Part shown: piece by piece, positions 1-64,000 of the stretch
Layout: every line of letters begins with the position of its first letter
Position numbering within the stretch: the first letter of the stretch is position 1
Source of the DNA: an uncultured Clostridia bacterium
GTDB taxonomy: Bacteria > Bacillota > Clostridia > Lachnospirales > Anaerotignaceae
DNA: 64,000 nucleotides
Direction: 5' to 3'
NCBI GenBank assembly: GCA_944377425.1
Contig: CALWEX010000085.1
Span: forward strand, 1 to 64,000
Position numbers and translations under genes: made by a program
Notes under the pieces: model-generated
Database searches by the model: none
Told to the model about the DNA's origin: nothing
The model's input: only the letters and a program-made list of their open reading frames with translations

Positions 1-68
1 GAGCTTCCGTTACCGGATAAATATTCAAGTACAATTTGTTTTTTTAATTCAAATGAATATTTTGCCAT
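1..68 (-). CDS. IS3-family transposase OrfA, N-terminus (partial)
   Basis: The reading frame opens at ATG 68 behind GGGAGG (10-base spacing) and runs off the left edge after 22 codons. The visible residues start MAKYSFELKKQIVLEYLSG, which resembles the start of the helix-turn-helix domain of IS3/IS150 OrfA proteins that recognise the element ends. Only the first helix is visible, so whether the transposase is intact is unknown. Family assignment rests on this short match plus the adjacent terminal repeat. Confidence 0.65.
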   Translation of the reverse strand, partial: MAKYSFELKKQIVLEYLSGNGS

Positions 69-123
69 AAAAAACCGACCTCCCTATTGTTAGTTTTAGG
101 TCTAACTTTTGGGGGTCGGTTCA
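1..123 (-). mobile_element. IS3-family insertion sequence, left end (partial)
   Basis: Read on the minus strand, the element appears to start at about 123 with TGAACCGACCCCCAAAAG followed by TTAGACC, which resembles the terminal inverted repeat of IS150-group IS3 elements. A transposase start lies 55 bases further in. The outer repeat is echoed by GGGAGGTCGGTT, which also carries the transposase ribosome-binding site, so the end can fold into a hairpin. The rest lies outside the window, so the other end and any target duplication cannot be seen. The outer boundary is 22 bases past the stop of the neighbouring lipoprotein gene. The boundary is inferred from the repeat, not from a comparison. 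Confidence 0.7.
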
Positions 124-145
124 AGAACAGGTTTTTTTTATATTT

Positions 146-2137
146 TTACTGTGTTTGTCCGCGAGCTTCTTTTACTTCGCCCTTGCCGCCTCGTCCGCCT
201 CCCATTGAAGCAGAACCATAAACCAAGCTATCCATAGTGATTTCGGTTGTATTGTCATCTACAGTTAATGTATAGGTTGAGCCTTCGGTAATTTCAGGGC
301 AGCTTACAATAACAGATGTAAATTCTTTATCCGCCTGCCATGATAAAAGCTCATTTCCACTGCTGTCAGTAAGTGTAATTGTACTGCCTGTAGAACCAGA
401 GCCAGTTGTAACCATAATAACTCCTTGCTCTGATGAAGAACCAAAATTCTGCGCCATACCTGATGAGCCAGTGGCAATAAATATCCCTCCATTAATAGCA
501 GCATCGCCATTATAATCCAAAGCGCTGTCTCCGCCGCTTGTAGGGCCTGACACATAAGTTTCTCCTCCCGTAACCGTTAAGGAGCCGTTAGAGTCTATGC
601 CATCACCAGAAGCATTTATATAAACTGTACCACCGGAAATATTTATATACGCTCCTTCAGTTGCGGCAAACCCATCTCCGCCTCTTCCTCCAAAACCACT
701 GCTGTCATTACCTCCCGCAGCATTAATTCCGTCATCACTTGCAACTAAAGATATATTTCCTCCTGTAATATCTATAGATAAACCTTCTATGCCCTCGTAG
801 CTTTGGGAAATATTTATACTTCCATCTGTTATAGTTGTTGCTGAATCAGCATGTACTCCGTCATCACCCGTGGATATTTCAAAAGACCCACCATTTATTG
901 TTAAATTTGCATTGCTGTGCAATGCATCGTCAGCAGAATCAATATTATAGGTACCTCCGTTTATTGTTAAATCGCTACCAGCTTTTATACCTTTAGTACT
1001 TGTTGCAGAATCAGTTGTATCAGTTGACTGCTCTGTTGTATCAGCTGTTTCCTGAACATTTGTGTTTTGAGTTTGGCTGTCAGAAGCTTCTTTTTCCTCA
1101 GGTAAGTTTGCTCTTTGCCCTCCGCGCTCAGGAGCGCTTCCTTCTGGTGGAACCATTTCAGGTGGATTTTCTCCCGGTGTAACAGTTTCAGGCGCATTTC
1201 CTCCTGGTGCTTTTCCACCAAAATCTCTATTGCTGTTTTGTACCTTTTCAGCCGCATTTGCGCTTCCGCCGCCGGACTGAATTTCATATGTTCCATTATC
1301 TGCAATTAAGTAGGCCTCTGCACTTATACCATCACCCTCAGATGTAATATTAAAGTTTCCGTCAGCAATATATACAAAACCAAGTGTTGTATCATCAGTG
1401 TTTTCTGAATGTATGCCATCTTTACCAGAAACAATGTTAAATGTGCCTCCAGCTATTCTTACACTGTCTTTTCCAGAAATTCCATGACTTGCAGATGTAA
1501 TATTATAGATTCCGCTTGCAAGCACTAAATCATCTTTTGAAACTATTCCATGCCCAGATGAAGCATTTATATTTAACGTTCCTGCTCCATTTAATGTTAA
1601 ATCAGATTTTGCAAAAATAACAGAATCAATATTGTTATCATCAATAGCCACATATTGGCCGCCATTTGTAAGGGTATTGTCAGAGTTTTCTGCTGTTGTT
1701 ATAAACACTTTATCAGCTTGTAAAACATAAATGGCAGCTGACGAAGAACTTGTTATGTTAGCCCCATTAAGAACTAGCTGTACTTTGTCTGTATCCTCAG
1801 CATTAACAATTATCATTCCATCATCTAATGTGCCTGATAAAATATAAGTGCCTTCATCGGTAATAGTAACTGTACTACCTGAAATATTTACAGCATCTGA
1901 AGTACTTGAGGCACTATTCGATGAAAGAGTTATTTTCACCGCACTTTCTTCATCATACCCTATTTCCAAATCCCTGTCTGTAAACATATCGGCTGCCAAA
2001 TCTGAGGTTTGAGTGGTATTTTCTTCCGATGAAGCAGACACACTTCCTATACTTGTTTGCGATGTGCTTTGGGCACTGCATGCGGCAGAAAATATAACAA
2101 CCGCCAATGCCAAAGGTAAAACCGTATATTTTTTCAT
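146..2137 (-). CDS. secreted carbohydrate-binding (DUF4353-like) lipoprotein
   Basis: A 663-residue exported protein. The N-terminus is a lipoprotein signal (MKKYTVLPLALAVVIFSAAC, lipid cysteine at 20), so it should sit on the outer face of the membrane. Residues about 70-300 and 385-600 are made of short repeats of the type INGGTYNI / ISGGTVYINASGDG, typical of the parallel beta-helix carbohydrate-binding domain family (DUF4353). A proline/glutamate-rich linker (about 305-375) splits the two halves, and the C-terminus is glycine-rich. The start has a GGAGG site. It is the last gene of a run with the DUF4956 and VTC-domain genes, a grouping found in other Bacillota. The ligand is unknown; binding is inferred from the family. 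Confidence 0.8.
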   Translation of the reverse strand: MKKYTVLPLALAVVIFSAACSAQSTSQTSIGSVSASSEENTTQTSDLAADMFTDRDLEIGYDEESAVKITLSSNSASSTSDAVNISGSTVTITDEGTYILSGTLDDGMIIVNAEDTDKVQLVLNGANITSSSSAAIYVLQADKVFITTAENSDNTLTNGGQYVAIDDNNIDSVIFAKSDLTLNGAGTLNINASSGHGIVSKDDLVLASGIYNITSASHGISGKDSVRIAGGTFNIVSGKDGIHSENTDDTTLGFVYIADGNFNITSEGDGISAEAYLIADNGTYEIQSGGGSANAAEKVQNSNRDFGGKAPGGNAPETVTPGENPPEMVPPEGSAPERGGQRANLPEEKEASDSQTQNTNVQETADTTEQSTDTTDSATSTKGIKAGSDLTINGGTYNIDSADDALHSNANLTINGGSFEISTGDDGVHADSATTITDGSINISQSYEGIEGLSIDITGGNISLVASDDGINAAGGNDSSGFGGRGGDGFAATEGAYINISGGTVYINASGDGIDSNGSLTVTGGETYVSGPTSGGDSALDYNGDAAINGGIFIATGSSGMAQNFGSSSEQGVIMVTTGSGSTGSTITLTDSSGNELLSWQADKEFTSVIVSCPEITEGSTYTLTVDDNTTEITMDSLVYGSASMGGGRGGKGEVKEARGQTQ

Positions 2138-2150
2138 TCTTTAACCTCCA

Positions 2151-2846
2151 TTATAATTCGCCTATAACTGTTTCCTGTTTTGAAACCGAAATTTCAAGAT
2201 TTCCATTTCTACATCGCAGTTTATCTATTAGTTCTTTTTCTATATCTGCGCTACGCAAAGTAATATTATAAGTCAGTTTAAAAAGACTTCCCATGTTTGT
2301 AGTTTTAACCTGAACTACCTCGTAATCAGAAGCATATTCACTAAGAATATCATCAAAAACACTTGTATAGTCCAAATCTTCTGGAATTGTTATGTGAAGT
2401 GTTTTATATAAGTTATGCTGCTTTTTTGCTCCAAAATCAAAATAACTGTAAACAACACTCACTGCACCAAGTACAACAGCAAAAAGGAATCCGTATCCTA
2501 AATATCCCATTCCCACTATAAGGCCTGTACCCATTGCCAAAAATATAGCGCCTATTTCTTTTGCAGAGACTGGCACTGAGCGGAATCTTACAAGACTAAA
2601 AGCTCCTGCTACCGCAACACCTGCTCCAATATTTCCGTTTACCATCATAATAACAACACATACAATAGAAGGCAAAAGGGCTAATGTTGCTACAAAGCTT
2701 TTGGTATATTTAGTTTTATACATATAGCATGCGGACAAAATTAAGCCTATAATTATTGAACATGCAACACATGCTAAAAAATCAGATACAGCTATAACGC
2801 TTGTCATTTCTGTATCAAAAATCCCCCTAAATAAGCCATTAAGCAT
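2151..2846 (-). CDS. DUF4956 family membrane protein
   Basis: A 231-residue protein with several hydrophobic segments in the first 140 residues and a soluble C-terminal domain (about 145-231). The signature AGAFSLVRFRSVPVSAKEIG (about 80-99) is the conserved core of DUF4956 proteins. No biochemical role is established for the family as far as I know. Its start overlaps the end of the VTC-domain gene by 8 bases, so the two are translationally coupled and probably act together at the membrane, perhaps with this protein as the channel or anchor for the enzyme. That last step is inference from gene order. Confidence 0.85.
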   Translation of the reverse strand: MLNGLFRGIFDTEMTSVIAVSDFLACVACSIIIGLILSACYMYKTKYTKSFVATLALLPSIVCVVIMMVNGNIGAGVAVAGAFSLVRFRSVPVSAKEIGAIFLAMGTGLIVGMGYLGYGFLFAVVLGAVSVVYSYFDFGAKKQHNLYKTLHITIPEDLDYTSVFDDILSEYASDYEVVQVKTTNMGSLFKLTYNITLRSADIEKELIDKLRCRNGNLEISVSKQETVIGEL

Positions 2847-3558
2847 ATAAAATCATTCCTTTCGCTTTATTATTCATAATGTTAATATAGGCAGAGCCAT
2901 ATTTAGTAAATGAAGCCTTAAATATACTTAAATCATTAAGAACATGGCACATCCAAAGGGGATACCCTCCGGATGTTTTAATTTCCATTAATGTTTGAGT
3001 ATTTTTAATAAGTGGTATTCCATACACTCCGCTTCCCAGTGAAAAATCATTTTCACGATAGAGTATATTCTCATCAAATGTAACTCTAAAATCGCTCCCG
3101 TCTAAAGAATAATAAGCTTCTCTCTCATAAGAAAGAAAAACCGCTGGGCGCAGAGTTTGGTAGTATTGTCTAAAATAATTAATTTCGTCAGCTATTTGTG
3201 ACTTAACAGGAATAGGAATGTTATTTTTAAATGTATCCTCCACCTGGTTTTTAGGTATAACAAGTCTGCGTTTATAAACTACAGAATCATATTTCTTTTT
3301 CAGCTCTACAAACGCCGGCTCATTAGACTCTACCGCTTTATAGCTGCGCAAACGAAGTTTCTCTTTATAAACCGGTTTTTCCAAAGAACGTCTTGCTAAA
3401 AGAAAATTCTGTGTGTCAAAATATATATTTCTTATAGTTGTACGACCATAATTATCCAGCTTCATGTATTTTTGCATAGTTTGAAGTATTTGTTCTTTTT
3501 GCTGTTTTGTAAGTATATATTTTAACTCATACCTTTTAAATGTAGATTGATAGTTCAC
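2839..3558 (-). CDS. VTC-domain (polyphosphate polymerase-like) protein
   Basis: A 239-residue soluble protein of the VTC/triphosphate-tunnel fold, related to the catalytic domain of yeast Vtc4, which makes polyphosphate from ATP. Tunnel residues expected of the family are present: E11/K13 in RYELKY, K67, R69 and R71 in YKEKLRLRSY, E85/K87, K96-R98, E192/K194 in LMEIKTSG and K219 near the C-terminus. It starts with GTG at 3558 behind GGAGGAG. In bacteria such genes pair with DUF4956 genes and often with spore-coat CotH kinases; no CotH is visible here. The polymer actually made, if any, is not known. Confidence 0.82.
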   Translation of the reverse strand: MNYQSTFKRYELKYILTKQQKEQILQTMQKYMKLDNYGRTTIRNIYFDTQNFLLARRSLEKPVYKEKLRLRSYKAVESNEPAFVELKKKYDSVVYKRRLVIPKNQVEDTFKNNIPIPVKSQIADEINYFRQYYQTLRPAVFLSYEREAYYSLDGSDFRVTFDENILYRENDFSLGSGVYGIPLIKNTQTLMEIKTSGGYPLWMCHVLNDLSIFKASFTKYGSAYINIMNNKAKGMILYA

Positions 3559-3588
3559 ATTTAACTCCTCCTTTTTAGCATACTGTTT

Positions 3589-4578
3589 TTAACCTATAAA
3601 GGATTGTATTAAATCCATAACATGCGATATTGGTATAGCATACCCCATGCCTTCTACTTCTGAAGAAGCAATTTTAGCAGTATTAATTCCTACTAGTTCT
3701 CCCTCCATATTAAGCAGTGCTCCACCACTGTTTCCTGGGTTAATAGCTGCGTCTGTTTGTATATATGTTGCAGAAGAATTGCCGCTGCTACTTATACTGC
3801 GGTTCATAGCACTTACAATACCTGTAGTAACTGATTGGCCATAACCCAATGCATTGCCTATTGCTACTACTTGTTCACCTACTACCAAATCATCTGAATC
3901 TCCTACGTTTATAACCGAAATTTGTGATAATGTATCATCTGTTAAATCATTAAGAGATACTTTTATAACAGCTATATCACTGCTTTCATCATAACCGCAT
4001 AACTCATCCTCATAAGTCTCATTGTCAACAAATGTTACCGAAAGAGTTGTAGCTCCTTCCACAACATGGTAATTTGTAACCATGTATAAATCTGTATCGC
4101 CTTTATCAATAATTATTCCAGAACCACAGCTCATTGTTTCCTGTGTAAGTGGAACACGGCTGTTTCTTCCAAAGCGTCCAAAAAAGTTTTCTACTTCCTG
4201 CACAGAAATATTAGTAACAGACACCACAGAAGGCAGACCTTCGGACGCAATATCAGATACATCTAAACTTAAGCTGTAGTGACCTGATGAATACGAAGTA
4301 TTTATTAATCCGCCATCTGAAGAAGTGTATTCCGTAGTTTGTAATGAATTTGATGTTTGATTATTTGCAAAAGCTTCTCTACCCCAAAGCATATTGTTTA
4401 TTGCATAAAATGTTCCTCCTGACACACCTCCAAAAACAACAGCGCACAAACTTAAGGTTACTAAGCTTTTAAACAAACTTTTTTTCCTGCGTCTTTTTTT
4501 ATGTTGAACATAATTGTTGTTTTCATTGTTTTTCTCTGTATAAGCAATTTCTCTTTTAAAATCGTTATATTTATCCAT
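3589..4578 (-). CDS. membrane-anchored HtrA/DegP-like serine protease without PDZ
   Basis: A 329-residue trypsin-fold protease. A basic cytoplasmic tail (KKRRRKK near 28-34) is followed by one transmembrane segment (about 36-62), placing the protease domain outside the cell. The catalytic triad is visible: H171 (TNYHVVEG), D201 (SSDIAVIKV) and S284 (NPGNSGGAL). The protein stops right after the protease domain, so the C-terminal PDZ domain of DegP/HtrA is missing; no PDZ-like sequence follows the stop. The start at 4578 has AAAGGA upstream and is preferred to an upstream ATG at 4596 that overlaps that site. It heads the module, behind a terminator and a possible regulator site. Confidence 0.87.
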   Translation of the reverse strand: MDKYNDFKREIAYTEKNNENNNYVQHKKRRRKKSLFKSLVTLSLCAVVFGGVSGGTFYAINNMLWGREAFANNQTSNSLQTTEYTSSDGGLINTSYSSGHYSLSLDVSDIASEGLPSVVSVTNISVQEVENFFGRFGRNSRVPLTQETMSCGSGIIIDKGDTDLYMVTNYHVVEGATTLSVTFVDNETYEDELCGYDESSDIAVIKVSLNDLTDDTLSQISVINVGDSDDLVVGEQVVAIGNALGYGQSVTTGIVSAMNRSISSSGNSSATYIQTDAAINPGNSGGALLNMEGELVGINTAKIASSEVEGMGYAIPISHVMDLIQSFIG

Positions 4579-4634
4579 AGCAATTATTCCTTTCATCAGT
4601 AATTTTAATTTGCATTGTTAACTTCTATGGACAA

Positions 4635-4692
4635 AGTATAAATTCTTTTCCTTAACTTTACTTAAAAACCAAAGTTTCACATTCTGTTCACA
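4635..4692 (-). promoter_or_regulatory. possible OmpR/PhoB-type operator and promoter for the htrA-VTC module
   Basis: On the minus strand TGTGAA occurs twice (4692-4687 and 4681-4676), with exactly 11 bases from one start to the next, the periodicity bound by tandem OmpR/PhoB-family regulators. A TATACT -10 element (4640-4635) follows; at 17-base spacing the -35 is poor (AAGTAA), which fits a promoter that needs an activator. The repeat lies about 50-60 bases upstream of the expected start of transcription. The assignment to the neighbouring regulator is inference. Confidence 0.4.
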
Positions 4693-4722
4693 AAAAAACA
4701 TCAGCCCATAAATTATGAACTG
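4692..4722 (-). terminator. terminator after the histidine kinase gene
   Basis: The transcript forms CAGUUCAU-AAUUU-AUGGGCUG, an 8-bp stem with two G-U pairs, followed by AU and a run of seven U with one G before it. It lies about 20 bases past the kinase stop and separates the two-component genes from the protease module. Confidence 0.55.
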
Positions 4723-4740
4723 GTGCAAACTATTAAATAT

Positions 4741-5988
4741 TTACTTTGGAAACACAGCTGTTATTTGCAGCGACTTTTCGTCTTTAGTAGTTGCAGTTAT
4801 TTTTCCTTTATGTGCCTGAACAATAGCCAAAGCTATTGAAAGCCCAAGACCATACCCTCCTGTTTGAGAATTTCGTGACTGGTCTGTTCTATAGAACCTG
4901 TCAAATAAATGGCTTAAATATTCCTTTGGCATATAATCAGTAGTGTTATATACGCAAAGTTTAATAATGTTTTTCTCGCTTTCCAGCAAAACAGAAATTT
5001 CTCCGCCTGTTTGAGAATATTTAACTGCATTATCCAATAAAATAGTCATCAGCTGTCTAATCGCCTTTTCATCTCCCCGCATTGAAATCATAGGCTGAAT
5101 ATCAACCTTAAGTGTTTTATTCTGTGTTTTTGCCAAAGACTTGAATGTTTCAACTGTTTCTTCAGCTATATCAGAAAGCGGAAAATCTATCACTTGAGTT
5201 TGTACCTGTTCTTCTTCCATTCTTGAAAGAAGTATTAATGAGTTAGTAAGTTCTGAAAGTCTTTTGGTTTGAGCTTGAATATCTTTCAGCCACTCATTTT
5301 CTCCATAATCCATTTAAAGCAATTCAGTGTCAGCGTCTATTATTGTTAAAGGTGTTTTAAGCTCATGGCCGGCATCTGTTATAAATCTTTTTTGTTTTTC
5401 ATAGTTTTCCAAAAAAGGCTTCACAATACGGCTAGACAAAAATACCATAAGCAGTGTAACAGAAATCAGACCTACAAAAGAAACAGCTATTCCTATAAAT
5501 ACATAAGACTTAAAATTATCCAAACTTCTTCCGCAGTCCAAAAAAATTATATGTGTTTCAGCATTTGCATTATATACAATATACCTGTAATCATTAATAA
5601 AGCCTTTAGTTTTTCCTTTTTCAACAGCAATCTGGGCGTACTCAATAGCTGTTTGCGTATCTACAGCTGCTATTTTGCCTGTGTTTACCATAGATACACT
5701 TCCGTTACTATTAAGAAAAACTGTAAAATATCTTGTTTCATAAGGCAGCTCAGGCGACATTATATGCTCTTTGCCTTGAAAATCACCTGGAAAAAACTTG
5801 TCTTTGTGCCGCATTGCAGAATCTGGAAATTTACCGTCATTAGCAGCTAAAATAGCTAATATGCTGTCAGCATTGTCCACAACATTGTTATAACTTAAAA
5901 CGCTTATAGAACACATAATAATAACCAATACTGTAAAAAGCGATACAGCAGATGCTATTATAAATTTAATGCGAAGCTTTTTTATCAT
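4741..5988 (-). pseudogene. sensor histidine kinase, disrupted by in-frame TAA
   Basis: A 415-codon kinase frame cut in two by one TAA at 5316-5314 in the same frame. The first part (224 residues) has a membrane segment (about 8-32), an extracellular sensor region, a second membrane segment (about 162-185) and the H-box with H208 (AGHELKTPLTII). The stop falls 16 residues past this histidine, inside the dimerisation helix. The second part (190 residues) carries the N-box (LLDNAVKYS) and G-boxes (GGYGLGLSIALAI). The reading ELL-stop-MDYGENEWL matches a family pattern ELLE-M-GENEWL, so a single change such as GAA to TAA explains it. A separate restart at the following ATG would give only the ATP-binding half. 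Likely non-functional. Confidence 0.85.
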
Positions 5989-6660
5989 TTTATATCCTCC
6001 AAAGAATAACCAGCATTACGTGTTGCTTTAATTTGGATATTTGCGTTTAGAGCTGTCAGCTTTTTTCTTAAATATGGATATATATACCCAAACAACATTT
6101 ATTTCAGCCTCGCTGTCAAACCCCCATATCTTTTCCATAAACCTTTCTGAAGAAATCAGTACCCTTGGGTTGCTCATTAAAAGCTCAATCATCTGAAATT
6201 CTTTATTGGCTAAACGAAAACTGCCAGAGGGTGTTGAAAGCTCAAATGTTGCGCGGTTTAAAGTTACATTACCCATATGAAGCTGAGAACTGCTTTGTGC
6301 TGTTTGAACACGTGTTATAGCTCTAATCCTTGCCAAAAGCTCTCTCGAATTAAATGGCTTTGTTAAATAATCATTAGCGCCGGAATCAAGACCAAGCACC
6401 TTATCATCAATTTCAGATTTAGCAGTTAAAAGCAAAACAGGTATTAAGTTGCCTCTTTTTCGTATTTCCTGTAGAACACTTATTCCATCCATAACAGGCA
6501 TCATAATGTCAAGCACAGCACCGTCATAATTACCTGTTTCAATATATTCTAAAGCTGATTTACCGTCATAAACTGGGTCAACAGAATAATTATTTCTTTC
6601 TAAAATAGCAACAAGAGCTTTTGAAAGAGCTTTTTCATCTTCTGCCAGCAATAACCTCAT
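5985..6660 (-). pseudogene. OmpR-family response regulator, frameshifted near the C-terminus
   Basis: The receiver domain is intact (acidic pocket E7-D8, phospho-acceptor D51 in LDIMMPVMDG, lysine in LTKPF). The winged-helix DNA-binding domain reads normally up to VWVYIS and then loses frame: the present product ends at 6028 with the tail KKKADSSKRKYPN. In the next frame the expected ending appears, KKLTALNANIQ followed by IKATRNAGYSLEDIK, with a stop at 5987-5985 that overlaps the kinase ATG as ATGA. The net shift is one extra base, either in the A6 tract (6061-6066) or just upstream (6067-6077). The recognition helix and wing are affected. Start chosen at ATG 6660 (MRLLLAEDE); a GTG nine bases earlier is possible. 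Confidence 0.83.
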
Positions 6661-6779
6661 ATTAATCACTTCTCCTTGTTAACTTTTTGTTATCAAAACT
6701 CAAAAATATTTATTTTGTATCAGTATAACTGTAAATCATTAACTTTAATTATAGTTAAAATTAAATCATTTATTTTAAA

Positions 6780-6809
6780 ATTATAACACAATAATAATTT
6801 TTCAACCAA
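6780..6809 (-). promoter_or_regulatory. promoter of the two-component gene pair
   Basis: TTGGTT (6809-6804), 18-base spacer, TATAAT (6785-6780) on the minus strand, about 120 bases before the response-regulator start. The -10 is perfect and the -35 is partial. No TGTGAA repeat is seen here, so autoregulation through that motif is not supported. Confidence 0.5.
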
Positions 6810-6830
6810 TAAGTCAATACATACCTATGC

Positions 6831-6875
6831 AAAAAAAGAAAGTCCAGCCTAATATTAAGACGGACTTTCTTTTTC
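6831..6875. terminator. hairpin terminator, probably bidirectional
   Basis: Arms AAAGAAAGTCC and GGACTTTCTTT surround a 16-base loop. On the minus strand the hairpin ends in a run of seven T, as expected for termination of the exported-protein gene that stops at 6919; T residues also follow on the plus strand. Confidence 0.85.
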
Positions 6876-6918
6876 ATCATTATTTTATTTTTTTAGCATA
6901 GAATTAAATATTTTTTTG

Positions 6919-7929
6919 TTATGCGTAGCTCCTTGTAGCAGTAGTATTAGATTTAACATCTGTTAAAGAATCTTTGTTCACTACAGCTGTTGTACCATCT
7001 TTGCGTTTAATTCTAACAAGGTTATTGTATCCAGGTGTATTTTCTTCTTCATTTTGGTTATACTCAGCCAAAGAATACGGCAAATCACTCCACAATATAA
7101 GCTCTGCAACTTTTTGGCCAGTTGCTTTTTCTATTTTCTCACCTATTATAAATGAATTCCACTCATCACTCCAATAAAAGTTCTGCTCTATTACACGGCT
7201 GTTTTCTAATGAATATGTATTATCTAACGGAATATTAAGAGCATTTTGTTCATCAGAAACTAAATACTGCTGTGTATATGTGCTTTTTATAACTGGGTTG
7301 GCTCCGTTTTCTAACAGGCTTTTGGTGCTTTGAGTAACTCTTTGCCAGCCTTTAGGCATTTGCGTTTCACCAGTGTCCCAGTTAGTGTTCCAATCAGCCT
7401 GTATTTTTACAGGATAATTATATATATTAACAAAACTTTGGCTCTTATCATCCCAAATATAGCCCTTATCATATTCCAAACGCTCAAAAGCACCTATTTT
7501 CTCGTTTAAAATCTCATTAATAAAAACTGTATCTCTATTTTTGTTTTGCAAATACACTACCCTTGGGTCTTGAGTATTAGTAAAAACACCAACTTCGTCT
7601 ATAAATTTGTATTTATCTCCGTCCTGCTCATAAGCCGACAAAAGTGTATATCTTGGCCCAAAATCTGCTATCAGCACGGCATCTTTTTGGCCTTTACCTT
7701 TAAAATCGCCATATAGCACATCTAATTTAACTATTTCTTCTGGTGTAATCTCGCCTGTTCTTTCAGCATCGCTTAGCATAATACCAGCTATCTTTTCCAT
7801 AGTTTCCATATCAGTTGTGTTGTTCAAATTATCTCTTGTTATAGATGGAGCCTCTCCGAATATTGTTACACAAATAAGAAGCATCATTGCTGCTGCGGCA
7901 CAAATGGCAGGCACCAGTTTTCGTTTCAT
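6919..7929 (-). CDS. exported protein of unknown function
   Basis: A 336-residue protein I do not recognise. The first 28 residues are a signal peptide or membrane anchor (MKRKLVPAICAAAAMMLLIC), and no lipobox is evident. The stretch LDVLYGDFKGKGQKDAVLIAD resembles an FG-GAP/VCBS-like calcium loop, followed by aromatic-rich sequence without catalytic motifs I can name. Start at ATG 7929 chosen because it gives a standard signal peptide; ATG 7938 is closer to the GAGG site. It stands alone, with a terminator downstream and a divergent gene upstream. Confidence 0.7.
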   Translation of the reverse strand: MKRKLVPAICAAAAMMLLICVTIFGEAPSITRDNLNNTTDMETMEKIAGIMLSDAERTGEITPEEIVKLDVLYGDFKGKGQKDAVLIADFGPRYTLLSAYEQDGDKYKFIDEVGVFTNTQDPRVVYLQNKNRDTVFINEILNEKIGAFERLEYDKGYIWDDKSQSFVNIYNYPVKIQADWNTNWDTGETQMPKGWQRVTQSTKSLLENGANPVIKSTYTQQYLVSDEQNALNIPLDNTYSLENSRVIEQNFYWSDEWNSFIIGEKIEKATGQKVAELILWSDLPYSLAEYNQNEEENTPGYNNLVRIKRKDGTTAVVNKDSLTDVKSNTTATRSYA

Positions 7930-8097
7930 ATTTACCATTTCCTCATGTTTTTTATATGTATATGTTTGAGTGCTGCAATAAATAACAGCATGTATACAAA
8001 TATTATGTAAATTTCATATTTAATTCATTATATGTTAATACTGATATAATAAAATTCACTTATAATATAATTGCAAAGAACATAAGGAGAGATTGCA

Positions 8098-8421
8098 TTG
8101 ATTGATTTTATATGCTCAGTAATAAACCACCGTTTTTTTAGGCTGACTTTTATGATTATATCTGTTGTATCCCCTTTTGTGCTTTTTAAATTACTGTATA
8201 CCAATCCAGATATAACATTTAGGCTTTTATGGAAAAATACATATAGCACATTAATTGTCTGCCTGTTATACAAAAACAATATAATACGCACACTTATTGT
8301 GTTTTTAAGCTTCTGCTTTTTATTTGCTGTATCTTTTATGATGCTGGAGGCAGGATTAAAGATAATACTAGCAGTTATTTTTGCGGCATTTTTACCTTTT
8401 ATTCCAAATCCATGGCTATAA
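8098..8421 (+). CDS. small hydrophobic membrane protein, unknown
   Basis: A 107-residue protein on the plus strand with three to four hydrophobic segments (about 15-32, 45-58, 63-82, 84-102). It starts with TTG at 8098, eight bases after a good AAGGAG site (8084-8089). That site, the continuous hydrophobicity and a TATAAT at 8061-8066 favour it over the overlapping minus-strand reading. I recognise no family. It lies between a divergent exported-protein gene and the convergent amino-acid transporter operon, so it is a separate transcription unit running against its neighbours. Confidence 0.6.
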   Translation: MIDFICSVINHRFFRLTFMIISVVSPFVLFKLLYTNPDITFRLLWKNTYSTLIVCLLYKNNIIRTLIVFLSFCFLFAVSFMMLEAGLKIILAVIFAAFLPFIPNPWL

Positions 8422-8502
8422 AGCATGTATAAAAGCAATTTTAATAAAATTAAAATTCAATATTAACTTAATTGTAAAATGTGTATGTTTTGCAATAAAA
8501 AT

Positions 8503-8546
8503 AACAGCGGTATAAGATACTTAAATTAATATCTCATATCGCTGTT
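8503..8546. terminator. hairpin terminator of the amino-acid transporter operon
   Basis: Arms AACAGCGGTATAAGATA and TATCTCATATCGCTGTT pair over 17 positions with two imperfect pairs. On the minus strand TTATTTTTATTG follows, and on the plus strand TTGTTTT, so it can stop both the transporter operon and the convergent small membrane-protein gene. Confidence 0.8.
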
Positions 8547-8550
8547 TGTT

Positions 8551-9279
8551 TTAAAGAACTTTTGACAAAAATTCTTTTAATCTTTGATTTTTAGGATTAG
8601 CAAAAAACTCTTTCGGCTCGTTTTGTTCCGCTATTACTCCGTCATCCATAAACAATACTCTTGTAGCCACTTCTCTTGCAAAACCCATTTCATGAGTAAC
8701 TACAACCATTGTCATACCTTCATCAGCAAGCTGTTTCATAAGCTGCAAAACCTCTCCAACCATTTCAGGGTCAAGAGCTGATGTCGGCTCGTCAAAAAGC
8801 ATAACATCTGGATTCATAGCAAGAGCCCTTGCTATAGCTATTCTCTGCTGCTGACCACCGGAAAGCTGTTTAGGGAACGCATCTGCCTTATCAGGAAGGC
8901 CAACACGCTTTAATAGTTCCATGGCCTTTGCATCTGCTTCGCTATTAGTCATAATGCCCAGCTTAACAGGCGCAAGCTTAATATTTTCTTTAACAGAAAG
9001 ATGCGGAAACAAATTAAACTGCTGAAAAACCATACCCATTTTACGACGTATAGCGTCAATATCAGCTTTAGGTGCTGTTATATCATTTCCCTCAAAAGTA
9101 ATTGTGCCTTCAGTAGGTTCCTCAAGAAGATTAAGGCAGCGCAAGAAAGTAGACTTACCAGAGCCTGACGGCCCAATAACTACAACCTTCTCGCCTTTAT
9201 AAATATGCTCGTCAATACCTTTAAGCACATCGTGATTTCCGAAGCTTTTTTTCAAACCTTTAACGTCTATCACTTTCAC
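8551..9279 (-). CDS. polar amino-acid ABC transporter, ATP-binding protein
   Basis: A 242-residue ATPase of the GlnQ/ArtP type that drives uptake of polar amino acids. Walker A (GPSGSGKST), Q-loop ([10 protein letters not shown]), signature (LSGGQQQR), Walker B (VMLFDEPT) and switch histidine (VVVTHEMG) are all present, so it should be active. GTG 9279 follows AGGAGG; GTG 9273 is the other candidate. The TTG at 9294 is rejected because it overlaps that site. Its 5' end lies inside the permease gene, so the two are translationally coupled. The exact substrate cannot be read from the sequence. Confidence 0.9.
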
Positions 9280-10003
9280 GCAGCCTCCTTTCAAGTAAAG
9301 TGAGAAGCTTTGAGAGAATAATTACAAGTATAAGATAAATAATAGCTACTGACACCAAAGGAAGAAAAGCCTGATATGTTCTGCCCTGTATAATAAGAGC
9401 ACCTTTAACCATATCTTTAAGGCCAATTACAGTAACAAGTGATGTATCCTTAAGAAGTGTAATCATCTCATTACCTAATGCAGGCAAAATATTCTTTATT
9501 GCCTGAGGTATTATTATGTACCTCATAGTCTTAATATAATTAAGTCCAAGAGACCTTCCGGCTTCCATCTGTCCTGCATCAATAGACATTATACCGCCTC
9601 TTATAATTTCTGCAACATACGCACCGGAGTTAATACCAAAAGCAAGTATTGCTACCATTGTAGTATTTGTTGATGAAGCGAATATAACAAAATACATTAT
9701 AAGAAGCTGAACCATCATAGGAGTTCCGCGGATGACAGTAAGATATACTTTACAGATAAAATCTAATATACCAAGCAAATAATAACCTAAATCTTTTGTT
9801 TTTTTATGCTTTCTCTGGTCATGTGCTGAACGGATAACCGCCACTATAACACCAAATATAACACCAAGTATAAGAGCGCCGACAGCAACAGTTATAGTTA
9901 TTCCAAGACCTTTAACTATATAAAGCCATCTGTCGTCTTCTATAAAGCTTTGGTTAAAATCATGCAAAAACTCCAGATAATGGCTATAAAACCATTCTCT
10001 CAT
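9260..10003 (-). CDS. polar amino-acid ABC transporter, permease
   Basis: A 247-residue integral membrane protein with about five transmembrane segments. The EAA loop that docks with the ATPase is recognisable ([20 protein letters not shown]), as is the [11 protein letters not shown] segment of the HisM/GlnP family. It probably works as a homodimer because only one permease gene is present. It lies 82 bases after the binding-protein gene with a hairpin between them, and overlaps the ATPase gene by 20 bases. Confidence 0.9.
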
Positions 10004-10040
10004 AAAATTCCCCTTTTCCTACTAAAAACAAAAATTACAA

Positions 10041-10069
10041 AAACAGGGGCGGTGTGCAGCCGTCCCTGT
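10041..10069 (-). terminator. intercistronic hairpin between binding-protein and permease genes
   Basis: The transcript has ACAGGG-A-CGG / CCG-C-CCCUGU around a short loop, followed by UUUUUG. It lies between genes of one operon, so it probably works as a partial terminator or 3'-end stabiliser that keeps the binding protein in excess over permease and ATPase, as is common in ABC importer operons. Confidence 0.65.
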
Positions 10070-10085
10070 ATAAGTCATTAATAAA

Positions 10086-10916
10086 TTATTCTGCAGTAAT
10101 ATATTTATCAATTATTGACTGAATTGTGCCGTCTTCTTTAAGCTCAGCAAGAGCTGTGTTTAATTTGTCAAGAAGCTCTGTATTTTCTTTTGCTACAGCA
10201 ATAGCATAATCTTCTACTGTGTATTCTGTATCAAGAACTTTAAGACCTTCGTTAGCTTCAACAAAAGCTTTAGCAGGCTCGTTATCGATAACTACAGCAT
10301 CAACTTTGCCTGTTTTAAGAGCTTCAACAGCATTAGCGCCTGTTGTGTAAGCAATTACATTGTCCTCGCCGTAATCATCTGAACAATAGATATGTCCTGT
10401 TGTTGACTCCTGAACACCTATTTTGTGGCCTTCAAGGTCATCTGGACCTGTAATTTCTGAATCCTCTGTAACAATAATTGACTGAATGCCTGTAGCATAG
10501 CTATCTGTAAAGCTTACGTTTTCCTCTCTGTCAGGTGTAACTGTCATACCTGCAAGAACCATATCAATTTTGCCTGTCTGAACAGCTGTAATTAAAGAGT
10601 TAAAATCCATATCCTCAATAGTAACTTCCATGCCAAGCTTATCACCAAGAGCTTTAGCTATATCAGCATCGATACCTACAATCTGGTCACCTTCATAGTA
10701 CTCATATGGAGGGAAAGCAGCGTTTGTACCCATAATAAGAGTATCGCCTGTTGTTTCTTCGCCTGAAGCAGTAGCCTCTGTAGAAGCTGAAGCGCTTGCT
10801 GAAGCAGAGCTTTCTGCTGATGCTGAAGCAGAACCTGATGATGAAGATGAGCTGCCGCATGCTGCCATTGAAGCACACATAAGCGCTGCAGCTACTAAAA
10901 GTGCTAATTTTTTCAT
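10086..10916 (-). CDS. amino-acid ABC transporter, substrate-binding lipoprotein
   Basis: A 276-residue family-3 solute-binding protein. The signal peptide ends in a lipobox (SMAAC, C20), followed by a Ser/Ala-rich linker (about 21-55) that tethers it to the membrane. The binding fold is clear: NAAFPPYEY, DADIAKALGDKLG, DFNSLITAVQTGKIDMVLAG and QESTTGHIY. The start at 10916 is set by GGAGAGG just upstream; an in-frame extension to 10964 lacks a signal. First gene of the importer operon, with a good promoter. Confidence 0.92.
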   Translation of the reverse strand: MKKLALLVAAALMCASMAACGSSSSSSGSASASAESSASASASASTEATASGEETTGDTLIMGTNAAFPPYEYYEGDQIVGIDADIAKALGDKLGMEVTIEDMDFNSLITAVQTGKIDMVLAGMTVTPDREENVSFTDSYATGIQSIIVTEDSEITGPDDLEGHKIGVQESTTGHIYCSDDYGEDNVIAYTTGANAVEALKTGKVDAVVIDNEPAKAFVEANEGLKVLDTEYTVEDYAIAVAKENTELLDKLNTALAELKEDGTIQSIIDKYITAE

Positions 10917-10969
10917 AAAATAACCTCTCCTTATACAAAAAGTTTTGTGTCTTAAACAGCACAACTTGT

Positions 10970-10998
10970 AGTATATACTTTTTGTTAAATTTTTGCAA
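10970..10998 (-). promoter_or_regulatory. promoter of the amino-acid importer operon
   Basis: TTGCAA (10998-10993), 17-base spacer, TATACT (10975-10970) on the minus strand, about 55 bases before the binding-protein start. Both hexamers are close to the housekeeping consensus. No riboswitch or T-box fold fits in the short leader. Confidence 0.65.
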
Positions 10999-11017
10999 CA
11001 TATAAAAATATTTAATT

Positions 11018-11048
11018 AAAAAAGCCTGTGGAGCAATCACAGGCTTTT
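11018..11048 (-). terminator. terminator of the ispH-S1 gene
   Basis: The transcript forms AAAAGCCUGUG-AUUGCUC-CACAGGCUUUU, a perfect stem, with further U residues, about 14 bases past the ispH-S1 stop. Confidence 0.9.
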
Positions 11049-11061
11049 AAAAATCACATGA

Positions 11062-13029
11062 TTATTCGGCAGGAGTTTCCTCTGCAGGAGTTTCTTCAGC
11101 TGGTGCATCAACTCCGTCTGCCTCTTTTTTGCTGAGACTGATTTTTTTAGCTTCAGTGTTTACTTCAAGAACTTTAACCTTGATAACTTCACCAATTTTA
11201 AGTTCATCCTCAGGTTTTACAACATGCTTGTTAGCAATCTGTGAAATATGAACAAGTCCGTCAACTCCAACTTCAAGCTCTACAAAAGCACCGAAAGGAA
11301 CCATACGAACAACTTTGCCTTCTACTACTGAGCCAACAGGATATTTTTCAGCTGCTGAAAGCCAAGGATTTGGAGTAACATTTTTAAGAGAGAGTGAAAT
11401 TTTGCCCTTTTCTTTGTTGATGTCAAGAACAACAACCTCAACCTCGTCGCCTTCTTTAAGTATTTCTCTTGGGTTAGTAATACGTCCCCAGCTCATTTCT
11501 GAAATGTGGATAAGACCATCAATTCCGCCAAGGTTTACAAAAGCACCAAAATCTGTAATTCTGCTTACAGTGCCTTTTACTTTTTTGCCAACTTCAAGAG
11601 TAGCAAATACTGCTTCTTTCTTCTCCTGAGCCTCTTTTTCAATAAGGGCTTTACGTCCACCTATAATGCGGCGTTTGCTCTTGTCAAGCTCAATAATGTT
11701 AAATGTGATTGTCTGGCCTTTAAATACATTAAGGTCATCAACAAATCTGTTTGATACCTGTGAAGAAGGAATGAAAACTCTTACGCCGTTAACAACTGCA
11801 ATAATTCCGCCTTTAACAACCTCTGTAACTTTGCCTTCAACAGGTGTTTTTTCGTCGTAAGCTTTCTGTATATCATCAAATCCTTTCATAGACTCAATGC
11901 GTTTTCTAGAAAGGAGTACGTTTCCATCACCATCATTTACTCTAACAACAAAAACTTCGATTTTATCTCCGACCTGAAGTTCTTTGCTTGGAAGAGCGTT
12001 TACATCGCTGCTGTATTCGCTTCTTGTAATAATTCCGTCTGACTTATATCCAAGGTTAACAGAAACTTCTTCGTTTGAAATCTGAATTACTGTACCAGTA
12101 ACAATATCTCCTGTATGTAATGTAACCAGATGCTCATCAAGAAGCTGCTGGAAAGAAAGCTCTCCGTCCTCGTTAGTATTTTTCACTGCATCGTTTAAAG
12201 CCTCGCTCATAGTACCAATAACCTCCTTTATTATTGCTGGTGGTGTTGATGCACCAGCAGTTATACCGATTTTATCATTTTTATCGAAAATATTCAACAA
12301 TAAATCCGAAATTGTTTCAATATTAATAGTGTTTTTACAATTTTTTCTGCAAATCTCATACAATTTCTGAGTATTTGAGCTTTTTTTATCACCAATTACA
12401 ATCATTTTGTCAACATTTGAGGAAATTTCAACCGCTTCCTTTTGTCTTGTGCTTGTTGCCGAGCAGATAGTATTGTATATAACTGGCTCTATTCCTTTGT
12501 TTTTTAGTACTTCTACTATTTCGTCAAAAAGGCTTTTCCTAAATGTCGTTTGTACGACAATGCAGTATTTTGTGTTTTTTTCAGTCTCAAATAATTCAGC
12601 TTCCTCAACTGTTTTAGCAATAAATGCACTGTTTTGGCACCAGCCGTTTATACCTATAACCTCAGGATGGTTTTTATCGCCTACAATAATTATTTTGTAC
12701 CCTTGGTTATATTTCTCATTTACAATATTATGTATTTTTTTTACAAATGGACATGTTCCGTCAATTATTTTAAGGCCTTTATTTTCTATTTCGTCGTATA
12801 TATTTTTTCCAACACCATGAGAGCGCAATACTATGGTTCCACATTTTACATCGTCTAAATTTTCAATACATTTTACGCCGCGTTTTTCAAGGTCTTCTGT
12901 TACGGTTTTGTTGTGTATAATAGGGCCATAAGTATATATTTCATCAGTACCTATAGCGTTATTTACAGCCTCAATAGCACGGTTTACGCCAAAGCAGAAA
13001 CCAGCGGATTTTGCCAATACAATTTCCAT
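11062..13029 (-). CDS. ispH: IspH (HMBPP reductase) fused to ribosomal protein S1-like domains
   Basis: A 655-residue fusion. Residues 1-280 are 4-hydroxy-3-methylbut-2-enyl diphosphate reductase, the last step of the MEP isoprenoid pathway, with the three [4Fe-4S] cysteines C12 (GFCFGV), C93 (GTCPFV) and C189 (CSATSTRQ), the HPE segment at 121-123 and GASTPP near 259. Residues about 305-635 form four S1 RNA-binding domains, the third and fourth being the most canonical (GAFVNLGG-IDGLIHISEM, GAFVELEVGVDGLVHIS). The tail is Glu/Pro/Ala-rich. The fusion is known in Clostridia and may replace a separate rpsA. Its ATG overlaps the cmk stop. Confidence 0.93.
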   Translation of the reverse strand: MEIVLAKSAGFCFGVNRAIEAVNNAIGTDEIYTYGPIIHNKTVTEDLEKRGVKCIENLDDVKCGTIVLRSHGVGKNIYDEIENKGLKIIDGTCPFVKKIHNIVNEKYNQGYKIIIVGDKNHPEVIGINGWCQNSAFIAKTVEEAELFETEKNTKYCIVVQTTFRKSLFDEIVEVLKNKGIEPVIYNTICSATSTRQKEAVEISSNVDKMIVIGDKKSSNTQKLYEICRKNCKNTINIETISDLLLNIFDKNDKIGITAGASTPPAIIKEVIGTMSEALNDAVKNTNEDGELSFQQLLDEHLVTLHTGDIVTGTVIQISNEEVSVNLGYKSDGIITRSEYSSDVNALPSKELQVGDKIEVFVVRVNDGDGNVLLSRKRIESMKGFDDIQKAYDEKTPVEGKVTEVVKGGIIAVVNGVRVFIPSSQVSNRFVDDLNVFKGQTITFNIIELDKSKRRIIGGRKALIEKEAQEKKEAVFATLEVGKKVKGTVSRITDFGAFVNLGGIDGLIHISEMSWGRITNPREILKEGDEVEVVVLDINKEKGKISLSLKNVTPNPWLSAAEKYPVGSVVEGKVVRMVPFGAFVELEVGVDGLVHISQIANKHVVKPEDELKIGEVIKVKVLEVNTEAKKISLSKKEADGVDAPAEETPAEETPAE

Positions 13030-13706
13030 TAAATATCTCCGACCTTTTCTTTAATAATATTTATTATGGTATTTTTAACTTCTTCTATACTCATATTAGT
13101 TGTGTCAACCTCAATGGCGTCATCAGCTTTTTTTAACGGGTTAAGCTCACGTGTCATATCATTTTTATCTCGCTGTATTATCTGGTTTCGTACTGACTCA
13201 AAATCATATTTAAGTCCTAGCTTGTCCAACTCACCGCAGCGTCTTACAGCTCTTTGATATGCACTGGCGTTAAGATAAATTTTAACAGGTGCGTCTTTAA
13301 GCACATTAGTACCTATATCACGTCCATCCATAATAACAGACATGCCTTTTGCCATATTACGCTGTATAGCAACTAATTTACTTCTTACATCACCTATTGC
13401 CGCCACATCAGAAGCTCCAGCGCCTGCCTTTTGACTTCTTACATCATCTGTTACATCCTCACCAGAGAGATATATCCTTTGTCCGCCATTTTCAGGCTTA
13501 ATATCCATTTTAATTTCATCAAGTACAGACGAAACCTTTTGAGCGTCTTTAGTATCTATACCCTTTCTTATGCAATAAAGAGCAACAGCTCTATACATTG
13601 CTCCTGTATCAATATAAACTATGTTAAGCTCTTTTGCTATAAGCTTAGCTATTGTGCTTTTGCCGCTTCCAGCTGGGCCGTCTACGGCTACTGAGTAAAA
13701 ACCCAT
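13029..13706 (-). CDS. cmk: cytidylate kinase
   Basis: A 225-residue (d)CMP kinase that makes CDP/dCDP for nucleic acid and phospholipid synthesis. The P-loop GPAGSGKST is at 10-18, and family segments YIDTGAMYRAVAL and VIMDGRDIGTNVL are present, with R-rich QRDKNDMTRELNPL towards the C-terminus. Length is normal. It sits directly upstream of ispH-S1 with a 1-base overlap, as in many Clostridia; the acyltransferase gene (plsC) that often separates them is absent here. Confidence 0.95.
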   Translation of the reverse strand: MGFYSVAVDGPAGSGKSTIAKLIAKELNIVYIDTGAMYRAVALYCIRKGIDTKDAQKVSSVLDEIKMDIKPENGGQRIYLSGEDVTDDVRSQKAGAGASDVAAIGDVRSKLVAIQRNMAKGMSVIMDGRDIGTNVLKDAPVKIYLNASAYQRAVRRCGELDKLGLKYDFESVRNQIIQRDKNDMTRELNPLKKADDAIEVDTTNMSIEEVKNTIINIIKEKVGDI

Positions 13707-13728
13707 AACTTTTACCTTCTCTCAAATT

Positions 13729-14085
13729 TTATTTAATATCAGGTCTTAAAATTTTGGCTCCGCCTAAATAAACATGCTTTGCTTCTTTTTGAGTTTTGCC
13801 GTTTTCAGCAGTAACCATAACTCTTATGCATTTTCTAAGGCTGCCTTCTATATTTAGCTCCTGTACACACATAAGAGCTGCTTCTGTAAGGCCTATCTCT
13901 CGTGCCGCAACAGCCGGATAAACCTTATCCAAATCAGATGTAGCAGTAAATAAAACAGAAGTTATTTCTTCTAAATTCAGATTATTTTTTTCTATAATAG
14001 CTAAAAGCATTTCCTTTGTTTTTGAGAGTATTTCTTCTCTTTCGTTTTTATCCGCCGTTATAGCGCCTCTTATACAAACAGCCAT
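13729..14085 (-). CDS. aroH: monofunctional chorismate mutase, AroH type
   Basis: A 118-residue enzyme that converts chorismate to prephenate for Phe and Tyr synthesis. It belongs to the trimeric AroH class of Bacillus, not the all-helical AroQ class: CIRGAITADKNEREEI at the start (R6), TSVLFTATSDLDKVYPA in the middle and LRKCIRVMV (R90 region) near the C-terminus. It lies 3 bases after the flavoprotein gene and 22 bases before cmk. The shikimate gene aroB is about 37 kb away. Confidence 0.92.
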   Translation of the reverse strand: MAVCIRGAITADKNEREEILSKTKEMLLAIIEKNNLNLEEITSVLFTATSDLDKVYPAVAAREIGLTEAALMCVQELNIEGSLRKCIRVMVTAENGKTQKEAKHVYLGGAKILRPDIK

Positions 14086-14088
14086 TTT

Positions 14089-15333
14089 TTATTCCTCCAT
14101 ACATACATTATTTCCGGCGGCAAAACCTGTTGAAAAAGCTATCTGCAAATTATAGCCGCCTGTATATGCGTCGCAGTCTATAATTTCTCCTGCAAAATAC
14201 AAACCTTTAATAATTTTAGACTCCATAGTAGACGGATTAATCTCGTCTATATCAACACCGCCTCTTGTAATAACAGCCTGTCCAAAACCATAATCTCCTG
14301 TAATTGTAACGGGCAGAGCCTTAATTAAACCGCAAAGCCTTTTTCGTTCTTCTTTTGTTATATCATGTACTTTTTTATACTGGTCTATTCCGCTTAAATT
14401 TACAATAACCGGTATAAGCTTTTTAGGCAAAAGTTCATCAAGTGAATTTATAAAGTTTTTGTTTATAAACTTTTCAAAATCACGCAGTATTCTTAAATCA
14501 AGAGCTTTAAAATCAAGTGCAGGTTTAACGTCTATATAAAGCATAGCTTTTTGATGGCCTAAATTTGTTAAATGACAGCTAGCGCTTAATATAACCGGCC
14601 CTGAAACGCCAAAGTGAGTAAAAAGCATTTCGCCAAAATCTTCATATATCTTTTTGCCTTTTTCGTCTTTAACAGTTATTGCCACATTTTTAAGGCTTAA
14701 ACCCATTATATCGGCACACCATTTTTCTTCTGCTCTAAGTGGCACAAGGGATGGCATTAGCTTTGTTACAGTATGTCCGCAATCTTTGGCAAATTTATAT
14801 CCGTCACCTGTTGAGCCCGTTCCCGGATAAGACAAACCGCCAGTTGTTACTATAACAGCGTCAGAAAAGTATTCCTTACCATTTGCAAGCTTAATGCCGC
14901 AAGCTTTATTTTCTTTTATAATTAAGCTTTCAACTCTTGAATTTAAGTGTATATTTACTTTGTTCTTTCTCAAATATTTTTCAAGAGCCTTGGCTATATC
15001 TGCCGCTTTGTCGCTTACTGGAAAAACCCTGTTTCCTCTTTCAACTTTTGTTTCAACTCCAAGGCTGTTAAAAAACCTTATTGTATCTTCACTTGTAAAG
15101 CCGTATAATGCGCTGTAAAGGAAATATGGATTATTTGGTATATTATTTATAAAGTTTTCAACATCACTGTCGTTTGTTACATTACAGCGACCTTTGCCAG
15201 TAATATATATTTTTTTGCCAACTATAGAGTTCCTCTCAAATATATGAACTTCGTTTCCGTTTTCAGCAGCTTTTCCTGCTGCTATCATTCCGGCAGGCCC
15301 AGCACCTACAACTATTACCTTACCCATAAACAT
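14089..15333 (-). CDS. HI0933/BaiN-family NAD(P)/FAD-dependent oxidoreductase
   Basis: A 414-residue flavoprotein. The N-terminal FAD-binding motif is GAGPAGMIAAG (about 8-18), GKGRCNVTN follows near 56, and the C-terminal FAD contact is in the GEIIDCDAYTGGYNLQ region. This is the YhiN/HI0933 family; some members (BaiN) reduce bile-acid intermediates, but most have no proven substrate and that role should not be assumed here. Two starts are possible, ATG 15333 and ATG 15327, both near GGAGG; the difference is two residues. Confidence 0.88.
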   Translation of the reverse strand: MFMGKVIVVGAGPAGMIAAGKAAENGNEVHIFERNSIVGKKIYITGKGRCNVTNDSDVENFINNIPNNPYFLYSALYGFTSEDTIRFFNSLGVETKVERGNRVFPVSDKAADIAKALEKYLRKNKVNIHLNSRVESLIIKENKACGIKLANGKEYFSDAVIVTTGGLSYPGTGSTGDGYKFAKDCGHTVTKLMPSLVPLRAEEKWCADIMGLSLKNVAITVKDEKGKKIYEDFGEMLFTHFGVSGPVILSASCHLTNLGHQKAMLYIDVKPALDFKALDLRILRDFEKFINKNFINSLDELLPKKLIPVIVNLSGIDQYKKVHDITKEERKRLCGLIKALPVTITGDYGFGQAVITRGGVDIDEINPSTMESKIIKGLYFAGEIIDCDAYTGGYNLQIAFSTGFAAGNNVCMEE

Positions 15334-15344
15334 GGCACCTCCGG

Positions 15345-15965
15345 TTAAATTATACCATTATCCGGTATATGTGAGCTGTCGTTAAGTACTCTAAGCATTG
15401 CTGAGTTTTTCCTTATTTCAACAAGGGAAATTGATGTATTGTCAATCCATGTACTGTTATATAAATCCTCTTTAATATCAAGAAGATATTTAATCATAAG
15501 CCTTATTATTCCGCCGTGGGAAACAATGGCAATGCTTACATCGTCTTTTCCGTCTAAAACCATATCAAGGCCTTTTTTAATTCTTTTTGTTACATTATCA
15601 AAACTGCCTTCTCCTGGGAAAGGAAGGTCCTGAGGGTGCTTAATAAAGTCATCAAACTCACTGCCATAAAGAGCTGAAAGCTCACTTCTTGTTTTTCCTT
15701 CCCATGCGCCAAAATTTATTTCTTTAAAATATTCCGATGTTTTTATTTCTAGCCCGCTTACCTTTGAAATTCCTTCAGCTGTTTTAACAGCTCTTTTTAA
15801 AGGTGAGGCGTAAAGCTCATCAATATGTATATTTTCAAATCTCTTTCCTAATAGCTCAGCCTGTTTTAAGCCTTTTTCGCTAAGCTCAATATCTGTCCAG
15901 CCTTGAAACCGTTTTACAGTGTTCCATTCGGTCTCACCATGTCTTATAAGATATAATTTAATCAT
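15345..15965 (-). CDS. histidine phosphatase family protein (phosphoglycerate mutase-like)
   Basis: A 206-residue phosphatase. The catalytic RHGE motif is at the start (LYLIRHGETEWN, His 8), with an ASPLKRAVKTA segment near 53, an acidic FGAWEGKT segment and the second histidine in VSHGGIIR. Members include cofactor-dependent mutases, CobC and broad sugar phosphatases; the sequence does not say which. Start at ATG 15965 behind AGGTGG is preferred to a GTG nine bases earlier that overlaps that site. Confidence 0.88.
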   Translation of the reverse strand: MIKLYLIRHGETEWNTVKRFQGWTDIELSEKGLKQAELLGKRFENIHIDELYASPLKRAVKTAEGISKVSGLEIKTSEYFKEINFGAWEGKTRSELSALYGSEFDDFIKHPQDLPFPGEGSFDNVTKRIKKGLDMVLDGKDDVSIAIVSHGGIIRLMIKYLLDIKEDLYNSTWIDNTSISLVEIRKNSAMLRVLNDSSHIPDNGII

Positions 15966-15999
15966 TTTAACCACCTAAAATATATTTTAATTAAAATAA

Positions 16000-16020
16000 T
16001 GTGCCCCTTTTTGAGGCACA
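16000..16020 (-). terminator. hairpin after rluB
   Basis: The transcript forms UGUGCCUC-AAAAA-GGGGCACA followed by UUAUUUUAAUU. It lies 15 bases past the rluB stop and separates it from the phosphatase gene. Confidence 0.65.
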
Positions 16021-16034
16021 ATTAATAACTTTTG

Positions 16035-16748
16035 TTATAAGCTTTTAAGATACTTAATTTCTTTTTCGGTAAGGTAACGGTAAGCACCTTTTTTAAGGTC
16101 GCCAAGCTCTATTTCACCTGTACCAACTCTTTGGAGTGTTGCAACAGGGTGTTTAATAGCGTCACACATTTTTCTTACCTGTCTGTTTTTGCCTTCGGTA
16201 ATTGTTATTTTGCATACACAATATTTTCCAAGGTCTTCCAGAATTTCGAGCTTTGCCGGCTGTGTCATACCTGTATCAATCATAATACCACGTCTAAACT
16301 CTTGTATGTTTTTGTCATCCGGTCTGCCAAAAAGCTTTGCTATATAAGTTTTTTCAACTTTTTTACTTGGGTGTGTAAGCTTATATGTAAGCTCACCATC
16401 GTTAGTAAGGAGCAAAAGGCCTGATGTGTCATAGTCTAACCTGCCTACAGGCACAACCCTTTCTTTAACGCCTTTTATAAGGTCCATAACCGTAGGTCTG
16501 TTAAACTGGTCTTTAACAGTCGTAACAAAACCTGATGGCTTATTAAGCATTATATAAACATGTTTTTCGCTTAATGTAACTCTTTTGCCGTTATATAAAA
16601 CCTCATCTTTTTTATCGTCTATTTTAGTACCTAATTCGGTAACAGTAACACCATTTACCTTTACCTTGCCGGCAAGTATAAGTTCTTCTGCCTTTCTTCT
16701 TGAGGCTATTCCGGCTTCGGCAAGGAATTTTTGCAATCGTACTTCCAT
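16035..16748 (-). CDS. rluB: 23S rRNA pseudouridine synthase RluB/RsuA family
   Basis: A 237-residue enzyme that isomerises uridine to pseudouridine in rRNA. An S4 RNA-binding domain (1-60, RLQKFLAEAGIASRRKAEELI) is followed by the synthase domain with the catalytic aspartate in GRLDYDTSGLLLLTNDGEL (about 102-120). GKNRQVRKM near 183 is typical of the RsuA/RluB/RluE/RluF group. RluB is the usual member in this position next to scpAB and dacF in Bacillota, but RluF-like specificity cannot be ruled out. Confidence 0.9.
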   Translation of the reverse strand: MEVRLQKFLAEAGIASRRKAEELILAGKVKVNGVTVTELGTKIDDKKDEVLYNGKRVTLSEKHVYIMLNKPSGFVTTVKDQFNRPTVMDLIKGVKERVVPVGRLDYDTSGLLLLTNDGELTYKLTHPSKKVEKTYIAKLFGRPDDKNIQEFRRGIMIDTGMTQPAKLEILEDLGKYCVCKITITEGKNRQVRKMCDAIKHPVATLQRVGTGEIELGDLKKGAYRYLTEKEIKYLKSL

Positions 16749-16777
16749 TTTTATCCTCCTGAAACTATTTCATAACT

Positions 16778-17944
16778 CTAATTAAGTATAAACTCAAAAT
16801 CACAGTTTAGCCATAGATTTATTGTTTTTTTAATGCACGAATTTAAGTCGTGCCGCTCTATATTCTCGCATGAAACTATATCCGTCTGAAAAAGCAGTTC
16901 TCCACTTTGTGTGTAAACCGAAGCTGTTCCAAGAACATCATTTTTCTTAACAGGTGCCTCAACACTCTTTTTTAAATTAACTACTGTTTTAAGACTATTT
17001 AGTTCCTCTTCTGTAACACATGCAAAACCGCTTTCAGCTGTTTTAGTATTTACAAAGCCCTCTTTTGATTTAGTAACTGGTACGTTTCCTGTATTTACGC
17101 CTTCTGTAATTACTTCTGAAATTTGGTAGTTCTCAAAACCATAGTTAAGTATATTTTTTGTATCGCTCCATTTCCGCTCTTTACCGGAATTTCCCCAGCC
17201 GCTGGCAAGGACAACAGATATAAGCTCCATACCATTTCTTTGGGCAGCACCTACAAAACAATTTCCAGCTTTTCCTGTAAAGCCTGTTTTAACGCCTATT
17301 GCGCCTTCATACTCCTTTAAAAGACGGTTTTTATTATTGAATGTATAGCTTTTTTCGTCATTATTTTTTAAAGGTATAGTAATAGACGGAGTATTAATTA
17401 TTTCCACAAATTCATCATTATTTAGAGCATATCTGGCAATAAGTGCCATATCATAAGCTGTAGAATGATGGTTGCCTTCATCCAATCCATTTGGTGTTAC
17501 AAACTCAGTATTTAAAGCACCTATCTCTTTGGCTTTTTCATTCATCATTTGGGCAAAGCCCTCAACAGAACCGCCTATATGCTCAGCAATAACTATTGCC
17601 GCATCATTGGCCGACATAAGCATAAGGGGATAAAGCAAGTCGTAAAGCCTGTGATTTTCTCCTTCTTTTATACCCATTTTAACCTGAGGCGCAGAAGATG
17701 CTCTTTTTGAAGCAACTGTTACATCTTCTAGCATTCCGCTTTCAAGGGCAAGTATAGCCGTCATAATTTTAGTTGTGCTGGCCATAGGCAGTTCCTCGTT
17801 CATATTTTTCTGCCAAAGTACACGGCCTGTTTTAAAATCAATTAAAACAGCTCCCTGAGCATAAACTTTAGGCTCTTTAACCTCGCCTAAAACGCATTGA
17901 GAAATGGTTAACACCATAACTAAAACAGTTATTAAAAATTTCAC
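16778..17944 (-). CDS. D-alanyl-D-alanine carboxypeptidase (DacF type)
   Basis: A 388-residue penicillin-binding protein that trims the terminal D-Ala of peptidoglycan stem peptides outside the cell. A signal peptide (1-21) precedes the three active-site motifs: S56-T-T-K59, S111-A-N113 and K219-T-G221. A C-terminal PBP5-like domain (about 275-370) follows, but the end (LWLNCDFEFILN) is only weakly amphipathic. DacF-type genes commonly accompany scpA, scpB and rluB in Firmicutes, as here. Confidence 0.9.
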   Translation of the reverse strand: MKFLITVLVMVLTISQCVLGEVKEPKVYAQGAVLIDFKTGRVLWQKNMNEELPMASTTKIMTAILALESGMLEDVTVASKRASSAPQVKMGIKEGENHRLYDLLYPLMLMSANDAAIVIAEHIGGSVEGFAQMMNEKAKEIGALNTEFVTPNGLDEGNHHSTAYDMALIARYALNNDEFVEIINTPSITIPLKNNDEKSYTFNNKNRLLKEYEGAIGVKTGFTGKAGNCFVGAAQRNGMELISVVLASGWGNSGKERKWSDTKNILNYGFENYQISEVITEGVNTGNVPVTKSKEGFVNTKTAESGFACVTEEELNSLKTVVNLKKSVEAPVKKNDVLGTASVYTQSGELLFQTDIVSCENIERHDLNSCIKKTINLWLNCDFEFILN

Positions 17945-18014
17945 AGTACCACCTCATAATATTTTATAATAAATATTATGGCGGATATGTTTTATTTATT
18001 TTAAAACAAACTTA

Positions 18015-18677
18015 TTATTTGTTGTCGATTTCATTTCTTATATCCTGCATACGCTTGTCCAAATCAGTGCACAGTACAGCACATTCTTTAAGCCTTCTGG
18101 CTATATCCTCAGGATTTTCAAGGTCTTGTTTATATCTGAGCTTATGGTCAAGGCTTGCCCAAAAGTCCATAGCTATGGTTCTTAACTGTACTTCTGCTTT
18201 CATGTATTTTTTCTCGTTTGAAAGAAAAATAGGTACCTCTATTATAAGATGCAGGCTCCTGTAGCCATTTTCTTTAGGATTTTTAATATAATCCTTCATT
18301 CTAATAAGCTTTATGTCATCTTGATTAATAAGCAAGTTTGCAACAGTATATATATCATCTACAAAAGAGCATATAACCCTAATGCCTGCTATATCAAAAA
18401 GATTTTCTTCTATAGACTCAACATTAAGCTCAAATCCTCTGCGGTTCATTTTCTCTATAATGCTGGCTGGTTTTTTAAGTCTTGTTTTTATGGACTCTAT
18501 AGGGTTGCGGTTATGATTAAGCGAAAACTCGGAATTTAAAACATTAAGCTTCGTTTCAACCTCCATAATAGCGCATTTATACCGCATCATAAGATTTAAA
18601 AAAGGTTCTGCTTTATCTAAAAGTATTTCAGGGCAGCTTTGAACAACAGCCTCTTTGCATTCATTTTCAGAATTCAT
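18015..18677 (-). CDS. small alarmone synthetase (RelQ-like)
   Basis: A 220-residue single-domain (p)ppGpp synthetase without hydrolase, TGS or ACT domains. The RelA/SpoT synthetase core shows ESIKTRLKKPASI, DIAGIRVICSF, NPKENGYRSLHL and the catalytic segment AEVQLRTIAMDFWASLDHKL. C-terminal helices of the RelQ type follow. Start at ATG 18677 behind GGAGG; an in-frame extension to 18716 has no site. Standing alone between dacF and the dehydratase pair, it probably adds stress-triggered alarmone synthesis beside a bifunctional Rel elsewhere. Confidence 0.9.
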   Translation of the reverse strand: MNSENECKEAVVQSCPEILLDKAEPFLNLMMRYKCAIMEVETKLNVLNSEFSLNHNRNPIESIKTRLKKPASIIEKMNRRGFELNVESIEENLFDIAGIRVICSFVDDIYTVANLLINQDDIKLIRMKDYIKNPKENGYRSLHLIIEVPIFLSNEKKYMKAEVQLRTIAMDFWASLDHKLRYKQDLENPEDIARRLKECAVLCTDLDKRMQDIRNEIDNK

Positions 18678-18733
18678 TATAAGCACCTCCGATTTTTGTT
18701 TTGCTTCAACCCCCAATGTTTAATTCATTTAAA

Positions 18734-18758
18734 AGGCGGAATACTGGGTATTCCGCCT
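18734..18758 (-). terminator. terminator after the UxaA-type dehydratase genes
   Basis: A perfect 10-bp inverted repeat AGGCGGAATA / TATTCCGCCT around five bases, followed by TTT on the minus strand, 10 bases past the stop. Confidence 0.85.
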
Positions 18759-18767
18759 AAGCATTAA

Positions 18768-19928
18768 TTAACAGAAATTACATTTTCTTGCCATAGACAT
18801 ATCGTTAAAGCCCAACGACTCAGCCTTGCTTTGCTGACCGTTTACAACATCCATAAGTATATCAAAGAGCTCTTTACCAGTTTCTTCTATAGTTTTATCG
18901 CCTGTAATAATACCGCTGGCGTCATAATCAATGTTATCTTCCATAAGCTGTGCTGTTTCGGCATTACCTGTTATTTTAATAACCGGCACAATACCATTTC
19001 CTGTAGGCGTTCCTCTGCCTGTTGTAAATATAACAACCTGCGCGCCTCCGGCTACCATAGCCGCAATAGAAGCTATATCCTGACCTGGTGTATCCATTAC
19101 CACAAGGCCTTTTTTGTCAACCATTTCGCCATAAGCATAAACTTCTGTAATAGGCGAATATCCAGCTTTATGTATACAGCCAAGAGATTTTTCCTCAAGT
19201 GTTGTAAGGCCGCCTTCTTTATTTCCGGCTGAAGGATTTCCGTCACGTAAGCTTTCACCCAGCTTTTCAAAATATTCTTCGTTATCTTTTATAATACCAA
19301 GAAGCTTTTTGGCTACTTCATCATTTACACATCTTGGAGCTAATATTTCTTCTGTGCCCACAAGCTCAGAAGTTTCTGAAAGTATGCTTGTACCGCCCAT
19401 AGATACAATTTTGTCGCTTACCTCACCTAAAGTAGGGTTAGCAGCCAAACCGCTTGTAGGGTCGCTTCCGCCGCATTCTGTAGCAAGTATAAGCTCTGTT
19501 ATGTCAGCATCTTCTTTTTGCACTTTTGATGCTTCACGGCTCATCTGGCTTGCGTATTTAACGCCTAACTCAGCCGCCTTTATTGTACCGCCTACATCAC
19601 GAATAACAACTTTTTCAACTGGTTTATTTGTTTTTTCTTTAATTCTTCTAATAAGCTCATCAGGCTGAACATTTTCGCATGTATTGGCCACAACTACAGT
19701 ACCATATACATTAGGGTTAGCTGCAAAGCCTGAAAGCACTCTGTATGTAAGTTCAAGGTCTGCCGCAGATAAAGCGCATCCGCCCTGATTAGGTATATAT
19801 ACACTTCCCGGCACTTGGCTTGCTATAAATCTTGCCGTTTCACTGGCACATAAGGAACATGGCAGAACAAGCACATGATTTCTTATTCCCACACTTCCGT
19901 CTGGTCTTCTATATCCTTTGAATTTCAT
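18768..19928 (-). CDS. UxaA-family dehydratase, large subunit
   Basis: A 386-residue catalytic component of the altronate/galactarate dehydratase family (GD_AH_C). Family hallmarks include GYRRPDGSVGIRNHVLVLP at the start, the metal/substrate segment ECGGSDPTSGLAANP near 155, SETSELVGTEE and a Cys-rich C-terminus (MARKCNFC). Known members dehydrate sugar acids or cleave sulfolactate (SuyB); the substrate cannot be told from sequence. Start at ATG 19928 behind CGGAGGTG. The small subunit is the gene just upstream. No uronate or sulfolactate pathway genes are nearby. Confidence 0.87.
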   Translation of the reverse strand: MKFKGYRRPDGSVGIRNHVLVLPCSLCASETARFIASQVPGSVYIPNQGGCALSAADLELTYRVLSGFAANPNVYGTVVVANTCENVQPDELIRRIKEKTNKPVEKVVIRDVGGTIKAAELGVKYASQMSREASKVQKEDADITELILATECGGSDPTSGLAANPTLGEVSDKIVSMGGTSILSETSELVGTEEILAPRCVNDEVAKKLLGIIKDNEEYFEKLGESLRDGNPSAGNKEGGLTTLEEKSLGCIHKAGYSPITEVYAYGEMVDKKGLVVMDTPGQDIASIAAMVAGGAQVVIFTTGRGTPTGNGIVPVIKITGNAETAQLMEDNIDYDASGIITGDKTIEETGKELFDILMDVVNGQQSKAESLGFNDMSMARKCNFC

Positions 19929-19952
19929 TATTAGCACCTCCGAAGTTATATA

Positions 19953-20225
19953 TTATTTCATTTTGCTGTCAAGGTTTGATGTATGCACATGTTCTCCGGC
20001 TTTTATATCTTTAAGGGCATAGCCTATTTTACAGCCGTATTTATATATTATTTCGCCCTTTTTAATATCTTTAAGCGCCGCTTTATGGTAAACAGGTATA
20101 TCAGTGCATGCTTTAATGCTGTAATCACTGCCTTTAATTCTGTATTTAATTTCATCACCAGCTTTAATAGGTGATGTTGCAGTTGCTACAGAATCTTTTT
20201 CATTGATAACTACACATGTATACAT
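19953..20225 (-). CDS. UxaA-family dehydratase, small subunit (SAF domain)
   Basis: A 90-residue protein that forms a stand-alone SAF domain, the N-terminal part of altronate dehydratase (or SuyA). Visible pattern: NEKDSVATATSPIKAGDEI, then LKDIKKGEIIYKYGCKIGYA and DIKAGEHVHTSNL, the last being the family's conserved histidine region. Start at ATG 20225 behind GGAGG; an upstream extension to 20261 overlaps the scpB end and has no site. It lies 24 bases before the large subunit, so the two are co-expressed. Confidence 0.87.
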   Translation of the reverse strand: MYTCVVINEKDSVATATSPIKAGDEIKYRIKGSDYSIKACTDIPVYHKAALKDIKKGEIIYKYGCKIGYALKDIKAGEHVHTSNLDSKMK

Positions 20226-20229
20226 ATTA

Positions 20230-20787
20230 TCATTCCTCCTTGTTTTGAACCTCAGTTTCATCTGCTTTAGCGCCGCTAAGCTCCTCTAAAACAGGCAGGT
20301 CTTTAGGCGACCGTAAGCCAAAATATCTCAAAAACTCTTTAGTAGTGCCAAAAAGCAGCGGTTTTCCAGGTGCATCAAGGCGCCCTACTTCGCATACAAG
20401 GCCTCTTTCCACAAGCCTGTTTACTGCATGGTCTGCATTTACACCGCGAATCTCCTCAATCTGAGCTTTTGTAACAGGCTGTTTATAGGCAATAATAGAA
20501 AGCGTTTCCAAAAGTGCCTGTGTCATAAACTGCTGTCGCGGTATTTTGCAAAGAGTTGAAACGTACTCAAAGCACTCAGGCGCTGAGCACATCTGAAAAC
20601 TGTTGTCAAGCTCTATAATACGTAATCCCCTTTTTTGAGTTACATACTTATCCGACAAAGCTCGTATTACAGCACGTGTTGTAGATTTATCCATATTTAA
20701 GGCATTAGCTATATCTGTAAGTGACACATCTGTACCCGATACAAAAAGCATAGCCTCAATAACAGATTCCATTTCTTCAATTTTCAT
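20230..20787 (-). CDS. scpB: segregation and condensation protein B
   Basis: A 185-residue kleisin partner made of two winged helices. It binds ScpA as a dimer and, with Smc, compacts and segregates the chromosome. Recognisable segments are ESVIEAMLFVSGTDVSLTDIA at the start and QALLETLSIIAYKQPVTKAQIEEIRGV near 95. The tail is acidic. It overlaps scpA by 4 bases and precedes the SAF-domain gene by 4 bases. Confidence 0.95.
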   Translation of the reverse strand: MKIEEMESVIEAMLFVSGTDVSLTDIANALNMDKSTTRAVIRALSDKYVTQKRGLRIIELDNSFQMCSAPECFEYVSTLCKIPRQQFMTQALLETLSIIAYKQPVTKAQIEEIRGVNADHAVNRLVERGLVCEVGRLDAPGKPLLFGTTKEFLRYFGLRSPKDLPVLEELSGAKADETEVQNKEE

Positions 20788-21542
20788 ATTTGCACTTCCT
20801 GATTTTTGGTTATAATAATATCGCCAAAATTAATATTCTGGCTTATAATCATAAAACCTGTTTTTATAAGCTCCAAAAGAGCCAAAAATGTAACAGCCAC
20901 TTCGGCTTTTGTTGTATCCCTTGTAAAAACCTCTTTAAACCGCATTTTAGGCGTTAAATATAAAAGCTCTTTAAGATAATCTATTTTTTCCTCTATTGTA
21001 AACTCATCATGTGTAACTGATTTAAAGCCGCTTCTTATTTTATCTGTTTTTAAGTCTTTTCTTTCCATAACTGTTTTAAAAGCGTTTATTAAATCATCAA
21101 ATGTAACTCCATTCATAAAAGAATCTATATCCATAGAATACTCGCTTTTAATTTCGCTTAGTGCCTTATCAGGCTGTTTAAACAGTCTTTGAGAATACTT
21201 GCTTTCTTTCTCCTTAAGCATTTTAGCAAACTCGCAGTACTTCTTGTATTCAATAAGGCGATTAACAAGTTCCTCTCTTGGGTCTGGCTCGTCACTATCT
21301 TCACTTTGAACTTTAGGCAAAAGTAATTTTGACTTAATTTCCATAAGTGTAGATGCCATAACAAGAAAACTGCTCATTACATCCATGTCCATTATTTCAG
21401 CGTTATATATAACTTCCATGTATTGCCTTGTTATTTCAGCTATAGGTATATCATAAATATCAACTTTATTTTTCTCTATTAAATGATACAGCAGGCTGAG
21501 CGGCCCCTCAAAATTCTCCAGCTTGAGAGTTATATTTTCCAT
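20784..21542 (-). CDS. scpA: segregation and condensation protein A (kleisin)
   Basis: A 252-residue kleisin that bridges the Smc heads. The N-terminal helical domain shows LENFEGPLSLLYHLIEKNKVDIYDIPI and the LLLPKV segment; the C-terminal winged helix carries VAVTFLALLELIKTG. Length is normal. The gene follows the site-2 protease homologue by 24 bases, and its partner smc lies about 25 kb to the right on the same strand. Confidence 0.95.
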   Translation of the reverse strand: MENITLKLENFEGPLSLLYHLIEKNKVDIYDIPIAEITRQYMEVIYNAEIMDMDVMSSFLVMASTLMEIKSKLLLPKVQSEDSDEPDPREELVNRLIEYKKYCEFAKMLKEKESKYSQRLFKQPDKALSEIKSEYSMDIDSFMNGVTFDDLINAFKTVMERKDLKTDKIRSGFKSVTHDEFTIEEKIDYLKELLYLTPKMRFKEVFTRDTTKAEVAVTFLALLELIKTGFMIISQNINFGDIIITKNQEVQI

Positions 21543-21566
21543 ATTACAGACACCGCCTATTACAAT

Positions 21567-22175
21567 TTATAATATAGCCATAAAAATACTGATAATAGGG
21601 TTAATTATAAAATTAGTGTAGCCCATAAAAAGCAGAAGAAGGAATACCATCTGGATTATTTTTTCGTACTGAATATACTTAAAGTACGAATTAGCCGGAA
21701 GTACACAAGAAAGCACTTTTACACAATCCATAGGTGAAACCGGTACAATATTGTATACGGCAATATAGATATTAAACTGCTTAATTGAAACCAAAAGGTA
21801 AGAAAGCAGTATACCTACAATTCCCATTTCATTTAAAGGCGCTAAAGAGTATATTACAGAAGAAACAAGGGCAGCGATTAAATTAATAACCGTTGGTGCT
21901 ATAGCTGTAATAAGTGTATCTCTTTTTCTGTTCTTATAAAACATAGGGCTTGTTTCTACAGGTTTACCCCAACCAAAACCAGTTGCCCACATAAGTATAA
22001 AGCCTACTGGTTCAAAATGTTTTATAGGGTTTAAAGTAAGGCGCCCTTCGTTTTTAGGCTTTTTATCGCCAAGAGCAGTTGAAACAGCCGCTCTTGAAAA
22101 TTCATGCAGTGTAGTAGCAAATATAACTGCTGGTATTTGCAATGCTAAAACAATCAAATTTACGATAGATGTCAT
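21567..22175 (-). CDS. site-2 protease (M50) homologue with degenerate zinc site
   Basis: A 202-residue membrane protein with about six transmembrane segments, of the compact M50/SREBP-type site-2 protease family that usually sits before scpA. Family landmarks are present: LHEF at 23-26, GRLTLNP at 44-50, GFGWGKPV and D150 in NIVPVSPMD. However the HExxH zinc motif reads H24-E-F-S-R28, so the second histidine is arginine (AGA codon); the AGP-N motif reads APTVIN, and the DG after the third ligand is DC. Loss of a metal ligand makes proteolysis unlikely. It may be a pseudoprotease with a binding role, or a decaying gene with its frame intact. Confidence 0.85.
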   Translation of the reverse strand: MTSIVNLIVLALQIPAVIFATTLHEFSRAAVSTALGDKKPKNEGRLTLNPIKHFEPVGFILMWATGFGWGKPVETSPMFYKNRKRDTLITAIAPTVINLIAALVSSVIYSLAPLNEMGIVGILLSYLLVSIKQFNIYIAVYNIVPVSPMDCVKVLSCVLPANSYFKYIQYEKIIQMVFLLLLFMGYTNFIINPIISIFMAIL

Positions 22176-22254
22176 AAAAAAAGTTTGTCCTTTCGTTTAA
22201 TTTATTTAATAATTCGTGAATACATTTCCTATTAGGCACAAATCACCGACTTTA

Positions 22255-22283
22255 ATAATAACAAATTTTTTAAGTATCGTCTA
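22255..22283 (-). promoter_or_regulatory. candidate promoter of the site-2 protease-scpAB operon
   Basis: TAGACG (22283-22278), 17 bases, TATTAT (22260-22255) on the minus strand, about 80 bases before the gene. The -35 matches four of six consensus positions. Weak, but no better candidate is seen in the 175-base gap. Confidence 0.3.
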
Positions 22284-22350
22284 TAACATATATACTTTTG
22301 TTAAAAAATCAGCAATATGCATATATATAATATTAACTAAAAATAATAAG

Positions 22351-23034
22351 TTATTGCTTGTCATTTGTTAAATCTCCGTTGCCGCTTACAGGTATTGCTT
22401 CACCAAGATAAGTAGGCTCTGGCTTAATTATAACATTAAAAAAGTCCTTCACCCTAGCTATTGCTTCTCTAAAATCCCTGTATTTTTGTCCACGGTACTC
22501 ACGCACATCAGAAGGCACACCATATGCCTCTAAACCAAGACTGCGAGCTATATAAATAGCCCTGTATAAGTGGTATTTCTGCGATACAATAACTATTTTA
22601 TCAGCCTCAAATACTTCTTTAGCCCTATACATACTCTCGTATGTAGAAAAACCCGCGTGGTCCATAAATACATCTTCCGACGGAACTCCCTTATTTATGG
22701 CAAAATTTTTCATAACATTAACCTCGTCATAATCTTTTCTGCCGTGGTCACCGCTCATTAATATTTTGTCTGAAACTTTTTGATTATACAGCTCAATTCC
22801 AGTTTCTAACCTGTCATTAAGCATAGCGCTTGGTCTTTCGTTATTTTTAACGCCTGCACCTAAAACAAGTATGCAGTCTGTACTTTCTAATTCTTTGGCT
22901 TCGTCTATAGATAATATCCACTTTTCGGATGTTTTTTTCACATAACCGTTAATTATTAAAATACTGCCTGAAGCAATTACAAAAACCAAAATCACAGGTT
23001 TTATAATTCGCTTTATTATCTTTTGTATGCTCAT
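22351..23034 (-). CDS. SanA/YdcF-like DUF218 membrane protein
   Basis: A 227-residue protein with one N-terminal transmembrane segment (about 8-28) and an external DUF218 domain: DCILVLGAGVKNNERPSAML, MSGDHGRKDYDE, STYESMYRAKEVF and SQKYHLYRAIYIARSLGL. In Gram-negative bacteria SanA affects envelope permeability; the biochemical activity of the family is uncertain. The start at 23034 has GAGGTGAG upstream. It lies apart from neighbours, with the ctpA terminator before it. Confidence 0.8.
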   Translation of the reverse strand: MSIQKIIKRIIKPVILVFVIASGSILIINGYVKKTSEKWILSIDEAKELESTDCILVLGAGVKNNERPSAMLNDRLETGIELYNQKVSDKILMSGDHGRKDYDEVNVMKNFAINKGVPSEDVFMDHAGFSTYESMYRAKEVFEADKIVIVSQKYHLYRAIYIARSLGLEAYGVPSDVREYRGQKYRDFREAIARVKDFFNVIIKPEPTYLGEAIPVSGNGDLTNDKQ

Positions 23035-23086
23035 GTTTCTCACCTCGCAAAAGTTTAAAACCAAAGTATGACATATTTATTTTAAA

Positions 23087-23128
23087 CTAAAAAACGGCTT
23101 CTTACAAATATAATTGCAAGAAACCGTT
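23087..23128 (-). terminator. terminator of ctpA
   Basis: The transcript forms AACGGUUUCUUGCAA / UUGUAAGAAGCCGUU with two imperfect pairs around a short loop, then UUUUUU. It lies about a dozen bases past the stop. Confidence 0.9.
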
Positions 23129-23139
23129 ATAATTAATAA

Positions 23140-24324
23140 TTATTTCATTTCTGTTCTTAATACCTCTATAGCTTTGCTAAGCTGAACATCGTCCTCATGC
23201 TCAAGGAGCATAACACTTGGTAAATCGTCTGTTCTTTCAACTATATAATCTGGTGTTATACCTACACCCTGAATACATACACCCTTAGGTGTATAATATT
23301 TTTCTATAGTAATTTTAACAGATGAACCGTCTGGAATACTGTAAAGGTTCTGTACAAGGCCTTTGCCGAATGTCTGTGTGCCTACAAGCTTACCTCTACC
23401 TCTGTCCTGAACAGCTCCTGATAATATTTCCGAAGCACTGGCGCTGTTACCGTTTACAAGCATTACAAGCGGAATATCTATGTATTCCGAATCGGCATTA
23501 AAGTCTTTTCTGTTTCCCTCTTTATCGATAGTATAAACTACATTGCCTTCTGGTATAATTTCATCAGCTATTTTTTCTACTGAATCTAAAAGTCCGCCTG
23601 GGTTATCCCTTACATCAATAACAAGGCCTTTTATTCCCTGAGAAACAAGATTGTTATAGCATTCCATAAACTGGTCATAAGTGTTAGCCTTAAATCCACT
23701 AAGATATATGTACCCTATATCTCCATCTATTACCTCACCAGCAACACTTTGAATATCTATAGCCGCTCTCTTAATTTTAAACGTATGCTCTTTGCCGTCA
23801 GATTCTCTGTAAACTGTAATCTCAACTGTTGTGCCTTCCGGTCCGCGAACATTATTTACTATTGTATCTTGATCCATATCTGAAGTGCTTTTTCCATTAA
23901 CCTTGGTTATTTTATCTCCCGGAAGCACACCTGCTTCACCTGCTGGACTATTATCCATAAGATAAGATATAGTAGCTGATTTCTCTTGATTATTATACAA
24001 AATACCTACACCAATGCCACAAAATTCGCCATTTGTAGCACTCATAAATTCCTCTGTTTCCTCAGCTGAAAAATAAGTTGTGTATGGGTCGCCAACACCG
24101 TTTACAAGACCTTCGCAGGCGCCTTCAACAAGCTTATTATTATCAATCTCATCAACATAATATTGATTAAGCAAAGAAGAAATATATGTAAGCTTGTTTT
24201 CCTGAGAAAATGTTTCTCTGTTTTTAGCCATTATACCAGCGCTGGCAAAGCTTAAAACACCGAATACCACGGCAGCTGACAATACACCGGTTACTACACC
24301 GCCATAGAAACTTTTTTTATTCAT
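23140..24324 (-). CDS. S41 family C-terminal processing protease (CtpA type)
   Basis: A 394-residue exported protease. One membrane segment (about 8-30) is followed by a PDZ domain (about 95-185; GIGVGILYN, AGVLPGDKITKVNG) and the S41 catalytic domain with the nucleophile serine in NGNSASASEIL and the general-base lysine in GTQTFGKGL. Start at ATG 24324 behind AAGGAG; an ATG at 24345 overlaps that site. It follows ftsEX with a terminator between, the usual Clostridia order; the PcsB/EnvC-like hydrolase gene that often separates them is absent here. Confidence 0.92.
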   Translation of the reverse strand: MNKKSFYGGVVTGVLSAAVVFGVLSFASAGIMAKNRETFSQENKLTYISSLLNQYYVDEIDNNKLVEGACEGLVNGVGDPYTTYFSAEETEEFMSATNGEFCGIGVGILYNNQEKSATISYLMDNSPAGEAGVLPGDKITKVNGKSTSDMDQDTIVNNVRGPEGTTVEITVYRESDGKEHTFKIKRAAIDIQSVAGEVIDGDIGYIYLSGFKANTYDQFMECYNNLVSQGIKGLVIDVRDNPGGLLDSVEKIADEIIPEGNVVYTIDKEGNRKDFNADSEYIDIPLVMLVNGNSASASEILSGAVQDRGRGKLVGTQTFGKGLVQNLYSIPDGSSVKITIEKYYTPKGVCIQGVGITPDYIVERTDDLPSVMLLEHEDDVQLSKAIEVLRTEMK

Positions 24325-24390
24325 TTTAAATAGCTCCTTAATCATTGATAACTAATTTATATTTAATGTGCCTGTAATTTATTACTAAAT

Positions 24391-24419
24391 AAAGGGGCAT
24401 AATAACATTACGCCCCTTT
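24391..24419 (-). terminator. terminator of ftsEX
   Basis: AAAGGGGC / GCCCCTTT arms around a 13-base AT-rich loop, then ATTT on the minus strand. It stands between ftsX and ctpA, so the protease gene probably has its own promoter or depends on read-through. Confidence 0.75.
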
Positions 24420-24455
24420 TACCAACAATAAATCCCTATTCAAAACAAAATACCA

Positions 24456-25355
24456 TTAAACTTTAAGATGTTTACGTATAGAAGTAACACTGCCTAAAAC
24501 ACCTAAAGCAATACCTGCCGCAAGTCCTAAAGGAACAATCTTAGAGAATATCTCATAGCTTCCAAGGAATGAGGCTATGTTTGTAAGTATAGAAAAATGC
24601 TCGTATGCCAATGATACACATTTGCTGTAAAGCGGCCAAGAAATAATAAGCGGTACAGCCGCACCTACAATTCCTATTACAATACCTTCTACAACAAACG
24701 GCCAGCGTATGAACCAGTCAGTTGCACCTACATACTTCATAATATTAATTTCTGTTCTTCTGTTGTAAACAGAAATTTTAATAGTATTAGTAATTATAAC
24801 TACAGATATAATGCCAAGTATGGCAATACCAAGCACACCTACAATACTTATAACTTTATTAAGCTTAAGAAGTACATCTGTAGCCGCCTGAGCGTTTTTA
24901 ACGTTTCTAATGCCATCTATCTGGTTTATAGCATCAAGAATACCAGCCTGATTTTCTATACTGTCAATAGAAACCTCAAATGAATGAGGAAGCGGATTAT
25001 TTTCTCCGTCAAAACCGCTTAAAATATCATCAGCGTCCCATTCTTCCTTTAGCCCATCAAGAGCTTCCTGCGGCGATATATACGTTACAAGCGTAACATG
25101 GTCAATTTTATTAAGTTCGTCACTTACTTTATTAATTAAATCCGAGTCAGCGTCTTCGTCAAGGAAAACAACAATGCCTATATCGCTTTCAAGCTGTTTA
25201 AGCATAGCATGAAGATTGCCTATAACACAGCATGAAACGGTAACTATAAAAATACAGGCGGCAACCGTTGCTATTGAGGCCACAGTCATAAGACTGTTTC
25301 TTAACAAACCCGAAATGCCTTCGTGTATGTAATACCTAACCGAACTAAGCTTCAT
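24456..25355 (-). CDS. ftsX: cell-division ABC transporter subunit FtsX
   Basis: A 299-residue membrane protein with four transmembrane segments. A large extracellular loop (about 50-165) lies between the first and second; in Gram-positive bacteria this loop controls peptidoglycan hydrolases. Near the second and third segments is the usual NTIKISVYNRRTEINIMKYVGA motif, the ATPase coupling region. Its ATG at 25355 lies inside the end of ftsE (11-base overlap), so translation is coupled. Confidence 0.95.
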   Translation of the reverse strand: MKLSSVRYYIHEGISGLLRNSLMTVASIATVAACIFIVTVSCCVIGNLHAMLKQLESDIGIVVFLDEDADSDLINKVSDELNKIDHVTLVTYISPQEALDGLKEEWDADDILSGFDGENNPLPHSFEVSIDSIENQAGILDAINQIDGIRNVKNAQAATDVLLKLNKVISIVGVLGIAILGIISVVIITNTIKISVYNRRTEINIMKYVGATDWFIRWPFVVEGIVIGIVGAAVPLIISWPLYSKCVSLAYEHFSILTNIASFLGSYEIFSKIVPLGLAAGIALGVLGSVTSIRKHLKV

Positions 25356-26031
25356 CGAAATATCCACCTCTTTCCACATCTCTTACGATATTTCCATGAT
25401 TAAGCATAACAACCCTTTTTTGCATTTCATCCACAATATCGCTGGCATGAGTAGCTACAACAACAGTTGTGCCTCTTTTGTTAATTTCATCAAGCAAATA
25501 CATAATATCCCAAGCTGTTTCAGGGTCAAGGTTACCTGTAGGCTCGTCCGCAATAAGTATAGGCGGGTTATTAACTATAGCCCTTGCAAGAGCTGTCCTT
25601 TGCTGCTCACCGCCTGAAAGCTCATTAGGATATGCTCTTGACTTGTTCTGAAGGCCTACAAGAGAAAGAACCGTAGGTACATTTCTTGCTATATGTCTTG
25701 AAGATGCCTCTGTAACACGCATTGCAAATGCCACGTTTTCATAAACTGTCTTTTTAGGCAGCAATCTAAAGTCCTGAAACACAATACCGAGGTTCCTTCT
25801 TAAGTATGGAATCTGGCTTCTGCTCATTTTAGTTGTGTTAATACCGTTAATTATAATTTCCCCGCTGGAAGGGTCCAGCTCTTTCATTAACATTTTAATA
25901 AGAGTTGATTTACCCGAGCCGCTGGAACCGATAATAAATACAAACTCGCCTTTTTCAATCTCAAGAGTTATATTTTTTACCGCTTGCGAGCCATTGGGAT
26001 AAACCTTTGACACGTTATTAATGGTAATCAT
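25345..26031 (-). CDS. ftsE: cell-division ATP-binding protein FtsE
   Basis: A 228-residue ABC ATPase. Walker A is GSSGSGKST, the signature LSGGEQQR, Walker B ILIADEPTGNLD and the switch VVVATHA. YPNGSQAVKNITLEIEKGEF near the start is typical of FtsE. With FtsX it couples division to wall hydrolysis at the septum rather than transporting a solute. It follows the PucR-type regulator gene by about 30 bases. Confidence 0.95.
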   Translation of the reverse strand: MITINNVSKVYPNGSQAVKNITLEIEKGEFVFIIGSSGSGKSTLIKMLMKELDPSSGEIIINGINTTKMSRSQIPYLRRNLGIVFQDFRLLPKKTVYENVAFAMRVTEASSRHIARNVPTVLSLVGLQNKSRAYPNELSGGEQQRTALARAIVNNPPILIADEPTGNLDPETAWDIMYLLDEINKRGTTVVVATHASDIVDEMQKRVVMLNHGNIVRDVERGGYFDEA

Positions 26032-26062
26032 TTAATACTCCCTTTCCTGTCTTACACAAAGC

Positions 26063-27154
26063 TTAATAAGACATTTTTTCCATAAAAAGCATATATCTGC
26101 TTACCATAAGCGTAATTTTGAATATAATGGCATCATCAAAATTCCTTAAATCAAGGCCTGTCATTTTCTGAAGCTTGTCAAGTCTGTAAACAAGTGTATT
26201 TCTATGGATATAGAGCTGTCTTGATGTTTCTGAAACATTAAGATTATTTTCAAAGAACTTGCCAACTGTAGTAAGTGTTTCCTCGTCAAAATCGTCTATA
26301 GTAAGGCCATGGAGCACTTCTCTAATAAACATTTTGCAAAGTGGAAGCGGAAGCTGATAAATAAGTCTGCCAATTCCCAGCTGCTCATAGTTAACAATAT
26401 TCTTTTCTGAATCAAATATACGACCTACCTCAAGAGCCATTTTAGCTTCTTTATATGAACGAGATACATCTTTAAGGTCGTTTACAGCAGTACCTATAGA
26501 AATAAATACTTTACTGCCTGTTTCAGCGCTTATGGTGTCGGAAATTGTTTTAGCTGTTTTCATTATTTCTTCAGTTACTTCTTTTTCACGAATTTCCTTA
26601 ACAAGTATTATACAATGCTCGTCAACAGCTGTCACAAAATCCTTTGTTTTAGCAGGGAAAATATTCCTTACCATTTCAACAATATTCATCTCTTTGTCAA
26701 TATTTGTTTCAATAAGGAAAACTATTCTTCTTACATTGTTTTCAATATGGAGCTTTTTGGCTCTGCTGTAAATATCTACTAAAAGCAGATTATCAAGAAG
26801 AAGGTTTTTGATAAAATTGTCTTTGTCGTATCTTTCCTTATACGCCACAAGGAGACTTTGAATTTGGAATGTGGTAATTTTGCCTATACGGTAGCTCTCC
26901 TCATCGTCGCCCTTTACCTGCACAACATACTCAGGCACACCGTTATCATATACCTTAAAGTACTGGTAGCCTGAAACCATCTGGCTTTCAGCAGCTGAAC
27001 CAACAAAATCATTTATTCCGTCCAGCTGTTCGCCTGCCATTTCTTCTTCTGTTGTGGCAATAACCTTCCCTTCTTTTTCAATAACGCTTAAATCCTTTCT
27101 TGTAATATTTTTGAGTCCGTCAATAGTGCTTTGTAAAATTTGATTTGAAATCAT
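26063..27154 (-). CDS. PucR/CdaR-type transcriptional regulator
   Basis: A 363-residue regulator. The N-terminal part (about 1-130) resembles the sugar-diacid recognition region of CdaR, the middle is a GGDEF-like fold without the catalytic motif, and the C-terminus is an HTH_30 domain (NLNVSETSRQLYIHRNTLVY, then RLDKLQKMTGLDLR). CdaR regulators control glucarate or glycerate use; no such genes are close except the UxaA-type pair about 6 kb away. Start at ATG 27154 behind GGGGTG. It precedes ftsE by 31 bases, so it may be co-transcribed with ftsEX. Confidence 0.85.
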   Translation of the reverse strand: MISNQILQSTIDGLKNITRKDLSVIEKEGKVIATTEEEMAGEQLDGINDFVGSAAESQMVSGYQYFKVYDNGVPEYVVQVKGDDEESYRIGKITTFQIQSLLVAYKERYDKDNFIKNLLLDNLLLVDIYSRAKKLHIENNVRRIVFLIETNIDKEMNIVEMVRNIFPAKTKDFVTAVDEHCIILVKEIREKEVTEEIMKTAKTISDTISAETGSKVFISIGTAVNDLKDVSRSYKEAKMALEVGRIFDSEKNIVNYEQLGIGRLIYQLPLPLCKMFIREVLHGLTIDDFDEETLTTVGKFFENNLNVSETSRQLYIHRNTLVYRLDKLQKMTGLDLRNFDDAIIFKITLMVSRYMLFMEKMSY

Positions 27155-27519
27155 AAATTTCACCCCGTCCTTATTTTTAGCATACACACACTTAATGGCA
27201 ATTCACACTTATACCATAGGCATACTGTTTAAGCCTACCTCTGTTTCTAACAAATCAGAAACATCTTTGTGAAAATTTAACAATTAATGTAAAACCACAT
27301 CCTAAAAAAATCACTTTAGCCAATTTAACCATATTTCCACACTGCTTTATAACATAATACCAAAAACTTTAAAAATAATCTATAAAAAAAAGACATTTTT
27401 TTCAGAAATTTTAAAATTAATATTTTTTTCTCTAAAAATCGACTTCTTTAATTGTTCAAATAGTATGTGACATCAATAAACACCGTCAATTTAACATATA
27501 AAAAAATTACCAATCACTT
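27155..27519. other. 365-base gap without a gene
   Basis: No convincing coding frame or RNA fold. On the minus strand two weak promoter candidates appear: TTGACG with an 18-base spacer to TACTAT (about 27490-27460), and an extended -10 TGGTATTAT (27362-27354) with no good -35. Sequence is very AT-rich. The PucR-type gene is the only gene they could serve. No clear terminator for the YitT gene was found. Confidence 0.4.
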
Positions 27520-28362
27520 TTAATGCTTTATTTCTTTAAACCCTTCACCCACTACTTCTTTAACATCTGTTACAATTACAAAAGCATTTGAGTCTATACC
27601 ACGTACAATGTCTTTAACAATAGATGTTTCTTTGTGGCCAAATACACAAAGCAATACATTTTTCTCTTTACCTGTATACATACCGCTTGCCTTAAAAGCT
27701 GTAACTCCGCGCTCTATATTATGCATAAGGCTTTCTGCTATGTCTTCGCTTTTTTCTGATATAATAACAGCTGCCTTAGAAAACGAAAGTCCGTCAAGCA
27801 CAACACCTGCTATTTTACCTGATATAAAAGCCGAAATAACAGCGTAAAGGGCTTTTTGAGCACCAAAAACAAAAAAGCCTACTAATATAATTACGGAATT
27901 AATAATAAATATGACAGCTGAAATAGATAAATACGGCTTTTTATTATGCACTATAGAAGCTAAAAGGTCTACTCCGCCTGTGCTTGACACACTTCTTAAA
28001 ACCAAGCCTGTCCCAAAACCGTCAAAAACAGCACCATAAACCAATATAAGCATAATGTCGCCTTTAAATTCTGGAAGTAAAGCAGCTATATTAAAAGCCA
28101 CAGAAAGGCCAATAGCACAAACAGCACTTTTTAATATATAGTTCCTGCCCATTATTTTAAAACCAACTATAAAAAGCGGTATATTTAAAATTATATTAGA
28201 AAGCCACACTGGTATTCCAACTGAACGGTTTATTATAATGCCTAAACCTGAAAAACCGCCTACAACTATGTTGTTTGGCTCAAAAAACACTATTACAGAT
28301 ACAGCTATTGAAAATATTCCTGCAACAAGCATAAAAAAATTATATTTTTTATTAGTGTTCAT
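27520..28362 (-). CDS. YitT family membrane protein (DUF161/DUF2179)
   Basis: A 280-residue protein with five to six transmembrane segments (about 1-190) and a cytoplasmic DUF2179 domain (about 200-280) typical of the YitT/YpjC/YqfU group. Conserved segments include FEPNNIVVGGFSGLGII and STGGVDLLA. Function is unproven for the family. Start at ATG 28362 behind AAAGGGG; a TTG nine bases earlier would add three residues. Confidence 0.85.
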   Translation of the reverse strand: MNTNKKYNFFMLVAGIFSIAVSVIVFFEPNNIVVGGFSGLGIIINRSVGIPVWLSNIILNIPLFIVGFKIMGRNYILKSAVCAIGLSVAFNIAALLPEFKGDIMLILVYGAVFDGFGTGLVLRSVSSTGGVDLLASIVHNKKPYLSISAVIFIINSVIILVGFFVFGAQKALYAVISAFISGKIAGVVLDGLSFSKAAVIISEKSEDIAESLMHNIERGVTAFKASGMYTGKEKNVLLCVFGHKETSIVKDIVRGIDSNAFVIVTDVKEVVGEGFKEIKH

Positions 28363-28395
28363 AAAACTCAACCCCTTTGAAAATAAAAAATAAAA

Positions 28396-28437
28396 GGGAC
28401 GCCGTTTGGTTTTTTATTAAAACCAATACAGCATCCC
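28396..28437 (-). terminator. terminator of the envelope polymer operon
   Basis: An imperfect 18-bp hairpin (GGGATGCTGTATTGGTTTT and its near-complement) with a five-base loop, ending in TTTTATTTTTTATTTT on the minus strand. It closes the MurJ-to-TagA run. Confidence 0.85.
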
Positions 28438-28443
28438 CCGATT

Positions 28444-29175
28444 TTATTTTACGTTTCTTTTAAGAATAATAAGAATAGCAAATTCAGGTAATTTCATCAT
28501 TCTTTTAAATCTTGAAGGCTGTTTTATAAGCCTGTAAAGCCATTCAAGGCCAAACTTTCTGTATATTTTAGGCGCTCTTTTAATATTTCCAGCCATTACA
28601 TCAAAGCTTCCGCCAACTCCAATGGCAGCTTTAGCACATGTAAACCTAAGATTATCATATATCCACTTTTCCTGTTTAGGTGAACCTAAACCTACCAACA
28701 GCAAATCTGGCGAGGCATTACGTATATCTGCTAAAATCTGGCTTTCGTCTTTAGGCGAAAAATAACCATTTCTGTAGCCTACAATTTTTAAGCCTTTATA
28801 CTTTGCCATCATTTTTTTAGCGGCTTCGGCAGCAACGCCAGGGCTTCCGCCAAAGAAATAAACAGTTTTATCTGTATCCTTCATTTTTTCAAAGAGTTTA
28901 AGACATAAATCGTAACCAGAAACACGCTCTTTAAGCTTATTTTTTGAGAACTTAGACGCCCATACAATGCCTACTCCGTCAGGAACTACTAAATCTGCGG
29001 CAAGGAGTATACCAAAAAGTGTTTTGTCTTTTTGGGCTTCCATTACTATCTCAGGATTTGGCGTACATATAATGTGTTCTCCACCGTCTTCAAAATAACC
29101 CATTATTTTTTTTACCGCACCATTCATTCCCGAAGTATCAAAAGGTACATTCATAATTTTTACTACATCATTCAT
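28444..29175 (-). CDS. WecG/TagA/CpsF family glycosyltransferase
   Basis: A 243-residue GT26 enzyme that adds ManNAc or a related sugar to an undecaprenyl-linked GlcNAc, an early step in wall teichoic acid or similar polymers. Family landmarks are VPFDTSGM near 12, CTPNPEIVM, the catalytic aspartate in VVPDGVGIVWASK and VGLGSPKQEKW near 155. Start at ATG 29175 suits the alignment; ATG 29199 overlaps the upstream stop and has no site. It ends the cluster and is the strongest hint that the operon makes a secondary wall polymer. Confidence 0.88.
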   Translation of the reverse strand: MNDVVKIMNVPFDTSGMNGAVKKIMGYFEDGGEHIICTPNPEIVMEAQKDKTLFGILLAADLVVPDGVGIVWASKFSKNKLKERVSGYDLCLKLFEKMKDTDKTVYFFGGSPGVAAEAAKKMMAKYKGLKIVGYRNGYFSPKDESQILADIRNASPDLLLVGLGSPKQEKWIYDNLRFTCAKAAIGVGGSFDVMAGNIKRAPKIYRKFGLEWLYRLIKQPSRFKRMMKLPEFAILIILKRNVK

Positions 29176-29195
29176 AAATACACCAACCCTGCCTT

Positions 29196-31427
29196 TCATC
29201 TATCAAGTAGTTTAAGAAGGTATCTAACATTATCCTCTGAACGCTTTTTCATCACATCTGATATTTCTTTTAAACTGTCACTGTACTGTTGTCTGTTGTT
29301 TATAAGTTCTTTTAGGCTGCTAAATGCTTTATCCATGTCATAATCTTTCATATCACCGCCGGATGGCATATTAAACAAATTCAGATAATACTCAATTTTA
29401 GGGTCATATATAAACCCTAGCATAGGTACAGCTCTGTTGGCAGCAAATATTAAAGTATGAAGTCTCATGCTAACAACTGCTTCCATTAAGCCTATAGTAC
29501 CCATAATCTCTTTTGGTGTACAGTTAACAGAAAGCATATATGATGGACATTTCATCATTCTTCTAACTTTTTCACTTACAGAAGCATCATAAGGCATCTG
29601 CATAGGTATAAAAACAATGTTTCTACCTAGCTCATTATATATTCTGTCACAAAAAGCTGCCATGTCTTTTAAAAATGGCTCAATGTCTTTCCAATTTCTC
29701 ACAGAAACACCTATTATAGGTTTATCAATAGGTACACCTGAGCTTAAAAAAGCCTTTTCAGCTTCCTCATTACTTACACTTTCCATTGAAAATACAGGGT
29801 CTGCCGTAACTAATGCATTTTTATTTTTAACGCCTATTTTTCTTAACTCTTCAAGGGAGTTTTCTTCTCTTAAAGTAATAAAATCAGCGCGGCTTACAAC
29901 CCTTTTAACAAGGTGTCTATTGCGTTCTTTTTCAACTGGTCCTATTCCGTTAGCATAAAGCATAACCTTTTTATGGAACATTTTAGCCATTTTAATAATA
30001 GAAAGATAATAGATTAAAGAACGTGTGCTTGTCCTATCTTGAAGCAGGCTTCCGCCACCGCTTATAAGCAAATCGCACTTTAAAATATCAAGAGCAACTT
30101 TAAATACATTATACCTATAAGTAACGTTTACGCCGTATTTTTCAGCAGTCTGCTCCGGTTTATTAGCAAGAACCGTTACTTCTATATTCCTTCCAGACTT
30201 CATTATATTGGAATATATAGAAATTAAAATAGCGTCATCTCCGGCATTACTGAAACCGTAATATCCACTCATAAGAACTTTGTATTTTCTTTGTTTCTTT
30301 TCGGCTAAAGCTGCTTTATAAGCATCTATGCAGTCGTTAGCCATTTTATTAACGGAATAATACTTAAATATAACTTCTCGTCCGTACTCTCCAAGGCGCT
30401 TTCTTTCATCATCGTCTATATCATTGAATGTATAAACAATATCCCTGTATAAGCTTTCCTCTGTAGACATTTCACAGCCACGGCAGCAGAAATTATTGTC
30501 AACTGCTCTTTCAAAGCTTTCTTTATTAAAAAGACCAATATACCCTTCGTTTCCTGCAAGTATAACAGGCTTTTCAGCGGCCATGGCCTCCAATGCAGCA
30601 CGGCTTACACCTACAAACACTTTACCGGAAGATACTATTTTATTAATATCTGTTCTTGCGCCTGTCATTATTATGCATTTTCTGCCTATTTTACGATTAA
30701 CTTCGTCAGAAAGGCTTTTAAGCTCATCAAATACATTGCCGCCGCCTGTTATTATTATTCTTAAATTAGGTATAGCCTTATCAAGCTTTTGGGCAATATT
30801 TATTATAAGCTTAGCAGCATAAGCTCTGTCCTCATCCATACGGCTTACATAAACCAGTCTGTTTTCGTTTTCACTTAAACCAAATTCCTTAATAATATCG
30901 GAACAATCCTGGTTAGGTGAAAACTTTTCAGTATCAATACCGTTTATTGTAACAAATATATTTTCGTCTTTTACGCCATAGTTATCAATAAGATATTTCT
31001 TAATATCATCGCTTACGGCTACAGTTTTCTGCCCCCAGTTTGTAAGGTACTTAAGTCCGCCATGAGTATCAAAAACCCAATGTGCTGTTGAAACAAAAGT
31101 AAAACGCATTTTCTTTTTCAAAAGTCCACACAAAAATCCTGGTATTCTAGCATGGGCATGGACAATATCTATTTTTTCCTTACGTATTATTTTTTTAAGC
31201 AGGAAATAAGACTTCAGCATCCTTGGCAGGCTTCTTTTATTCATAGGCACTTTATAGTGCTTTATTTTATTTAAAGCCAGCTCTTTTTCGTATACACCGC
31301 CGTTTGAAGCCACAACTACTCTGAAGCCAAGCCTTGTAAGCTCTTTGCTTAACTCTACAACATGTGTTTCGGCTCCGCCTATATCAAGTCCATTTAAAGC
31401 CATTAGTATTGAATAACGCTTTTTCAT
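29196..31427 (-). CDS. csaB: GT4 glycosyltransferase fused to CsaB-type polysaccharide pyruvyl transferase
   Basis: A 743-residue two-domain protein. Residues 1 to about 375 are a GT4 glycosyltransferase (DIGGAETHVVELS, HAHARIPGF, VSRAALEAMAAEKPVI). Residues about 382-743 are a CsaB-like pyruvyl transferase (LMSGYYGFSNAGDDAIL, LLISGGGSLLQD, ANGIGPV, SMRLHTLIFAA). CsaB adds ketal pyruvate to secondary cell-wall polymer so that S-layer homology domains can bind. The fusion places transfer of the sugar and its pyruvylation in one chain. No SLH-domain protein is in the window, so the S-layer link is inferred from the family. Confidence 0.9.
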   Translation of the reverse strand: MKKRYSILMALNGLDIGGAETHVVELSKELTRLGFRVVVASNGGVYEKELALNKIKHYKVPMNKRSLPRMLKSYFLLKKIIRKEKIDIVHAHARIPGFLCGLLKKKMRFTFVSTAHWVFDTHGGLKYLTNWGQKTVAVSDDIKKYLIDNYGVKDENIFVTINGIDTEKFSPNQDCSDIIKEFGLSENENRLVYVSRMDEDRAYAAKLIINIAQKLDKAIPNLRIIITGGGNVFDELKSLSDEVNRKIGRKCIIMTGARTDINKIVSSGKVFVGVSRAALEAMAAEKPVILAGNEGYIGLFNKESFERAVDNNFCCRGCEMSTEESLYRDIVYTFNDIDDDERKRLGEYGREVIFKYYSVNKMANDCIDAYKAALAEKKQRKYKVLMSGYYGFSNAGDDAILISIYSNIMKSGRNIEVTVLANKPEQTAEKYGVNVTYRYNVFKVALDILKCDLLISGGGSLLQDRTSTRSLIYYLSIIKMAKMFHKKVMLYANGIGPVEKERNRHLVKRVVSRADFITLREENSLEELRKIGVKNKNALVTADPVFSMESVSNEEAEKAFLSSGVPIDKPIIGVSVRNWKDIEPFLKDMAAFCDRIYNELGRNIVFIPMQMPYDASVSEKVRRMMKCPSYMLSVNCTPKEIMGTIGLMEAVVSMRLHTLIFAANRAVPMLGFIYDPKIEYYLNLFNMPSGGDMKDYDMDKAFSSLKELINNRQQYSDSLKEISDVMKKRSEDNVRYLLKLLDR

Positions 31428-31440
31428 TTTTCAGCTCACC

Positions 31441-31932
31441 TTACTTTTGAATAGAGTTTATATAACCGTCACATTCAAAATACTTAGTCATAAATTTCTT
31501 TTGAGTACCCATAAGAAGCTCATAAGTTCTGTTTACATAGCAGCCAGAGCTGTTTTCTACAGCCTCAGCCTCTACAGTTAAAATAATATTAATTCGGTTT
31601 TCAACATTACCTTTTACAATGCTTCCGTCATTCATAATTACATAATCTGTAGCTGGTTCGCTTTCAACATTTGTAATTGTACCAATAGCATTGCCGCTTG
31701 TTTTGTCAAAAAGTGTATCTCCTATTTCAATATTATTAAGGGCATAATCACGAACCTTTTCAACCTTAACAGTATAAGTAATAGGCTGCATAGCTACATT
31801 GTTGCTTGTTTTATCCATAAACTTGAACTTATAAACAGCGCCTGCTATAAGTACAATAACAATTATAATCACACAAAAATCAATTATGTTTATTTTACCA
31901 AAAAGCTTTCCTTTTTTGTCTAAAAATTTCAT
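31441..31932 (-). CDS. DUF4330 domain protein (first copy)
   Basis: A 163-residue protein with the pattern MKFLDKKGKLFGKINIID, one membrane segment (about 19-39) and an extracellular beta-rich domain. The same layout marks the DUF4330 family, whose function is unknown to me. It is a paralogue of the next gene upstream and sits among polymer genes, so a role in export or assembly is a guess. Confidence 0.8.
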   Translation of the reverse strand: MKFLDKKGKLFGKINIIDFCVIIIVIVLIAGAVYKFKFMDKTSNNVAMQPITYTVKVEKVRDYALNNIEIGDTLFDKTSGNAIGTITNVESEPATDYVIMNDGSIVKGNVENRINIILTVEAEAVENSSGCYVNRTYELLMGTQKKFMTKYFECDGYINSIQK

Positions 31933-31944
31933 TTCCGGGCCTCC

Positions 31945-32409
31945 TTATCTCTCAATATCCAGAATATAACCTTTGCCTGAATAGCCGTTGCCCTTTGCGG
32001 ATACTTCAAGACCTACTTTTACAGTATAATAACCATTAACTTTAAGGTCGGAATTACTCTCTGTTACATTTGCCTCAACAGTTATTATTTCTCGTTCCTT
32101 ACCCGGCATAACAGACTCTTTATATGTTCCTGTTGACTTGTCTTCAACAAGTTTTTTGTAAGGCTCAGACTTAACTTCCACAACCTTGCCCATATAATAG
32201 TTCTTTACATTATCTGTTATTTCATCACCTACATGTATTAACTCAGAAAAGCCCTCATAGTTATCTATAAACTCAAATGTATACCTTATAGTTTTTGTTT
32301 CCATTACTTTTTCTCTGTTAAAATACTTGTAGCCTACAAATCCAACAGCACAAATTACAACTATAATTACTATATCAAATAAATTTATTCCACGTCTTTT
32401 TCGTTCCAC
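31945..32409 (-). CDS. DUF4330-like membrane protein (second copy)
   Basis: A 154-residue single-pass protein: basic MERKRRGINLFD, hydrophobic 13-27, then an external domain with TIRYTFEFI, IHVGDEITDNVKNYYMG and VEVKSEP that parallels the first copy (IGDTLFDKTSGNAIG, VESEPA). Tandem duplication followed by divergence is likely. It ends 13 bases before the other copy. Confidence 0.7.
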   Translation of the reverse strand: MERKRRGINLFDIVIIVVICAVGFVGYKYFNREKVMETKTIRYTFEFIDNYEGFSELIHVGDEITDNVKNYYMGKVVEVKSEPYKKLVEDKSTGTYKESVMPGKEREIITVEANVTESNSDLKVNGYYTVKVGLEVSAKGNGYSGKGYILDIER

Positions 32410-32410
32410 A

Positions 32411-33529
32411 TTATTTACCCCCTTCTAAAACTTTCTCATATTCTTTTTCTATATTACGCGCGTAAATCTGCGCTGTAAATTTTTCGTTAAAAATCTCTTT
32501 AGCTCGTTTGCTCATACTGTTATATGTGTTTGTATCTTCATAAAGCTCACGTATAAGCAGTGCCAGTTTTGTAGAGTTTTTAAGCGGGAATATAAAGCCG
32601 TTTTCTCCATCTGTTATAACACCAGGGTTTCCACCAAAATCACTTACAACAGCCGGTATACCAAGGCTCATACCCTCAAGAAGCGAAAGGCTAGTTGCCT
32701 CTGTACCATATGACGCGTTTACCTGAACATCCATAACAGAAAGAAGTCCCTGAACGTCATTTACAAAACCAGCCATAATTACTGTATCTTCTAAATTTTT
32801 AGCTTTAATTGTGTTTTTAAGCTCCTCTTCACAGCTTCCCGTTCCAGCTATAATAACTTTAACTGGTATGCCTTTATCTTTAAGCATTTCGGCAGCTTCC
32901 ACAACATAAATATGACCTTTATACGGCTCAAGACGTGCCAATATACCTACAACAAAATCATTTTGAGATATTGAGTAAAGAGCACGTATTTCTTGTTTTT
33001 TATCCTCTGAAACCTCACTAAGAGGCTCAACACCGTTAAGTATAACATCTATTCTATCTGGGTTAATTCCGCCGTCAGTAAGGTTTTCTTTTGCGGCTTC
33101 TGCAACAGCTATTATTCTGTCAGAGAAAAACTCATTTGCAAACTTATTAGCTTTATGGCCTAAACCCTTCTTTATTCTTTCACTAACTGGAAAAACAGAA
33201 TGTCTTGTATATATAATCTTTACCCCGCACATTTTAGCCGCTATCCTGCCGCTCATTGTACCATGGGTATGAACAATATCAGGTTTAAGGCGTTTTATTA
33301 TTCTCTTTAAGTTTTTAACAGCCTTTAAATCAAAAGACTTATCCGTAATGCCATCAACTTCTATAACATCAGTTTTAAGCTTTTCTATTTCTGGCTTTAA
33401 AAGAGAGCCTCTTGGCACTATAACTTTAACTGAAAACTTTTTTCTGTCGTAATATTTAAGAAAATTAAGCACACACTTTCCTGCGCCACCTATGTTGCTG
33501 TCGCTTATAATATTAAGTACCTTAATCAA
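32411..33529 (-). CDS. GT4 glycosyltransferase
   Basis: A 372-residue retaining glycosyltransferase of the GT-B fold. Segments of note are NIGGAGKCVLNFLKYY at the start, DIVHTHGTMSGRIAA, the donor-binding ILARLEPYKGHIYVVEAA near 195 and SLLEGMSLGIPAVVSDFGG with the catalytic glutamate. It is cytoplasmic and probably extends a lipid-linked polymer. Donor and acceptor cannot be deduced. It follows the O-antigen-ligase-like gene by 2 bases. Confidence 0.9.
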   Translation of the reverse strand: MIKVLNIISDSNIGGAGKCVLNFLKYYDRKKFSVKVIVPRGSLLKPEIEKLKTDVIEVDGITDKSFDLKAVKNLKRIIKRLKPDIVHTHGTMSGRIAAKMCGVKIIYTRHSVFPVSERIKKGLGHKANKFANEFFSDRIIAVAEAAKENLTDGGINPDRIDVILNGVEPLSEVSEDKKQEIRALYSISQNDFVVGILARLEPYKGHIYVVEAAEMLKDKGIPVKVIIAGTGSCEEELKNTIKAKNLEDTVIMAGFVNDVQGLLSVMDVQVNASYGTEATSLSLLEGMSLGIPAVVSDFGGNPGVITDGENGFIFPLKNSTKLALLIRELYEDTNTYNSMSKRAKEIFNEKFTAQIYARNIEKEYEKVLEGGK

Positions 33530-33531
33530 AA

Positions 33532-34944
33532 TTACTCCTCCTTAAGTGAAGCATAGCTTGTAGCAACTGCTCCTAAAGCCACATATATCCAGAAGAAAAT
33601 CATTACTCTATAATTATAGAATGTGTAGTCAAATAAACTCTGTACCAAAAATCCGGATAATGATGACATAAAGCCTATTGTAAAAAGTTTAGTTGCTTTA
33701 TCCTTTGTATCAAGATAAGAACGGAAAAGAAGTTTGTAAAACTGGTAAATAACAGCCAAAAGCAGAATTATACCAGTAATACCTGTATCACACATTACCT
33801 GAAGGAATGTGTTATGCGCATGCGGCGCACTTATACCGTTATATCCATAATATGGATATACTTTGTTAAAAGCGCTCTGACCTGGACCAACACCTGAAAG
33901 CCAATAATCATTAAGCATGTGTATAGTTCCCATATAAATATAAAACCTGTATGAAGTCGAGCTGTCTTCCATATTACCTATGCTCATAAATCTGTTTACT
34001 ATTGTATCTGGAAGTACAAAAGGCATTAATAAAAGAGCAACTACGCCAAGAAGTATAAATCTTCTGTCTAAAAGCACAAGGAAAACTCCTGCGGCAACTA
34101 TAATACCTATATAACATCCTCTTGAGTAAGTAAGTATAAGGCATACCATCATAACTGCAGTTGCTAAAAAATAAAATATACGCATTAAGTTGTTCTTTGT
34201 AACAAAAAAGCATGCAACAGCAGTTGGTATAACAAGCAGGAAATACTCTCCCAATACGTTAGGATTATCCAATGTTGAGTAAACCCTGAACTGTATTGAC
34301 TCAAACATATCAGTATCTACCCAAACACCACCAAACTTGCTTTGGTTAAGATACTGGTAAAAGCCGTAAAAAGAAACAAGAACACCTATAATTACTATAA
34401 ATAACAGCATTGACCTAAACTGTATTTTTTTTCTGATACAGTTTGTTACAACAGCGTAAAACATTATAAACAATACAGTTAATAAACCGCCAAAAAGACT
34501 GCCTTTAACATCTACTGATATAAAAATAGATATAAAATACACTGCCGCAAAGGCATATACATATTTATTAATCGGAAAATACCTAAGTTTAACCTTTGGA
34601 TTGCACAAGAGCCTTAACGCAAGGGACCCAAAACCAGCCAAAGCAAAAAGTATAATTACCATTGTAGGTGCAACAGGCGCAAGAACAACGGCAAACGTGG
34701 CCCATAGGAACACCATTTTAAATATACTGCCTTCAAAAAGCTTTGTTATTTTAAGGGTGTCAAAAATTTTCCACAAAACACCTCTTACAAGTCTGTATAA
34801 CTTAAAAAATATGCTTCCTCTTGATTCCGAAATATTCTCATTAGGTGTTAAGAAAATTCTCCCTAAGGCACTATTTTCAACCATAGATAACAAATAATTA
34901 CCTATCTTTGATAAAAAACTATATATAATACTGCTTTCTATCAA
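33532..34944 (-). CDS. O-antigen ligase-like membrane protein
   Basis: A 470-residue protein with about eleven transmembrane segments and the Wzy_C/O-antigen-ligase signature near the large extracellular loop (GVGPGQSAFNKVYP, then APHAHNTFLQVMCDTGI). In Gram-positive bacteria such proteins polymerise or transfer lipid-linked polysaccharides outside the membrane. It overlaps murJ by 4 bases, and the next gene is a GT4, consistent with one polymer pathway. Confidence 0.88.
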   Translation of the reverse strand: MIESSIIYSFLSKIGNYLLSMVENSALGRIFLTPNENISESRGSIFFKLYRLVRGVLWKIFDTLKITKLFEGSIFKMVFLWATFAVVLAPVAPTMVIILFALAGFGSLALRLLCNPKVKLRYFPINKYVYAFAAVYFISIFISVDVKGSLFGGLLTVLFIMFYAVVTNCIRKKIQFRSMLLFIVIIGVLVSFYGFYQYLNQSKFGGVWVDTDMFESIQFRVYSTLDNPNVLGEYFLLVIPTAVACFFVTKNNLMRIFYFLATAVMMVCLILTYSRGCYIGIIVAAGVFLVLLDRRFILLGVVALLLMPFVLPDTIVNRFMSIGNMEDSSTSYRFYIYMGTIHMLNDYWLSGVGPGQSAFNKVYPYYGYNGISAPHAHNTFLQVMCDTGITGIILLLAVIYQFYKLLFRSYLDTKDKATKLFTIGFMSSLSGFLVQSLFDYTFYNYRVMIFFWIYVALGAVATSYASLKEE

Positions 34945-36509
34945 GAATTACCACCTCTCTTTAAAATTTTAGATGCTATGCCAATAGAAAAACGCATTGA
35001 GTTAATTTTTAATATAATGGCACAAGCTCCGTATATAATCATACCTGACATAACAGAACATGCCGCAATTATTATGTTTGATATAAGTCCGTCGTCCAAA
35101 AATCCTGCAACCCATTTTCTAATTATAACTACAGTAACAGCCATAAACACCGACGAAATACACATTTTTATTATTTCCTTAACAAATGCGCCTGTTATTA
35201 TTTTGCTCTCCTTTTGCATAGGAATAAAAAGTATAACCGCCGCTACCGTTTGAGAAACAGCAGAAGCTATAGCCAGTCCGCCTACGTCCATACTGTCTGT
35301 TAAAGCTATACACAGCAAAACATTAACACCTATTGATATAAGTCCGCTTATTAACGGCATTTTACCCTTTTGCCTTGCGTAAAAAGCACGGCTTAATATA
35401 TTTTGTACACCAAAGCCCGGCATACCAAGGCTGAAATAAAACAGTGCTCTTGATGTTATCTCAGTCGCAAAATCGTCAAACTTTCCACGCTGGTAAATTA
35501 TTTTTATAACCGGCTCACTTAATATCATAAGGCCTAATGTCATAGGTATAATTAAAAACGCCATTGCTTCCAGTGTACCTGCTATTGTTTTACTGAAGCT
35601 TTCTCCATCTTTATCAATAGACATTCTTGAAAGCCTCGGAAAAATAACGTTTGCTATAGAAAGCACAAAAACCCCTACTATTATAGAATACACCGTATTA
35701 GCATAATTAATGGCTGATACACCTGAACCATCAAAAAGTCCCGAAGCAAAGTTAGTGTTAATGGCAAGGTTTATAGGCTGTACCCATGTGCCTACCATAA
35801 CTGGCAGCATAAGAACAAGTATCTTTTTTAAGCCTTCGTCTTTAATGTTTATATAAAACTTATATTTATACCCCTTTTTCATTAAAGATGGTATCTGTAT
35901 AAGTGCCTGCATTGCCCAACCTATAAGAAAGGCTATTGTTAAACCATATACTCCAAACCTATCGTTAAAAAATACAAAATAAACTATAATAACCAAGTTA
36001 GAGGCTATACTCATAGCCGCCGGAACATTGAACTCGTCCATTGACTGAAGTATACCTACAAAAGAGAAAGCTATTCCTGTAAATATTGTAGTTGGAAAAA
36101 GTACCCTTAAAAGAGTTGTACATAAAGCTGCCGTTTGCTCGTCAAATCCCCTTGCAAAAAGTGTTGTAAGGTACGGAGCAAATATAATGCCTAAAACAGT
36201 AATAATAGTTGTTAATATGCCTATAAGCGTAACAAAATTGCTTGATAACAGGAATGCCTCTTTTTTCCCTTTCTTTTTCATATACTCGTTAAAAACGGGT
36301 ATAAAACTTGCAGAAATTGCCGAAGCAAATACCACATCAAAAAATATACGCGGTATTTGGCTTGCTGCCACAAAGGCGCTGGCTTCCATGCCTACTGAAA
36401 AATTGCCGGCCAAAAACATTTCCCTTACAAGACCAAGTATTTTGCCTATAAGAGTTATAACCATCATTAAGCCAGCTGCTTTAACAGCGCTTTTGCTGTC
36501 ATTTTCCAT
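34941..36509 (-). CDS. murJ: lipid II flippase MurJ
   Basis: A 522-residue MOP-family flippase with about fourteen transmembrane segments. Conserved pieces include GKILGLVREMFLAGNFG-like GKILGLVREMF near 20, ARGFDEQTAAL, PRLSRM and QRGKFD with the functional arginine. It moves lipid II, or the lipid-linked polymer intermediate, across the membrane. Start ATG 36509 (MENDSK) is preferred to an in-frame TTG at 36539. It heads the polymer operon and may serve that polymer rather than peptidoglycan. Confidence 0.88.
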   Translation of the reverse strand: MENDSKSAVKAAGLMMVITLIGKILGLVREMFLAGNFSVGMEASAFVAASQIPRIFFDVVFASAISASFIPVFNEYMKKKGKKEAFLLSSNFVTLIGILTTIITVLGIIFAPYLTTLFARGFDEQTAALCTTLLRVLFPTTIFTGIAFSFVGILQSMDEFNVPAAMSIASNLVIIVYFVFFNDRFGVYGLTIAFLIGWAMQALIQIPSLMKKGYKYKFYINIKDEGLKKILVLMLPVMVGTWVQPINLAINTNFASGLFDGSGVSAINYANTVYSIIVGVFVLSIANVIFPRLSRMSIDKDGESFSKTIAGTLEAMAFLIIPMTLGLMILSEPVIKIIYQRGKFDDFATEITSRALFYFSLGMPGFGVQNILSRAFYARQKGKMPLISGLISIGVNVLLCIALTDSMDVGGLAIASAVSQTVAAVILFIPMQKESKIITGAFVKEIIKMCISSVFMAVTVVIIRKWVAGFLDDGLISNIIIAACSVMSGMIIYGACAIILKINSMRFSIGIASKILKRGGNS

Positions 36510-36569
36510 ATATATTAACCACTCCAAACAAATTGGCAAATTAAAGCTGCCAAACCTTTTTTAGATAAT

Positions 36570-36598
36570 ATAATATACTAAAACACAAGCTTTGTAAA
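36570..36598 (-). promoter_or_regulatory. promoter of the murJ-tagA operon
   Basis: TTTACA (36598-36593), 17-base spacer, TATTAT (36575-36570) on the minus strand, about 60 bases before murJ. Each hexamer matches the consensus at five of six positions. Confidence 0.65.
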
Positions 36599-36626
36599 AT
36601 AATATTATTAAAGTTTAACAAAACTT

Positions 36627-36652
36627 AAGCGTGCCGTTTAATCAGCACGCTT
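36627..36652 (-). terminator. terminator of ftsZ
   Basis: AAGCGTGC / GCACGCTT stem with a 10-base loop, followed by AAGTTTTG and a second small stem (AAGTTTT / AAACTT) on the minus strand. The U-run is short, so termination may be partial. Confidence 0.6.
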
Positions 36653-36724
36653 ACTCTTTTAGAATATAAATAAATCAGGTTTAAATTAAATTTTTATATT
36701 TATTAAAACCGTGCGCATTAATAA

Positions 36725-37954
36725 TTATGACTTTTTACGAAGGAAAGACGGTATATGTATTTCGCCCTCATCTTCAAAGCTATAAACAGACCTTCTTGGC
36801 TTTTCTGCTTCAGGTTCCCTTGCAGTTTCTTCCTGTCTGTACTCAGAAGATGTATTTTCCTGTTCCTGATTGCTTTGTGCGTCTTGGCCATAATCATATC
36901 TTGGAGCCCTGTCATAACCAGAGCTGTCCCTAAGACTTCTTTCAGATCCGGCAAAATCAAAAGCGCTTCTTAAGCTCTTTGGAGGAAGGCCTTTTTCTTC
37001 ATCCTCAAAGCCTGTAGCTATTACTGTAACAACAACCTCGTCTTTAAGGTTCTCGTTAATTGTAGTACCGAATATAATCTCTGCATCCGGGTCGATAGCT
37101 TCTTTAATAAGGTTAGCTGCCTCATCTGCCTCAAGAAGTCCAAGATTCTCATCACCGGCAAAATTAATAAGCACATACTTAGCGCCGTTAATCTTTGTTT
37201 CAAGAAGTGGACTCTGGATAGCTGCTTTAACAGCGATTTCTGCCTTATCTTCGCCTGTACCATGGCCGATACCCATATGAGCCACGCCTTTTCCAGACAT
37301 AACTGTTTTAACATCGGCAAAGTCAAGGTTAATAACACCAGGTTTAGAAATAAGGTCTGCTATACCCTGAACACCTTGTCTTAAAATCTCATCAGCCTTT
37401 CTGAATGAGTCTATAATGCTTGTCTTTTTATCAATAATGGCAAGAAGTCTTTGGTTAGGTATAATTACAAGAGTGTCTACATTCTTTCTAAGCTCAGTTA
37501 AACCTCTTTCGGCGTTAGACATTCTTTTCTTACCCTCAAAATTAAACGGCTTTGTTACAACAGCAACTGTAAGTATACCCATTGATTTTGAAATTTCAGC
37601 TATTTTAGGTGCAGCTCCAGTACCTGTACCGCCGCCCATTCCGGCTGTAATAAATACCATATCAGCACCGCTTAAAGACTTAGAAACCTCTTCTTTAGTT
37701 TCTTCAGCTGATTTTTCGCCAATTTCAGGATTTCCGCCTGCGCCGAGTCCTTTTGTAAGTTTTTCACCAATCTGTATTTTTGTCGGAGCCTTAGATTTTG
37801 ATAAATCCTGAACATCTGTATTTACAGCTATAAATTCAACTCCGTCCATATTATCTTCAATCATTCTGTCAACAGCGTTATTCCCGCCTCCGCCGACACC
37901 TACTACTTTAATTACTGCCGCATTGCCCTGGCTTACAAATTCGAGCACAGCCAT
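36725..37954 (-). CDS. ftsZ: cell division protein FtsZ
   Basis: A 409-residue tubulin homologue that forms the cytokinetic ring. The GTP-binding tubulin motif [12 protein letters not shown] is at about 104-115, and [15 protein letters not shown] opens the fold. The T7-loop region NLDFADVK and the C-terminal core domain end near 315. A variable linker rich in Glu, Gln and Tyr precedes the conserved terminal peptide [11 protein letters not shown], which binds FtsA/SepF-type partners. The FtsZ gene is alone, with its own promoter and terminator. SepF is about 16 kb away. Confidence 0.97.
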
Positions 37955-38035
37955 TACCTCCCCATATATTCTAAAAGAAGAAATTATTTTTTATTTAATG
38001 TAATCTGATTTATATGTATAAATCAATCAAAGCGA

Positions 38036-38053
38036 TACTATAATCATATAGTA
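38036..38053. repeat. inverted repeat in the ftsZ leader
   Basis: TACTATA-ATCA-TATAGTA, 7-bp arms around four bases, about 50 bases downstream of the predicted ftsZ promoter. Suited to be an operator or an mRNA hairpin; nothing shows which. Confidence 0.4.
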
Positions 38054-38098
38054 CCTCTATTTTGATAATTGCCTAAAAACACAAAAATTACATTATAT

Positions 38099-38127
38099 AT
38101 TCTATCCTTTTTTTTACCGTAATTCAA
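38099..38127 (-). promoter_or_regulatory. promoter of ftsZ
   Basis: TTGAAT (38127-38122), 17-base spacer, TAGAAT (38104-38099) on the minus strand, giving a leader of about 140 bases. Both hexamers are near consensus. Confidence 0.65.
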
Positions 38128-38223
38128 CTAAAATCTTATAATATAAAAATTTTTTTGTTATTATGGTGCCAAAAAGTCCTATAATGTCACAAAAATAAAA
38201 AGTTTTATACAATAAACACCAAA

Positions 38224-38949
38224 TTATTCTTCGCCGCTTTCTGTTTCAGAAGCATACTGATATGTAAAAGATTGAGTATAAGGCTCAATTACTACCTCTT
38301 CTTCCTGGCTTACATCAATGGAAAAGCCCCAAGGCAAAAGCGAGTCTATAACTCCGCCTTTAAATCTAAGAGCTGACTCAAGAACCTCTGGGTCGCCTAT
38401 TGCCTTAATTACAAATGGTGCCGAAATTCTTACACCGTTTACATTTATAATAGAGCCTGCGCATTTAATTGAGCTTCGTGATGTTATTCTTTGGCCATTT
38501 ATAGAAACCGCCTCTGCTCCAGCGCTGTTAAGCTCGTTTACAAACAAAAGCAAGTCCTCATCATGAATAACAAAAGATGCCGAAGCTGCACCTGTAGCAT
38601 CAGCTTTGCTATCGTTTACAGTTACAACAATACCTTTTCCTTTAAGCTCTGTTTCGCCAGAAGCTTTCCTTGTATCCTCAAGCTCTTCTTTCATTAATTT
38701 AAGAGCAGCGTTGTCTTTTGATACTGCGTCTTCATAGTCCGAAACCATTTTGTTTTTAAGCTCAATTTCATCCATTAATTCTTTGTTTTTCTCATCAGCA
38801 CTTTTTAAAAGCTGTGTTAAATTATTGATATTGTCTATCTGTGCCTCATTAATTTTGGTATAGGCCAGTACCAATGCTGCGCATGACAAAAAGCCAATAC
38901 ATATACACACAGCAGAGGTTATAACAATATCACGTTTAAACTTAATCAA
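38224..38949 (-). CDS. DUF881 family division-cluster protein
   Basis: A 241-residue protein: one N-terminal membrane segment (about 7-27), a coiled coil (about 30-80, NNLTQLLKSADEKNKELMDE) and an extracellular DUF881 domain with KGIVVTVND, ELNSAGAEAVSINGQRI, then CAGSIINVNGVRI and PFVIKAIGDPE. The family (YlxW/YlxX) is found between ftsQ and ftsZ in many Firmicutes; its role is unproven. No ATG fits; TTG 38949 behind GGGAG is chosen. It overlaps nothing but lies 16 bases after ftsQ. Confidence 0.8.
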   Translation of the reverse strand: MIKFKRDIVITSAVCICIGFLSCAALVLAYTKINEAQIDNINNLTQLLKSADEKNKELMDEIELKNKMVSDYEDAVSKDNAALKLMKEELEDTRKASGETELKGKGIVVTVNDSKADATGAASASFVIHDEDLLLFVNELNSAGAEAVSINGQRITSRSSIKCAGSIINVNGVRISAPFVIKAIGDPEVLESALRFKGGVIDSLLPWGFSIDVSQEEEVVIEPYTQSFTYQYASETESGEE

Positions 38950-38965
38950 AAAACTACATCTCCCA

Positions 38966-39736
38966 TCATGTAAGGTACTTAAACACAATCGGCTTTGATA
39001 AGTCGCTTAAGTCAAGAACGCCTCTGTCATTAGGGCCAAGATTTTTCACCACTTCAGCCATAGTACGTATTTTCTGGTCTCCGTTTGACATATCGCCCAA
39101 ATTAACCTCGATATTATTTACATAAGCAATTACCTTACTTACATCACTTACATCAATTTTAACTACAATATCCAAAAGCTCATATTTGTTCATAAGCTGC
39201 GCTATTGTAACCATTATATCAAAAGCTTCTTTGTTCTCGGCATTTATTTTATCTCCCAGAACAAATGTGTCAAACTTAAGACCATAAACAACAGGAAGTG
39301 CTGATGACATTTGACTGTTAATTTCTAAAACACGGCCATACTCGTCTATGTATAGGTATGAACCCATATAAGGCACATACCCTCTGACTTTTCTTTCTGT
39401 AATATCAATCTTAATTGTGTCAGGAAATTTATACGATATATCGTAATCCTCTATATAATGGTTGTTTTTAAGAACTTTAGAAGCCGCAAATCTGTTAAAG
39501 AGAAATAAATTTTTGCCAATTTTTAAATTAAGCATAGTACACAACTCATCTTTTGAGTACTTATCCATTGTTGTAATTTCTATATTCTTTATAGAAAACA
39601 CCGGCGAAAGCATAAAAAGTACTGCGCACAAAAGTACACATAAAATCACTGCTGCCTTTTTAGTATTTAAAGGTTTTCTTTTTCTTTTTTTAAAATGTTT
39701 ATTTTCAATGCCGTTTTCATGTTTGTTTTTACTCAT
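38966..39736 (-). CDS. ftsQ: cell division protein FtsQ/DivIB
   Basis: A 256-residue bitopic protein. The basic cytoplasmic tail (KHFKKRKRKPLNTKK) leads into a membrane segment (about 28-47), followed by a POTRA domain (about 50-120; FSIKNIEITTMDKYSKDEL) and a beta domain. It links the divisome to septal wall synthesis. Start at ATG 39736 behind AGGTGA; a GTG nine bases earlier overlaps murA. Order murA-ftsQ-DUF881-ftsZ is conserved in Clostridia. Confidence 0.92.
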   Translation of the reverse strand: MSKNKHENGIENKHFKKRKRKPLNTKKAAVILCVLLCAVLFMLSPVFSIKNIEITTMDKYSKDELCTMLNLKIGKNLFLFNRFAASKVLKNNHYIEDYDISYKFPDTIKIDITERKVRGYVPYMGSYLYIDEYGRVLEINSQMSSALPVVYGLKFDTFVLGDKINAENKEAFDIMVTIAQLMNKYELLDIVVKIDVSDVSKVIAYVNNIEVNLGDMSNGDQKIRTMAEVVKNLGPNDRGVLDLSDLSKPIVFKYLT

Positions 39737-39741
39737 AGCAG

Positions 39742-40995
39742 TCACCTGCTTTCATACCTAACATTAACACCTAAATCAGAAAAACTTTTATCTACAGCCT
39801 CATAACCTCTTTTTATATATTCCGCTCCGTTTACAACAGACATTCCGTCACAAGCAAGAGCTGCTATTATAAGTCCTGCTCCTGCACGTAAATCAAAAGC
39901 CGTAAGCTCTCTTGCTTCAAGTTTCGTGACTCCTTTAATTGTAGCTACTGAGCCTTCTATCTCTATATCCGCACCCATTTTATTAAGCTCAAGGGCATGG
40001 TTAAACCTGTTTTCAAACACTGACTCATTAATAATACTTGTTCCTTGTGCCAATGTCAATACACTCATAAGCTGCGGCTGCATGTCGGTAGGGAAATACG
40101 GATAGACACCTGTTTTCACATTTTGCGGTATAATATCCTTTCCCGACGACTTTACATAAATTCCGCCATCACAAAACGATATTTTGCATCCAATATTTCC
40201 AAAAACATCAATAACTTTTTTCATATGCGCAACATTCGCGTTTTTTAAAAAAATTTCTCCTCCAACACATCCACAAGCTGCAATATAAGTTCCGGCTTCT
40301 ATTCTATCGGGTATAATTTTGAATTCTGTATCATTAAACTCATCTGTTCCGCTAACAGTTATTTTTCCGTTTTCACAAACTGTTTTAGCACCAATAGAAG
40401 TTAAAAACTCAGCTAAGCATTCAATCTCTGGCTCACATGCCGCATTTCTGATTATAGTTTTGCCTTTTGCGCAGGCTGATGCCAACATTATATTTTCTGT
40501 AGCGCCAACACTCGGAAATCTTAAGTTAATCTCGCACGGCTTCATTGCAGATGCACTGCATGAAAAACAGTTTAGACCCTCTGTTATAACAACTCCCATT
40601 TGTTCTAACGCCTCAATATGAATATCAAGTGGTCTTTTGCCTATTCTACAGCCGCCCGGTTTTGATATAACTGCTTTTTTAAACCTGCCACAGAAAGCCC
40701 CCATAAATATTATAGAAGAACGCATTCTGCCTGTCAGCTCATCATCAATTACTATAAACCTTGCCTGCGATGAATCCACAATTACAGTTGAGCCATCCCA
40801 TTTAATTTTACAGCCGGCTTTTTCCAGTATATGGCAGGTATTAAAAACATCTGTTATTTTTGGGCAGTTATGAATAACATTCAGCCCTGAATTAATAATA
40901 CACCCGCACAAAACAGGAAGAGCGGCATTTTTACTGCCATGAATATCGGTAATGCCAAAAAGCTTTTTACCGCCGTAAACAATATATCTGCCCAT
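39742..40995 (-). CDS. murA: UDP-N-acetylglucosamine 1-carboxyvinyltransferase
   Basis: A 417-residue enzyme for the first committed step of peptidoglycan synthesis, transfer of enolpyruvate from PEP to UDP-GlcNAc. The catalytic cysteine lies in GGCRIGKRPLDIH, and the enzyme has the expected inside-out barrel repeats (HGSKNAALPVLCG at the start, FPTDMQPQLMSVLTLAQG near 308). The cysteine predicts fosfomycin sensitivity. Length normal. It lies 42 bases after trmD, which is unusual because trmD is normally followed by rplS. Confidence 0.95.
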   Translation of the reverse strand: MGRYIVYGGKKLFGITDIHGSKNAALPVLCGCIINSGLNVIHNCPKITDVFNTCHILEKAGCKIKWDGSTVIVDSSQARFIVIDDELTGRMRSSIIFMGAFCGRFKKAVISKPGGCRIGKRPLDIHIEALEQMGVVITEGLNCFSCSASAMKPCEINLRFPSVGATENIMLASACAKGKTIIRNAACEPEIECLAEFLTSIGAKTVCENGKITVSGTDEFNDTEFKIIPDRIEAGTYIAACGCVGGEIFLKNANVAHMKKVIDVFGNIGCKISFCDGGIYVKSSGKDIIPQNVKTGVYPYFPTDMQPQLMSVLTLAQGTSIINESVFENRFNHALELNKMGADIEIEGSVATIKGVTKLEARELTAFDLRAGAGLIIAALACDGMSVVNGAEYIKRGYEAVDKSFSDLGVNVRYESR

Positions 40996-41037
40996 TTAAT
41001 CATATCCCGGATACATGTTTACTACTATTATAACAAC

Positions 41038-41784
41038 TTATTCAATATTAGTGTCTGTACTATTTTCGATAATATAAGATTTTAAAAAATCAGAGTCCTT
41101 TTTACTTAGTTTAATACTCTCTAAAATATCAGGACGCTTATTATAAGTTCTTATTATAGACTGTTCATGCCGCCATTTATTAACTTTTGCGTGGTCGCCG
41201 CTTAAAAGTATAGGTGGAACTTTACGACCCATAAATTCCGGCGGACGTGTATACTGCGGATATTCTAAAAGCCCGTCTGAAAAGCTTTCATCCATAAAAG
41301 ATTCTTCTTTACCCAAAACACCAGGTTTAAGCCTTGCTACAGCATCTATAACAGCCATGGCGGCCAATTCTCCGCCTGTAAGCACAAAGTCACCCATAGA
41401 TATTTCGTCTGTAACTATTTCTTCTATTACTCTTTCGTCTATGCCTTCATAATGTCCGCATATAATAACAATATTTTCTTCTTTGGATAACTCTTTGGCT
41501 ATTTCCTGATTAAATGGCTTTCCCTGAGGAGTCATGTATACAACTCTGGCTTTTTCGACATTAAGGCTTTTATAAGCATCATAAACCGGCTGAGGCTTCA
41601 TAACCATACCTGCCCCACCGCCGTAAGGATAATCGTCTACATGACGATGCTTATCATTAGAAAAATCGCGTATATCCACAGTTTTTATGCTAATTAAACC
41701 TTCCTTTTGTGCCCTGCCCATAATACTGTAGCTCATGCACTCATCAATCATCTGGGTAAAAAGCGTAAGCACATAAAAGTTCAT
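41038..41784 (-). CDS. trmD: tRNA (guanine37-N1)-methyltransferase
   Basis: A 248-residue SPOUT methyltransferase that methylates G37 next to the anticodon to prevent frameshifting. The trefoil-knot SAM site reads VIICGHYEGIDERVIEEIV and SMGDFVLTGGELA; NFYVLTLF at the start and HADDYPYGGG-like HVDDYPYGGGAGMVM near 48 are typical. It overlaps nothing, with rimM ending 1 base upstream. Confidence 0.95.
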   Translation of the reverse strand: MNFYVLTLFTQMIDECMSYSIMGRAQKEGLISIKTVDIRDFSNDKHRHVDDYPYGGGAGMVMKPQPVYDAYKSLNVEKARVVYMTPQGKPFNQEIAKELSKEENIVIICGHYEGIDERVIEEIVTDEISMGDFVLTGGELAAMAVIDAVARLKPGVLGKEESFMDESFSDGLLEYPQYTRPPEFMGRKVPPILLSGDHAKVNKWRHEQSIIRTYNKRPDILESIKLSKKDSDFLKSYIIENSTDTNIE

Positions 41785-41785
41785 A

Positions 41786-42295
41786 TTACATCATTCCCTC
41801 TAAAAGCTTAACAGTCATTTTGTTTTCTTTAACATTAACATCAATAATACATTCTTTTATAGCTGGTATTAATATGTCATTTTTAGGTTTATCATCACGC
41901 TTAACAACATACACATCATTAGCCGCTGTAAAGAATATATCATCAATTTTGCCTAAATGTACCCCGTCTGTTGTGTATACTTCCATGTCGTAAAGGTCAC
42001 GGGTATAGTATTCATTTTCTTCAAGGGGAAGTGCCTTATCATCCGGTATAAGTATGCTGGCGCCTCTGTATTTCTCGGCTACATTTATATCATCAATTTC
42101 TTTTACTGTAAGAAGCACCATGTTTTTTTGATATGCAACTTTGTTTACAGTAAAAGTTTCTTTTTTTCCGTTTAAATCAAATATAACTTCTTTAAGCAGT
42201 TCGAATCTTTTTACATCGTCTGTTGTTGGAAACACCTTTACTGTTCCACGTATACCATGTGTTGATGTAATTTTCCCTATACAGAAAAAACCCAC
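41786..42295 (-). CDS. rimM: ribosome maturation factor RimM
   Basis: A 169-residue 30S assembly factor that binds ribosomal protein S19. The N-terminal domain shows GKITSTHGIRGTVKVFPTTD and the C-terminal PRC barrel has YYTRDLYDMEVYTTDG, GKIDDIFFTAANDVYVV and LIPAIKECI. It is directly followed by trmD. Tandem hairpins stand before it, with no room for a separate promoter beyond them. Confidence 0.93.
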   Translation of the reverse strand: MGFFCIGKITSTHGIRGTVKVFPTTDDVKRFELLKEVIFDLNGKKETFTVNKVAYQKNMVLLTVKEIDDINVAEKYRGASILIPDDKALPLEENEYYTRDLYDMEVYTTDGVHLGKIDDIFFTAANDVYVVKRDDKPKNDILIPAIKECIIDVNVKENKMTVKLLEGMM

Positions 42296-42324
42296 TTAAA
42301 AACCTCCCTAATTATAACAAATAT

Positions 42325-42351
42325 ATAAAAATGCGGGCTTTAGCGCCCGCA
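42325..42351 (-). terminator. hairpin just before rimM
   Basis: UGCGGGC-GCUAAA-GCCCGCA followed by UUUUUAUAU on the minus strand, ending 30 bases before rimM. It looks like an intrinsic terminator, second of two in tandem. Confidence 0.75.
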
Positions 42352-42374
42352 CACTATTTAACCTAAATATTAAT

Positions 42375-42404
42375 AAAAGCCTCGATTTAAAAACCGGGGC
42401 TTTT
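42375..42404 (-). terminator. terminator after khpA
   Basis: AAAAGCCCCG / CGAGGCUUUU (one wobble) around a 10-base loop, then AUUAAU. It lies about 27 bases past the khpA stop and closes the ffh-rpsP-khpA run. Confidence 0.75.
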
Positions 42405-42430
42405 ATTTAAACAGTCGACGTTTGTGCTCT

Positions 42431-42661
42431 TTACTGTACTATTTCTACTACAATATGCTTATCCTCATGGACAGCAGCCGCTTTAACGACTGTTCGGATG
42501 GCTTTTGCAATTCTGCCCTGTTTGCCAATTACTTTACCCATATCATCAGGTGCTACCTTAAGCTCAAGAACAAGTGATTTTTCGCCCTGAACCTCTGTAA
42601 CTACCACGTCTTCTGGATGGTCAACAAGGTTTTTTGCAATAACTTCCAGTAACTCTTTCAT
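42431..42661 (-). CDS. khpA: KH-domain RNA-binding protein KhpA
   Basis: A 76-residue protein that is one KH domain: ELKVAPDDMGKVIGKQGRIA contains the GxxG loop (GKQG). KhpA pairs with KhpB/EloR in Firmicutes and affects small-RNA use and cell elongation. Start at ATG 42661 behind GGGAGG; two upstream in-frame codons overlap that site. It lies 26 bases after rpsP. Confidence 0.93.
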   Translation of the reverse strand: MKELLEVIAKNLVDHPEDVVVTEVQGEKSLVLELKVAPDDMGKVIGKQGRIAKAIRTVVKAAAVHEDKHIVVEIVQ

Positions 42662-42687
42662 ATACATCCTCCCGAGGAAGAAGAAAA

Positions 42688-42936
42688 TCAATCTTTGATA
42701 ACGCCAGCTTTCTTTAATAAAGCCTTAACAGTATCTGATGGCTGAGCACCGTTTGCAATCCATTTAGCTGCTGCCTCAGCGTCTACCTTTAAAGCTGCTG
42801 GCTCAGTTGTTGGGTTGTAGTATCCGATTTCATCGATTGATTTGCTGTTTCTTGCTGATCTTGAATCAGCAACTACGATTCTATAGAAAGGAGCTTTTTT
42901 AGCACCTAATCTTTTTAATCTGATTCTTACTGACAT
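42688..42936 (-). CDS. rpsP: 30S ribosomal protein S16
   Basis: An 82-residue protein of the small subunit body. [20 protein letters not shown] and [20 protein letters not shown] are unmistakable. It follows ffh by 30 bases and shares its operon, as in many Firmicutes. Confidence 0.97.
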
Positions 42937-42966
42937 TTCTTTTCACCTCCTGAAAAATAAACTATT

Positions 42967-44307
42967 TTATCTAAAAGGAAACTTAAATTTTCCTTTTTTA
43001 CCTTTAGTCATGCTAGATACCTGCTTAATCATTTTTTTCATTTCTTCAAACTGCTTAATAAGTCTGTTAACCTCAGCTATAGAGCGTCCGCTTCCCATAG
43101 CTATTCTTTTTTTGCGTGGGCCGTTAAGTATTGAAGGGTTAGTGCGTTCTTCCTTTGTCATAGACTGGATTATAGCCTCTACATGACCCATTTCTTTTTC
43201 GGCATCAACCTTATTTAAAGCATCCATATTAATGGCGTTCATACCAGGCATCATTCCAAGCAAGTCCTTAAGCGGACCCATTTGGCGTATTTTCTGCATT
43301 TGGCTTAAAAAGTCATCAAGAGTAAAATCATTTTCTCTTAACTTCTTTTCCATTTCAGCGGCTTCTTTAGCATCTATATTCTGCTGAGCCTTTTCAATAA
43401 GGGATAAAACATCGCCCATGCCCAGTATTCTAGAAGCCATACGGTCTGGATAAAACGGCTCTAAATCCTCAAGCTTTTCGCCCATACCGATATACTTTAT
43501 TGGCTTATTAGTAACACTTCTTACAGAAAGCGCCGCACCGCCTCTGGCGTCACCGTCAAGCTTTGTAAGTATAATACCATCTATTCCAAGCTGCCCGTCA
43601 AAGCCTTCTGCAACAGTTACGGCGTCCTGACCTGTCATAGCGTCTACAACAAGAAGTATTTCCTGTGGCTTAACAGCATCTTTAATATCTTTCAGCTCGT
43701 CCATAAGCTCTTCGTTTATGTGAAGACGTCCGGCTGTATCTATAAGTATAACATCGTTTCTGTTTTGCTCGGCATATTCCAAAGCTTTTTTTGAAATTTC
43801 AACAGGACTAACCTTATCGCCCATTTCAAAAACTGGTATATCGTAAGTTTTGCCTACAACTTGGAGCTGTTTAATAGCTGCTGGTCTGTAAACGTCGCAG
43901 GCTACAAGCAATGGCTTTTTGCCCTGCTTTCTTAAAAGTCCGGCAAGCTTGCCGCTTGTGGTTGTTTTACCAGCACCCTGAAGTCCTACCATCATATAAA
44001 CTGTAGGCGGATGGTTTGCAAATGTGAGCTTGCTTTGGGTACTGCCCATAAGCTCAATAAGTTCTTCATTTACTATTTTTATAACTTGCTGGCCTGGAGT
44101 AAGGCTTTCCATAACCTCACTGCCTATGGCTCTTTCAGTCACGTTATTAATAAACCGCTTTACTATTTTAAAGTTAACATCGGCCTCAAGAAGGGCTATT
44201 TTAACTTCACGCATAGCCGCTTTAACATCGGCTTCCGTAAGTTTTCCCTTACCCCTAAGCTGTTTGAAAACTTCTTGCAGTTTATTAGAAAGATTTTCAA
44301 ATGCCAT
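42967..44307 (-). CDS. ffh: signal recognition particle protein Ffh
   Basis: A 446-residue SRP54 GTPase. The N and G domains show the P-loop GLQGAGKTT, DTAGRLHIN, and TKLDGDARGGAALS; the methionine-rich M domain (about 300-446) binds SRP RNA and signal peptides (MQKIRQMGPLKDLLGMMPGM). It works with FtsY to deliver membrane proteins to SecYEG. Preceded 11 bases by ylxM, behind a strong promoter. The SRP RNA gene was not seen in the window. Confidence 0.97.
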   Translation of the reverse strand: MAFENLSNKLQEVFKQLRGKGKLTEADVKAAMREVKIALLEADVNFKIVKRFINNVTERAIGSEVMESLTPGQQVIKIVNEELIELMGSTQSKLTFANHPPTVYMMVGLQGAGKTTTSGKLAGLLRKQGKKPLLVACDVYRPAAIKQLQVVGKTYDIPVFEMGDKVSPVEISKKALEYAEQNRNDVILIDTAGRLHINEELMDELKDIKDAVKPQEILLVVDAMTGQDAVTVAEGFDGQLGIDGIILTKLDGDARGGAALSVRSVTNKPIKYIGMGEKLEDLEPFYPDRMASRILGMGDVLSLIEKAQQNIDAKEAAEMEKKLRENDFTLDDFLSQMQKIRQMGPLKDLLGMMPGMNAINMDALNKVDAEKEMGHVEAIIQSMTKEERTNPSILNGPRKKRIAMGSGRSIAEVNRLIKQFEEMKKMIKQVSSMTKGKKGKFKFPFR

Positions 44308-44318
44308 CAGGAAACCTC

Positions 44319-44672
44319 CTAATCCAAAATTTCATCGGCAATATTTTTAATTTCCTCAATTTTTTCTATTGCCTCACCGCTTATGCCGCGGCTTTTTTCT
44401 ATCTCCTGAGCAAGACTTTTAATTCGGCGTACAGATTCTTTTTGAATACCGAATTTCTCTACAAGTTTGAGCCTTTGTTCATAGCTTAAAAGTATATTTT
44501 CTGTTCTTTTAAGCAAATCCCTAACAGCCTGCCGGCTTATGCCCAGCTCCTCACCTATTTCTGTAAGAGAACAGTCGTTAAGGTAATAGTATTCAAAAAT
44601 TGTCTTTTGCTTTTGTGTAAGAAGCTCTCCGTAAAAGTCATATAAAAGTGTGGCCTTCAAAATATCATCCAT
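44319..44672 (-). CDS. ylxM: YlxM-like DNA-binding/SRP-associated helix-turn-helix protein
   Basis: A 117-residue protein of the YlxM/p13 family. The helix-turn-helix region is LTEIGEELGISRQAVRDLLK (about 35-54) and the N-terminus reads LYDFYGELLTQKQKTIFEYYYLND. In streptococci YlxM modulates SRP. It is the first gene after a strong promoter and is co-transcribed with ffh. Confidence 0.92.
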   Translation of the reverse strand: MDDILKATLLYDFYGELLTQKQKTIFEYYYLNDCSLTEIGEELGISRQAVRDLLKRTENILLSYEQRLKLVEKFGIQKESVRRIKSLAQEIEKSRGISGEAIEKIEEIKNIADEILD

Positions 44673-44722
44673 ATCAGTGACCCCTATATAATATGTAAAG
44701 CAAAATTACTTTACAAGGAAGT

Positions 44723-44751
44723 ATAATACATTATTTAAGGCCGTCTGTCAA
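44723..44751 (-). promoter_or_regulatory. strong promoter of ylxM-ffh-rpsP-khpA
   Basis: TTGACA (44751-44746), 17-base spacer, TATTAT (44728-44723) on the minus strand, about 50 bases before ylxM. This is the best housekeeping promoter in the window. It lies in the only gap of the smc-ftsY-ylxM-ffh array. Confidence 0.8.
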
Positions 44752-44780
44752 GTATTTTTCCTTTACAAAGCAAAATAAAT

Positions 44781-46121
44781 TTACTCAGCATCAAAAAGAG
44801 CTTTTGCAAAGCTTTCAGGATTAAACTTCTGCAAATCGTCTATGCCTTCTCCAACTCCTATATAACGCACAGGAATTTGAAGCTCTGACTTAATGGCAAC
44901 TACAATACCGCCTTTTGCTGTACCGTCAAGCTTTGTAAGTATTATGCCTGTTATATCTGTTACCTCTTTAAAAAGTTTAGCCTGCTGAAGTGCATTTTGT
45001 CCTGTTGTAGCATCAAGAACAAGGAATACTTCTTTGTTAGCCTCAGGATATTCTCTTTCTATAACCTTAGAAATCTTTTTAAGCTCTTCCATAAGGTTTT
45101 TCTTGTTATGCAGTCTTCCAGCTGTATCACAAATAAGTATGTCTGTTTTTCTATTTTTAGCCGCATTGGCTGCGTCAAAAACAACTGCCGCTGGGTCTGA
45201 GTTTTCCTCATGCTTAATTACATCAACACCGCATCTTTTGCCCCATACCATAAGCTGGTCAATAGCTGCCGCCCTAAATGTATCAGCTGCGGCAAGCATA
45301 ACGCTTTTGCCTTCTTTTTTATAAACAGATGCAAGTTTGCCTATAGTAGTTGTTTTTCCAACACCGTTTACGCCTATAACAAGCAAAACTGTAGGCTCTT
45401 TAAGTGAAAACTCCTCTTCGCAGCCTTCTGTAAGTATAGCGCTTATTTCCTCACAAAGCATATCTTTAATTTTAGATGGGTCTGTTACATTTTCTTTTTT
45501 AACACGCTTTCTAAGGTTATCACAAATATCCATTGTGGTTTGAACGCCTAAGTCTGCCATAATTAAAGCTTCTTCAAGCTCCTCAAAAAGGTCTTCGTCA
45601 ATTTTAGTAAAAGCACCCAAAACACTATCTACACTGCCAAGAATATTTTTACGTGTTTTGCCAAGGCCTTCTTTAAGACGAGCAAAAAATCCTTTTTTAG
45701 GCGCTTCGCTTTCCGGCTCAGTTTCTGAATTATTTTCAGTTTCTTCAATATTATTTTCTTCATCAGAAGATGTCTGGCCACTATGTACATCTTCTGTTTC
45801 TTCTTGTTCAGGTTCAATTACTGCTGTATCAGTTTCTTTAGATAATTCTGTTTTTTCCTCTTCTTCTGGTAATTCAATATTTTCTGTTATTTCTTTTTCT
45901 ATTTCCTCAACTACTAATTCTTCTGATGTACTTTCTGAATCATCTGTTTCGTTACTTTCAGCAGTATTTTCATTTTGGCATATTTCTTCTGTTGGCACCT
46001 CTTGTGCATCTTCTAATGTAGTTTCCTGTAATTCTTCCTGAATATTAGAAACTACACTTTCATCAGTGCTTTCGCCTTTGTTATCTTTATTTTTATTCTT
46101 AAAAAAATCAAATAAACCCAT
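44781..46121 (-). CDS. ftsY: SRP receptor FtsY
   Basis: A 446-residue SRP GTPase. A very acidic Glu/Thr-rich domain (about 15-140) precedes the N and G domains; GVNGVGKTTTIGKLA is the P-loop, then AADTFRAAA, DTAGRLHNK and TKLDGTAKGG. The acidic part is longer than in most Firmicutes FtsY and probably lies at the membrane surface. It overlaps nothing; smc ends one base upstream. Confidence 0.95.
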   Translation of the reverse strand: MGLFDFFKNKNKDNKGESTDESVVSNIQEELQETTLEDAQEVPTEEICQNENTAESNETDDSESTSEELVVEEIEKEITENIELPEEEEKTELSKETDTAVIEPEQEETEDVHSGQTSSDEENNIEETENNSETEPESEAPKKGFFARLKEGLGKTRKNILGSVDSVLGAFTKIDEDLFEELEEALIMADLGVQTTMDICDNLRKRVKKENVTDPSKIKDMLCEEISAILTEGCEEEFSLKEPTVLLVIGVNGVGKTTTIGKLASVYKKEGKSVMLAAADTFRAAAIDQLMVWGKRCGVDVIKHEENSDPAAVVFDAANAAKNRKTDILICDTAGRLHNKKNLMEELKKISKVIEREYPEANKEVFLVLDATTGQNALQQAKLFKEVTDITGIILTKLDGTAKGGIVVAIKSELQIPVRYIGVGEGIDDLQKFNPESFAKALFDAE

Positions 46122-46122
46122 T

Positions 46123-49100
46123 TTATACCTCCGTATCCTTTATATCATCAAACTTAACAGACAGTACTTTGGAAATACCCTTTTCCTGCATTGTAACACC
46201 GTAAAGCACATCTGCCGCCTCCATAGTGCCTTTCCTGTGGCTTATAACTATAAACTGTGTTGTACCAGAAAATCGCTGTAAATATCTGGCAAACCTTTTA
46301 ACATTAGCATCATCAAGAGCCGCTTCTATCTCGTCTAAAACACAAAACGGTGATGGCTTCATTTTTAATATAGCAAACAAAATAGCTATTGCCGTAAGTG
46401 CTCTTTCTCCACCTGAAAGAAGCATCATATTTTGAGTTGTCTTTCCCGGCGGCTGAACTATAATATCTATTCCACTTTCCAGTATATCATTTGAGTCTGA
46501 TAATTTTAATAATGCCTTGCCTCCGCCGAACATTTCTCTAAAAACTTCGTTGAAGTTCTGAGATATAAGCCCGAACTGGTTGGCAAACTGTTCTTTCATA
46601 AGCCTTTCTAAATCATCTATAATTTTTAAAAGGTTATCTTCTGCATTTTTAATATCATCCCTTTGGGTTGTAAGGAAATTATATCTTTCACTTACTTTGG
46701 CGTACTCATCTATTGAGCTTACATTTACACTGCCTAATTCTTTTATACTGTAGCGCAGCTCTTTTGCTCTTTTTTCTTCTGTGCTGTAATTGGTGTTAAC
46801 ATCCTGAATTTCTTTAGCTTGATGGTATGTAATTTCATACTGCTCCCAAACTGAATTAAAGAGCTTGTCCTTTTCATTTTTTAAATTTTCAACAGATGTT
46901 TCATACTTAAAAAGAGCGTTTTTAAGGTTTGAAATAGTTTCATAACCTGTTTTTATAAATACAGATGTGTTTTCAATCTGTCGGCTTATTTCACTTCTCT
47001 TGTCAACTGCCTCTTTAAGTTCTTTTTGGCTTTCTTCTATTTTTTCTTTAAGGCTTGAAATCACCATTTCTGTGTCTTTAAGCTCAGCTTCTTTAGCCTT
47101 AACAGCTTCTTTATATTCATTTTTAAGCTGTGAATAATTAATATTCTCTTTTTCTGCTTCACTAAGCTCGGTCTTAAGACGCAGTATGTTTTCTCTTATA
47201 GAATTTCTTTCCTGCTCAAGAGACGAAATTGATACCTTAACCGATGTAATATCAGAAATAATTGCATCTCTTTTCTCTTTAGACTCGTCTATAAACTGTC
47301 TAAAACTTTCAATGTCTTTGTCTGTCTGCTCTATTTCAGCCTCAGCTTTTTCCAGTTTTTCAGTCATTACCTGAATGTTGTTTTCTGTTTCTGAAATATT
47401 CTTTTCGTTAAAAAGCTTTTCATCTTCATTATTTTTAACCAACAGCTCATAGTCATTTATGGCACTTTGTGCCCTTTGAACATCTTCTGCAAGTGAGTTT
47501 TTTTCCAAATCAAGCTTGTGCAGTTCAAGAGAAATATCGTTTATTTTATCTTCTATTTCTTTTTTACTTTCAGAAAGGTCTTTTATATCGCTTTTTAAGT
47601 CTTCAGCATCGTTTTCCAACTGAGCTATGAAACTTTTAAGCTCATCTATTTCACGGCTTCTGCCAAATATACCAGAAGATTTTTTTGTAATGCTGCCACC
47701 TGTCATGGCACCGCCTGGATTAATAACATCACCGTCAAGAGTTACTATTCTGTATTTTCTGCCTGTAAGAGATGAAACCTTAATAGCATAGTCCATATTT
47801 TCAGTTATTATAACCCTGCCCAAAAGGCTTAATACTATTTTTGAATATCGGCTGTTAAATGATACCAAATCACTTCCTATGCCGCACACCCCTACATAAT
47901 TAAGTATTGTGTTTTTGTTTTCTATCTCACGGCCGTTAATTACATTAACAGGCATAAAAGTAGCACGTCCCAAAGAGCTTCGTTTAAGGTATTCTATAGC
48001 GGCCTTAGCGCTGTACTCATCACTTGTTATTATGTTCTGTACAGCCGAGCCTAAAGCTATTTCTATTGCTGTTTCATACTTTGCCTCAGTATTTATAAGC
48101 TCTCCCACAGCACCTTCTATACCCTTTAATGTTCCTTTAGCGCCTTCTTTAAGAACACTTTTAACGCTTTTGTAGTACCCGTCAAAGTCATTTTTCATAT
48201 CCTGAAGCACTCTATGGCGCGATACAGCTTCGGCATATTTCGACAAAGTATGCTTCTGTTTTGCTTCAGTTTTTTCAAGGCTTACAATAACTGTATTTTT
48301 TTCTTTATTAAGGTTTTCAAGTATATTTTTATACTTATTCAGCTTATCAGCATTTTCTGAAAGCATTTTGTTAACCGAAAGCATATGCACATCAGCTTGC
48401 TTAAGCTTGCCTTTTGCAACACTTAATGCATTTTCAAGCTGTTCTTTTTTGTTTTGTGCCTGTTTTAAATGAATACGGCTGTTTTCAATATCTGTTTTAA
48501 TAACAGCAGAGTCACGCATTTTTTCAAATACGTCACTTTTATATTTATTAAGTTTTTCTTCGCTTTCGTTTAAGTCATCGCTGAATTTTTTAAATTCATT
48601 TTCTTTTTTATCAAGTTCATTATGAAGCTCATTAAGCTTAATATCACAGGCTGACTCTTTTGATTTAAAAACATTTATATCGCCTTGAATCTTTTCGGCT
48701 TTTAAACCTACGGATTTAAAATCGCTTTCAGTTTTTTGTATTTTTTCGTTAAAGTTTGAAATCTGCTCCTCTAAAAGCCGAATATGCCCAGTTTTTTCTT
48801 GGTAAGCTTCAGTATCATATTTAATGAGTTCTTCATTTTTTTCTATTAAAGCATTAATGCTTTTTTCTTCATCTTTTAAGGTTTGCGAAAGCTCAATATC
48901 AGTGTTATATTTACTCTCGTTTTGTGCAATGTCATTTTTAGTTATTGAAATATTATTCTCGTTTTGGGCTATTTTATCTTCTATTTTATCTACATCAATC
49001 AGGAATAAATTGATTTCGCATTTTTTCAGTTCTTCCTTAAGCATAAGGTATTTTTTAGCGCTTTGGCTTTGTATACGCAAAGGCTCAAGAGTGCCTTCTA

Positions 49101-49692
49101 TTTCTGAAATAATATCTTCCACACGAAGAAGGTTTTCTTTTTCATTTTCAAGTTTTCCAATAGCCTCAAGGCGTCTTGACCTATATTTGGCAATGCCTGC
49201 CGCTTCCTCAAAAAGTCGGCGCCTGTCTTCGCTTTTAGTGCTTAAAATTTCGTCTATTCTTCCCTGACCTATAATTGAGTAGCCTTCACGGCCTACACCA
49301 GTATCCATAAAAAGCTCGTTTATATCTTTAAGCCTGCAAGGTGTGCCGTTAATTGTGTATTTACTCTCTCCAGAGCGGAATACCGTTCTTTTAACTGTTA
49401 TTTCGGAATAATTAAGCGGTATCATACCGTCCTCGTTATCAAGAGTAATATAAACTTCCGCAAATCCTATAGGCTTTCTTGTATCTGTTCCGGCAAATAT
49501 TACATCTTCCATTTTATCGCCTCTGAGCATTTTAACTCTCTGCTCACCAAGAACCCACCTTATGGCGTCGGATATATTACTCTTTCCGCTTCCGTTAGGT
49601 CCAACAACGGCTGTAACACCTTTATTAAATTCAAGACGCACTTTATCTGGGAACGATTTAAAACCATGTAGCCCAATTTCTTTTAAATACAT
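46123..49692 (-). CDS. smc: chromosome segregation SMC ATPase
   Basis: A 1189-residue SMC protein. Walker A GPNGSGKSN (about 32-40) with DAIRWVLGEQ, long coiled coils (about 165-500 and 680-1020), a hinge (about 515-665; VGELINTEAKYETAIEIALG, GGAMTGGSIT) and the C-terminal signature LLSGGERALTAIA with Walker B FCVLDEIEAALDDANV. It works with ScpA/ScpB, coded elsewhere in the window. It follows rluD by 8 bases; the rnc gene that normally precedes smc is not here. Confidence 0.97.
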   Translation of the reverse strand: MYLKEIGLHGFKSFPDKVRLEFNKGVTAVVGPNGSGKSNISDAIRWVLGEQRVKMLRGDKMEDVIFAGTDTRKPIGFAEVYITLDNEDGMIPLNYSEITVKRTVFRSGESKYTINGTPCRLKDINELFMDTGVGREGYSIIGQGRIDEILSTKSEDRRRLFEEAAGIAKYRSRRLEAIGKLENEKENLLRVEDIISEIEGTLEPLRIQSQSAKKYLMLKEELKKCEINLFLIDVDKIEDKIAQNENNISITKNDIAQNESKYNTDIELSQTLKDEEKSINALIEKNEELIKYDTEAYQEKTGHIRLLEEQISNFNEKIQKTESDFKSVGLKAEKIQGDINVFKSKESACDIKLNELHNELDKKENEFKKFSDDLNESEEKLNKYKSDVFEKMRDSAVIKTDIENSRIHLKQAQNKKEQLENALSVAKGKLKQADVHMLSVNKMLSENADKLNKYKNILENLNKEKNTVIVSLEKTEAKQKHTLSKYAEAVSRHRVLQDMKNDFDGYYKSVKSVLKEGAKGTLKGIEGAVGELINTEAKYETAIEIALGSAVQNIITSDEYSAKAAIEYLKRSSLGRATFMPVNVINGREIENKNTILNYVGVCGIGSDLVSFNSRYSKIVLSLLGRVIITENMDYAIKVSSLTGRKYRIVTLDGDVINPGGAMTGGSITKKSSGIFGRSREIDELKSFIAQLENDAEDLKSDIKDLSESKKEIEDKINDISLELHKLDLEKNSLAEDVQRAQSAINDYELLVKNNEDEKLFNEKNISETENNIQVMTEKLEKAEAEIEQTDKDIESFRQFIDESKEKRDAIISDITSVKVSISSLEQERNSIRENILRLKTELSEAEKENINYSQLKNEYKEAVKAKEAELKDTEMVISSLKEKIEESQKELKEAVDKRSEISRQIENTSVFIKTGYETISNLKNALFKYETSVENLKNEKDKLFNSVWEQYEITYHQAKEIQDVNTNYSTEEKRAKELRYSIKELGSVNVSSIDEYAKVSERYNFLTTQRDDIKNAEDNLLKIIDDLERLMKEQFANQFGLISQNFNEVFREMFGGGKALLKLSDSNDILESGIDIIVQPPGKTTQNMMLLSGGERALTAIAILFAILKMKPSPFCVLDEIEAALDDANVKRFARYLQRFSGTTQFIVISHRKGTMEAADVLYGVTMQEKGISKVLSVKFDDIKDTEV

Positions 49693-49700
49693 AAAACACC

Positions 49701-50621
49701 TCAGAACTGATTATTCCTGAACCTGTTTAGCAGGTTAGTAAAATATTCCGGCACCTGTGACTCAAACTCCACATACTCGCCTGTTTTAGGATGATTAAAG
49801 CCTAAAAGTGCCGCATGGAGAACCTGTCCCGTTAATTTATATGGCTGTTTTTCACTGCAGTAAACATTATCGCCTAAAAGCGGATGACCTATTGATGCCA
49901 TGTGTACCCTTATTTGATGAGTCCTACCTGTTTCAAGCTCAGCTTCTACATATGTGTACCTGCCAAAACGTTCCAAAACATTAAAATGAGTTACGGCTCT
50001 CCTTCCACCAGCAACAACAGCCATTTTTTTCCTATCTTTAGGATTTCTGCCAATAGGTTTATCAACTGTTATGTTGTCTTCTTTAATATTTCCCACAACA
50101 ATGGCTTTATATTTTCGGCTTATACTGTGCTCCGCAAACTGTACCGCAAGTGATTTATGAGCCGCATCGCTTTTTGAAACAACAATTACACCTGATGTAT
50201 TCATGTCAATCCTATGCACAATGCCCGGTCTTAACATACCGTTAATTCCACTTAAACTGCCTTTGCAGTGGAAAAGCAAAGCATTTACAACCGTACCGCT
50301 GTAATGCCCTGGAGCTGGATGAACAACCATACCTTGAGGTTTATTAATAACTATAATGTCGTCATCTTCGTACAGTATATCAAGCTTAATATCCTCAGCC
50401 AAAACTTCCAAAGGCTCAGGGTCTGGAATTTCAATATCTATAATATCATCTTTTCTTAAACGATAATTGCTTTTTACCGGCTTTGAGTTTACTGTAACCT
50501 TGCCTTCTGAAATAAGCTTCTGCACTTGGCTTCTGGAAAGCTCATCTCTCAGCAGAGAAACATATACATCTATTCTTTTTCCGGTATCCTCATTTTCCGG
50601 TGAAACAGTAAAATATTCCAT
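49701..50621 (-). CDS. RluD-type 23S rRNA pseudouridine synthase
   Basis: A 306-residue enzyme. An S4 domain (about 1-80) precedes the RluA-fold catalytic domain with HRIDMNTSGVIVVSKSDAAH (catalytic aspartate) and PGIVHR upstream of it; ELETGRTHQIRVHMASIGHP is also typical. RluD-type enzymes modify helix 69; the RluA/RluC/RluD class cannot be separated with certainty. It follows lspA across a long hairpin. Confidence 0.92.
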   Translation of the reverse strand: MEYFTVSPENEDTGKRIDVYVSLLRDELSRSQVQKLISEGKVTVNSKPVKSNYRLRKDDIIDIEIPDPEPLEVLAEDIKLDILYEDDDIIVINKPQGMVVHPAPGHYSGTVVNALLFHCKGSLSGINGMLRPGIVHRIDMNTSGVIVVSKSDAAHKSLAVQFAEHSISRKYKAIVVGNIKEDNITVDKPIGRNPKDRKKMAVVAGGRRAVTHFNVLERFGRYTYVEAELETGRTHQIRVHMASIGHPLLGDNVYCSEKQPYKLTGQVLHAALLGFNHPKTGEYVEFESQVPEYFTNLLNRFRNNQF

Positions 50622-50681
50622 ATTATCTCCATTTAACTATTTTTTCTTACAAACAAAAAGTATAATATCTATTCAGCGTAA

Positions 50682-50739
50682 AAAGACGGTTTTTATCCAA
50701 TGCCGCATAACTAAATACAGTATCGGTTTTACCGTCTTT
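50682..50739 (-). terminator. long hairpin after lspA
   Basis: Wait-length hairpin: AAAGACGGU at one end pairs with ACCGUCUUU at the other around about 40 bases, then UUACGC on the minus strand. It lies between rluD's start and the lspA stop; on the map order, rluD is downstream of it only for its own transcript. Its function as terminator is uncertain because the loop is long. Confidence 0.35.
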
Positions 50740-50758
50740 AATAAACCAAAATTATAAG

Positions 50759-51226
50759 TTATTTTTTATTATCATCTTTTATAACAAACAGAAACATAAA
50801 GGCCAACAGTATAGTGCCTGCAACAACATATATATCGGCAACATTAAACACAGGCCATGTAATAAATGTTGTTTCAAAATAATCAACAACATATCCTCTT
50901 AAAAGCCTGTCTATAGCATTGCCCCATGCTCCGGCAAGTATTAGAATAATAGAAATCTTTACATAAAAATATTCTTTTGCCTTAGGCATATATTTTTTCA
51001 AATATACAAAAGCTACTGCTGTTACAATAACAGTTACTATTATAAAAAACCATCTGGCGCCATTGAGCATTCCAAAAGCCGCACCGCGGTTTTCGACAAA
51101 TGTAAGGTTCATAAAACCTTTTACAAGCTCAACACTTCCCACAGGCTTTAAATATTCCAAAGCCAAAAACTTGCTTATTTGGTCTATAACAGTTAGTATA
51201 ACAGCCGACAAAACAACTAAAACCAT
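50759..51226 (-). CDS. lspA: lipoprotein signal peptidase
   Basis: A 155-residue aspartyl protease of the membrane with four transmembrane segments. It removes signal peptides from prolipoproteins after lipidation, such as the lipoproteins seen in this window. The catalytic aspartates sit in GNAIDRLLRGYVVDYF and VFNVADIYV; ENRGAAFG is also conserved. It follows aroB by 4 bases. Confidence 0.95.
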   Translation of the reverse strand: MVLVVLSAVILTVIDQISKFLALEYLKPVGSVELVKGFMNLTFVENRGAAFGMLNGARWFFIIVTVIVTAVAFVYLKKYMPKAKEYFYVKISIILILAGAWGNAIDRLLRGYVVDYFETTFITWPVFNVADIYVVAGTILLAFMFLFVIKDDNKK

Positions 51227-51230
51227 TTCA

Positions 51231-52313
51231 TCACCTTAAAACTGCGTTTATAGCGCCATAAATTTCTTCTTTGTCAACATTTGTTGTGCTAAAAGGCTTG
51301 CCATAGCTTTCAAGCAGTACAAAGCTAAGCTGATTATTCTTTACCTTTTTATCAAGGAACATCTGGCTGTATATCTCATCTGCCGTAATACCGCTGATAT
51401 TAAGCGGAAGATTAAAATACTCCAAAAGAGAAATCAACTCTTTATACTCTTTTTCGTTTACAGTTCCTCTTTTAAGACAAATATTAAAAACTGCCTTCAT
51501 TCCCAGTGCTACACACTCACCATGAAGAAGTGTAAAATTCATTTTTGTTTCTATGGCATGGCCTATTGTATGGCCAAAATTAAGTATCTCCCTTAACCCG
51601 CCTTCTTTCTCGTCTTTGGATACAACCTCAGCTTTTATTTTACAGCATTTTTTTATAATGTGCTTTAAAGCGTCTTTATCTCTGCCTGCTATAGCTTCTT
51701 TATTATTAATTATATATTCTGTAAAGTCGTGGGAATATATAGGCCCGTATTTAATAACCTCTGCCATACCTGCGTTAAACTCTCTCTCCGGCAGAGTGTT
51801 AAGTGTTTCTGTATTTATGTATACAAAATCCGGCTGATAAAAAGCGCCTATTATATTTTTGCTGTTTTTAAAATCAACACCAACTTTTCCGCCTACTGAG
51901 CTGTCAACCTGAGCAAGAAGTGTTGTAGGTATTTGAATAAACTTTATTCCTCTTAAATAAGTTGCCGCCGCAAAGCCTGCCATATCACCGCAAACGCCGC
52001 CGCCTAAGCCAGCAACAACTGTTTTTCTGTCTATATGGTTCTCCAAAAAAAAGCTGTAAAAATCAGATATAGTATTCAAATTTTTACTTTTTTCTCCAGC
52101 ATCAAAGGTATATACAAAAACACTCTCGAAATAATTTTCCAGAGCGCTTTTAATCTTTTCGGTGTAAATTTTGCTTACATTGCTGTCAGTAATTATGCAG
52201 AGCTTTCTGCCAGATAAACCATTTTCCTCAACAGCTTTTTCAAGGTCATTAAAGCTGTGAGTAAAATATATAGGGTATTTTTTATCTTTTGTTTTAACAT
52301 ATATATTACTCAA
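51231..52313 (-). CDS. aroB: 3-dehydroquinate synthase
   Basis: A 360-residue enzyme of the shikimate pathway that makes 3-dehydroquinate from DAHP using NAD and zinc. GLGGGVCGDMAGFAAATYLRG, PTTLLAQVDSSVGGKVGVD and the zinc ligand histidine in LNFGHTIGHAIE are clear. It sits between ylmH and lspA, where divIVA is often found, and is far from other aro genes except aroH. Transcription from the ylm genes is likely. Confidence 0.95.
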   Translation of the reverse strand: MSNIYVKTKDKKYPIYFTHSFNDLEKAVEENGLSGRKLCIITDSNVSKIYTEKIKSALENYFESVFVYTFDAGEKSKNLNTISDFYSFFLENHIDRKTVVAGLGGGVCGDMAGFAAATYLRGIKFIQIPTTLLAQVDSSVGGKVGVDFKNSKNIIGAFYQPDFVYINTETLNTLPEREFNAGMAEVIKYGPIYSHDFTEYIINNKEAIAGRDKDALKHIIKKCCKIKAEVVSKDEKEGGLREILNFGHTIGHAIETKMNFTLLHGECVALGMKAVFNICLKRGTVNEKEYKELISLLEYFNLPLNISGITADEIYSQMFLDKKVKNNQLSFVLLESYGKPFSTTNVDKEEIYGAINAVLR

Positions 52314-52328
52314 GAGGATACCTCCCGT

Positions 52329-53114
52329 TTATACATACTTAAGCACATTTATGCTTATTCTGTCTTTTTTAGTTCTTCCGTTTATTGATAAAACTTTTAT
52401 TCTGCCATAACCACGCACTGAAACCATATCGCCTTCTGTTACGTTTTTAGATGGTGAAAGCTCAGTAATAAAATTTAAAAATACTTTTTCGCCTTCTATA
52501 AGGCTTTGTATTTTTCCTCTGGCTAAATTAAATGCACCGCCTGCTACAGCATCCAGCCTTAATGATGAAACGGTATAACTTTTTTCTTCCGTTTTAACCT
52601 CAGGAAGCTCAAATTCCTTAATGTTAAAAACTTCTGTAGAAACATTGTTTCTGCCTACTTTAACAAGGTTGGAATTTATAAAGCCTGAAATCTCTTTCTT
52701 AACATAACAAAGGGCACTGCCGTCAAAAATAATAATATCACCTATTTTTGAGCGGTCAATGCCAAGGCCGAGAACAGAGCCAAGGTAATCCCTATGGCTC
52801 ATATCGGCATAAAATTTTTTATTTGCACTTATTTTAATTATGTCTATAGGGAAATCCTCTTGGCATATATCCATATAATCCGGACAAAATCCCAACATTC
52901 GCCTTTCACATTGGCTGTTGCCGCCAAAAGACATAAATTTAATGTCCCTATATGATTGTGCTGTTTTAATTACGTCTTCCATTTGCGCAGGAGTTATAAA
53001 ATCTGAAAAAACTTTGACATGTTTTTTCAAGCACTGCTCAATTATATCTTCTATTCTTGATACAGTGGCTTTGTTTTCACTGCGCACTCCAAAAGCACCA
53101 GATGATTTAGCCAT
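52329..53114 (-). CDS. ylmH: YlmH-type S4 RNA-binding protein
   Basis: A 261-residue protein with an S4 domain at about 180-240 (LRLDAVAGGAFNLARGKIQS) behind a larger N-terminal domain (DFITPAQMEDVIK, GFCPDYMDICQEDFPID, HRDYLGSVLGLGIDRSKIGDI). YlmH has been linked to stalled-ribosome rescue in Bacillus and belongs to the division-gene cluster. It ends 15 bases before aroB and starts 19 bases after yggT. Confidence 0.92.
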   Translation of the reverse strand: MAKSSGAFGVRSENKATVSRIEDIIEQCLKKHVKVFSDFITPAQMEDVIKTAQSYRDIKFMSFGGNSQCERRMLGFCPDYMDICQEDFPIDIIKISANKKFYADMSHRDYLGSVLGLGIDRSKIGDIIIFDGSALCYVKKEISGFINSNLVKVGRNNVSTEVFNIKEFELPEVKTEEKSYTVSSLRLDAVAGGAFNLARGKIQSLIEGEKVFLNFITELSPSKNVTEGDMVSVRGYGRIKVLSINGRTKKDRISINVLKYV

Positions 53115-53133
53115 TTTAAAACACCACCCGGCC

Positions 53134-53415
53134 TTAAAGTACAGCTATAATAATAGCCTGTATTACATTGCAAGCTATTTTCATAATAAATAATGCAATA
53201 ACCGGCGAAAAATCAAGCATCATTCCGCCGCCTATAGGCGAATTATCTATCATTGAACGTACAGGCCCCAAAATAGGTTCTGTAAGCTGGTAAATAATGC
53301 CACCTACAGATGTATCCCTTATTCCAGGAAGCCATGAAAGTACTATTCTTATTAATATAAGAAAATACAGCACTTCAAAAAACTTGTCCACTGATTGAAG
53401 CAACAAATTCTGCAT
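53134..53415 (-). CDS. YggT family membrane protein (YlmG)
   Basis: A 93-residue protein with two transmembrane segments, about 12-35 and 65-90, and the family signature VLSWLPGIRDTSVGGIIYQL followed by TEPILGPVR. YlmG homologues sit beside sepF in Firmicutes and cyanobacteria and affect nucleoid or septum organisation. It ends 19 bases before ylmH. Confidence 0.9.
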   Translation of the reverse strand: MQNLLLQSVDKFFEVLYFLILIRIVLSWLPGIRDTSVGGIIYQLTEPILGPVRSMIDNSPIGGGMMLDFSPVIALFIMKIACNVIQAIIIAVL

Positions 53416-53435
53416 ATATCTCTCCAGTCAAAATA

Positions 53436-53948
53436 TTATTTTCCTTGGCTTACCCAAGGAAGTATAATTCCCTTTGTCTTAAGCTCCTCTTTAAAGTCAC
53501 CTGACACATCAACATTTTCAGGCGCTATAATAAAAATATTGTTGGCAACTCTTTGTATAGAGCCATTTAAGGAATAGCATGTACCACTTAAAAAGTCCAT
53601 TATCCTCTGAGCTATAGGGTATTCAACCTTCTCCAAGTTTACAACAACAGGTTTTCTTGCCTTTACCTCGTCGCAGATTTCCTGTGCATCCTCATAACAT
53701 TCCGGTTTAACAATGCATACCTGCATTTGAACATTGGTATGTATGCTTACTACCTGTGAAGTATTCCTTCTGGCCTGAGCAGATGAAATTCCTCTTGAAG
53801 ACTGTGAAGACTGCCTTATAGGTGAATAGTCCATATCCCTTTCGCTTTTTGAAGGGCTTTCGTATTCCTCATCATACTCATCATCATATTCGTCATCATC
53901 GTATTCTCCGCCGAATATATTTCTAACTTTATCAAATAAGCCTGCCAC
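53436..53948 (-). CDS. sepF: cell division protein SepF
   Basis: A 170-residue FtsZ anchor. A short N-terminal amphipathic helix (MAGLFDKVRNIFGGE) binds membrane, an acidic/Ser-rich linker follows and the SepF core (about 75-160) includes DAQEICDEVKARKPVVVNLE and DFLSGTCYSLNGSIQRVANNI. The last residues carry the usual IIAPENVDVSG segment. It is a partner for the FtsZ C-terminal peptide seen at 36.7 kb. Confidence 0.95.
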   Translation of the reverse strand: MAGLFDKVRNIFGGEYDDDEYDDEYDEEYESPSKSERDMDYSPIRQSSQSSRGISSAQARRNTSQVVSIHTNVQMQVCIVKPECYEDAQEICDEVKARKPVVVNLEKVEYPIAQRIMDFLSGTCYSLNGSIQRVANNIFIIAPENVDVSGDFKEELKTKGIILPWVSQGK

Positions 53949-53964
53949 TATATTTTCCCCCTAA

Positions 53965-54669
53965 TTAGTTTTTATTTGGATAGTATCTTGCGCCGAAAAC
54001 ACCGGTTCCAATTCTGACTATAGTAGCACCTTCTTCAATAGCCACTTCATAGTCTCCGGTCATTCCCATAGAAAGTTCAGTCATATTAACATTATCAATT
54101 TTTTTGTTGTTAATGTCAACAAGTAATTGCTTCATTTGTCTGAAATATTTCCTGTTTTCCTCCGGATTTTCGACAGCTGGCGCAACAGTCATTAAACCTT
54201 TTATTGTAATGTTAGGCAAAACACTGATTTCTCTAACCATTTGTTCGCATTCTTCAGGCTTAATGCCGAACTTAGATTCTTCAGCGGCCATATTTATTTC
54301 AAGAAGTATATTTGCATTTACGCCTTTAGCAACTGCTCTTTTGCTTATTTCCTCTGCAAGCTTTACACTGTCAACAGAATGAATAAGCACTACTTTATCA
54401 ATTATGTATTTTACCTTGTTTGTTTGAAGGTGTCCTATAAGGTGCCACTTAACACCATCACCCATAGGCTCGTATTTATCCATTATTTCCTGTACCTTGT
54501 TTTCACCAAGGCTTGTCATACCACATTCAACAGCCTCTTTAATTCTAGGCACATCAATAGTTTTGCTTACAACAAGAAAAAGAACATCTTCTCTTTTTCT
54601 GCCGCTTCTGTCACAAGCGGCCTGAATTTTAGCATTAATGCTTTCAATATTTTCTTTAATAGATGACAT
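53965..54669 (-). CDS. YggS/PROSC-family PLP-binding protein
   Basis: A 234-residue alanine-racemase-fold protein that keeps pyridoxal phosphate in balance. The PLP lysine is in LFLVVSKTIDVPRI near 34, and GENKVQEIMDKYEP, HLIGHLQTNKVKYI and ELSMGMTGDYEVAIEEGATIVRIG are all typical. Start at ATG 54669 behind AGGAG; two codons upstream overlap that site. It is next to sepF as in most Firmicutes. Confidence 0.95.
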   Translation of the reverse strand: MSSIKENIESINAKIQAACDRSGRKREDVLFLVVSKTIDVPRIKEAVECGMTSLGENKVQEIMDKYEPMGDGVKWHLIGHLQTNKVKYIIDKVVLIHSVDSVKLAEEISKRAVAKGVNANILLEINMAAEESKFGIKPEECEQMVREISVLPNITIKGLMTVAPAVENPEENRKYFRQMKQLLVDINNKKIDNVNMTELSMGMTGDYEVAIEEGATIVRIGTGVFGARYYPNKN

Positions 54670-54683
54670 ATTCATATCTCCTT

Positions 54684-56228
54684 TCAACTTAAAACCTCGT
54701 CATTTTCTATAGATTTAGCGTCAGAAACTATGCTGTCATAAACTTTTAATCCATAGCTTGATGAGGACGGTCTGACTATTGAATATTCTGCGTTTTGCCC
54801 TATTATATCAATTACGGCATATTCAGCCATTGAGCTGTTTGCCACATAAACGCATTTATAATTTTCAACTTCGCTTATGGTAAATTCAGTGGCATTCTCA
54901 CCTGTACCCATAAGAATAACGTCTCCCAGTTTAAGTGTATCGTAATCCTGAAGAACATAGGCATACTGCTCATCGGCAGTAAATATTGAAACATTTACTG
55001 TTTGGTCTGAAGAACCATTCCTAAGTATAACTGTGCTTTGGCCCAAGTTTTCCACAATACAGCTTAAAGGTATTTTTAAAAATGTTTTCTCTATTATAGC
55101 AGTATTAGGTATTTTAAGACCAGTATACGCGTTTTGACGAATATTGAATGTAAATGTCCTAAGCGGCATAAAATCAATTATATTTTCGTCTGACGAAAGA
55201 ACAACATAAGACTCATTTTCGCCTAGTGAAATGCTTTCAATAGTAACATCTGTTGAAAGCTCCTCATCGTCATACATTGTATAAATCTCAAGGCTATCGC
55301 CTACTTCCCATTTAGCCGACATTTCATTAGGTACATAACACACAATGTACCATAAATTACTTTTTACTATTTTAAATATAGGGCTTTCAGCTTTTACATT
55401 TAAGCCTTTTGAAACGTACTGAGGGGAAACATTTTCAGTTATCTGCTTTTCGGTAATTGTTTCTAAATTATCTGGTGTAAATTCTGCTTCTTTGCCATCA
55501 ATCATAAATGAAAGTATTCCGCTTTCATCGGCTGTATATGAAGAAACATTTTCCGAAAGCTCCTGCTCATACTCTTTTCTTTGTGCTGTAAGGTCTGATG
55601 TAGTTCCGGTAATCTCGTTAATAAGTATCTCATTTCTTGTATCTATGTATCCTTCTATGTTGTTTTTCAAAGAATACATATCCGTTAAGCTATCAGGTGT
55701 AAGTTTATAAACGGCATTATCTATTGAAACTGAAATTTCACTTTCTATTTTGTCTAATTCTTCTTTGTTTTTAGATAAATCAATTCTTGTTTTTTGAGCA
55801 TTTAATATATCTTTATCTATTTTCTTTATTTCACTTTCAATATCATCAGTTACACCCTTATCTTTAACAGAACATACAACAGCACCCTTAGGCACTTTGG
55901 AGTCCTCAGCATAATTAAAAGAAATTTCCCCATCCATTGTACTGTTAACTACATATTCATCACGTACTATAAGGCCTTTTAAAGTCTGAGGATTATCTAT
56001 AGTTCCATAATTAACCGTTTCTGTAGGCACAGAAGGCTTACCCATAAAAACAATTATATATCCAAGCAGATAAAACATAAGCATTGCAAAAACAGCTACT
56101 GTTAAAGCTTTATATTTTGTTGAGCTATTTAAGCTTTTTTTCTTTTTAGGCGTGCTGCCTCTATCTACAGCCTGCCGTTGCGAACGGTAAGCTTTTCGAT
56201 GGTTTTGGTGTTTAACTCTTTTTTTCAA
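54684..56228 (-). CDS. HlyD-family-like membrane protein of the sepF cluster
   Basis: A 514-residue protein. The first 35 residues are highly basic (KKRVKHQNHRKAYRSQRQAV), then one membrane segment (about 43-65), an external hairpin region with coiled coil (about 125-195) and beta-rich domains, as in periplasmic adaptor proteins. In Clostridia such proteins often precede yggS-sepF; no transporter gene accompanies it here, so export function is doubtful. A wall-associated role in division is a guess. It overlaps yggS's start region by a few bases. Confidence 0.75.
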   Translation of the reverse strand: MKKRVKHQNHRKAYRSQRQAVDRGSTPKKKKSLNSSTKYKALTVAVFAMLMFYLLGYIIVFMGKPSVPTETVNYGTIDNPQTLKGLIVRDEYVVNSTMDGEISFNYAEDSKVPKGAVVCSVKDKGVTDDIESEIKKIDKDILNAQKTRIDLSKNKEELDKIESEISVSIDNAVYKLTPDSLTDMYSLKNNIEGYIDTRNEILINEITGTTSDLTAQRKEYEQELSENVSSYTADESGILSFMIDGKEAEFTPDNLETITEKQITENVSPQYVSKGLNVKAESPIFKIVKSNLWYIVCYVPNEMSAKWEVGDSLEIYTMYDDEELSTDVTIESISLGENESYVVLSSDENIIDFMPLRTFTFNIRQNAYTGLKIPNTAIIEKTFLKIPLSCIVENLGQSTVILRNGSSDQTVNVSIFTADEQYAYVLQDYDTLKLGDVILMGTGENATEFTISEVENYKCVYVANSSMAEYAVIDIIGQNAEYSIVRPSSSSYGLKVYDSIVSDAKSIENDEVLS

Positions 56229-56311
56229 AGCATTACCTCCAAAGGCGAATTAATAAAATTTAAGCTGTGGCTTTCAAAAGCAAGTTTATTTTATTAAATT
56301 TGTTTTTGGAC

Positions 56312-56341
56312 ATTATACCATAAAACACTAATAAATGTTTA
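56312..56341 (-). promoter_or_regulatory. extended -10 promoter of the HlyD-like/sepF operon
   Basis: TGGTATAAT (56320-56312) on the minus strand, a perfect extended -10; the -35 is poor (TAAACA at 18 bases). It lies about 85 bases before the HlyD-like gene. Confidence 0.55.
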
Positions 56342-56426
56342 ACTTTTTTTATACTTTTATAAGAAATCCACGATTAAACACAAAATCGAATTTTATAACC
56401 ACCAAATACGACAAAATTCAGTATTA

Positions 56427-56467
56427 AAAAATAAAAAATCCCAATTCAGACATTGTCCAAATTAGGA
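56427..56467 (-). terminator. terminator of the recG/rsmD/coaD-side operon
   Basis: UCCUAAUU / AAUUGGGA stem extended by GGAC/GUCU, followed by UUUUUUAUUUUUU on the minus strand. It lies about 15 bases past the coiled-coil gene and separates it from the HlyD-like gene. Confidence 0.85.
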
Positions 56468-56481
56468 TAATAAAATTAATT

Positions 56482-56994
56482 TCATCTATCGCTTTCTATG
56501 CCTCTTAATTCCTGACGGTTTTCATAAATTACATCAAGGCTGTGGTTAAAGAAATTATCTATTTCAATGCTTTCTTTTCTAAGTTCTTCCATCATGTTTT
56601 TAAGTCTGTTTTCTGCAAGAGCTAAAACTTCGTCAGCGTATTCAGTAGCGCCAATTCTCATTTCTTTAGCTGTCTTTTTAGCATTATCAACTATCTGGGC
56701 AGAATGCTCATAAGCCTGTTTTGTAATCTCGTGGTCATCAACAAGTTTTGCAATCTTATCTTTAGTTGAGTCTAAAAGCTCATCTGCCTCTTTTTGAGCA
56801 TCAAGAAGTATTTTATTTCTTTCTGATACAATAAATTTACTCTGCTTAATATCGTTTGGAAGCCTTAATCTGATTTCGGCTATAATATCGTATATCTCGT
56901 CTTTATCAACCGCTACCTTGTTAGAGAACGGCACGGCACGGCTTTGGTCAAGTATATCCTCAAGTTCCTCAAGCAATTTTAAAACTGCATCCAT
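56482..56994 (-). CDS. coiled-coil protein of unknown function
   Basis: A 170-residue, charged, mainly helical protein. Long coiled coil is likely from about 55 to 150 (KIAKLVDDHEITKQAYEHSA, NRLKNMMEELRKESIEIDNF), and GATEYADEVLALAEN resembles repeats in DivIVA-like or V-type ATPase stalk proteins. It has no membrane segment. Genes of this kind follow coaD in many Clostridia and are annotated vaguely as ATPase; I see no nucleotide-binding motif. A scaffold role is possible. Confidence 0.65.
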   Translation of the reverse strand: MDAVLKLLEELEDILDQSRAVPFSNKVAVDKDEIYDIIAEIRLRLPNDIKQSKFIVSERNKILLDAQKEADELLDSTKDKIAKLVDDHEITKQAYEHSAQIVDNAKKTAKEMRIGATEYADEVLALAENRLKNMMEELRKESIEIDNFFNHSLDVIYENRQELRGIESDR

Positions 56995-57489
56995 TTATCT
57001 AACCCCTCGCTTTGTAAATTTATCCAAAACATCCTGTTTTATCTCGCATGGTACCATAGAGCAAATATTACCCCCAAACATAGCAACTTCTTTAAGTGTG
57101 CTTGAGCTTAAATAAAGATACTCAACGCTTGTAGGAATAAATAATGTCTCAAGTTCCGGCATAAGGCTTCGGTTTGTAAGCGCCATTTGAAATTCATTTT
57201 CAAAATCTGTAACTGCCCTTAATCCTCTTATAACGGCTTGAGCGTCTATTTGTTCGGCATAATCAACAAGTAACCCGTTAAACGAGGATACCTCAACATT
57301 TTCTATGTCTTTTGTTACTCTTTTAAGTTGCTCTATTCTTTCATCTGTTGTAAATAGAGAACCCGACTTATGTGGGTTTTCAAGTACACTTACAACAAGC
57401 TTGTCCACAAGTTTAGCGGCTCTTTTAATAATATCAAGATGCCCGTTTGTTACCGGATCAAAACTTCCCGGATAAATTGCCTTAATCAT
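56995..57489 (-). CDS. coaD: pantetheine-phosphate adenylyltransferase
   Basis: A 164-residue nucleotidyltransferase that makes dephospho-CoA. The HxGH-type site is in YPGSFDPVTNGHLDII, and TNRSLMPELETLFIPTS and YLSSSTLKEVA are family hallmarks. Start at ATG 57489 is chosen over the adjacent ATG 57492 for its spacing to GGAGG. Its start overlaps the end of rsmD, so translation is coupled. Confidence 0.95.
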   Translation of the reverse strand: MIKAIYPGSFDPVTNGHLDIIKRAAKLVDKLVVSVLENPHKSGSLFTTDERIEQLKRVTKDIENVEVSSFNGLLVDYAEQIDAQAVIRGLRAVTDFENEFQMALTNRSLMPELETLFIPTSVEYLYLSSSTLKEVAMFGGNICSMVPCEIKQDVLDKFTKRGVR

Positions 57490-58042
57490 CATTTTCCTCC
57501 AAAGCATAGAAGGCCATTTTGCTAGTTTTATAATCCTTTATCCTGTAATTTACAAGACCGCTTACCTCTGCCGATTCATCACCTGATGACTGCTCGGCAA
57601 TTATGTACCCATCTTCATCAAGCAGCTTATGCTCTACTATAGCACTAAGCACTTGAGAATAAAGACCTGAAGCATACGGCGGGTCTAAAAATATAATGTC
57701 AAACTGCCTTCCTTTTGCGCCTAAAACATTTAAAGCAGCAAAAACATCTGCCTTTAAAGTTTCGGCTTTATCAATAAGCTTTGTGTGAGTAAGGTTTTCT
57801 TTAATAACAGCCATAGCTTTATCTGAATTATCAATAAGTACAGCCTCTTTAGCACCACGGCTTAATGCCTCTATGGCAATAGCACCGCTGCCGCTGAATA
57901 TATCAAGAAATCTGCACTCATATAAATCCGGCGCCATTATATTAAATATAGACTCTTTAATTCTGTCAGTTGTAGGCCTTGTAGCCAAACCTTCAGGCGA
58001 TTTTAGCTTACAGCCTCTTGAAATACCAGATATAACTCTCAT
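57482..58042 (-). CDS. rsmD: 16S rRNA (guanine966-N2)-methyltransferase
   Basis: A 186-residue Rossmann-fold methyltransferase. The SAM-binding region is LDIFSGSGAIAIEALSRGA and the catalytic motif IIFLDPPYASG. RVISGISRGCKLKSPEGLAT at the start fixes the family. Start at ATG 58042 behind GGAGG; the longer frame to 58111 has a hydrophobic leader not expected. coaD overlaps its end. Confidence 0.93.
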   Translation of the reverse strand: MRVISGISRGCKLKSPEGLATRPTTDRIKESIFNIMAPDLYECRFLDIFSGSGAIAIEALSRGAKEAVLIDNSDKAMAVIKENLTHTKLIDKAETLKADVFAALNVLGAKGRQFDIIFLDPPYASGLYSQVLSAIVEHKLLDEDGYIIAEQSSGDESAEVSGLVNYRIKDYKTSKMAFYALEENDD

Positions 58043-58197
58043 TGAGTCCTCCAAAACCATAATCAACACATAAATATAATAGATTATATCAAACCACAAA
58101 GTAAAAAACAATACTTCTATCGTTTACTGCGGAATTTTTTGCACCATCATTTTTTGTTTCAATGTAAAATTTTGATTTAAAACCAGTAAAAAACAAA

Positions 58198-60249
58198 TTA
58201 AATGCCGATTCTTTGACTATTTAAGAAAAGTGTGTCTATTTTTTCCGAAATCAACCTGTATTCTGGCAAATTGCTCCAATCCTTCATTCTGTTAAGCTCT
58301 TTTGCTGCCTCCTGCGAAAGTGAAAGCATATCCGCATCTTTATAAAGATTTGCTATTTTAAGCTGTGGAATTCCGTGCTGCCTTGTGCCGAAAAATTCAC
58401 CTGGCCCCCTAAGCTTTAAGTCTGTTTCAGAAATCTCAAATCCGTCATTTGTCTTTTGCATTACTTTCATTCGCTCTTTTGTAATTTGGCTTTTAGAGTC
58501 TGTAACTAAAATACAATACGACTGATATTTTCCTCTGCCTACACGTCCTCTTAACTGGTGGAGCTGTGAAAGGCCAAATCTTTCAGCATTTTCAATAAGC
58601 ATTATTGTAGCGTTAGGCACATTAATACCAACTTCTATAACAGTAGTTGAAATTAAAATCTGAATTTTATTCGCTGCAAAATCACTCATAATAGCGTCTT
58701 TTTCATCCGGCTTCATTTTGCCATGCAAAACAGATACATTTAAGCCTTTAAAGTCAGTTTGAGATACCTCATCAATCATTGTTTCTACTGCCTTAGCCTC
58801 TATAGCATCGCTTTCTTCTATCATAGGACAGACCATATACGCCTGTCGTCCGTTTTCAACTTCCTTGCGTATAAAAGCGTATGCTCTTTTGTGGTATGAG
58901 CTGTTAACAGCGTAAGTAAGTATTTCCTGTCTGCCTGGCGGAAGCTCATCTATAACGGAAACATCAAGGTCGCCATACAATATAAGAGCCAATGTTCTTG
59001 GAATAGGTGTAGCCGTCATAACAAGTACATGGGCATTAGTTCCTTTTTCGGTTAAAACATTTCTTTGCTTAACACCAAAACGATGCTGTTCATCAGTTAT
59101 AACAAGGGCAAGATTTTTAAACTCTACATCTTTTTGAATAATAGCATGGGTTCCTATAACCATTTTAGTTTTGCCGCTTAATATACTTTCTTTAGCTGCA
59201 TCTTTTTCTTTTTTCTTTAGAGAGCCTTTCAAAAGACATACTTCAACTCCAAATTTTTGGAAAAATGCGCTAAAAGCCTCATAATGCTGGCTTGCCAAAA
59301 CCTCCGTAGGCGCCATTAAAGCCGCCTGATACCCATTTTTAATAGCCATTAAACAAGCTGCCATAGCAATAGCTGTTTTTCCGCTTCCTACGTCACCTTG
59401 TATAAGCCTGTTCATAAGTACGCCTTTTGACACATCATTAATTATTTCTTCAGTTACTTTTTTCTGAGCATTTGTAAATTCAAAGCCCAAAGCCTTTTGA
59501 GTTTCTTCCAAAACATTATCACACTTAAAAATTATACCGCTGTTTCTTTTAGTTGTGCCTTTAAGTTTAAAAAGCGCCATTTGAAGTATAAAAAGCTCAT
59601 CAAATACAAGTCTTTTGCGAGCTATAAAAAAGCTTTCTGAGTTTTCAGGAAAGTGTATGTTGCTTATGGCAAAATTTCTTTCACAAAGACAATATTTTTT
59701 TCTTATATCTAAAGGCATAAAATCCGGAAGCTGAGTTTTAACACTGTCTAGTGTTTTTTTTACAAGAGCCCTTATAACTTTTTGGCTTATACCTGCTGTT
59801 AAATGATAAACTGGCACTATCCTTCCTGCACCTAATATTTCTTTGCTTTCGGCCTTTTCAAACTCCGGCGAAACAATCTCTCTCCTGCCGTTTTTTTTGC
59901 GGTATATGCCTGTAAATATATAGTATTCATCTTTTTTTATAGCATTTTTTAAAAAAGCCTGATTATACCATACAGCATTAATTTTTCCTGTTTCATCGCT
60001 TAAACGCACTTTTGTAATTGACATTTTGCCTATATGTACATTTTCCGGCATATTATCAACCCAAGCAAAAAACGTATTTTCTTCATCCTCAACCAGCTGG
60101 TCTATTTTGCGTACATCGCTCCTATCCTCGTAATCTCTTGGGAAATACTCCACAATATCCTCAACAGTAAATATTCCCAAGTTATTAAGAATCTGGGCCT
60201 TTTTTTCTCCTATACCCTTTATTGCTGTAATAGGCTCATTAAGCAGCAT
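58198..60249 (-). CDS. recG: ATP-dependent DNA helicase RecG
   Basis: A 683-residue superfamily-2 helicase that remodels stalled replication forks and Holliday junctions. The wedge domain is N-terminal (about 1-250). The helicase core has GDVGSGKTAIA, DEQHRFG, TATPIPRTLAL, TTVIEVGINVPNAT and QLHQLRGRVGRG; the RecG tail has DLKLRGPGEFFGTRQHG. Start ATG 60249 behind GGAGG is preferred to a longer hydrophobic extension. It follows fakA, with a stem-loop between. Confidence 0.95.
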   Translation of the reverse strand: MLLNEPITAIKGIGEKKAQILNNLGIFTVEDIVEYFPRDYEDRSDVRKIDQLVEDEENTFFAWVDNMPENVHIGKMSITKVRLSDETGKINAVWYNQAFLKNAIKKDEYYIFTGIYRKKNGRREIVSPEFEKAESKEILGAGRIVPVYHLTAGISQKVIRALVKKTLDSVKTQLPDFMPLDIRKKYCLCERNFAISNIHFPENSESFFIARKRLVFDELFILQMALFKLKGTTKRNSGIIFKCDNVLEETQKALGFEFTNAQKKVTEEIINDVSKGVLMNRLIQGDVGSGKTAIAMAACLMAIKNGYQAALMAPTEVLASQHYEAFSAFFQKFGVEVCLLKGSLKKKEKDAAKESILSGKTKMVIGTHAIIQKDVEFKNLALVITDEQHRFGVKQRNVLTEKGTNAHVLVMTATPIPRTLALILYGDLDVSVIDELPPGRQEILTYAVNSSYHKRAYAFIRKEVENGRQAYMVCPMIEESDAIEAKAVETMIDEVSQTDFKGLNVSVLHGKMKPDEKDAIMSDFAANKIQILISTTVIEVGINVPNATIMLIENAERFGLSQLHQLRGRVGRGKYQSYCILVTDSKSQITKERMKVMQKTNDGFEISETDLKLRGPGEFFGTRQHGIPQLKIANLYKDADMLSLSQEAAKELNRMKDWSNLPEYRLISEKIDTLFLNSQRIGI

Positions 60250-60315
60250 AACTAAAAATCCTCCAAATACTGTATTAATAAGAGTTAAATAAATCAGTAT
60301 AACCCTAAATACAAT

Positions 60316-60345
60316 TAAGGGCATCGGCAAAAACCGACACCCTTA
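60316..60345 (-). terminator. stem-loop between fakA and recG
   Basis: UAAGGGUGUCGG / CCGAUGCCCUUA, fully paired with two G-U wobbles around UUUUUG. The tail after it (AAUUGUAUUU) is only weakly U-rich, so termination may be partial. Confidence 0.5.
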
Positions 60346-60365
60346 AACTAAAAAAATTAAATTTA

Positions 60366-62015
60366 TTACTCTACAGAAATAAGATAGTAGTAAAGCGGCT
60401 GTCCGCCGTAATGCAGTTCAACTTCACAGTGGTCAAACTCAGATTCAACGTATTCCTTCATTTTTTCGGCATCGTTTTTGCTAACATCCTCGCCGTAATA
60501 TATGGTTACTACCTCAGCGTCGTCATCAACGGCAGATTTTATTAAATCCTCAGTACATTTAGCAACTTCATTTTCAACAGAAACTATGCTGCTTCCAGAC
60601 ATACCTATAAAATCGCCTTCATGAATTTCCTTGCCGTCTAAAACAGTATCTCTAACAGCAAATGTAACACTTAATGTTTTAATATATTCCATGCCTTCTT
60701 CCATAGACTCCTTAATCTCATCATCTGTCATAGAGTCATCATAGTTAAGCATGGCAGATATTCCCTCCGGCACACTTTTAGTGCCTATAACAATAACATT
60801 CTTGTCTTTTGTAAGCTTTGCCGCCTGCTGGGAAGCCAAAATTATATTTTTATTGTTAGGCAATACAAATACTGTTTTAGCGTTTACTTGGTCAATGGCT
60901 TTTAATATATCGTCTGTGCTTGGATTCATTGTCTGTCCGCCTGTTATTACTTCATCAACGCCTATATTCTTAAAAATCTCATCAAAACCTCTGCCAGCCG
61001 ACACGCTTATAAAGCCTCTTTCTTTAGGCTCAGATTGTTCTTCTTTTACACTAACAGAATTTGAAAAATCTATTTTGTTAGTATGCTGAATACGCATATT
61101 ATCTATTTTTAATCCATTAAGAGCACCTATTTTAAGAGCCTTTTCTATAATTAAGCCTGGATGGTTAGTATGCACATGTACTTTAACAACCTCATCGTCA
61201 GATACAAGCATAAGCGAATCACCCATTGAAAGAAGATATTCCTTTAAATCCCCAAGCTCGCTTTCTTCTGCATTTGGCTTAAGTATAAAAAACTCTGTAC
61301 AATAGCCATATTTAATATCTTCAGGTTTAACCTTTGATAAAGCGCTTATATCAATATTTTCAGTTGCCTGACTTTCTGTGTTCAAAACAACTTCAGAATT
61401 GCTTTTTAAATTATAAAGTGCTCCTTTAAGTATACACAAAAGGCCTTTACCGCCTGCATCAACAACGCCTGCTTCTTTTAAAGCCGGAAGCATGTCCGTT
61501 GTTTTAAGCAGTGTTTCGTCAGCCTCTTTAATTACATATTCCAAAAATTCTTCAATATCATCAGTTTCAAGGCACGCACTTTGAGATGCCTGAGCGCAGG
61601 ATGAAGCCACTGTAAGTATTGTTCCTTCCTTAGGCTTCATAACAGCTTTATAAGCCGTTTGAGCCGCCTTTTGGAATGCTTCTGACATACCAACTGTATC
61701 AATCTCGTCTTTGCCGCTAACTGCCTTTGAAAAACCTCGTATAAGCTGTGAAAGTATAACACCGGAGTTTCCTCTTGCACCTCTTAAAGCTCCGCTGGCG
61801 CATACAGAAGCTACATCTGAAATACTCTCTGACATGCTCTTTTCAGCTTCTTTAGCCGCTGAAATAATAGTTAAGGACATATTTGTTCCCGTATCGCCGT
61901 CAGGCACAGGAAAAACGTTAAGAGCGTCGACTAATTGTTTATTTTTGCTCAGCTCATTAGCGCCGGCTATAATAAGCCTGCGTAGAATATGACCATTAAT
62001 GCTTTTAAGCCCCAC
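60366..62015 (-). CDS. fakA: fatty acid kinase subunit FakA (YloV, DAK2 domain)
   Basis: A 549-residue kinase that phosphorylates fatty acids carried by FakB. The N-terminal DAK2 domain has the ATP/Mg segment PVPDGDTGTNMSLT (about 36-49) and SGALRGARGNSGVILSQLIRG near 93. The middle and C-terminal domains of the YloV type include VHVHTNHPG and EVITGGQTMNPSTDDIL. Its partner FakB is not in the window. It follows the asp23 gene by 17 bases, the usual order. Confidence 0.93.
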   Translation of the reverse strand: MGLKSINGHILRRLIIAGANELSKNKQLVDALNVFPVPDGDTGTNMSLTIISAAKEAEKSMSESISDVASVCASGALRGARGNSGVILSQLIRGFSKAVSGKDEIDTVGMSEAFQKAAQTAYKAVMKPKEGTILTVASSCAQASQSACLETDDIEEFLEYVIKEADETLLKTTDMLPALKEAGVVDAGGKGLLCILKGALYNLKSNSEVVLNTESQATENIDISALSKVKPEDIKYGYCTEFFILKPNAEESELGDLKEYLLSMGDSLMLVSDDEVVKVHVHTNHPGLIIEKALKIGALNGLKIDNMRIQHTNKIDFSNSVSVKEEQSEPKERGFISVSAGRGFDEIFKNIGVDEVITGGQTMNPSTDDILKAIDQVNAKTVFVLPNNKNIILASQQAAKLTKDKNVIVIGTKSVPEGISAMLNYDDSMTDDEIKESMEEGMEYIKTLSVTFAVRDTVLDGKEIHEGDFIGMSGSSIVSVENEVAKCTEDLIKSAVDDDAEVVTIYYGEDVSKNDAEKMKEYVESEFDHCEVELHYGGQPLYYYLISVE

Positions 62016-62032
62016 TTAAACTTCCTCCTCAA

Positions 62033-62395
62033 TTAGCTGTCGACTCTTACGCCTTCAACAAAAACATTTATTTTGTCTGTCTTAATATCAAAACAATCTT
62101 CTATTTTGAATTTTACTGTGTTTATTATGTTGTCTGCAATAGCTGAAATATTAGTTCCGTATTCCACAATAATATGAAAATCAAGGCTTAAAGTGCCGTC
62201 CTCATCATTAACATAAACCTTAATGCCTTTTGTAAGGCTTTCAACTTTAAGGAGCTGGAATAAACCGTCTTTCATATTTTTAGCGGCCATACCAACAATT
62301 CCGTAGCAGTCCATAGCCGCACAACCTGCAACTCTGGCTATAACTTCTTCTTCTATAGATATAGTGCCTAAATTAGTTTCAATTTTAGCTGACAT
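62033..62395 (-). CDS. Asp23/Gls24 family protein (YloU)
   Basis: A 120-residue protein with the family pattern GTISIEEEVIARVAGCAAMDCYG, KGIKVYVNDEDGTLSLDFHI and VKFKIEDCFDIKTDKINVFV. Members are linked to the membrane or the alkaline stress response. This gene stands just before fakA in Firmicutes, so a role in lipid use is often assumed. Upstream are the divergent rpmB promoter and gene. Confidence 0.93.
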   Translation of the reverse strand: MSAKIETNLGTISIEEEVIARVAGCAAMDCYGIVGMAAKNMKDGLFQLLKVESLTKGIKVYVNDEDGTLSLDFHIIVEYGTNISAIADNIINTVKFKIEDCFDIKTDKINVFVEGVRVDS

Positions 62396-62572
62396 ATAAT
62401 CCCCTCCTGCAAAAATATTGCGGTGCTGTTATATTTTAATTATAAATGGATAAGCTTTGCAATCTGCATTATTTCCTAATCCATATCTGGCTTTAGTTTA
62501 TCACAAATTATAAGAAATTAAAAGAGCAGGCGCACATAAGTTAAAAAATTTAAGAAAATATTGTTTTTTTAC

Positions 62573-62601
62573 TTGCCAAAATCTATTCTTTCTGATAGAA
62601 T
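62573..62601 (+). promoter_or_regulatory. promoter of rpmB
   Basis: TTGCCA (62573-62578), 17-base spacer, TAGAAT (62596-62601) on the plus strand, 42 bases before the rpmB start. Strong match. A divergent promoter for asp23 must lie in the same 248-base gap, but I found no clear one. Confidence 0.7.
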
Positions 62602-62643
62602 AATATCGTTATGTCATGGATAGAATTTAAGGAGGTGCAAGTA

Positions 62644-62844
62644 ATGGCAAAATGTGAAATCTGCGAGAAAACTATGCAGACAGGTCATAGAATAAGCATT
62701 AACCGTAGCCAGGTCAGCAGACGTGCTAACAAGACTTGGAAAGCTAATGTCAAGAAAGTAAAAATCAATGACAACGGTACTATCAGATCTATATACATTT
62801 GTACAAGATGTCTTCGTTCAGGTAAAGTTACTCGCGCCATTTGA
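62644..62844 (+). CDS. rpmB: 50S ribosomal protein L28
   Basis: A 66-residue protein, with the zinc-ribbon variant: CEIC at 4-7 and CTRC near 54-57 provide four cysteines. GHRISINRSQVSRRANKTWK is typical of L28. The start at 62644 has AAGGAGGT at ideal spacing; an in-frame ATG at 62611 is rejected. It is one of two plus-strand genes in the window and has its own terminator. Confidence 0.97.
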   Translation: MAKCEICEKTMQTGHRISINRSQVSRRANKTWKANVKKVKINDNGTIRSIYICTRCLRSGKVTRAI

Positions 62845-62857
62845 TTATACAAACTTG

Positions 62858-62884
62858 CTCCCGTTTTTAACGGGAGTTTTTTTT
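62858..62884 (+). terminator. terminator of rpmB
   Basis: CTCCCGTT-TTT-AACGGGAG followed by eight T on the plus strand. There is no U-run on the minus side, so it acts only on rpmB. Its last bases overlap the stop of the convergent 46-residue gene. Confidence 0.92.
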
Positions 62885-63023
62885 AGCATCTTTTAAATAT
62901 AATATAAATTCCAACTGCAACAAGAGCAGCGGCAGCTAAAAATCCCCACCATGGGAAAAACTCTACTATAAGCATACCTGTCCCAACAGAAACAAGTATT
63001 ACACCAATTAGCCTAATTTCCAT
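62883..63023 (-). CDS. 46-residue membrane protein, unknown
   Basis: A short gene: MEIRLIGVILVSVGTGMLIV, then EFFPWWGFLAAAALVAVGI and YIIFKRC. It has two hydrophobic segments joined by FFPWW, a basic end and one cysteine at the C-terminus. ATG 63023 lies seven bases after a GGGGG site, and TATAAT elements (63052-63047 and 63047-63042) stand upstream. It fills the gap between rpmB and thiN. Similar two-helix proteins occur in Clostridia as hypotheticals, but I cannot name a family. Coding is supported by the start site and hydrophobic pattern, not by comparison. Confidence 0.65.
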   Translation of the reverse strand: MEIRLIGVILVSVGTGMLIVEFFPWWGFLAAAALVAVGIYIIFKRC

Positions 63024-63135
63024 AAACATTCCCCCATATCTATTATATTATATTCATATATTTTAATTCGAACACAAAAAACAGACTTTATGCCAAATAA
63101 ATTTAATAAGCTGTAAAAAAGGCATAAATTTTTGC

Positions 63136-63174
63136 ACAAAAAAAGCGCCTAAAGCTAAATAAAGCTTTAAACGC
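63136..63174 (-). terminator. terminator of thiN
   Basis: GCGUUUAAAGCU pairs with AGCUUUAGGCGC over 12 positions (two G-U), then a run of seven U on the minus strand, about 10 bases past the thiN stop. It separates thiN from the 46-residue gene. Confidence 0.88.
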
Positions 63175-63183
63175 ATTTTATAC

Positions 63184-63819
63184 TCAATCACAGCATTTCA
63201 TAACATACAAATAACCGCTTTTTATTTCAACTTCTGCTTTTTCCGAAAGCATTACATTACTTACAGCCAAAAGCCTGCTGCCAAAAAACAGCGTATCATC
63301 ATTAAGCGGATATTCAAGGCCAGTAGTAGTAACACCCTTTACTTCCTGTGTCATAGGCACTAAAGATACAATATCTCCTGCTTTGCCTTCTATTACCGTT
63401 TTTTTGTCTATCAGCCAAACCTCATTATTTTCATTAACTATTTTGGCTTTTATGCCTTTTGTTAAAAGATTAAATAAAAGCTGCATATTAGCTAAAGTGT
63501 GGTCCATACGACTCCCAATGCCAGCTGTTATTATTATTTCATCACAACCAGCATTAATTGCCTCATCAAGACCAAGCTCCATGTCTGTTTCATCCTTTTT
63601 GCATGGATACTGTTTTATATCTAGATTCTGATTTTTAAAATACTCAAGTACATCACTTTTAACAGAGTCAAAATCCCCCACTATAACATTCGGCGTAATA
63701 CCAAGCTTTTTGGCATGTCGCATTCCGGCGTCACAGCAGACAATATAACTGTTTTCAATGTATTTTTGGCAAAATGAATAATCCTTTATGTCAGCACCGC
63801 CAAAAATTAAAGCCCTCAT
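63184..63819 (-). CDS. thiamine diphosphokinase
   Basis: A 211-residue ThiN-type kinase that forms thiamine diphosphate from thiamine and ATP. The N-terminal Rossmann-like domain has VCCDAGMRHAKKLGITPNVI, the catalytic GDFDSVKSD, DETDMELGLDEAI and GSRMDHTLANMQLL; a beta domain follows with LVPMTQEVKGVTTTGLEYPL. It comes directly after rpe, as in Bacillus (rpe-yloS). Confidence 0.95.
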   Translation of the reverse strand: MRALIFGGADIKDYSFCQKYIENSYIVCCDAGMRHAKKLGITPNVIVGDFDSVKSDVLEYFKNQNLDIKQYPCKKDETDMELGLDEAINAGCDEIIITAGIGSRMDHTLANMQLLFNLLTKGIKAKIVNENNEVWLIDKKTVIEGKAGDIVSLVPMTQEVKGVTTTGLEYPLNDDTLFFGSRLLAVSNVMLSEKAEVEIKSGYLYVMKCCD

Positions 63820-63821
63820 TG

Positions 63822-64000
63822 TTACTCATACTCCCTGATTATATTCATAAATTCAGCTACAGCCTCACCCGGGTTTTCAGCACCAAAAACAGCTGAGCCT
63901 GCTACAATGCTGTCTGCTCCGGCATCAAGAACTTGGCGTAAATTACTTAAGCTTACACCGCCGTCAATCTGTATATCAAAGTTAAGCTTTCTCTCTTTTC
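63822..64000 (-). CDS. rpe: ribulose-phosphate 3-epimerase, C-terminus (partial)
   Basis: The last 58 codons are visible and run off the right edge. FDIQIDGGVSLSNLRQV carries the catalytic aspartate of the second half of the TIM barrel, and ADSIVAGSAVF is the phosphate-binding end. The enzyme interconverts ribulose 5-phosphate and xylulose 5-phosphate. It ends 2 bases before the thiN start. Confidence 0.9.
   Translation of the reverse strand, partial: KERKLNFDIQIDGGVSLSNLRQVLDAGADSIVAGSAVFGAENPGEAVAEFMNIIREYE

Follow-up and report, generated by a model that had tools for sequence, protein, structure and literature searches.

A site-2 protease homologue with arginine in place of a zinc-ligand histidine, encoded beside scpA, and its probable pseudoprotease clade in an order of Clostridia

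Introduction

To our knowledge, intramembrane pseudoproteases are known mainly from eukaryotes, as exemplified by the iRhoms and EGY3. The iRhoms are animal proteins. They belong to the rhomboid (serine) family, unlike the M50-like protein described here, and have been described as pseudoproteases that lost their catalytic residues and act without cutting (PMC3149277, in excerpt). In plants, the pseudo-site-2 protease (pseudo-S2P) EGY3 of the Arabidopsis chloroplast lacks the zinc motif and was reported to help stabilise other proteins (PMC10978774, in excerpt). It resembles the present protein, by description rather than by sequence, in being an S2P homologue without the zinc motif, and differs in being a plant plastid protein for which the available part of that source describes neither a Lys/Arg-for-His rule nor a link to scpA.

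S2Ps hold zinc via the HExxH and LDG motifs, and mutations in these motifs have been linked to lower activity in several species (PMC10202637, in excerpt). In SpoIVFB, the zinc ligands are H43, H47, and D137; zinc was lost on purification, and the metal-free protein retained its client next to the re-entrant loop (PMC11486902, in excerpt), so that an S2P without its metal can hold a client.

The nearest comparison is offered by HExxH site-2 proteases encoded directly before scpA in other Clostridia, which share position, length, Asn98, NxxPxxPxD, and GD..GRLTLNP..H..P.G..GWxKPV with the protein described here, and differ from it in their HExxH, AGPxxN-type, and LDG-type motifs. These small proteases are presumably of the YwhC/group III type. 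No bacterial pseudo-S2P clade was found in the literature searched, which lay mostly outside subscription journals and consisted of titles and the first parts of abstracts; in literature likewise mostly outside subscription journals, no work on an S2P at scpA was found. PMC12419801 mentions a different gene inserted between scpA and scpB, and its available text holds no mention of M50 beyond DOI fragments. The gene described here lies in a stretch of 64,000 nucleotides (the window) from an uncultured Clostridia bacterium.

Samples and Surveys

The family sample comprised 58 genomes, of which 54 had a match and all 54 were read, the four genomes without a match being 67-78% complete. The search of the order covered 146 genomes, with matches in 105; 90 of the 112 listed match rows were read, and seven of the other 22 were second matches of a genome. 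Before alignment, one split frame (L090), partial frames, and identical proteins were removed, and one HExxH row (L219) dropped out too.

Because the profile searches of the family, the order, and the phylum sample were seeded with Arg/Lys-rich alignments, which could bias the result, an scpA-anchored survey was added, in which the gene before scpA was examined in 147 genomes of the class and 42 of the order; M50 assignments within this survey also rest on a profile. In the class, 70 of 143 scpA matches were read as loci, 40 of these chosen one per remaining family. The 42 genomes of the order were 41 without a match in the order search plus G130; 32 had an scpA match, and 30 of these were read.

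The Gene and Its Altered Motifs

The gene, the elements of its product, and the two genes behind it are as follows.

21567..22175, minus strand: candidate pseudo-S2P gene (M50-like), open frame from ATG to TAA, 202 amino acids
22092..22106, minus strand: HEFSR replacing the zinc-binding HExxH, residues 24-28 (frame translation)
21951..22070, minus strand: conserved stretch, residues 36-75, GD..P...GRLTLNP..H.EP.G...GFGWGKPV.T, of low entropy in the family
21882..21905, minus strand: AIAPTVIN, residues 91-98, corresponding to AGPxxN, with Pro for Gly94 and Asn98 retained
21723..21752, minus strand: NIVPVSPMDC, residues 142-151, the LDG motif with Asp150 kept and Gly151 replaced by Cys
21660..21671, minus strand: QYEK, residues 169-172; E171, K172, and Q175 are invariant in 53 family rows
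20784..21542, minus strand: scpA, directly downstream of the candidate pseudo-S2P gene (Pfam SMC_ScpA, 2e-33)
20230..20787, minus strand: scpB, overlapping the end of scpA (Pfam SMC_ScpB, 6.2e-56)

A preliminary description of this DNA had pointed to HEFSR at the zinc motif and to further changes at the AGP-N and DG motifs, and both are borne out in the open frame. The HExxH of active M50 proteases reads HEFSR, and the canonical A-G-P-x-x-N and L-D-G have become A-P-T-x-x-N and M-D-C, with Asn98 and Asp150 still present. The third ligand of active M50 proteases, the Asp of LDG, is found as Asp150 in the window protein and in all 53 aligned family rows. The same description held that Arg28, encoded by AGA at 22092-22094, was too far from a His codon, at two base changes, to be a single sequencing error. 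That it is no error stands, since Arg is family-wide, which rules out both a sequencing error and a private mutation as its source; the count itself was wrong, as CAT and CAC differ from AGA at all three positions. An argument from base counts is weak either way, given that a single non-silent step (CAY to CGY) turns His into Arg and any further changes are silent, and the decisive point against chance or sequencing error is the conservation of Arg.

With regard to residues 36-75, many consensus residues of the HExxH relatives are retained, with exceptions such as Asp55 to Glu and Ala70 to Gly. By analogy with SpoIVFB, this stretch may be a binding or re-entrant region (PMC11486902, in excerpt).

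Homology and Predicted Fold

Pfam PF02163 (M50) matches the window protein at 20.8 bits (E 2.7e-4), under its curated cut-off of 27.2 bits, and no NCBIfam match was obtained at E<=1. An alignment of 41 rows (A3) gave three weak matches to TIGR00054 and one to each of two peptide-maturation metalloprotease models. A profile search of the PDB found 3b4r at 1e-10, chiefly through residues 75-191; the N-terminal HExxH stretch contributes only 4.4 bits in this search and aligns Arg28 to the second zinc His.

The AF2 model of the window protein, made from an alignment of 58 rows (seven with HExxH), is all helical and has a pLDDT of 95.8. Foldseek placed mjS2P at the top with probability 1.00 but E 0.018 and TM 0.49, and returned nothing at E<=0.001. 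VIA matched the model to mjS2P (3b4r) with Z 10.8 and rmsd 3.7 over 158 residues, to a RASP model entry (10.5), to SpoIVFB (10.0 and 8.4), and to RseP (9.9), with unrelated chains from 5.8; Z under about 13 can reflect a common arrangement of unrelated helical proteins, and the five top entries are all site-2 proteases or so titled, well above the rest. Another model was made for a relative that has M-G-x-x-K and Phe at 150, having lost H24, E25, and D150; it reached a pLDDT of 96.2 (41 rows, three with HExxH) and matched mjS2P with Z 10.7 and SpoIVFB with 9.3, unrelated chains starting from 5.1. The S2P core fold is, in this sense, a property of the predicted model. The overall fold of mjS2P (3b4r) and SpoIVFB (8vjl, 8vjm) is like that of the model; unlike both, the window protein has Arg for a zinc-ligand His, and whereas SpoIVFB has a C-terminal CBS domain, the 202-residue window protein is without any C-terminal extra domain.

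Conservation and Selection within the Family

Arg28 is present in all 54 family genomes with a match, that is, in 53 intact frames and in a split copy in G009, and the motif in every copy is HE[FY]xR. Among the intact rows, Arg28 is encoded by AGA (34), AGG (13), CGT (3), and CGG (3), and it belongs to 31 positions that are invariant across them. In addition, 12 relatives on named contigs, with 51-92% identity to the window protein, all have HEFxR; they include Candidatus Neoanaerotignum, Anaerotignum sp. MSJ-24, and Chakrabartyella piscis, and six of the 12 contigs carry the NCBI order Lachnospirales.

The dN/dS (NG86) of the gene against five relatives ranges from 0.050 to 0.119, as low as that of scpA (0.039-0.095, one value undefined) and scpB (0.063-0.137) for the same relatives, with dS near or past saturation in the more distant pairs. 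The family-wide Arg, the variety of its codons, and the low dN/dS indicate that the change at residue 28 is old and that the protein is under strong purifying selection. The orthologue alignment and selection estimate proposed in the preliminary description, which had named close HEFAH orthologues under relaxed selection as the sign of decay, gave the opposite of that sign, and its reading of the protein as a pseudoprotease holds on sequence and selection, a catalytic residue having been lost from a protein that is kept by purifying selection.

Simple decay, in which the gene would be functionless and drifting, could be read into the split copy in G009 and into the order loci from genomes missed by the M50 search, 27 of 30 of which have no M50 gene in the stretch at scpA (families f2, f6, and f9). 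For the window's family, it is refuted by the selection measures: dN/dS of 0.05-0.12, 53 intact frames in 54 genomes, varied Arg codons, and 31 invariant residues leave it very improbable. The split copy itself (L090, G009:C10:53840-54410) runs over two overlapping frames with HEFVR still legible, and may represent a sequencing error or an early loss.

Compensation by another small M50 protein was also considered and, after a survey of the 58 family genomes, set aside. A long M50 frame above 159 bits, taken as RseP-like by length, occurs in 50 of the 58, and a further M50 frame of 239-337 amino acids in 12. The window's genome has one other M50 match, a 369-residue frame that lies on another contig and carries HEAGH and MDG.

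Distribution in the Order and Beyond

Among 107 aligned rows of the order that lie directly before scpA, residue 28 is Arg in 55, Lys in 33, His in 14, Thr in 3, Gln in 1, and Val in 1. The second His is hence absent in 93 of the 107 homologues (17 families), and five families keep it at the scpA locus (f24, f8, f14, f20, and f3). The other three of the 30 loci from genomes missed by the M50 search (f4, f21, and f22) are Lys types. A further 25 rows of the order, without scpA in the stretch read, have His (17), Lys (7), or Arg (1). Such Lys types include L067, L110, and L134 of f17, which have Lys also at the first zinc His (KExxK), and L138, L139, and L140 of f19.

Outside the order, HExxH was found in all 35 M50-like genes directly before scpA (34 aligned and one read at its locus). 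These come from 68 scpA loci, 12 others of which have the M50 gene further upstream and 21 none in the stretch, the latter including two with almost no upstream sequence (L225 and L249). In a sample of 199 genomes of the phylum, the best 30 matches comprised 29 loci besides the window, all with HExxH and 14 of them directly before scpA.

History of Residue 28 and the Old Zinc Site

A quick maximum-likelihood tree was made from 136 rows, with the motif columns removed, the family thinned to 19 rows, and one row under 150 amino acids left out. The states His, Lys/Arg, and other need five changes on it. Family f7 (HGxxQ) groups with HExxH families, which implies at least one more loss of His, and on the free tree the main Lys/Arg clade does not include f15 or f22/f21/f4. 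When the 66 non-His rows other than f7 were constrained to one clade, p-AU was 0.78 and lnL was 16.3 above that of the free quick tree; a single origin of all non-His rows bar f7 is not rejected, nor is it proven.

The fate of each site was followed by two-state (kept or lost) change counts over the 67 non-His tree rows. A basic residue 28 is kept in 62 rows with three changes and is neutral in the other five, while counting by full letters raises the changes to six. H24 is kept in 51 rows (four changes), E25 in 57 (five), N98 in 41 (seven), D150 in 37 (ten), and G151 in 33 (eleven). The Pro that replaced Gly94 is present in 55 rows with two changes, fewer than basic 28. By these counts, D150 drifted off in many lineages, and basic 28 was held at least as well as H24 and E25, over which its lead is small.

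With regard to charge, 92 of 101 non-His rows are basic at 28 and acidic at 25 or 150, four are basic without an acid, three have neither, and two have an acid without a basic residue. In four rows H24, E25, and the acid at 150 are all gone and Lys28 is retained, and three further rows (HGxxT) lack the basic residue as well. The pattern would fit co-variation of acid and base at the old zinc site, but with too few independent pairs it is no more than suggestive.

The same sites bear on the possibility that the protein is still a metalloenzyme or a metal sensor, in which His24, Asp150, and, for example, His53 or Glu25 would hold a metal and Arg28 would tune it. This would agree with the window's family, where H24, E25, and D150 are invariant in 53 rows and H53 is 94% conserved. 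Outside the family, however, non-His rows have often lost one or more of H24, E25, and D150 while Lys/Arg stays, and the conservation of H53 is just as high among HExxH relatives (99%), which means that H53 was not newly recruited as a ligand. An active S2P in which Arg stands at the second zinc ligand is not known to us, and we regard an altered metal site as unlikely.

Proposed Mechanism

The substitution, its conservation, the purifying selection, and the position beside scpA are observed directly. Taken with the predicted fold, they make it probable, in our judgement, that the genes form a clade of pseudo-S2Ps in which a zinc ligand gave way to Lys or Arg, the catalytic metal was given up, and the groove was kept so that a client could be held uncut. 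Since the zinc-ligand His was lost and the protein kept intact, its task is probably to bind a partner without cleaving it, and conservation together with the predicted fold argues for a retained binding or structural role.

The steps may be envisaged as follows. The HExxH ancestor would already have adjoined scpA. Its second zinc His would then have changed to Lys or Arg over a large part of the order, with Arg fixed in the window's family. With Arg at this position, zinc binding and cleavage should fail. The Lys/Arg side chain would most likely lie at the former place of zinc, neutralised by Glu25 and Asp150 in a salt bridge, so that the old site would be permanently positive and free of catalytic metal; the cation perhaps stands in for the charge of zinc as well as for the ligand. 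The fold and residues 36-75 would persist, and a membrane peptide or membrane protein would most likely be bound uncut, the protein acting as a holder, an adaptor, or a competitor. The client retained by zinc-free SpoIVFB and the retention of residues 36-75 are the grounds on which the window protein is read as a former protease that now binds a client in the membrane.

If so, the clade would be a natural experiment on the roles of S2Ps besides cutting: across much of an order, the replacement of the zinc ligand is clearly biased towards Lys/Arg, and in neighbouring orders the same locus carries relatives that look active. In genome annotation, homology by itself is no ground for counting genes of this clade as proteases.

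Gene Neighbourhood and the Link to scpA

The gene ends 24 bp before the start of scpA, and the place before scpA that the preliminary description called conserved was found directly so in 52 of 53 intact family rows. This adjacency, which also persists in 107 rows of 17 order families despite strong divergence, could point to a direct role with ScpAB-SMC, for instance as a membrane dock with Lys/Arg or the C-terminal QYEK as the contact. If such a functional link held, it would give ScpAB-SMC a membrane side in Clostridia. Nevertheless, the adjacency predates the loss of catalysis, HExxH forms standing directly before scpA in 35 of 68 loci outside the order; scpA occurs without the pseudo-S2P gene in 27 loci of the order, and the stretch read around eight Lys/Arg rows contains no scpA. 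As adjacency is older than the loss of His and scpA does without the gene in three order families, the link to ScpAB-SMC is positional, and a direct role is improbable. A combined form, in which a membrane receptor with Lys/Arg for zinc holds its old client and couples client or membrane to ScpAB-SMC, is just as doubtful.

Upstream of the gene, with one gene between, a CtpB-like S41/PDZ protease gene (Pfam) lies at 23140-24345. Ten of the 12 named family loci have it upstream. The Anaerotignum and Chakrabartyella loci lack it over a distance of 3 kb, and none was seen in another 20 family loci, for most of which only about 1.5-2 kb of upstream sequence was covered. In Bacillus, CtpB helps free SpoIVFB from inhibition (PMC11486902, in excerpt), which makes the CtpB-like protein a candidate partner of the pseudo-S2P. 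The intervening gene (22351-23064) encodes a DUF218 protein and is present in five of the 12 named family loci.

A scan before the pseudo-S2P gene gave four promoter-like sites against 2.2 expected, both strands counted, and a terminator scan of the same region found none, an uninformative outcome. Directly behind scpB, an altronate/galactarate dehydratase is apparently split into two adjacent genes (18768-19937 and 19953-20261), with the SAF domain alone in one piece and then the second and C-terminal domains in the other; the same arrangement is seen in four of the 12 named family loci.

Other genes take the place before scpA elsewhere. In f2, f6, and f9 (L165, L183-L196, and L198-L209), scpA is preceded by a gene other than M50; the product of that gene opens, in several f6 loci (e.g., L188, L191, and L192), with a membrane helix followed by LSDLHG and is presumably phosphoesterase-like. 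In addition, in 12 of the 68 loci outside the order (L151, L152, L153, L160, L169, L170, L173, L174, L212, L220, L221, and L237), a frame starting with SG(M/T)RPTG, presumably trpS (tryptophanyl-tRNA-synthetase-like), lies between the M50 gene and scpA.
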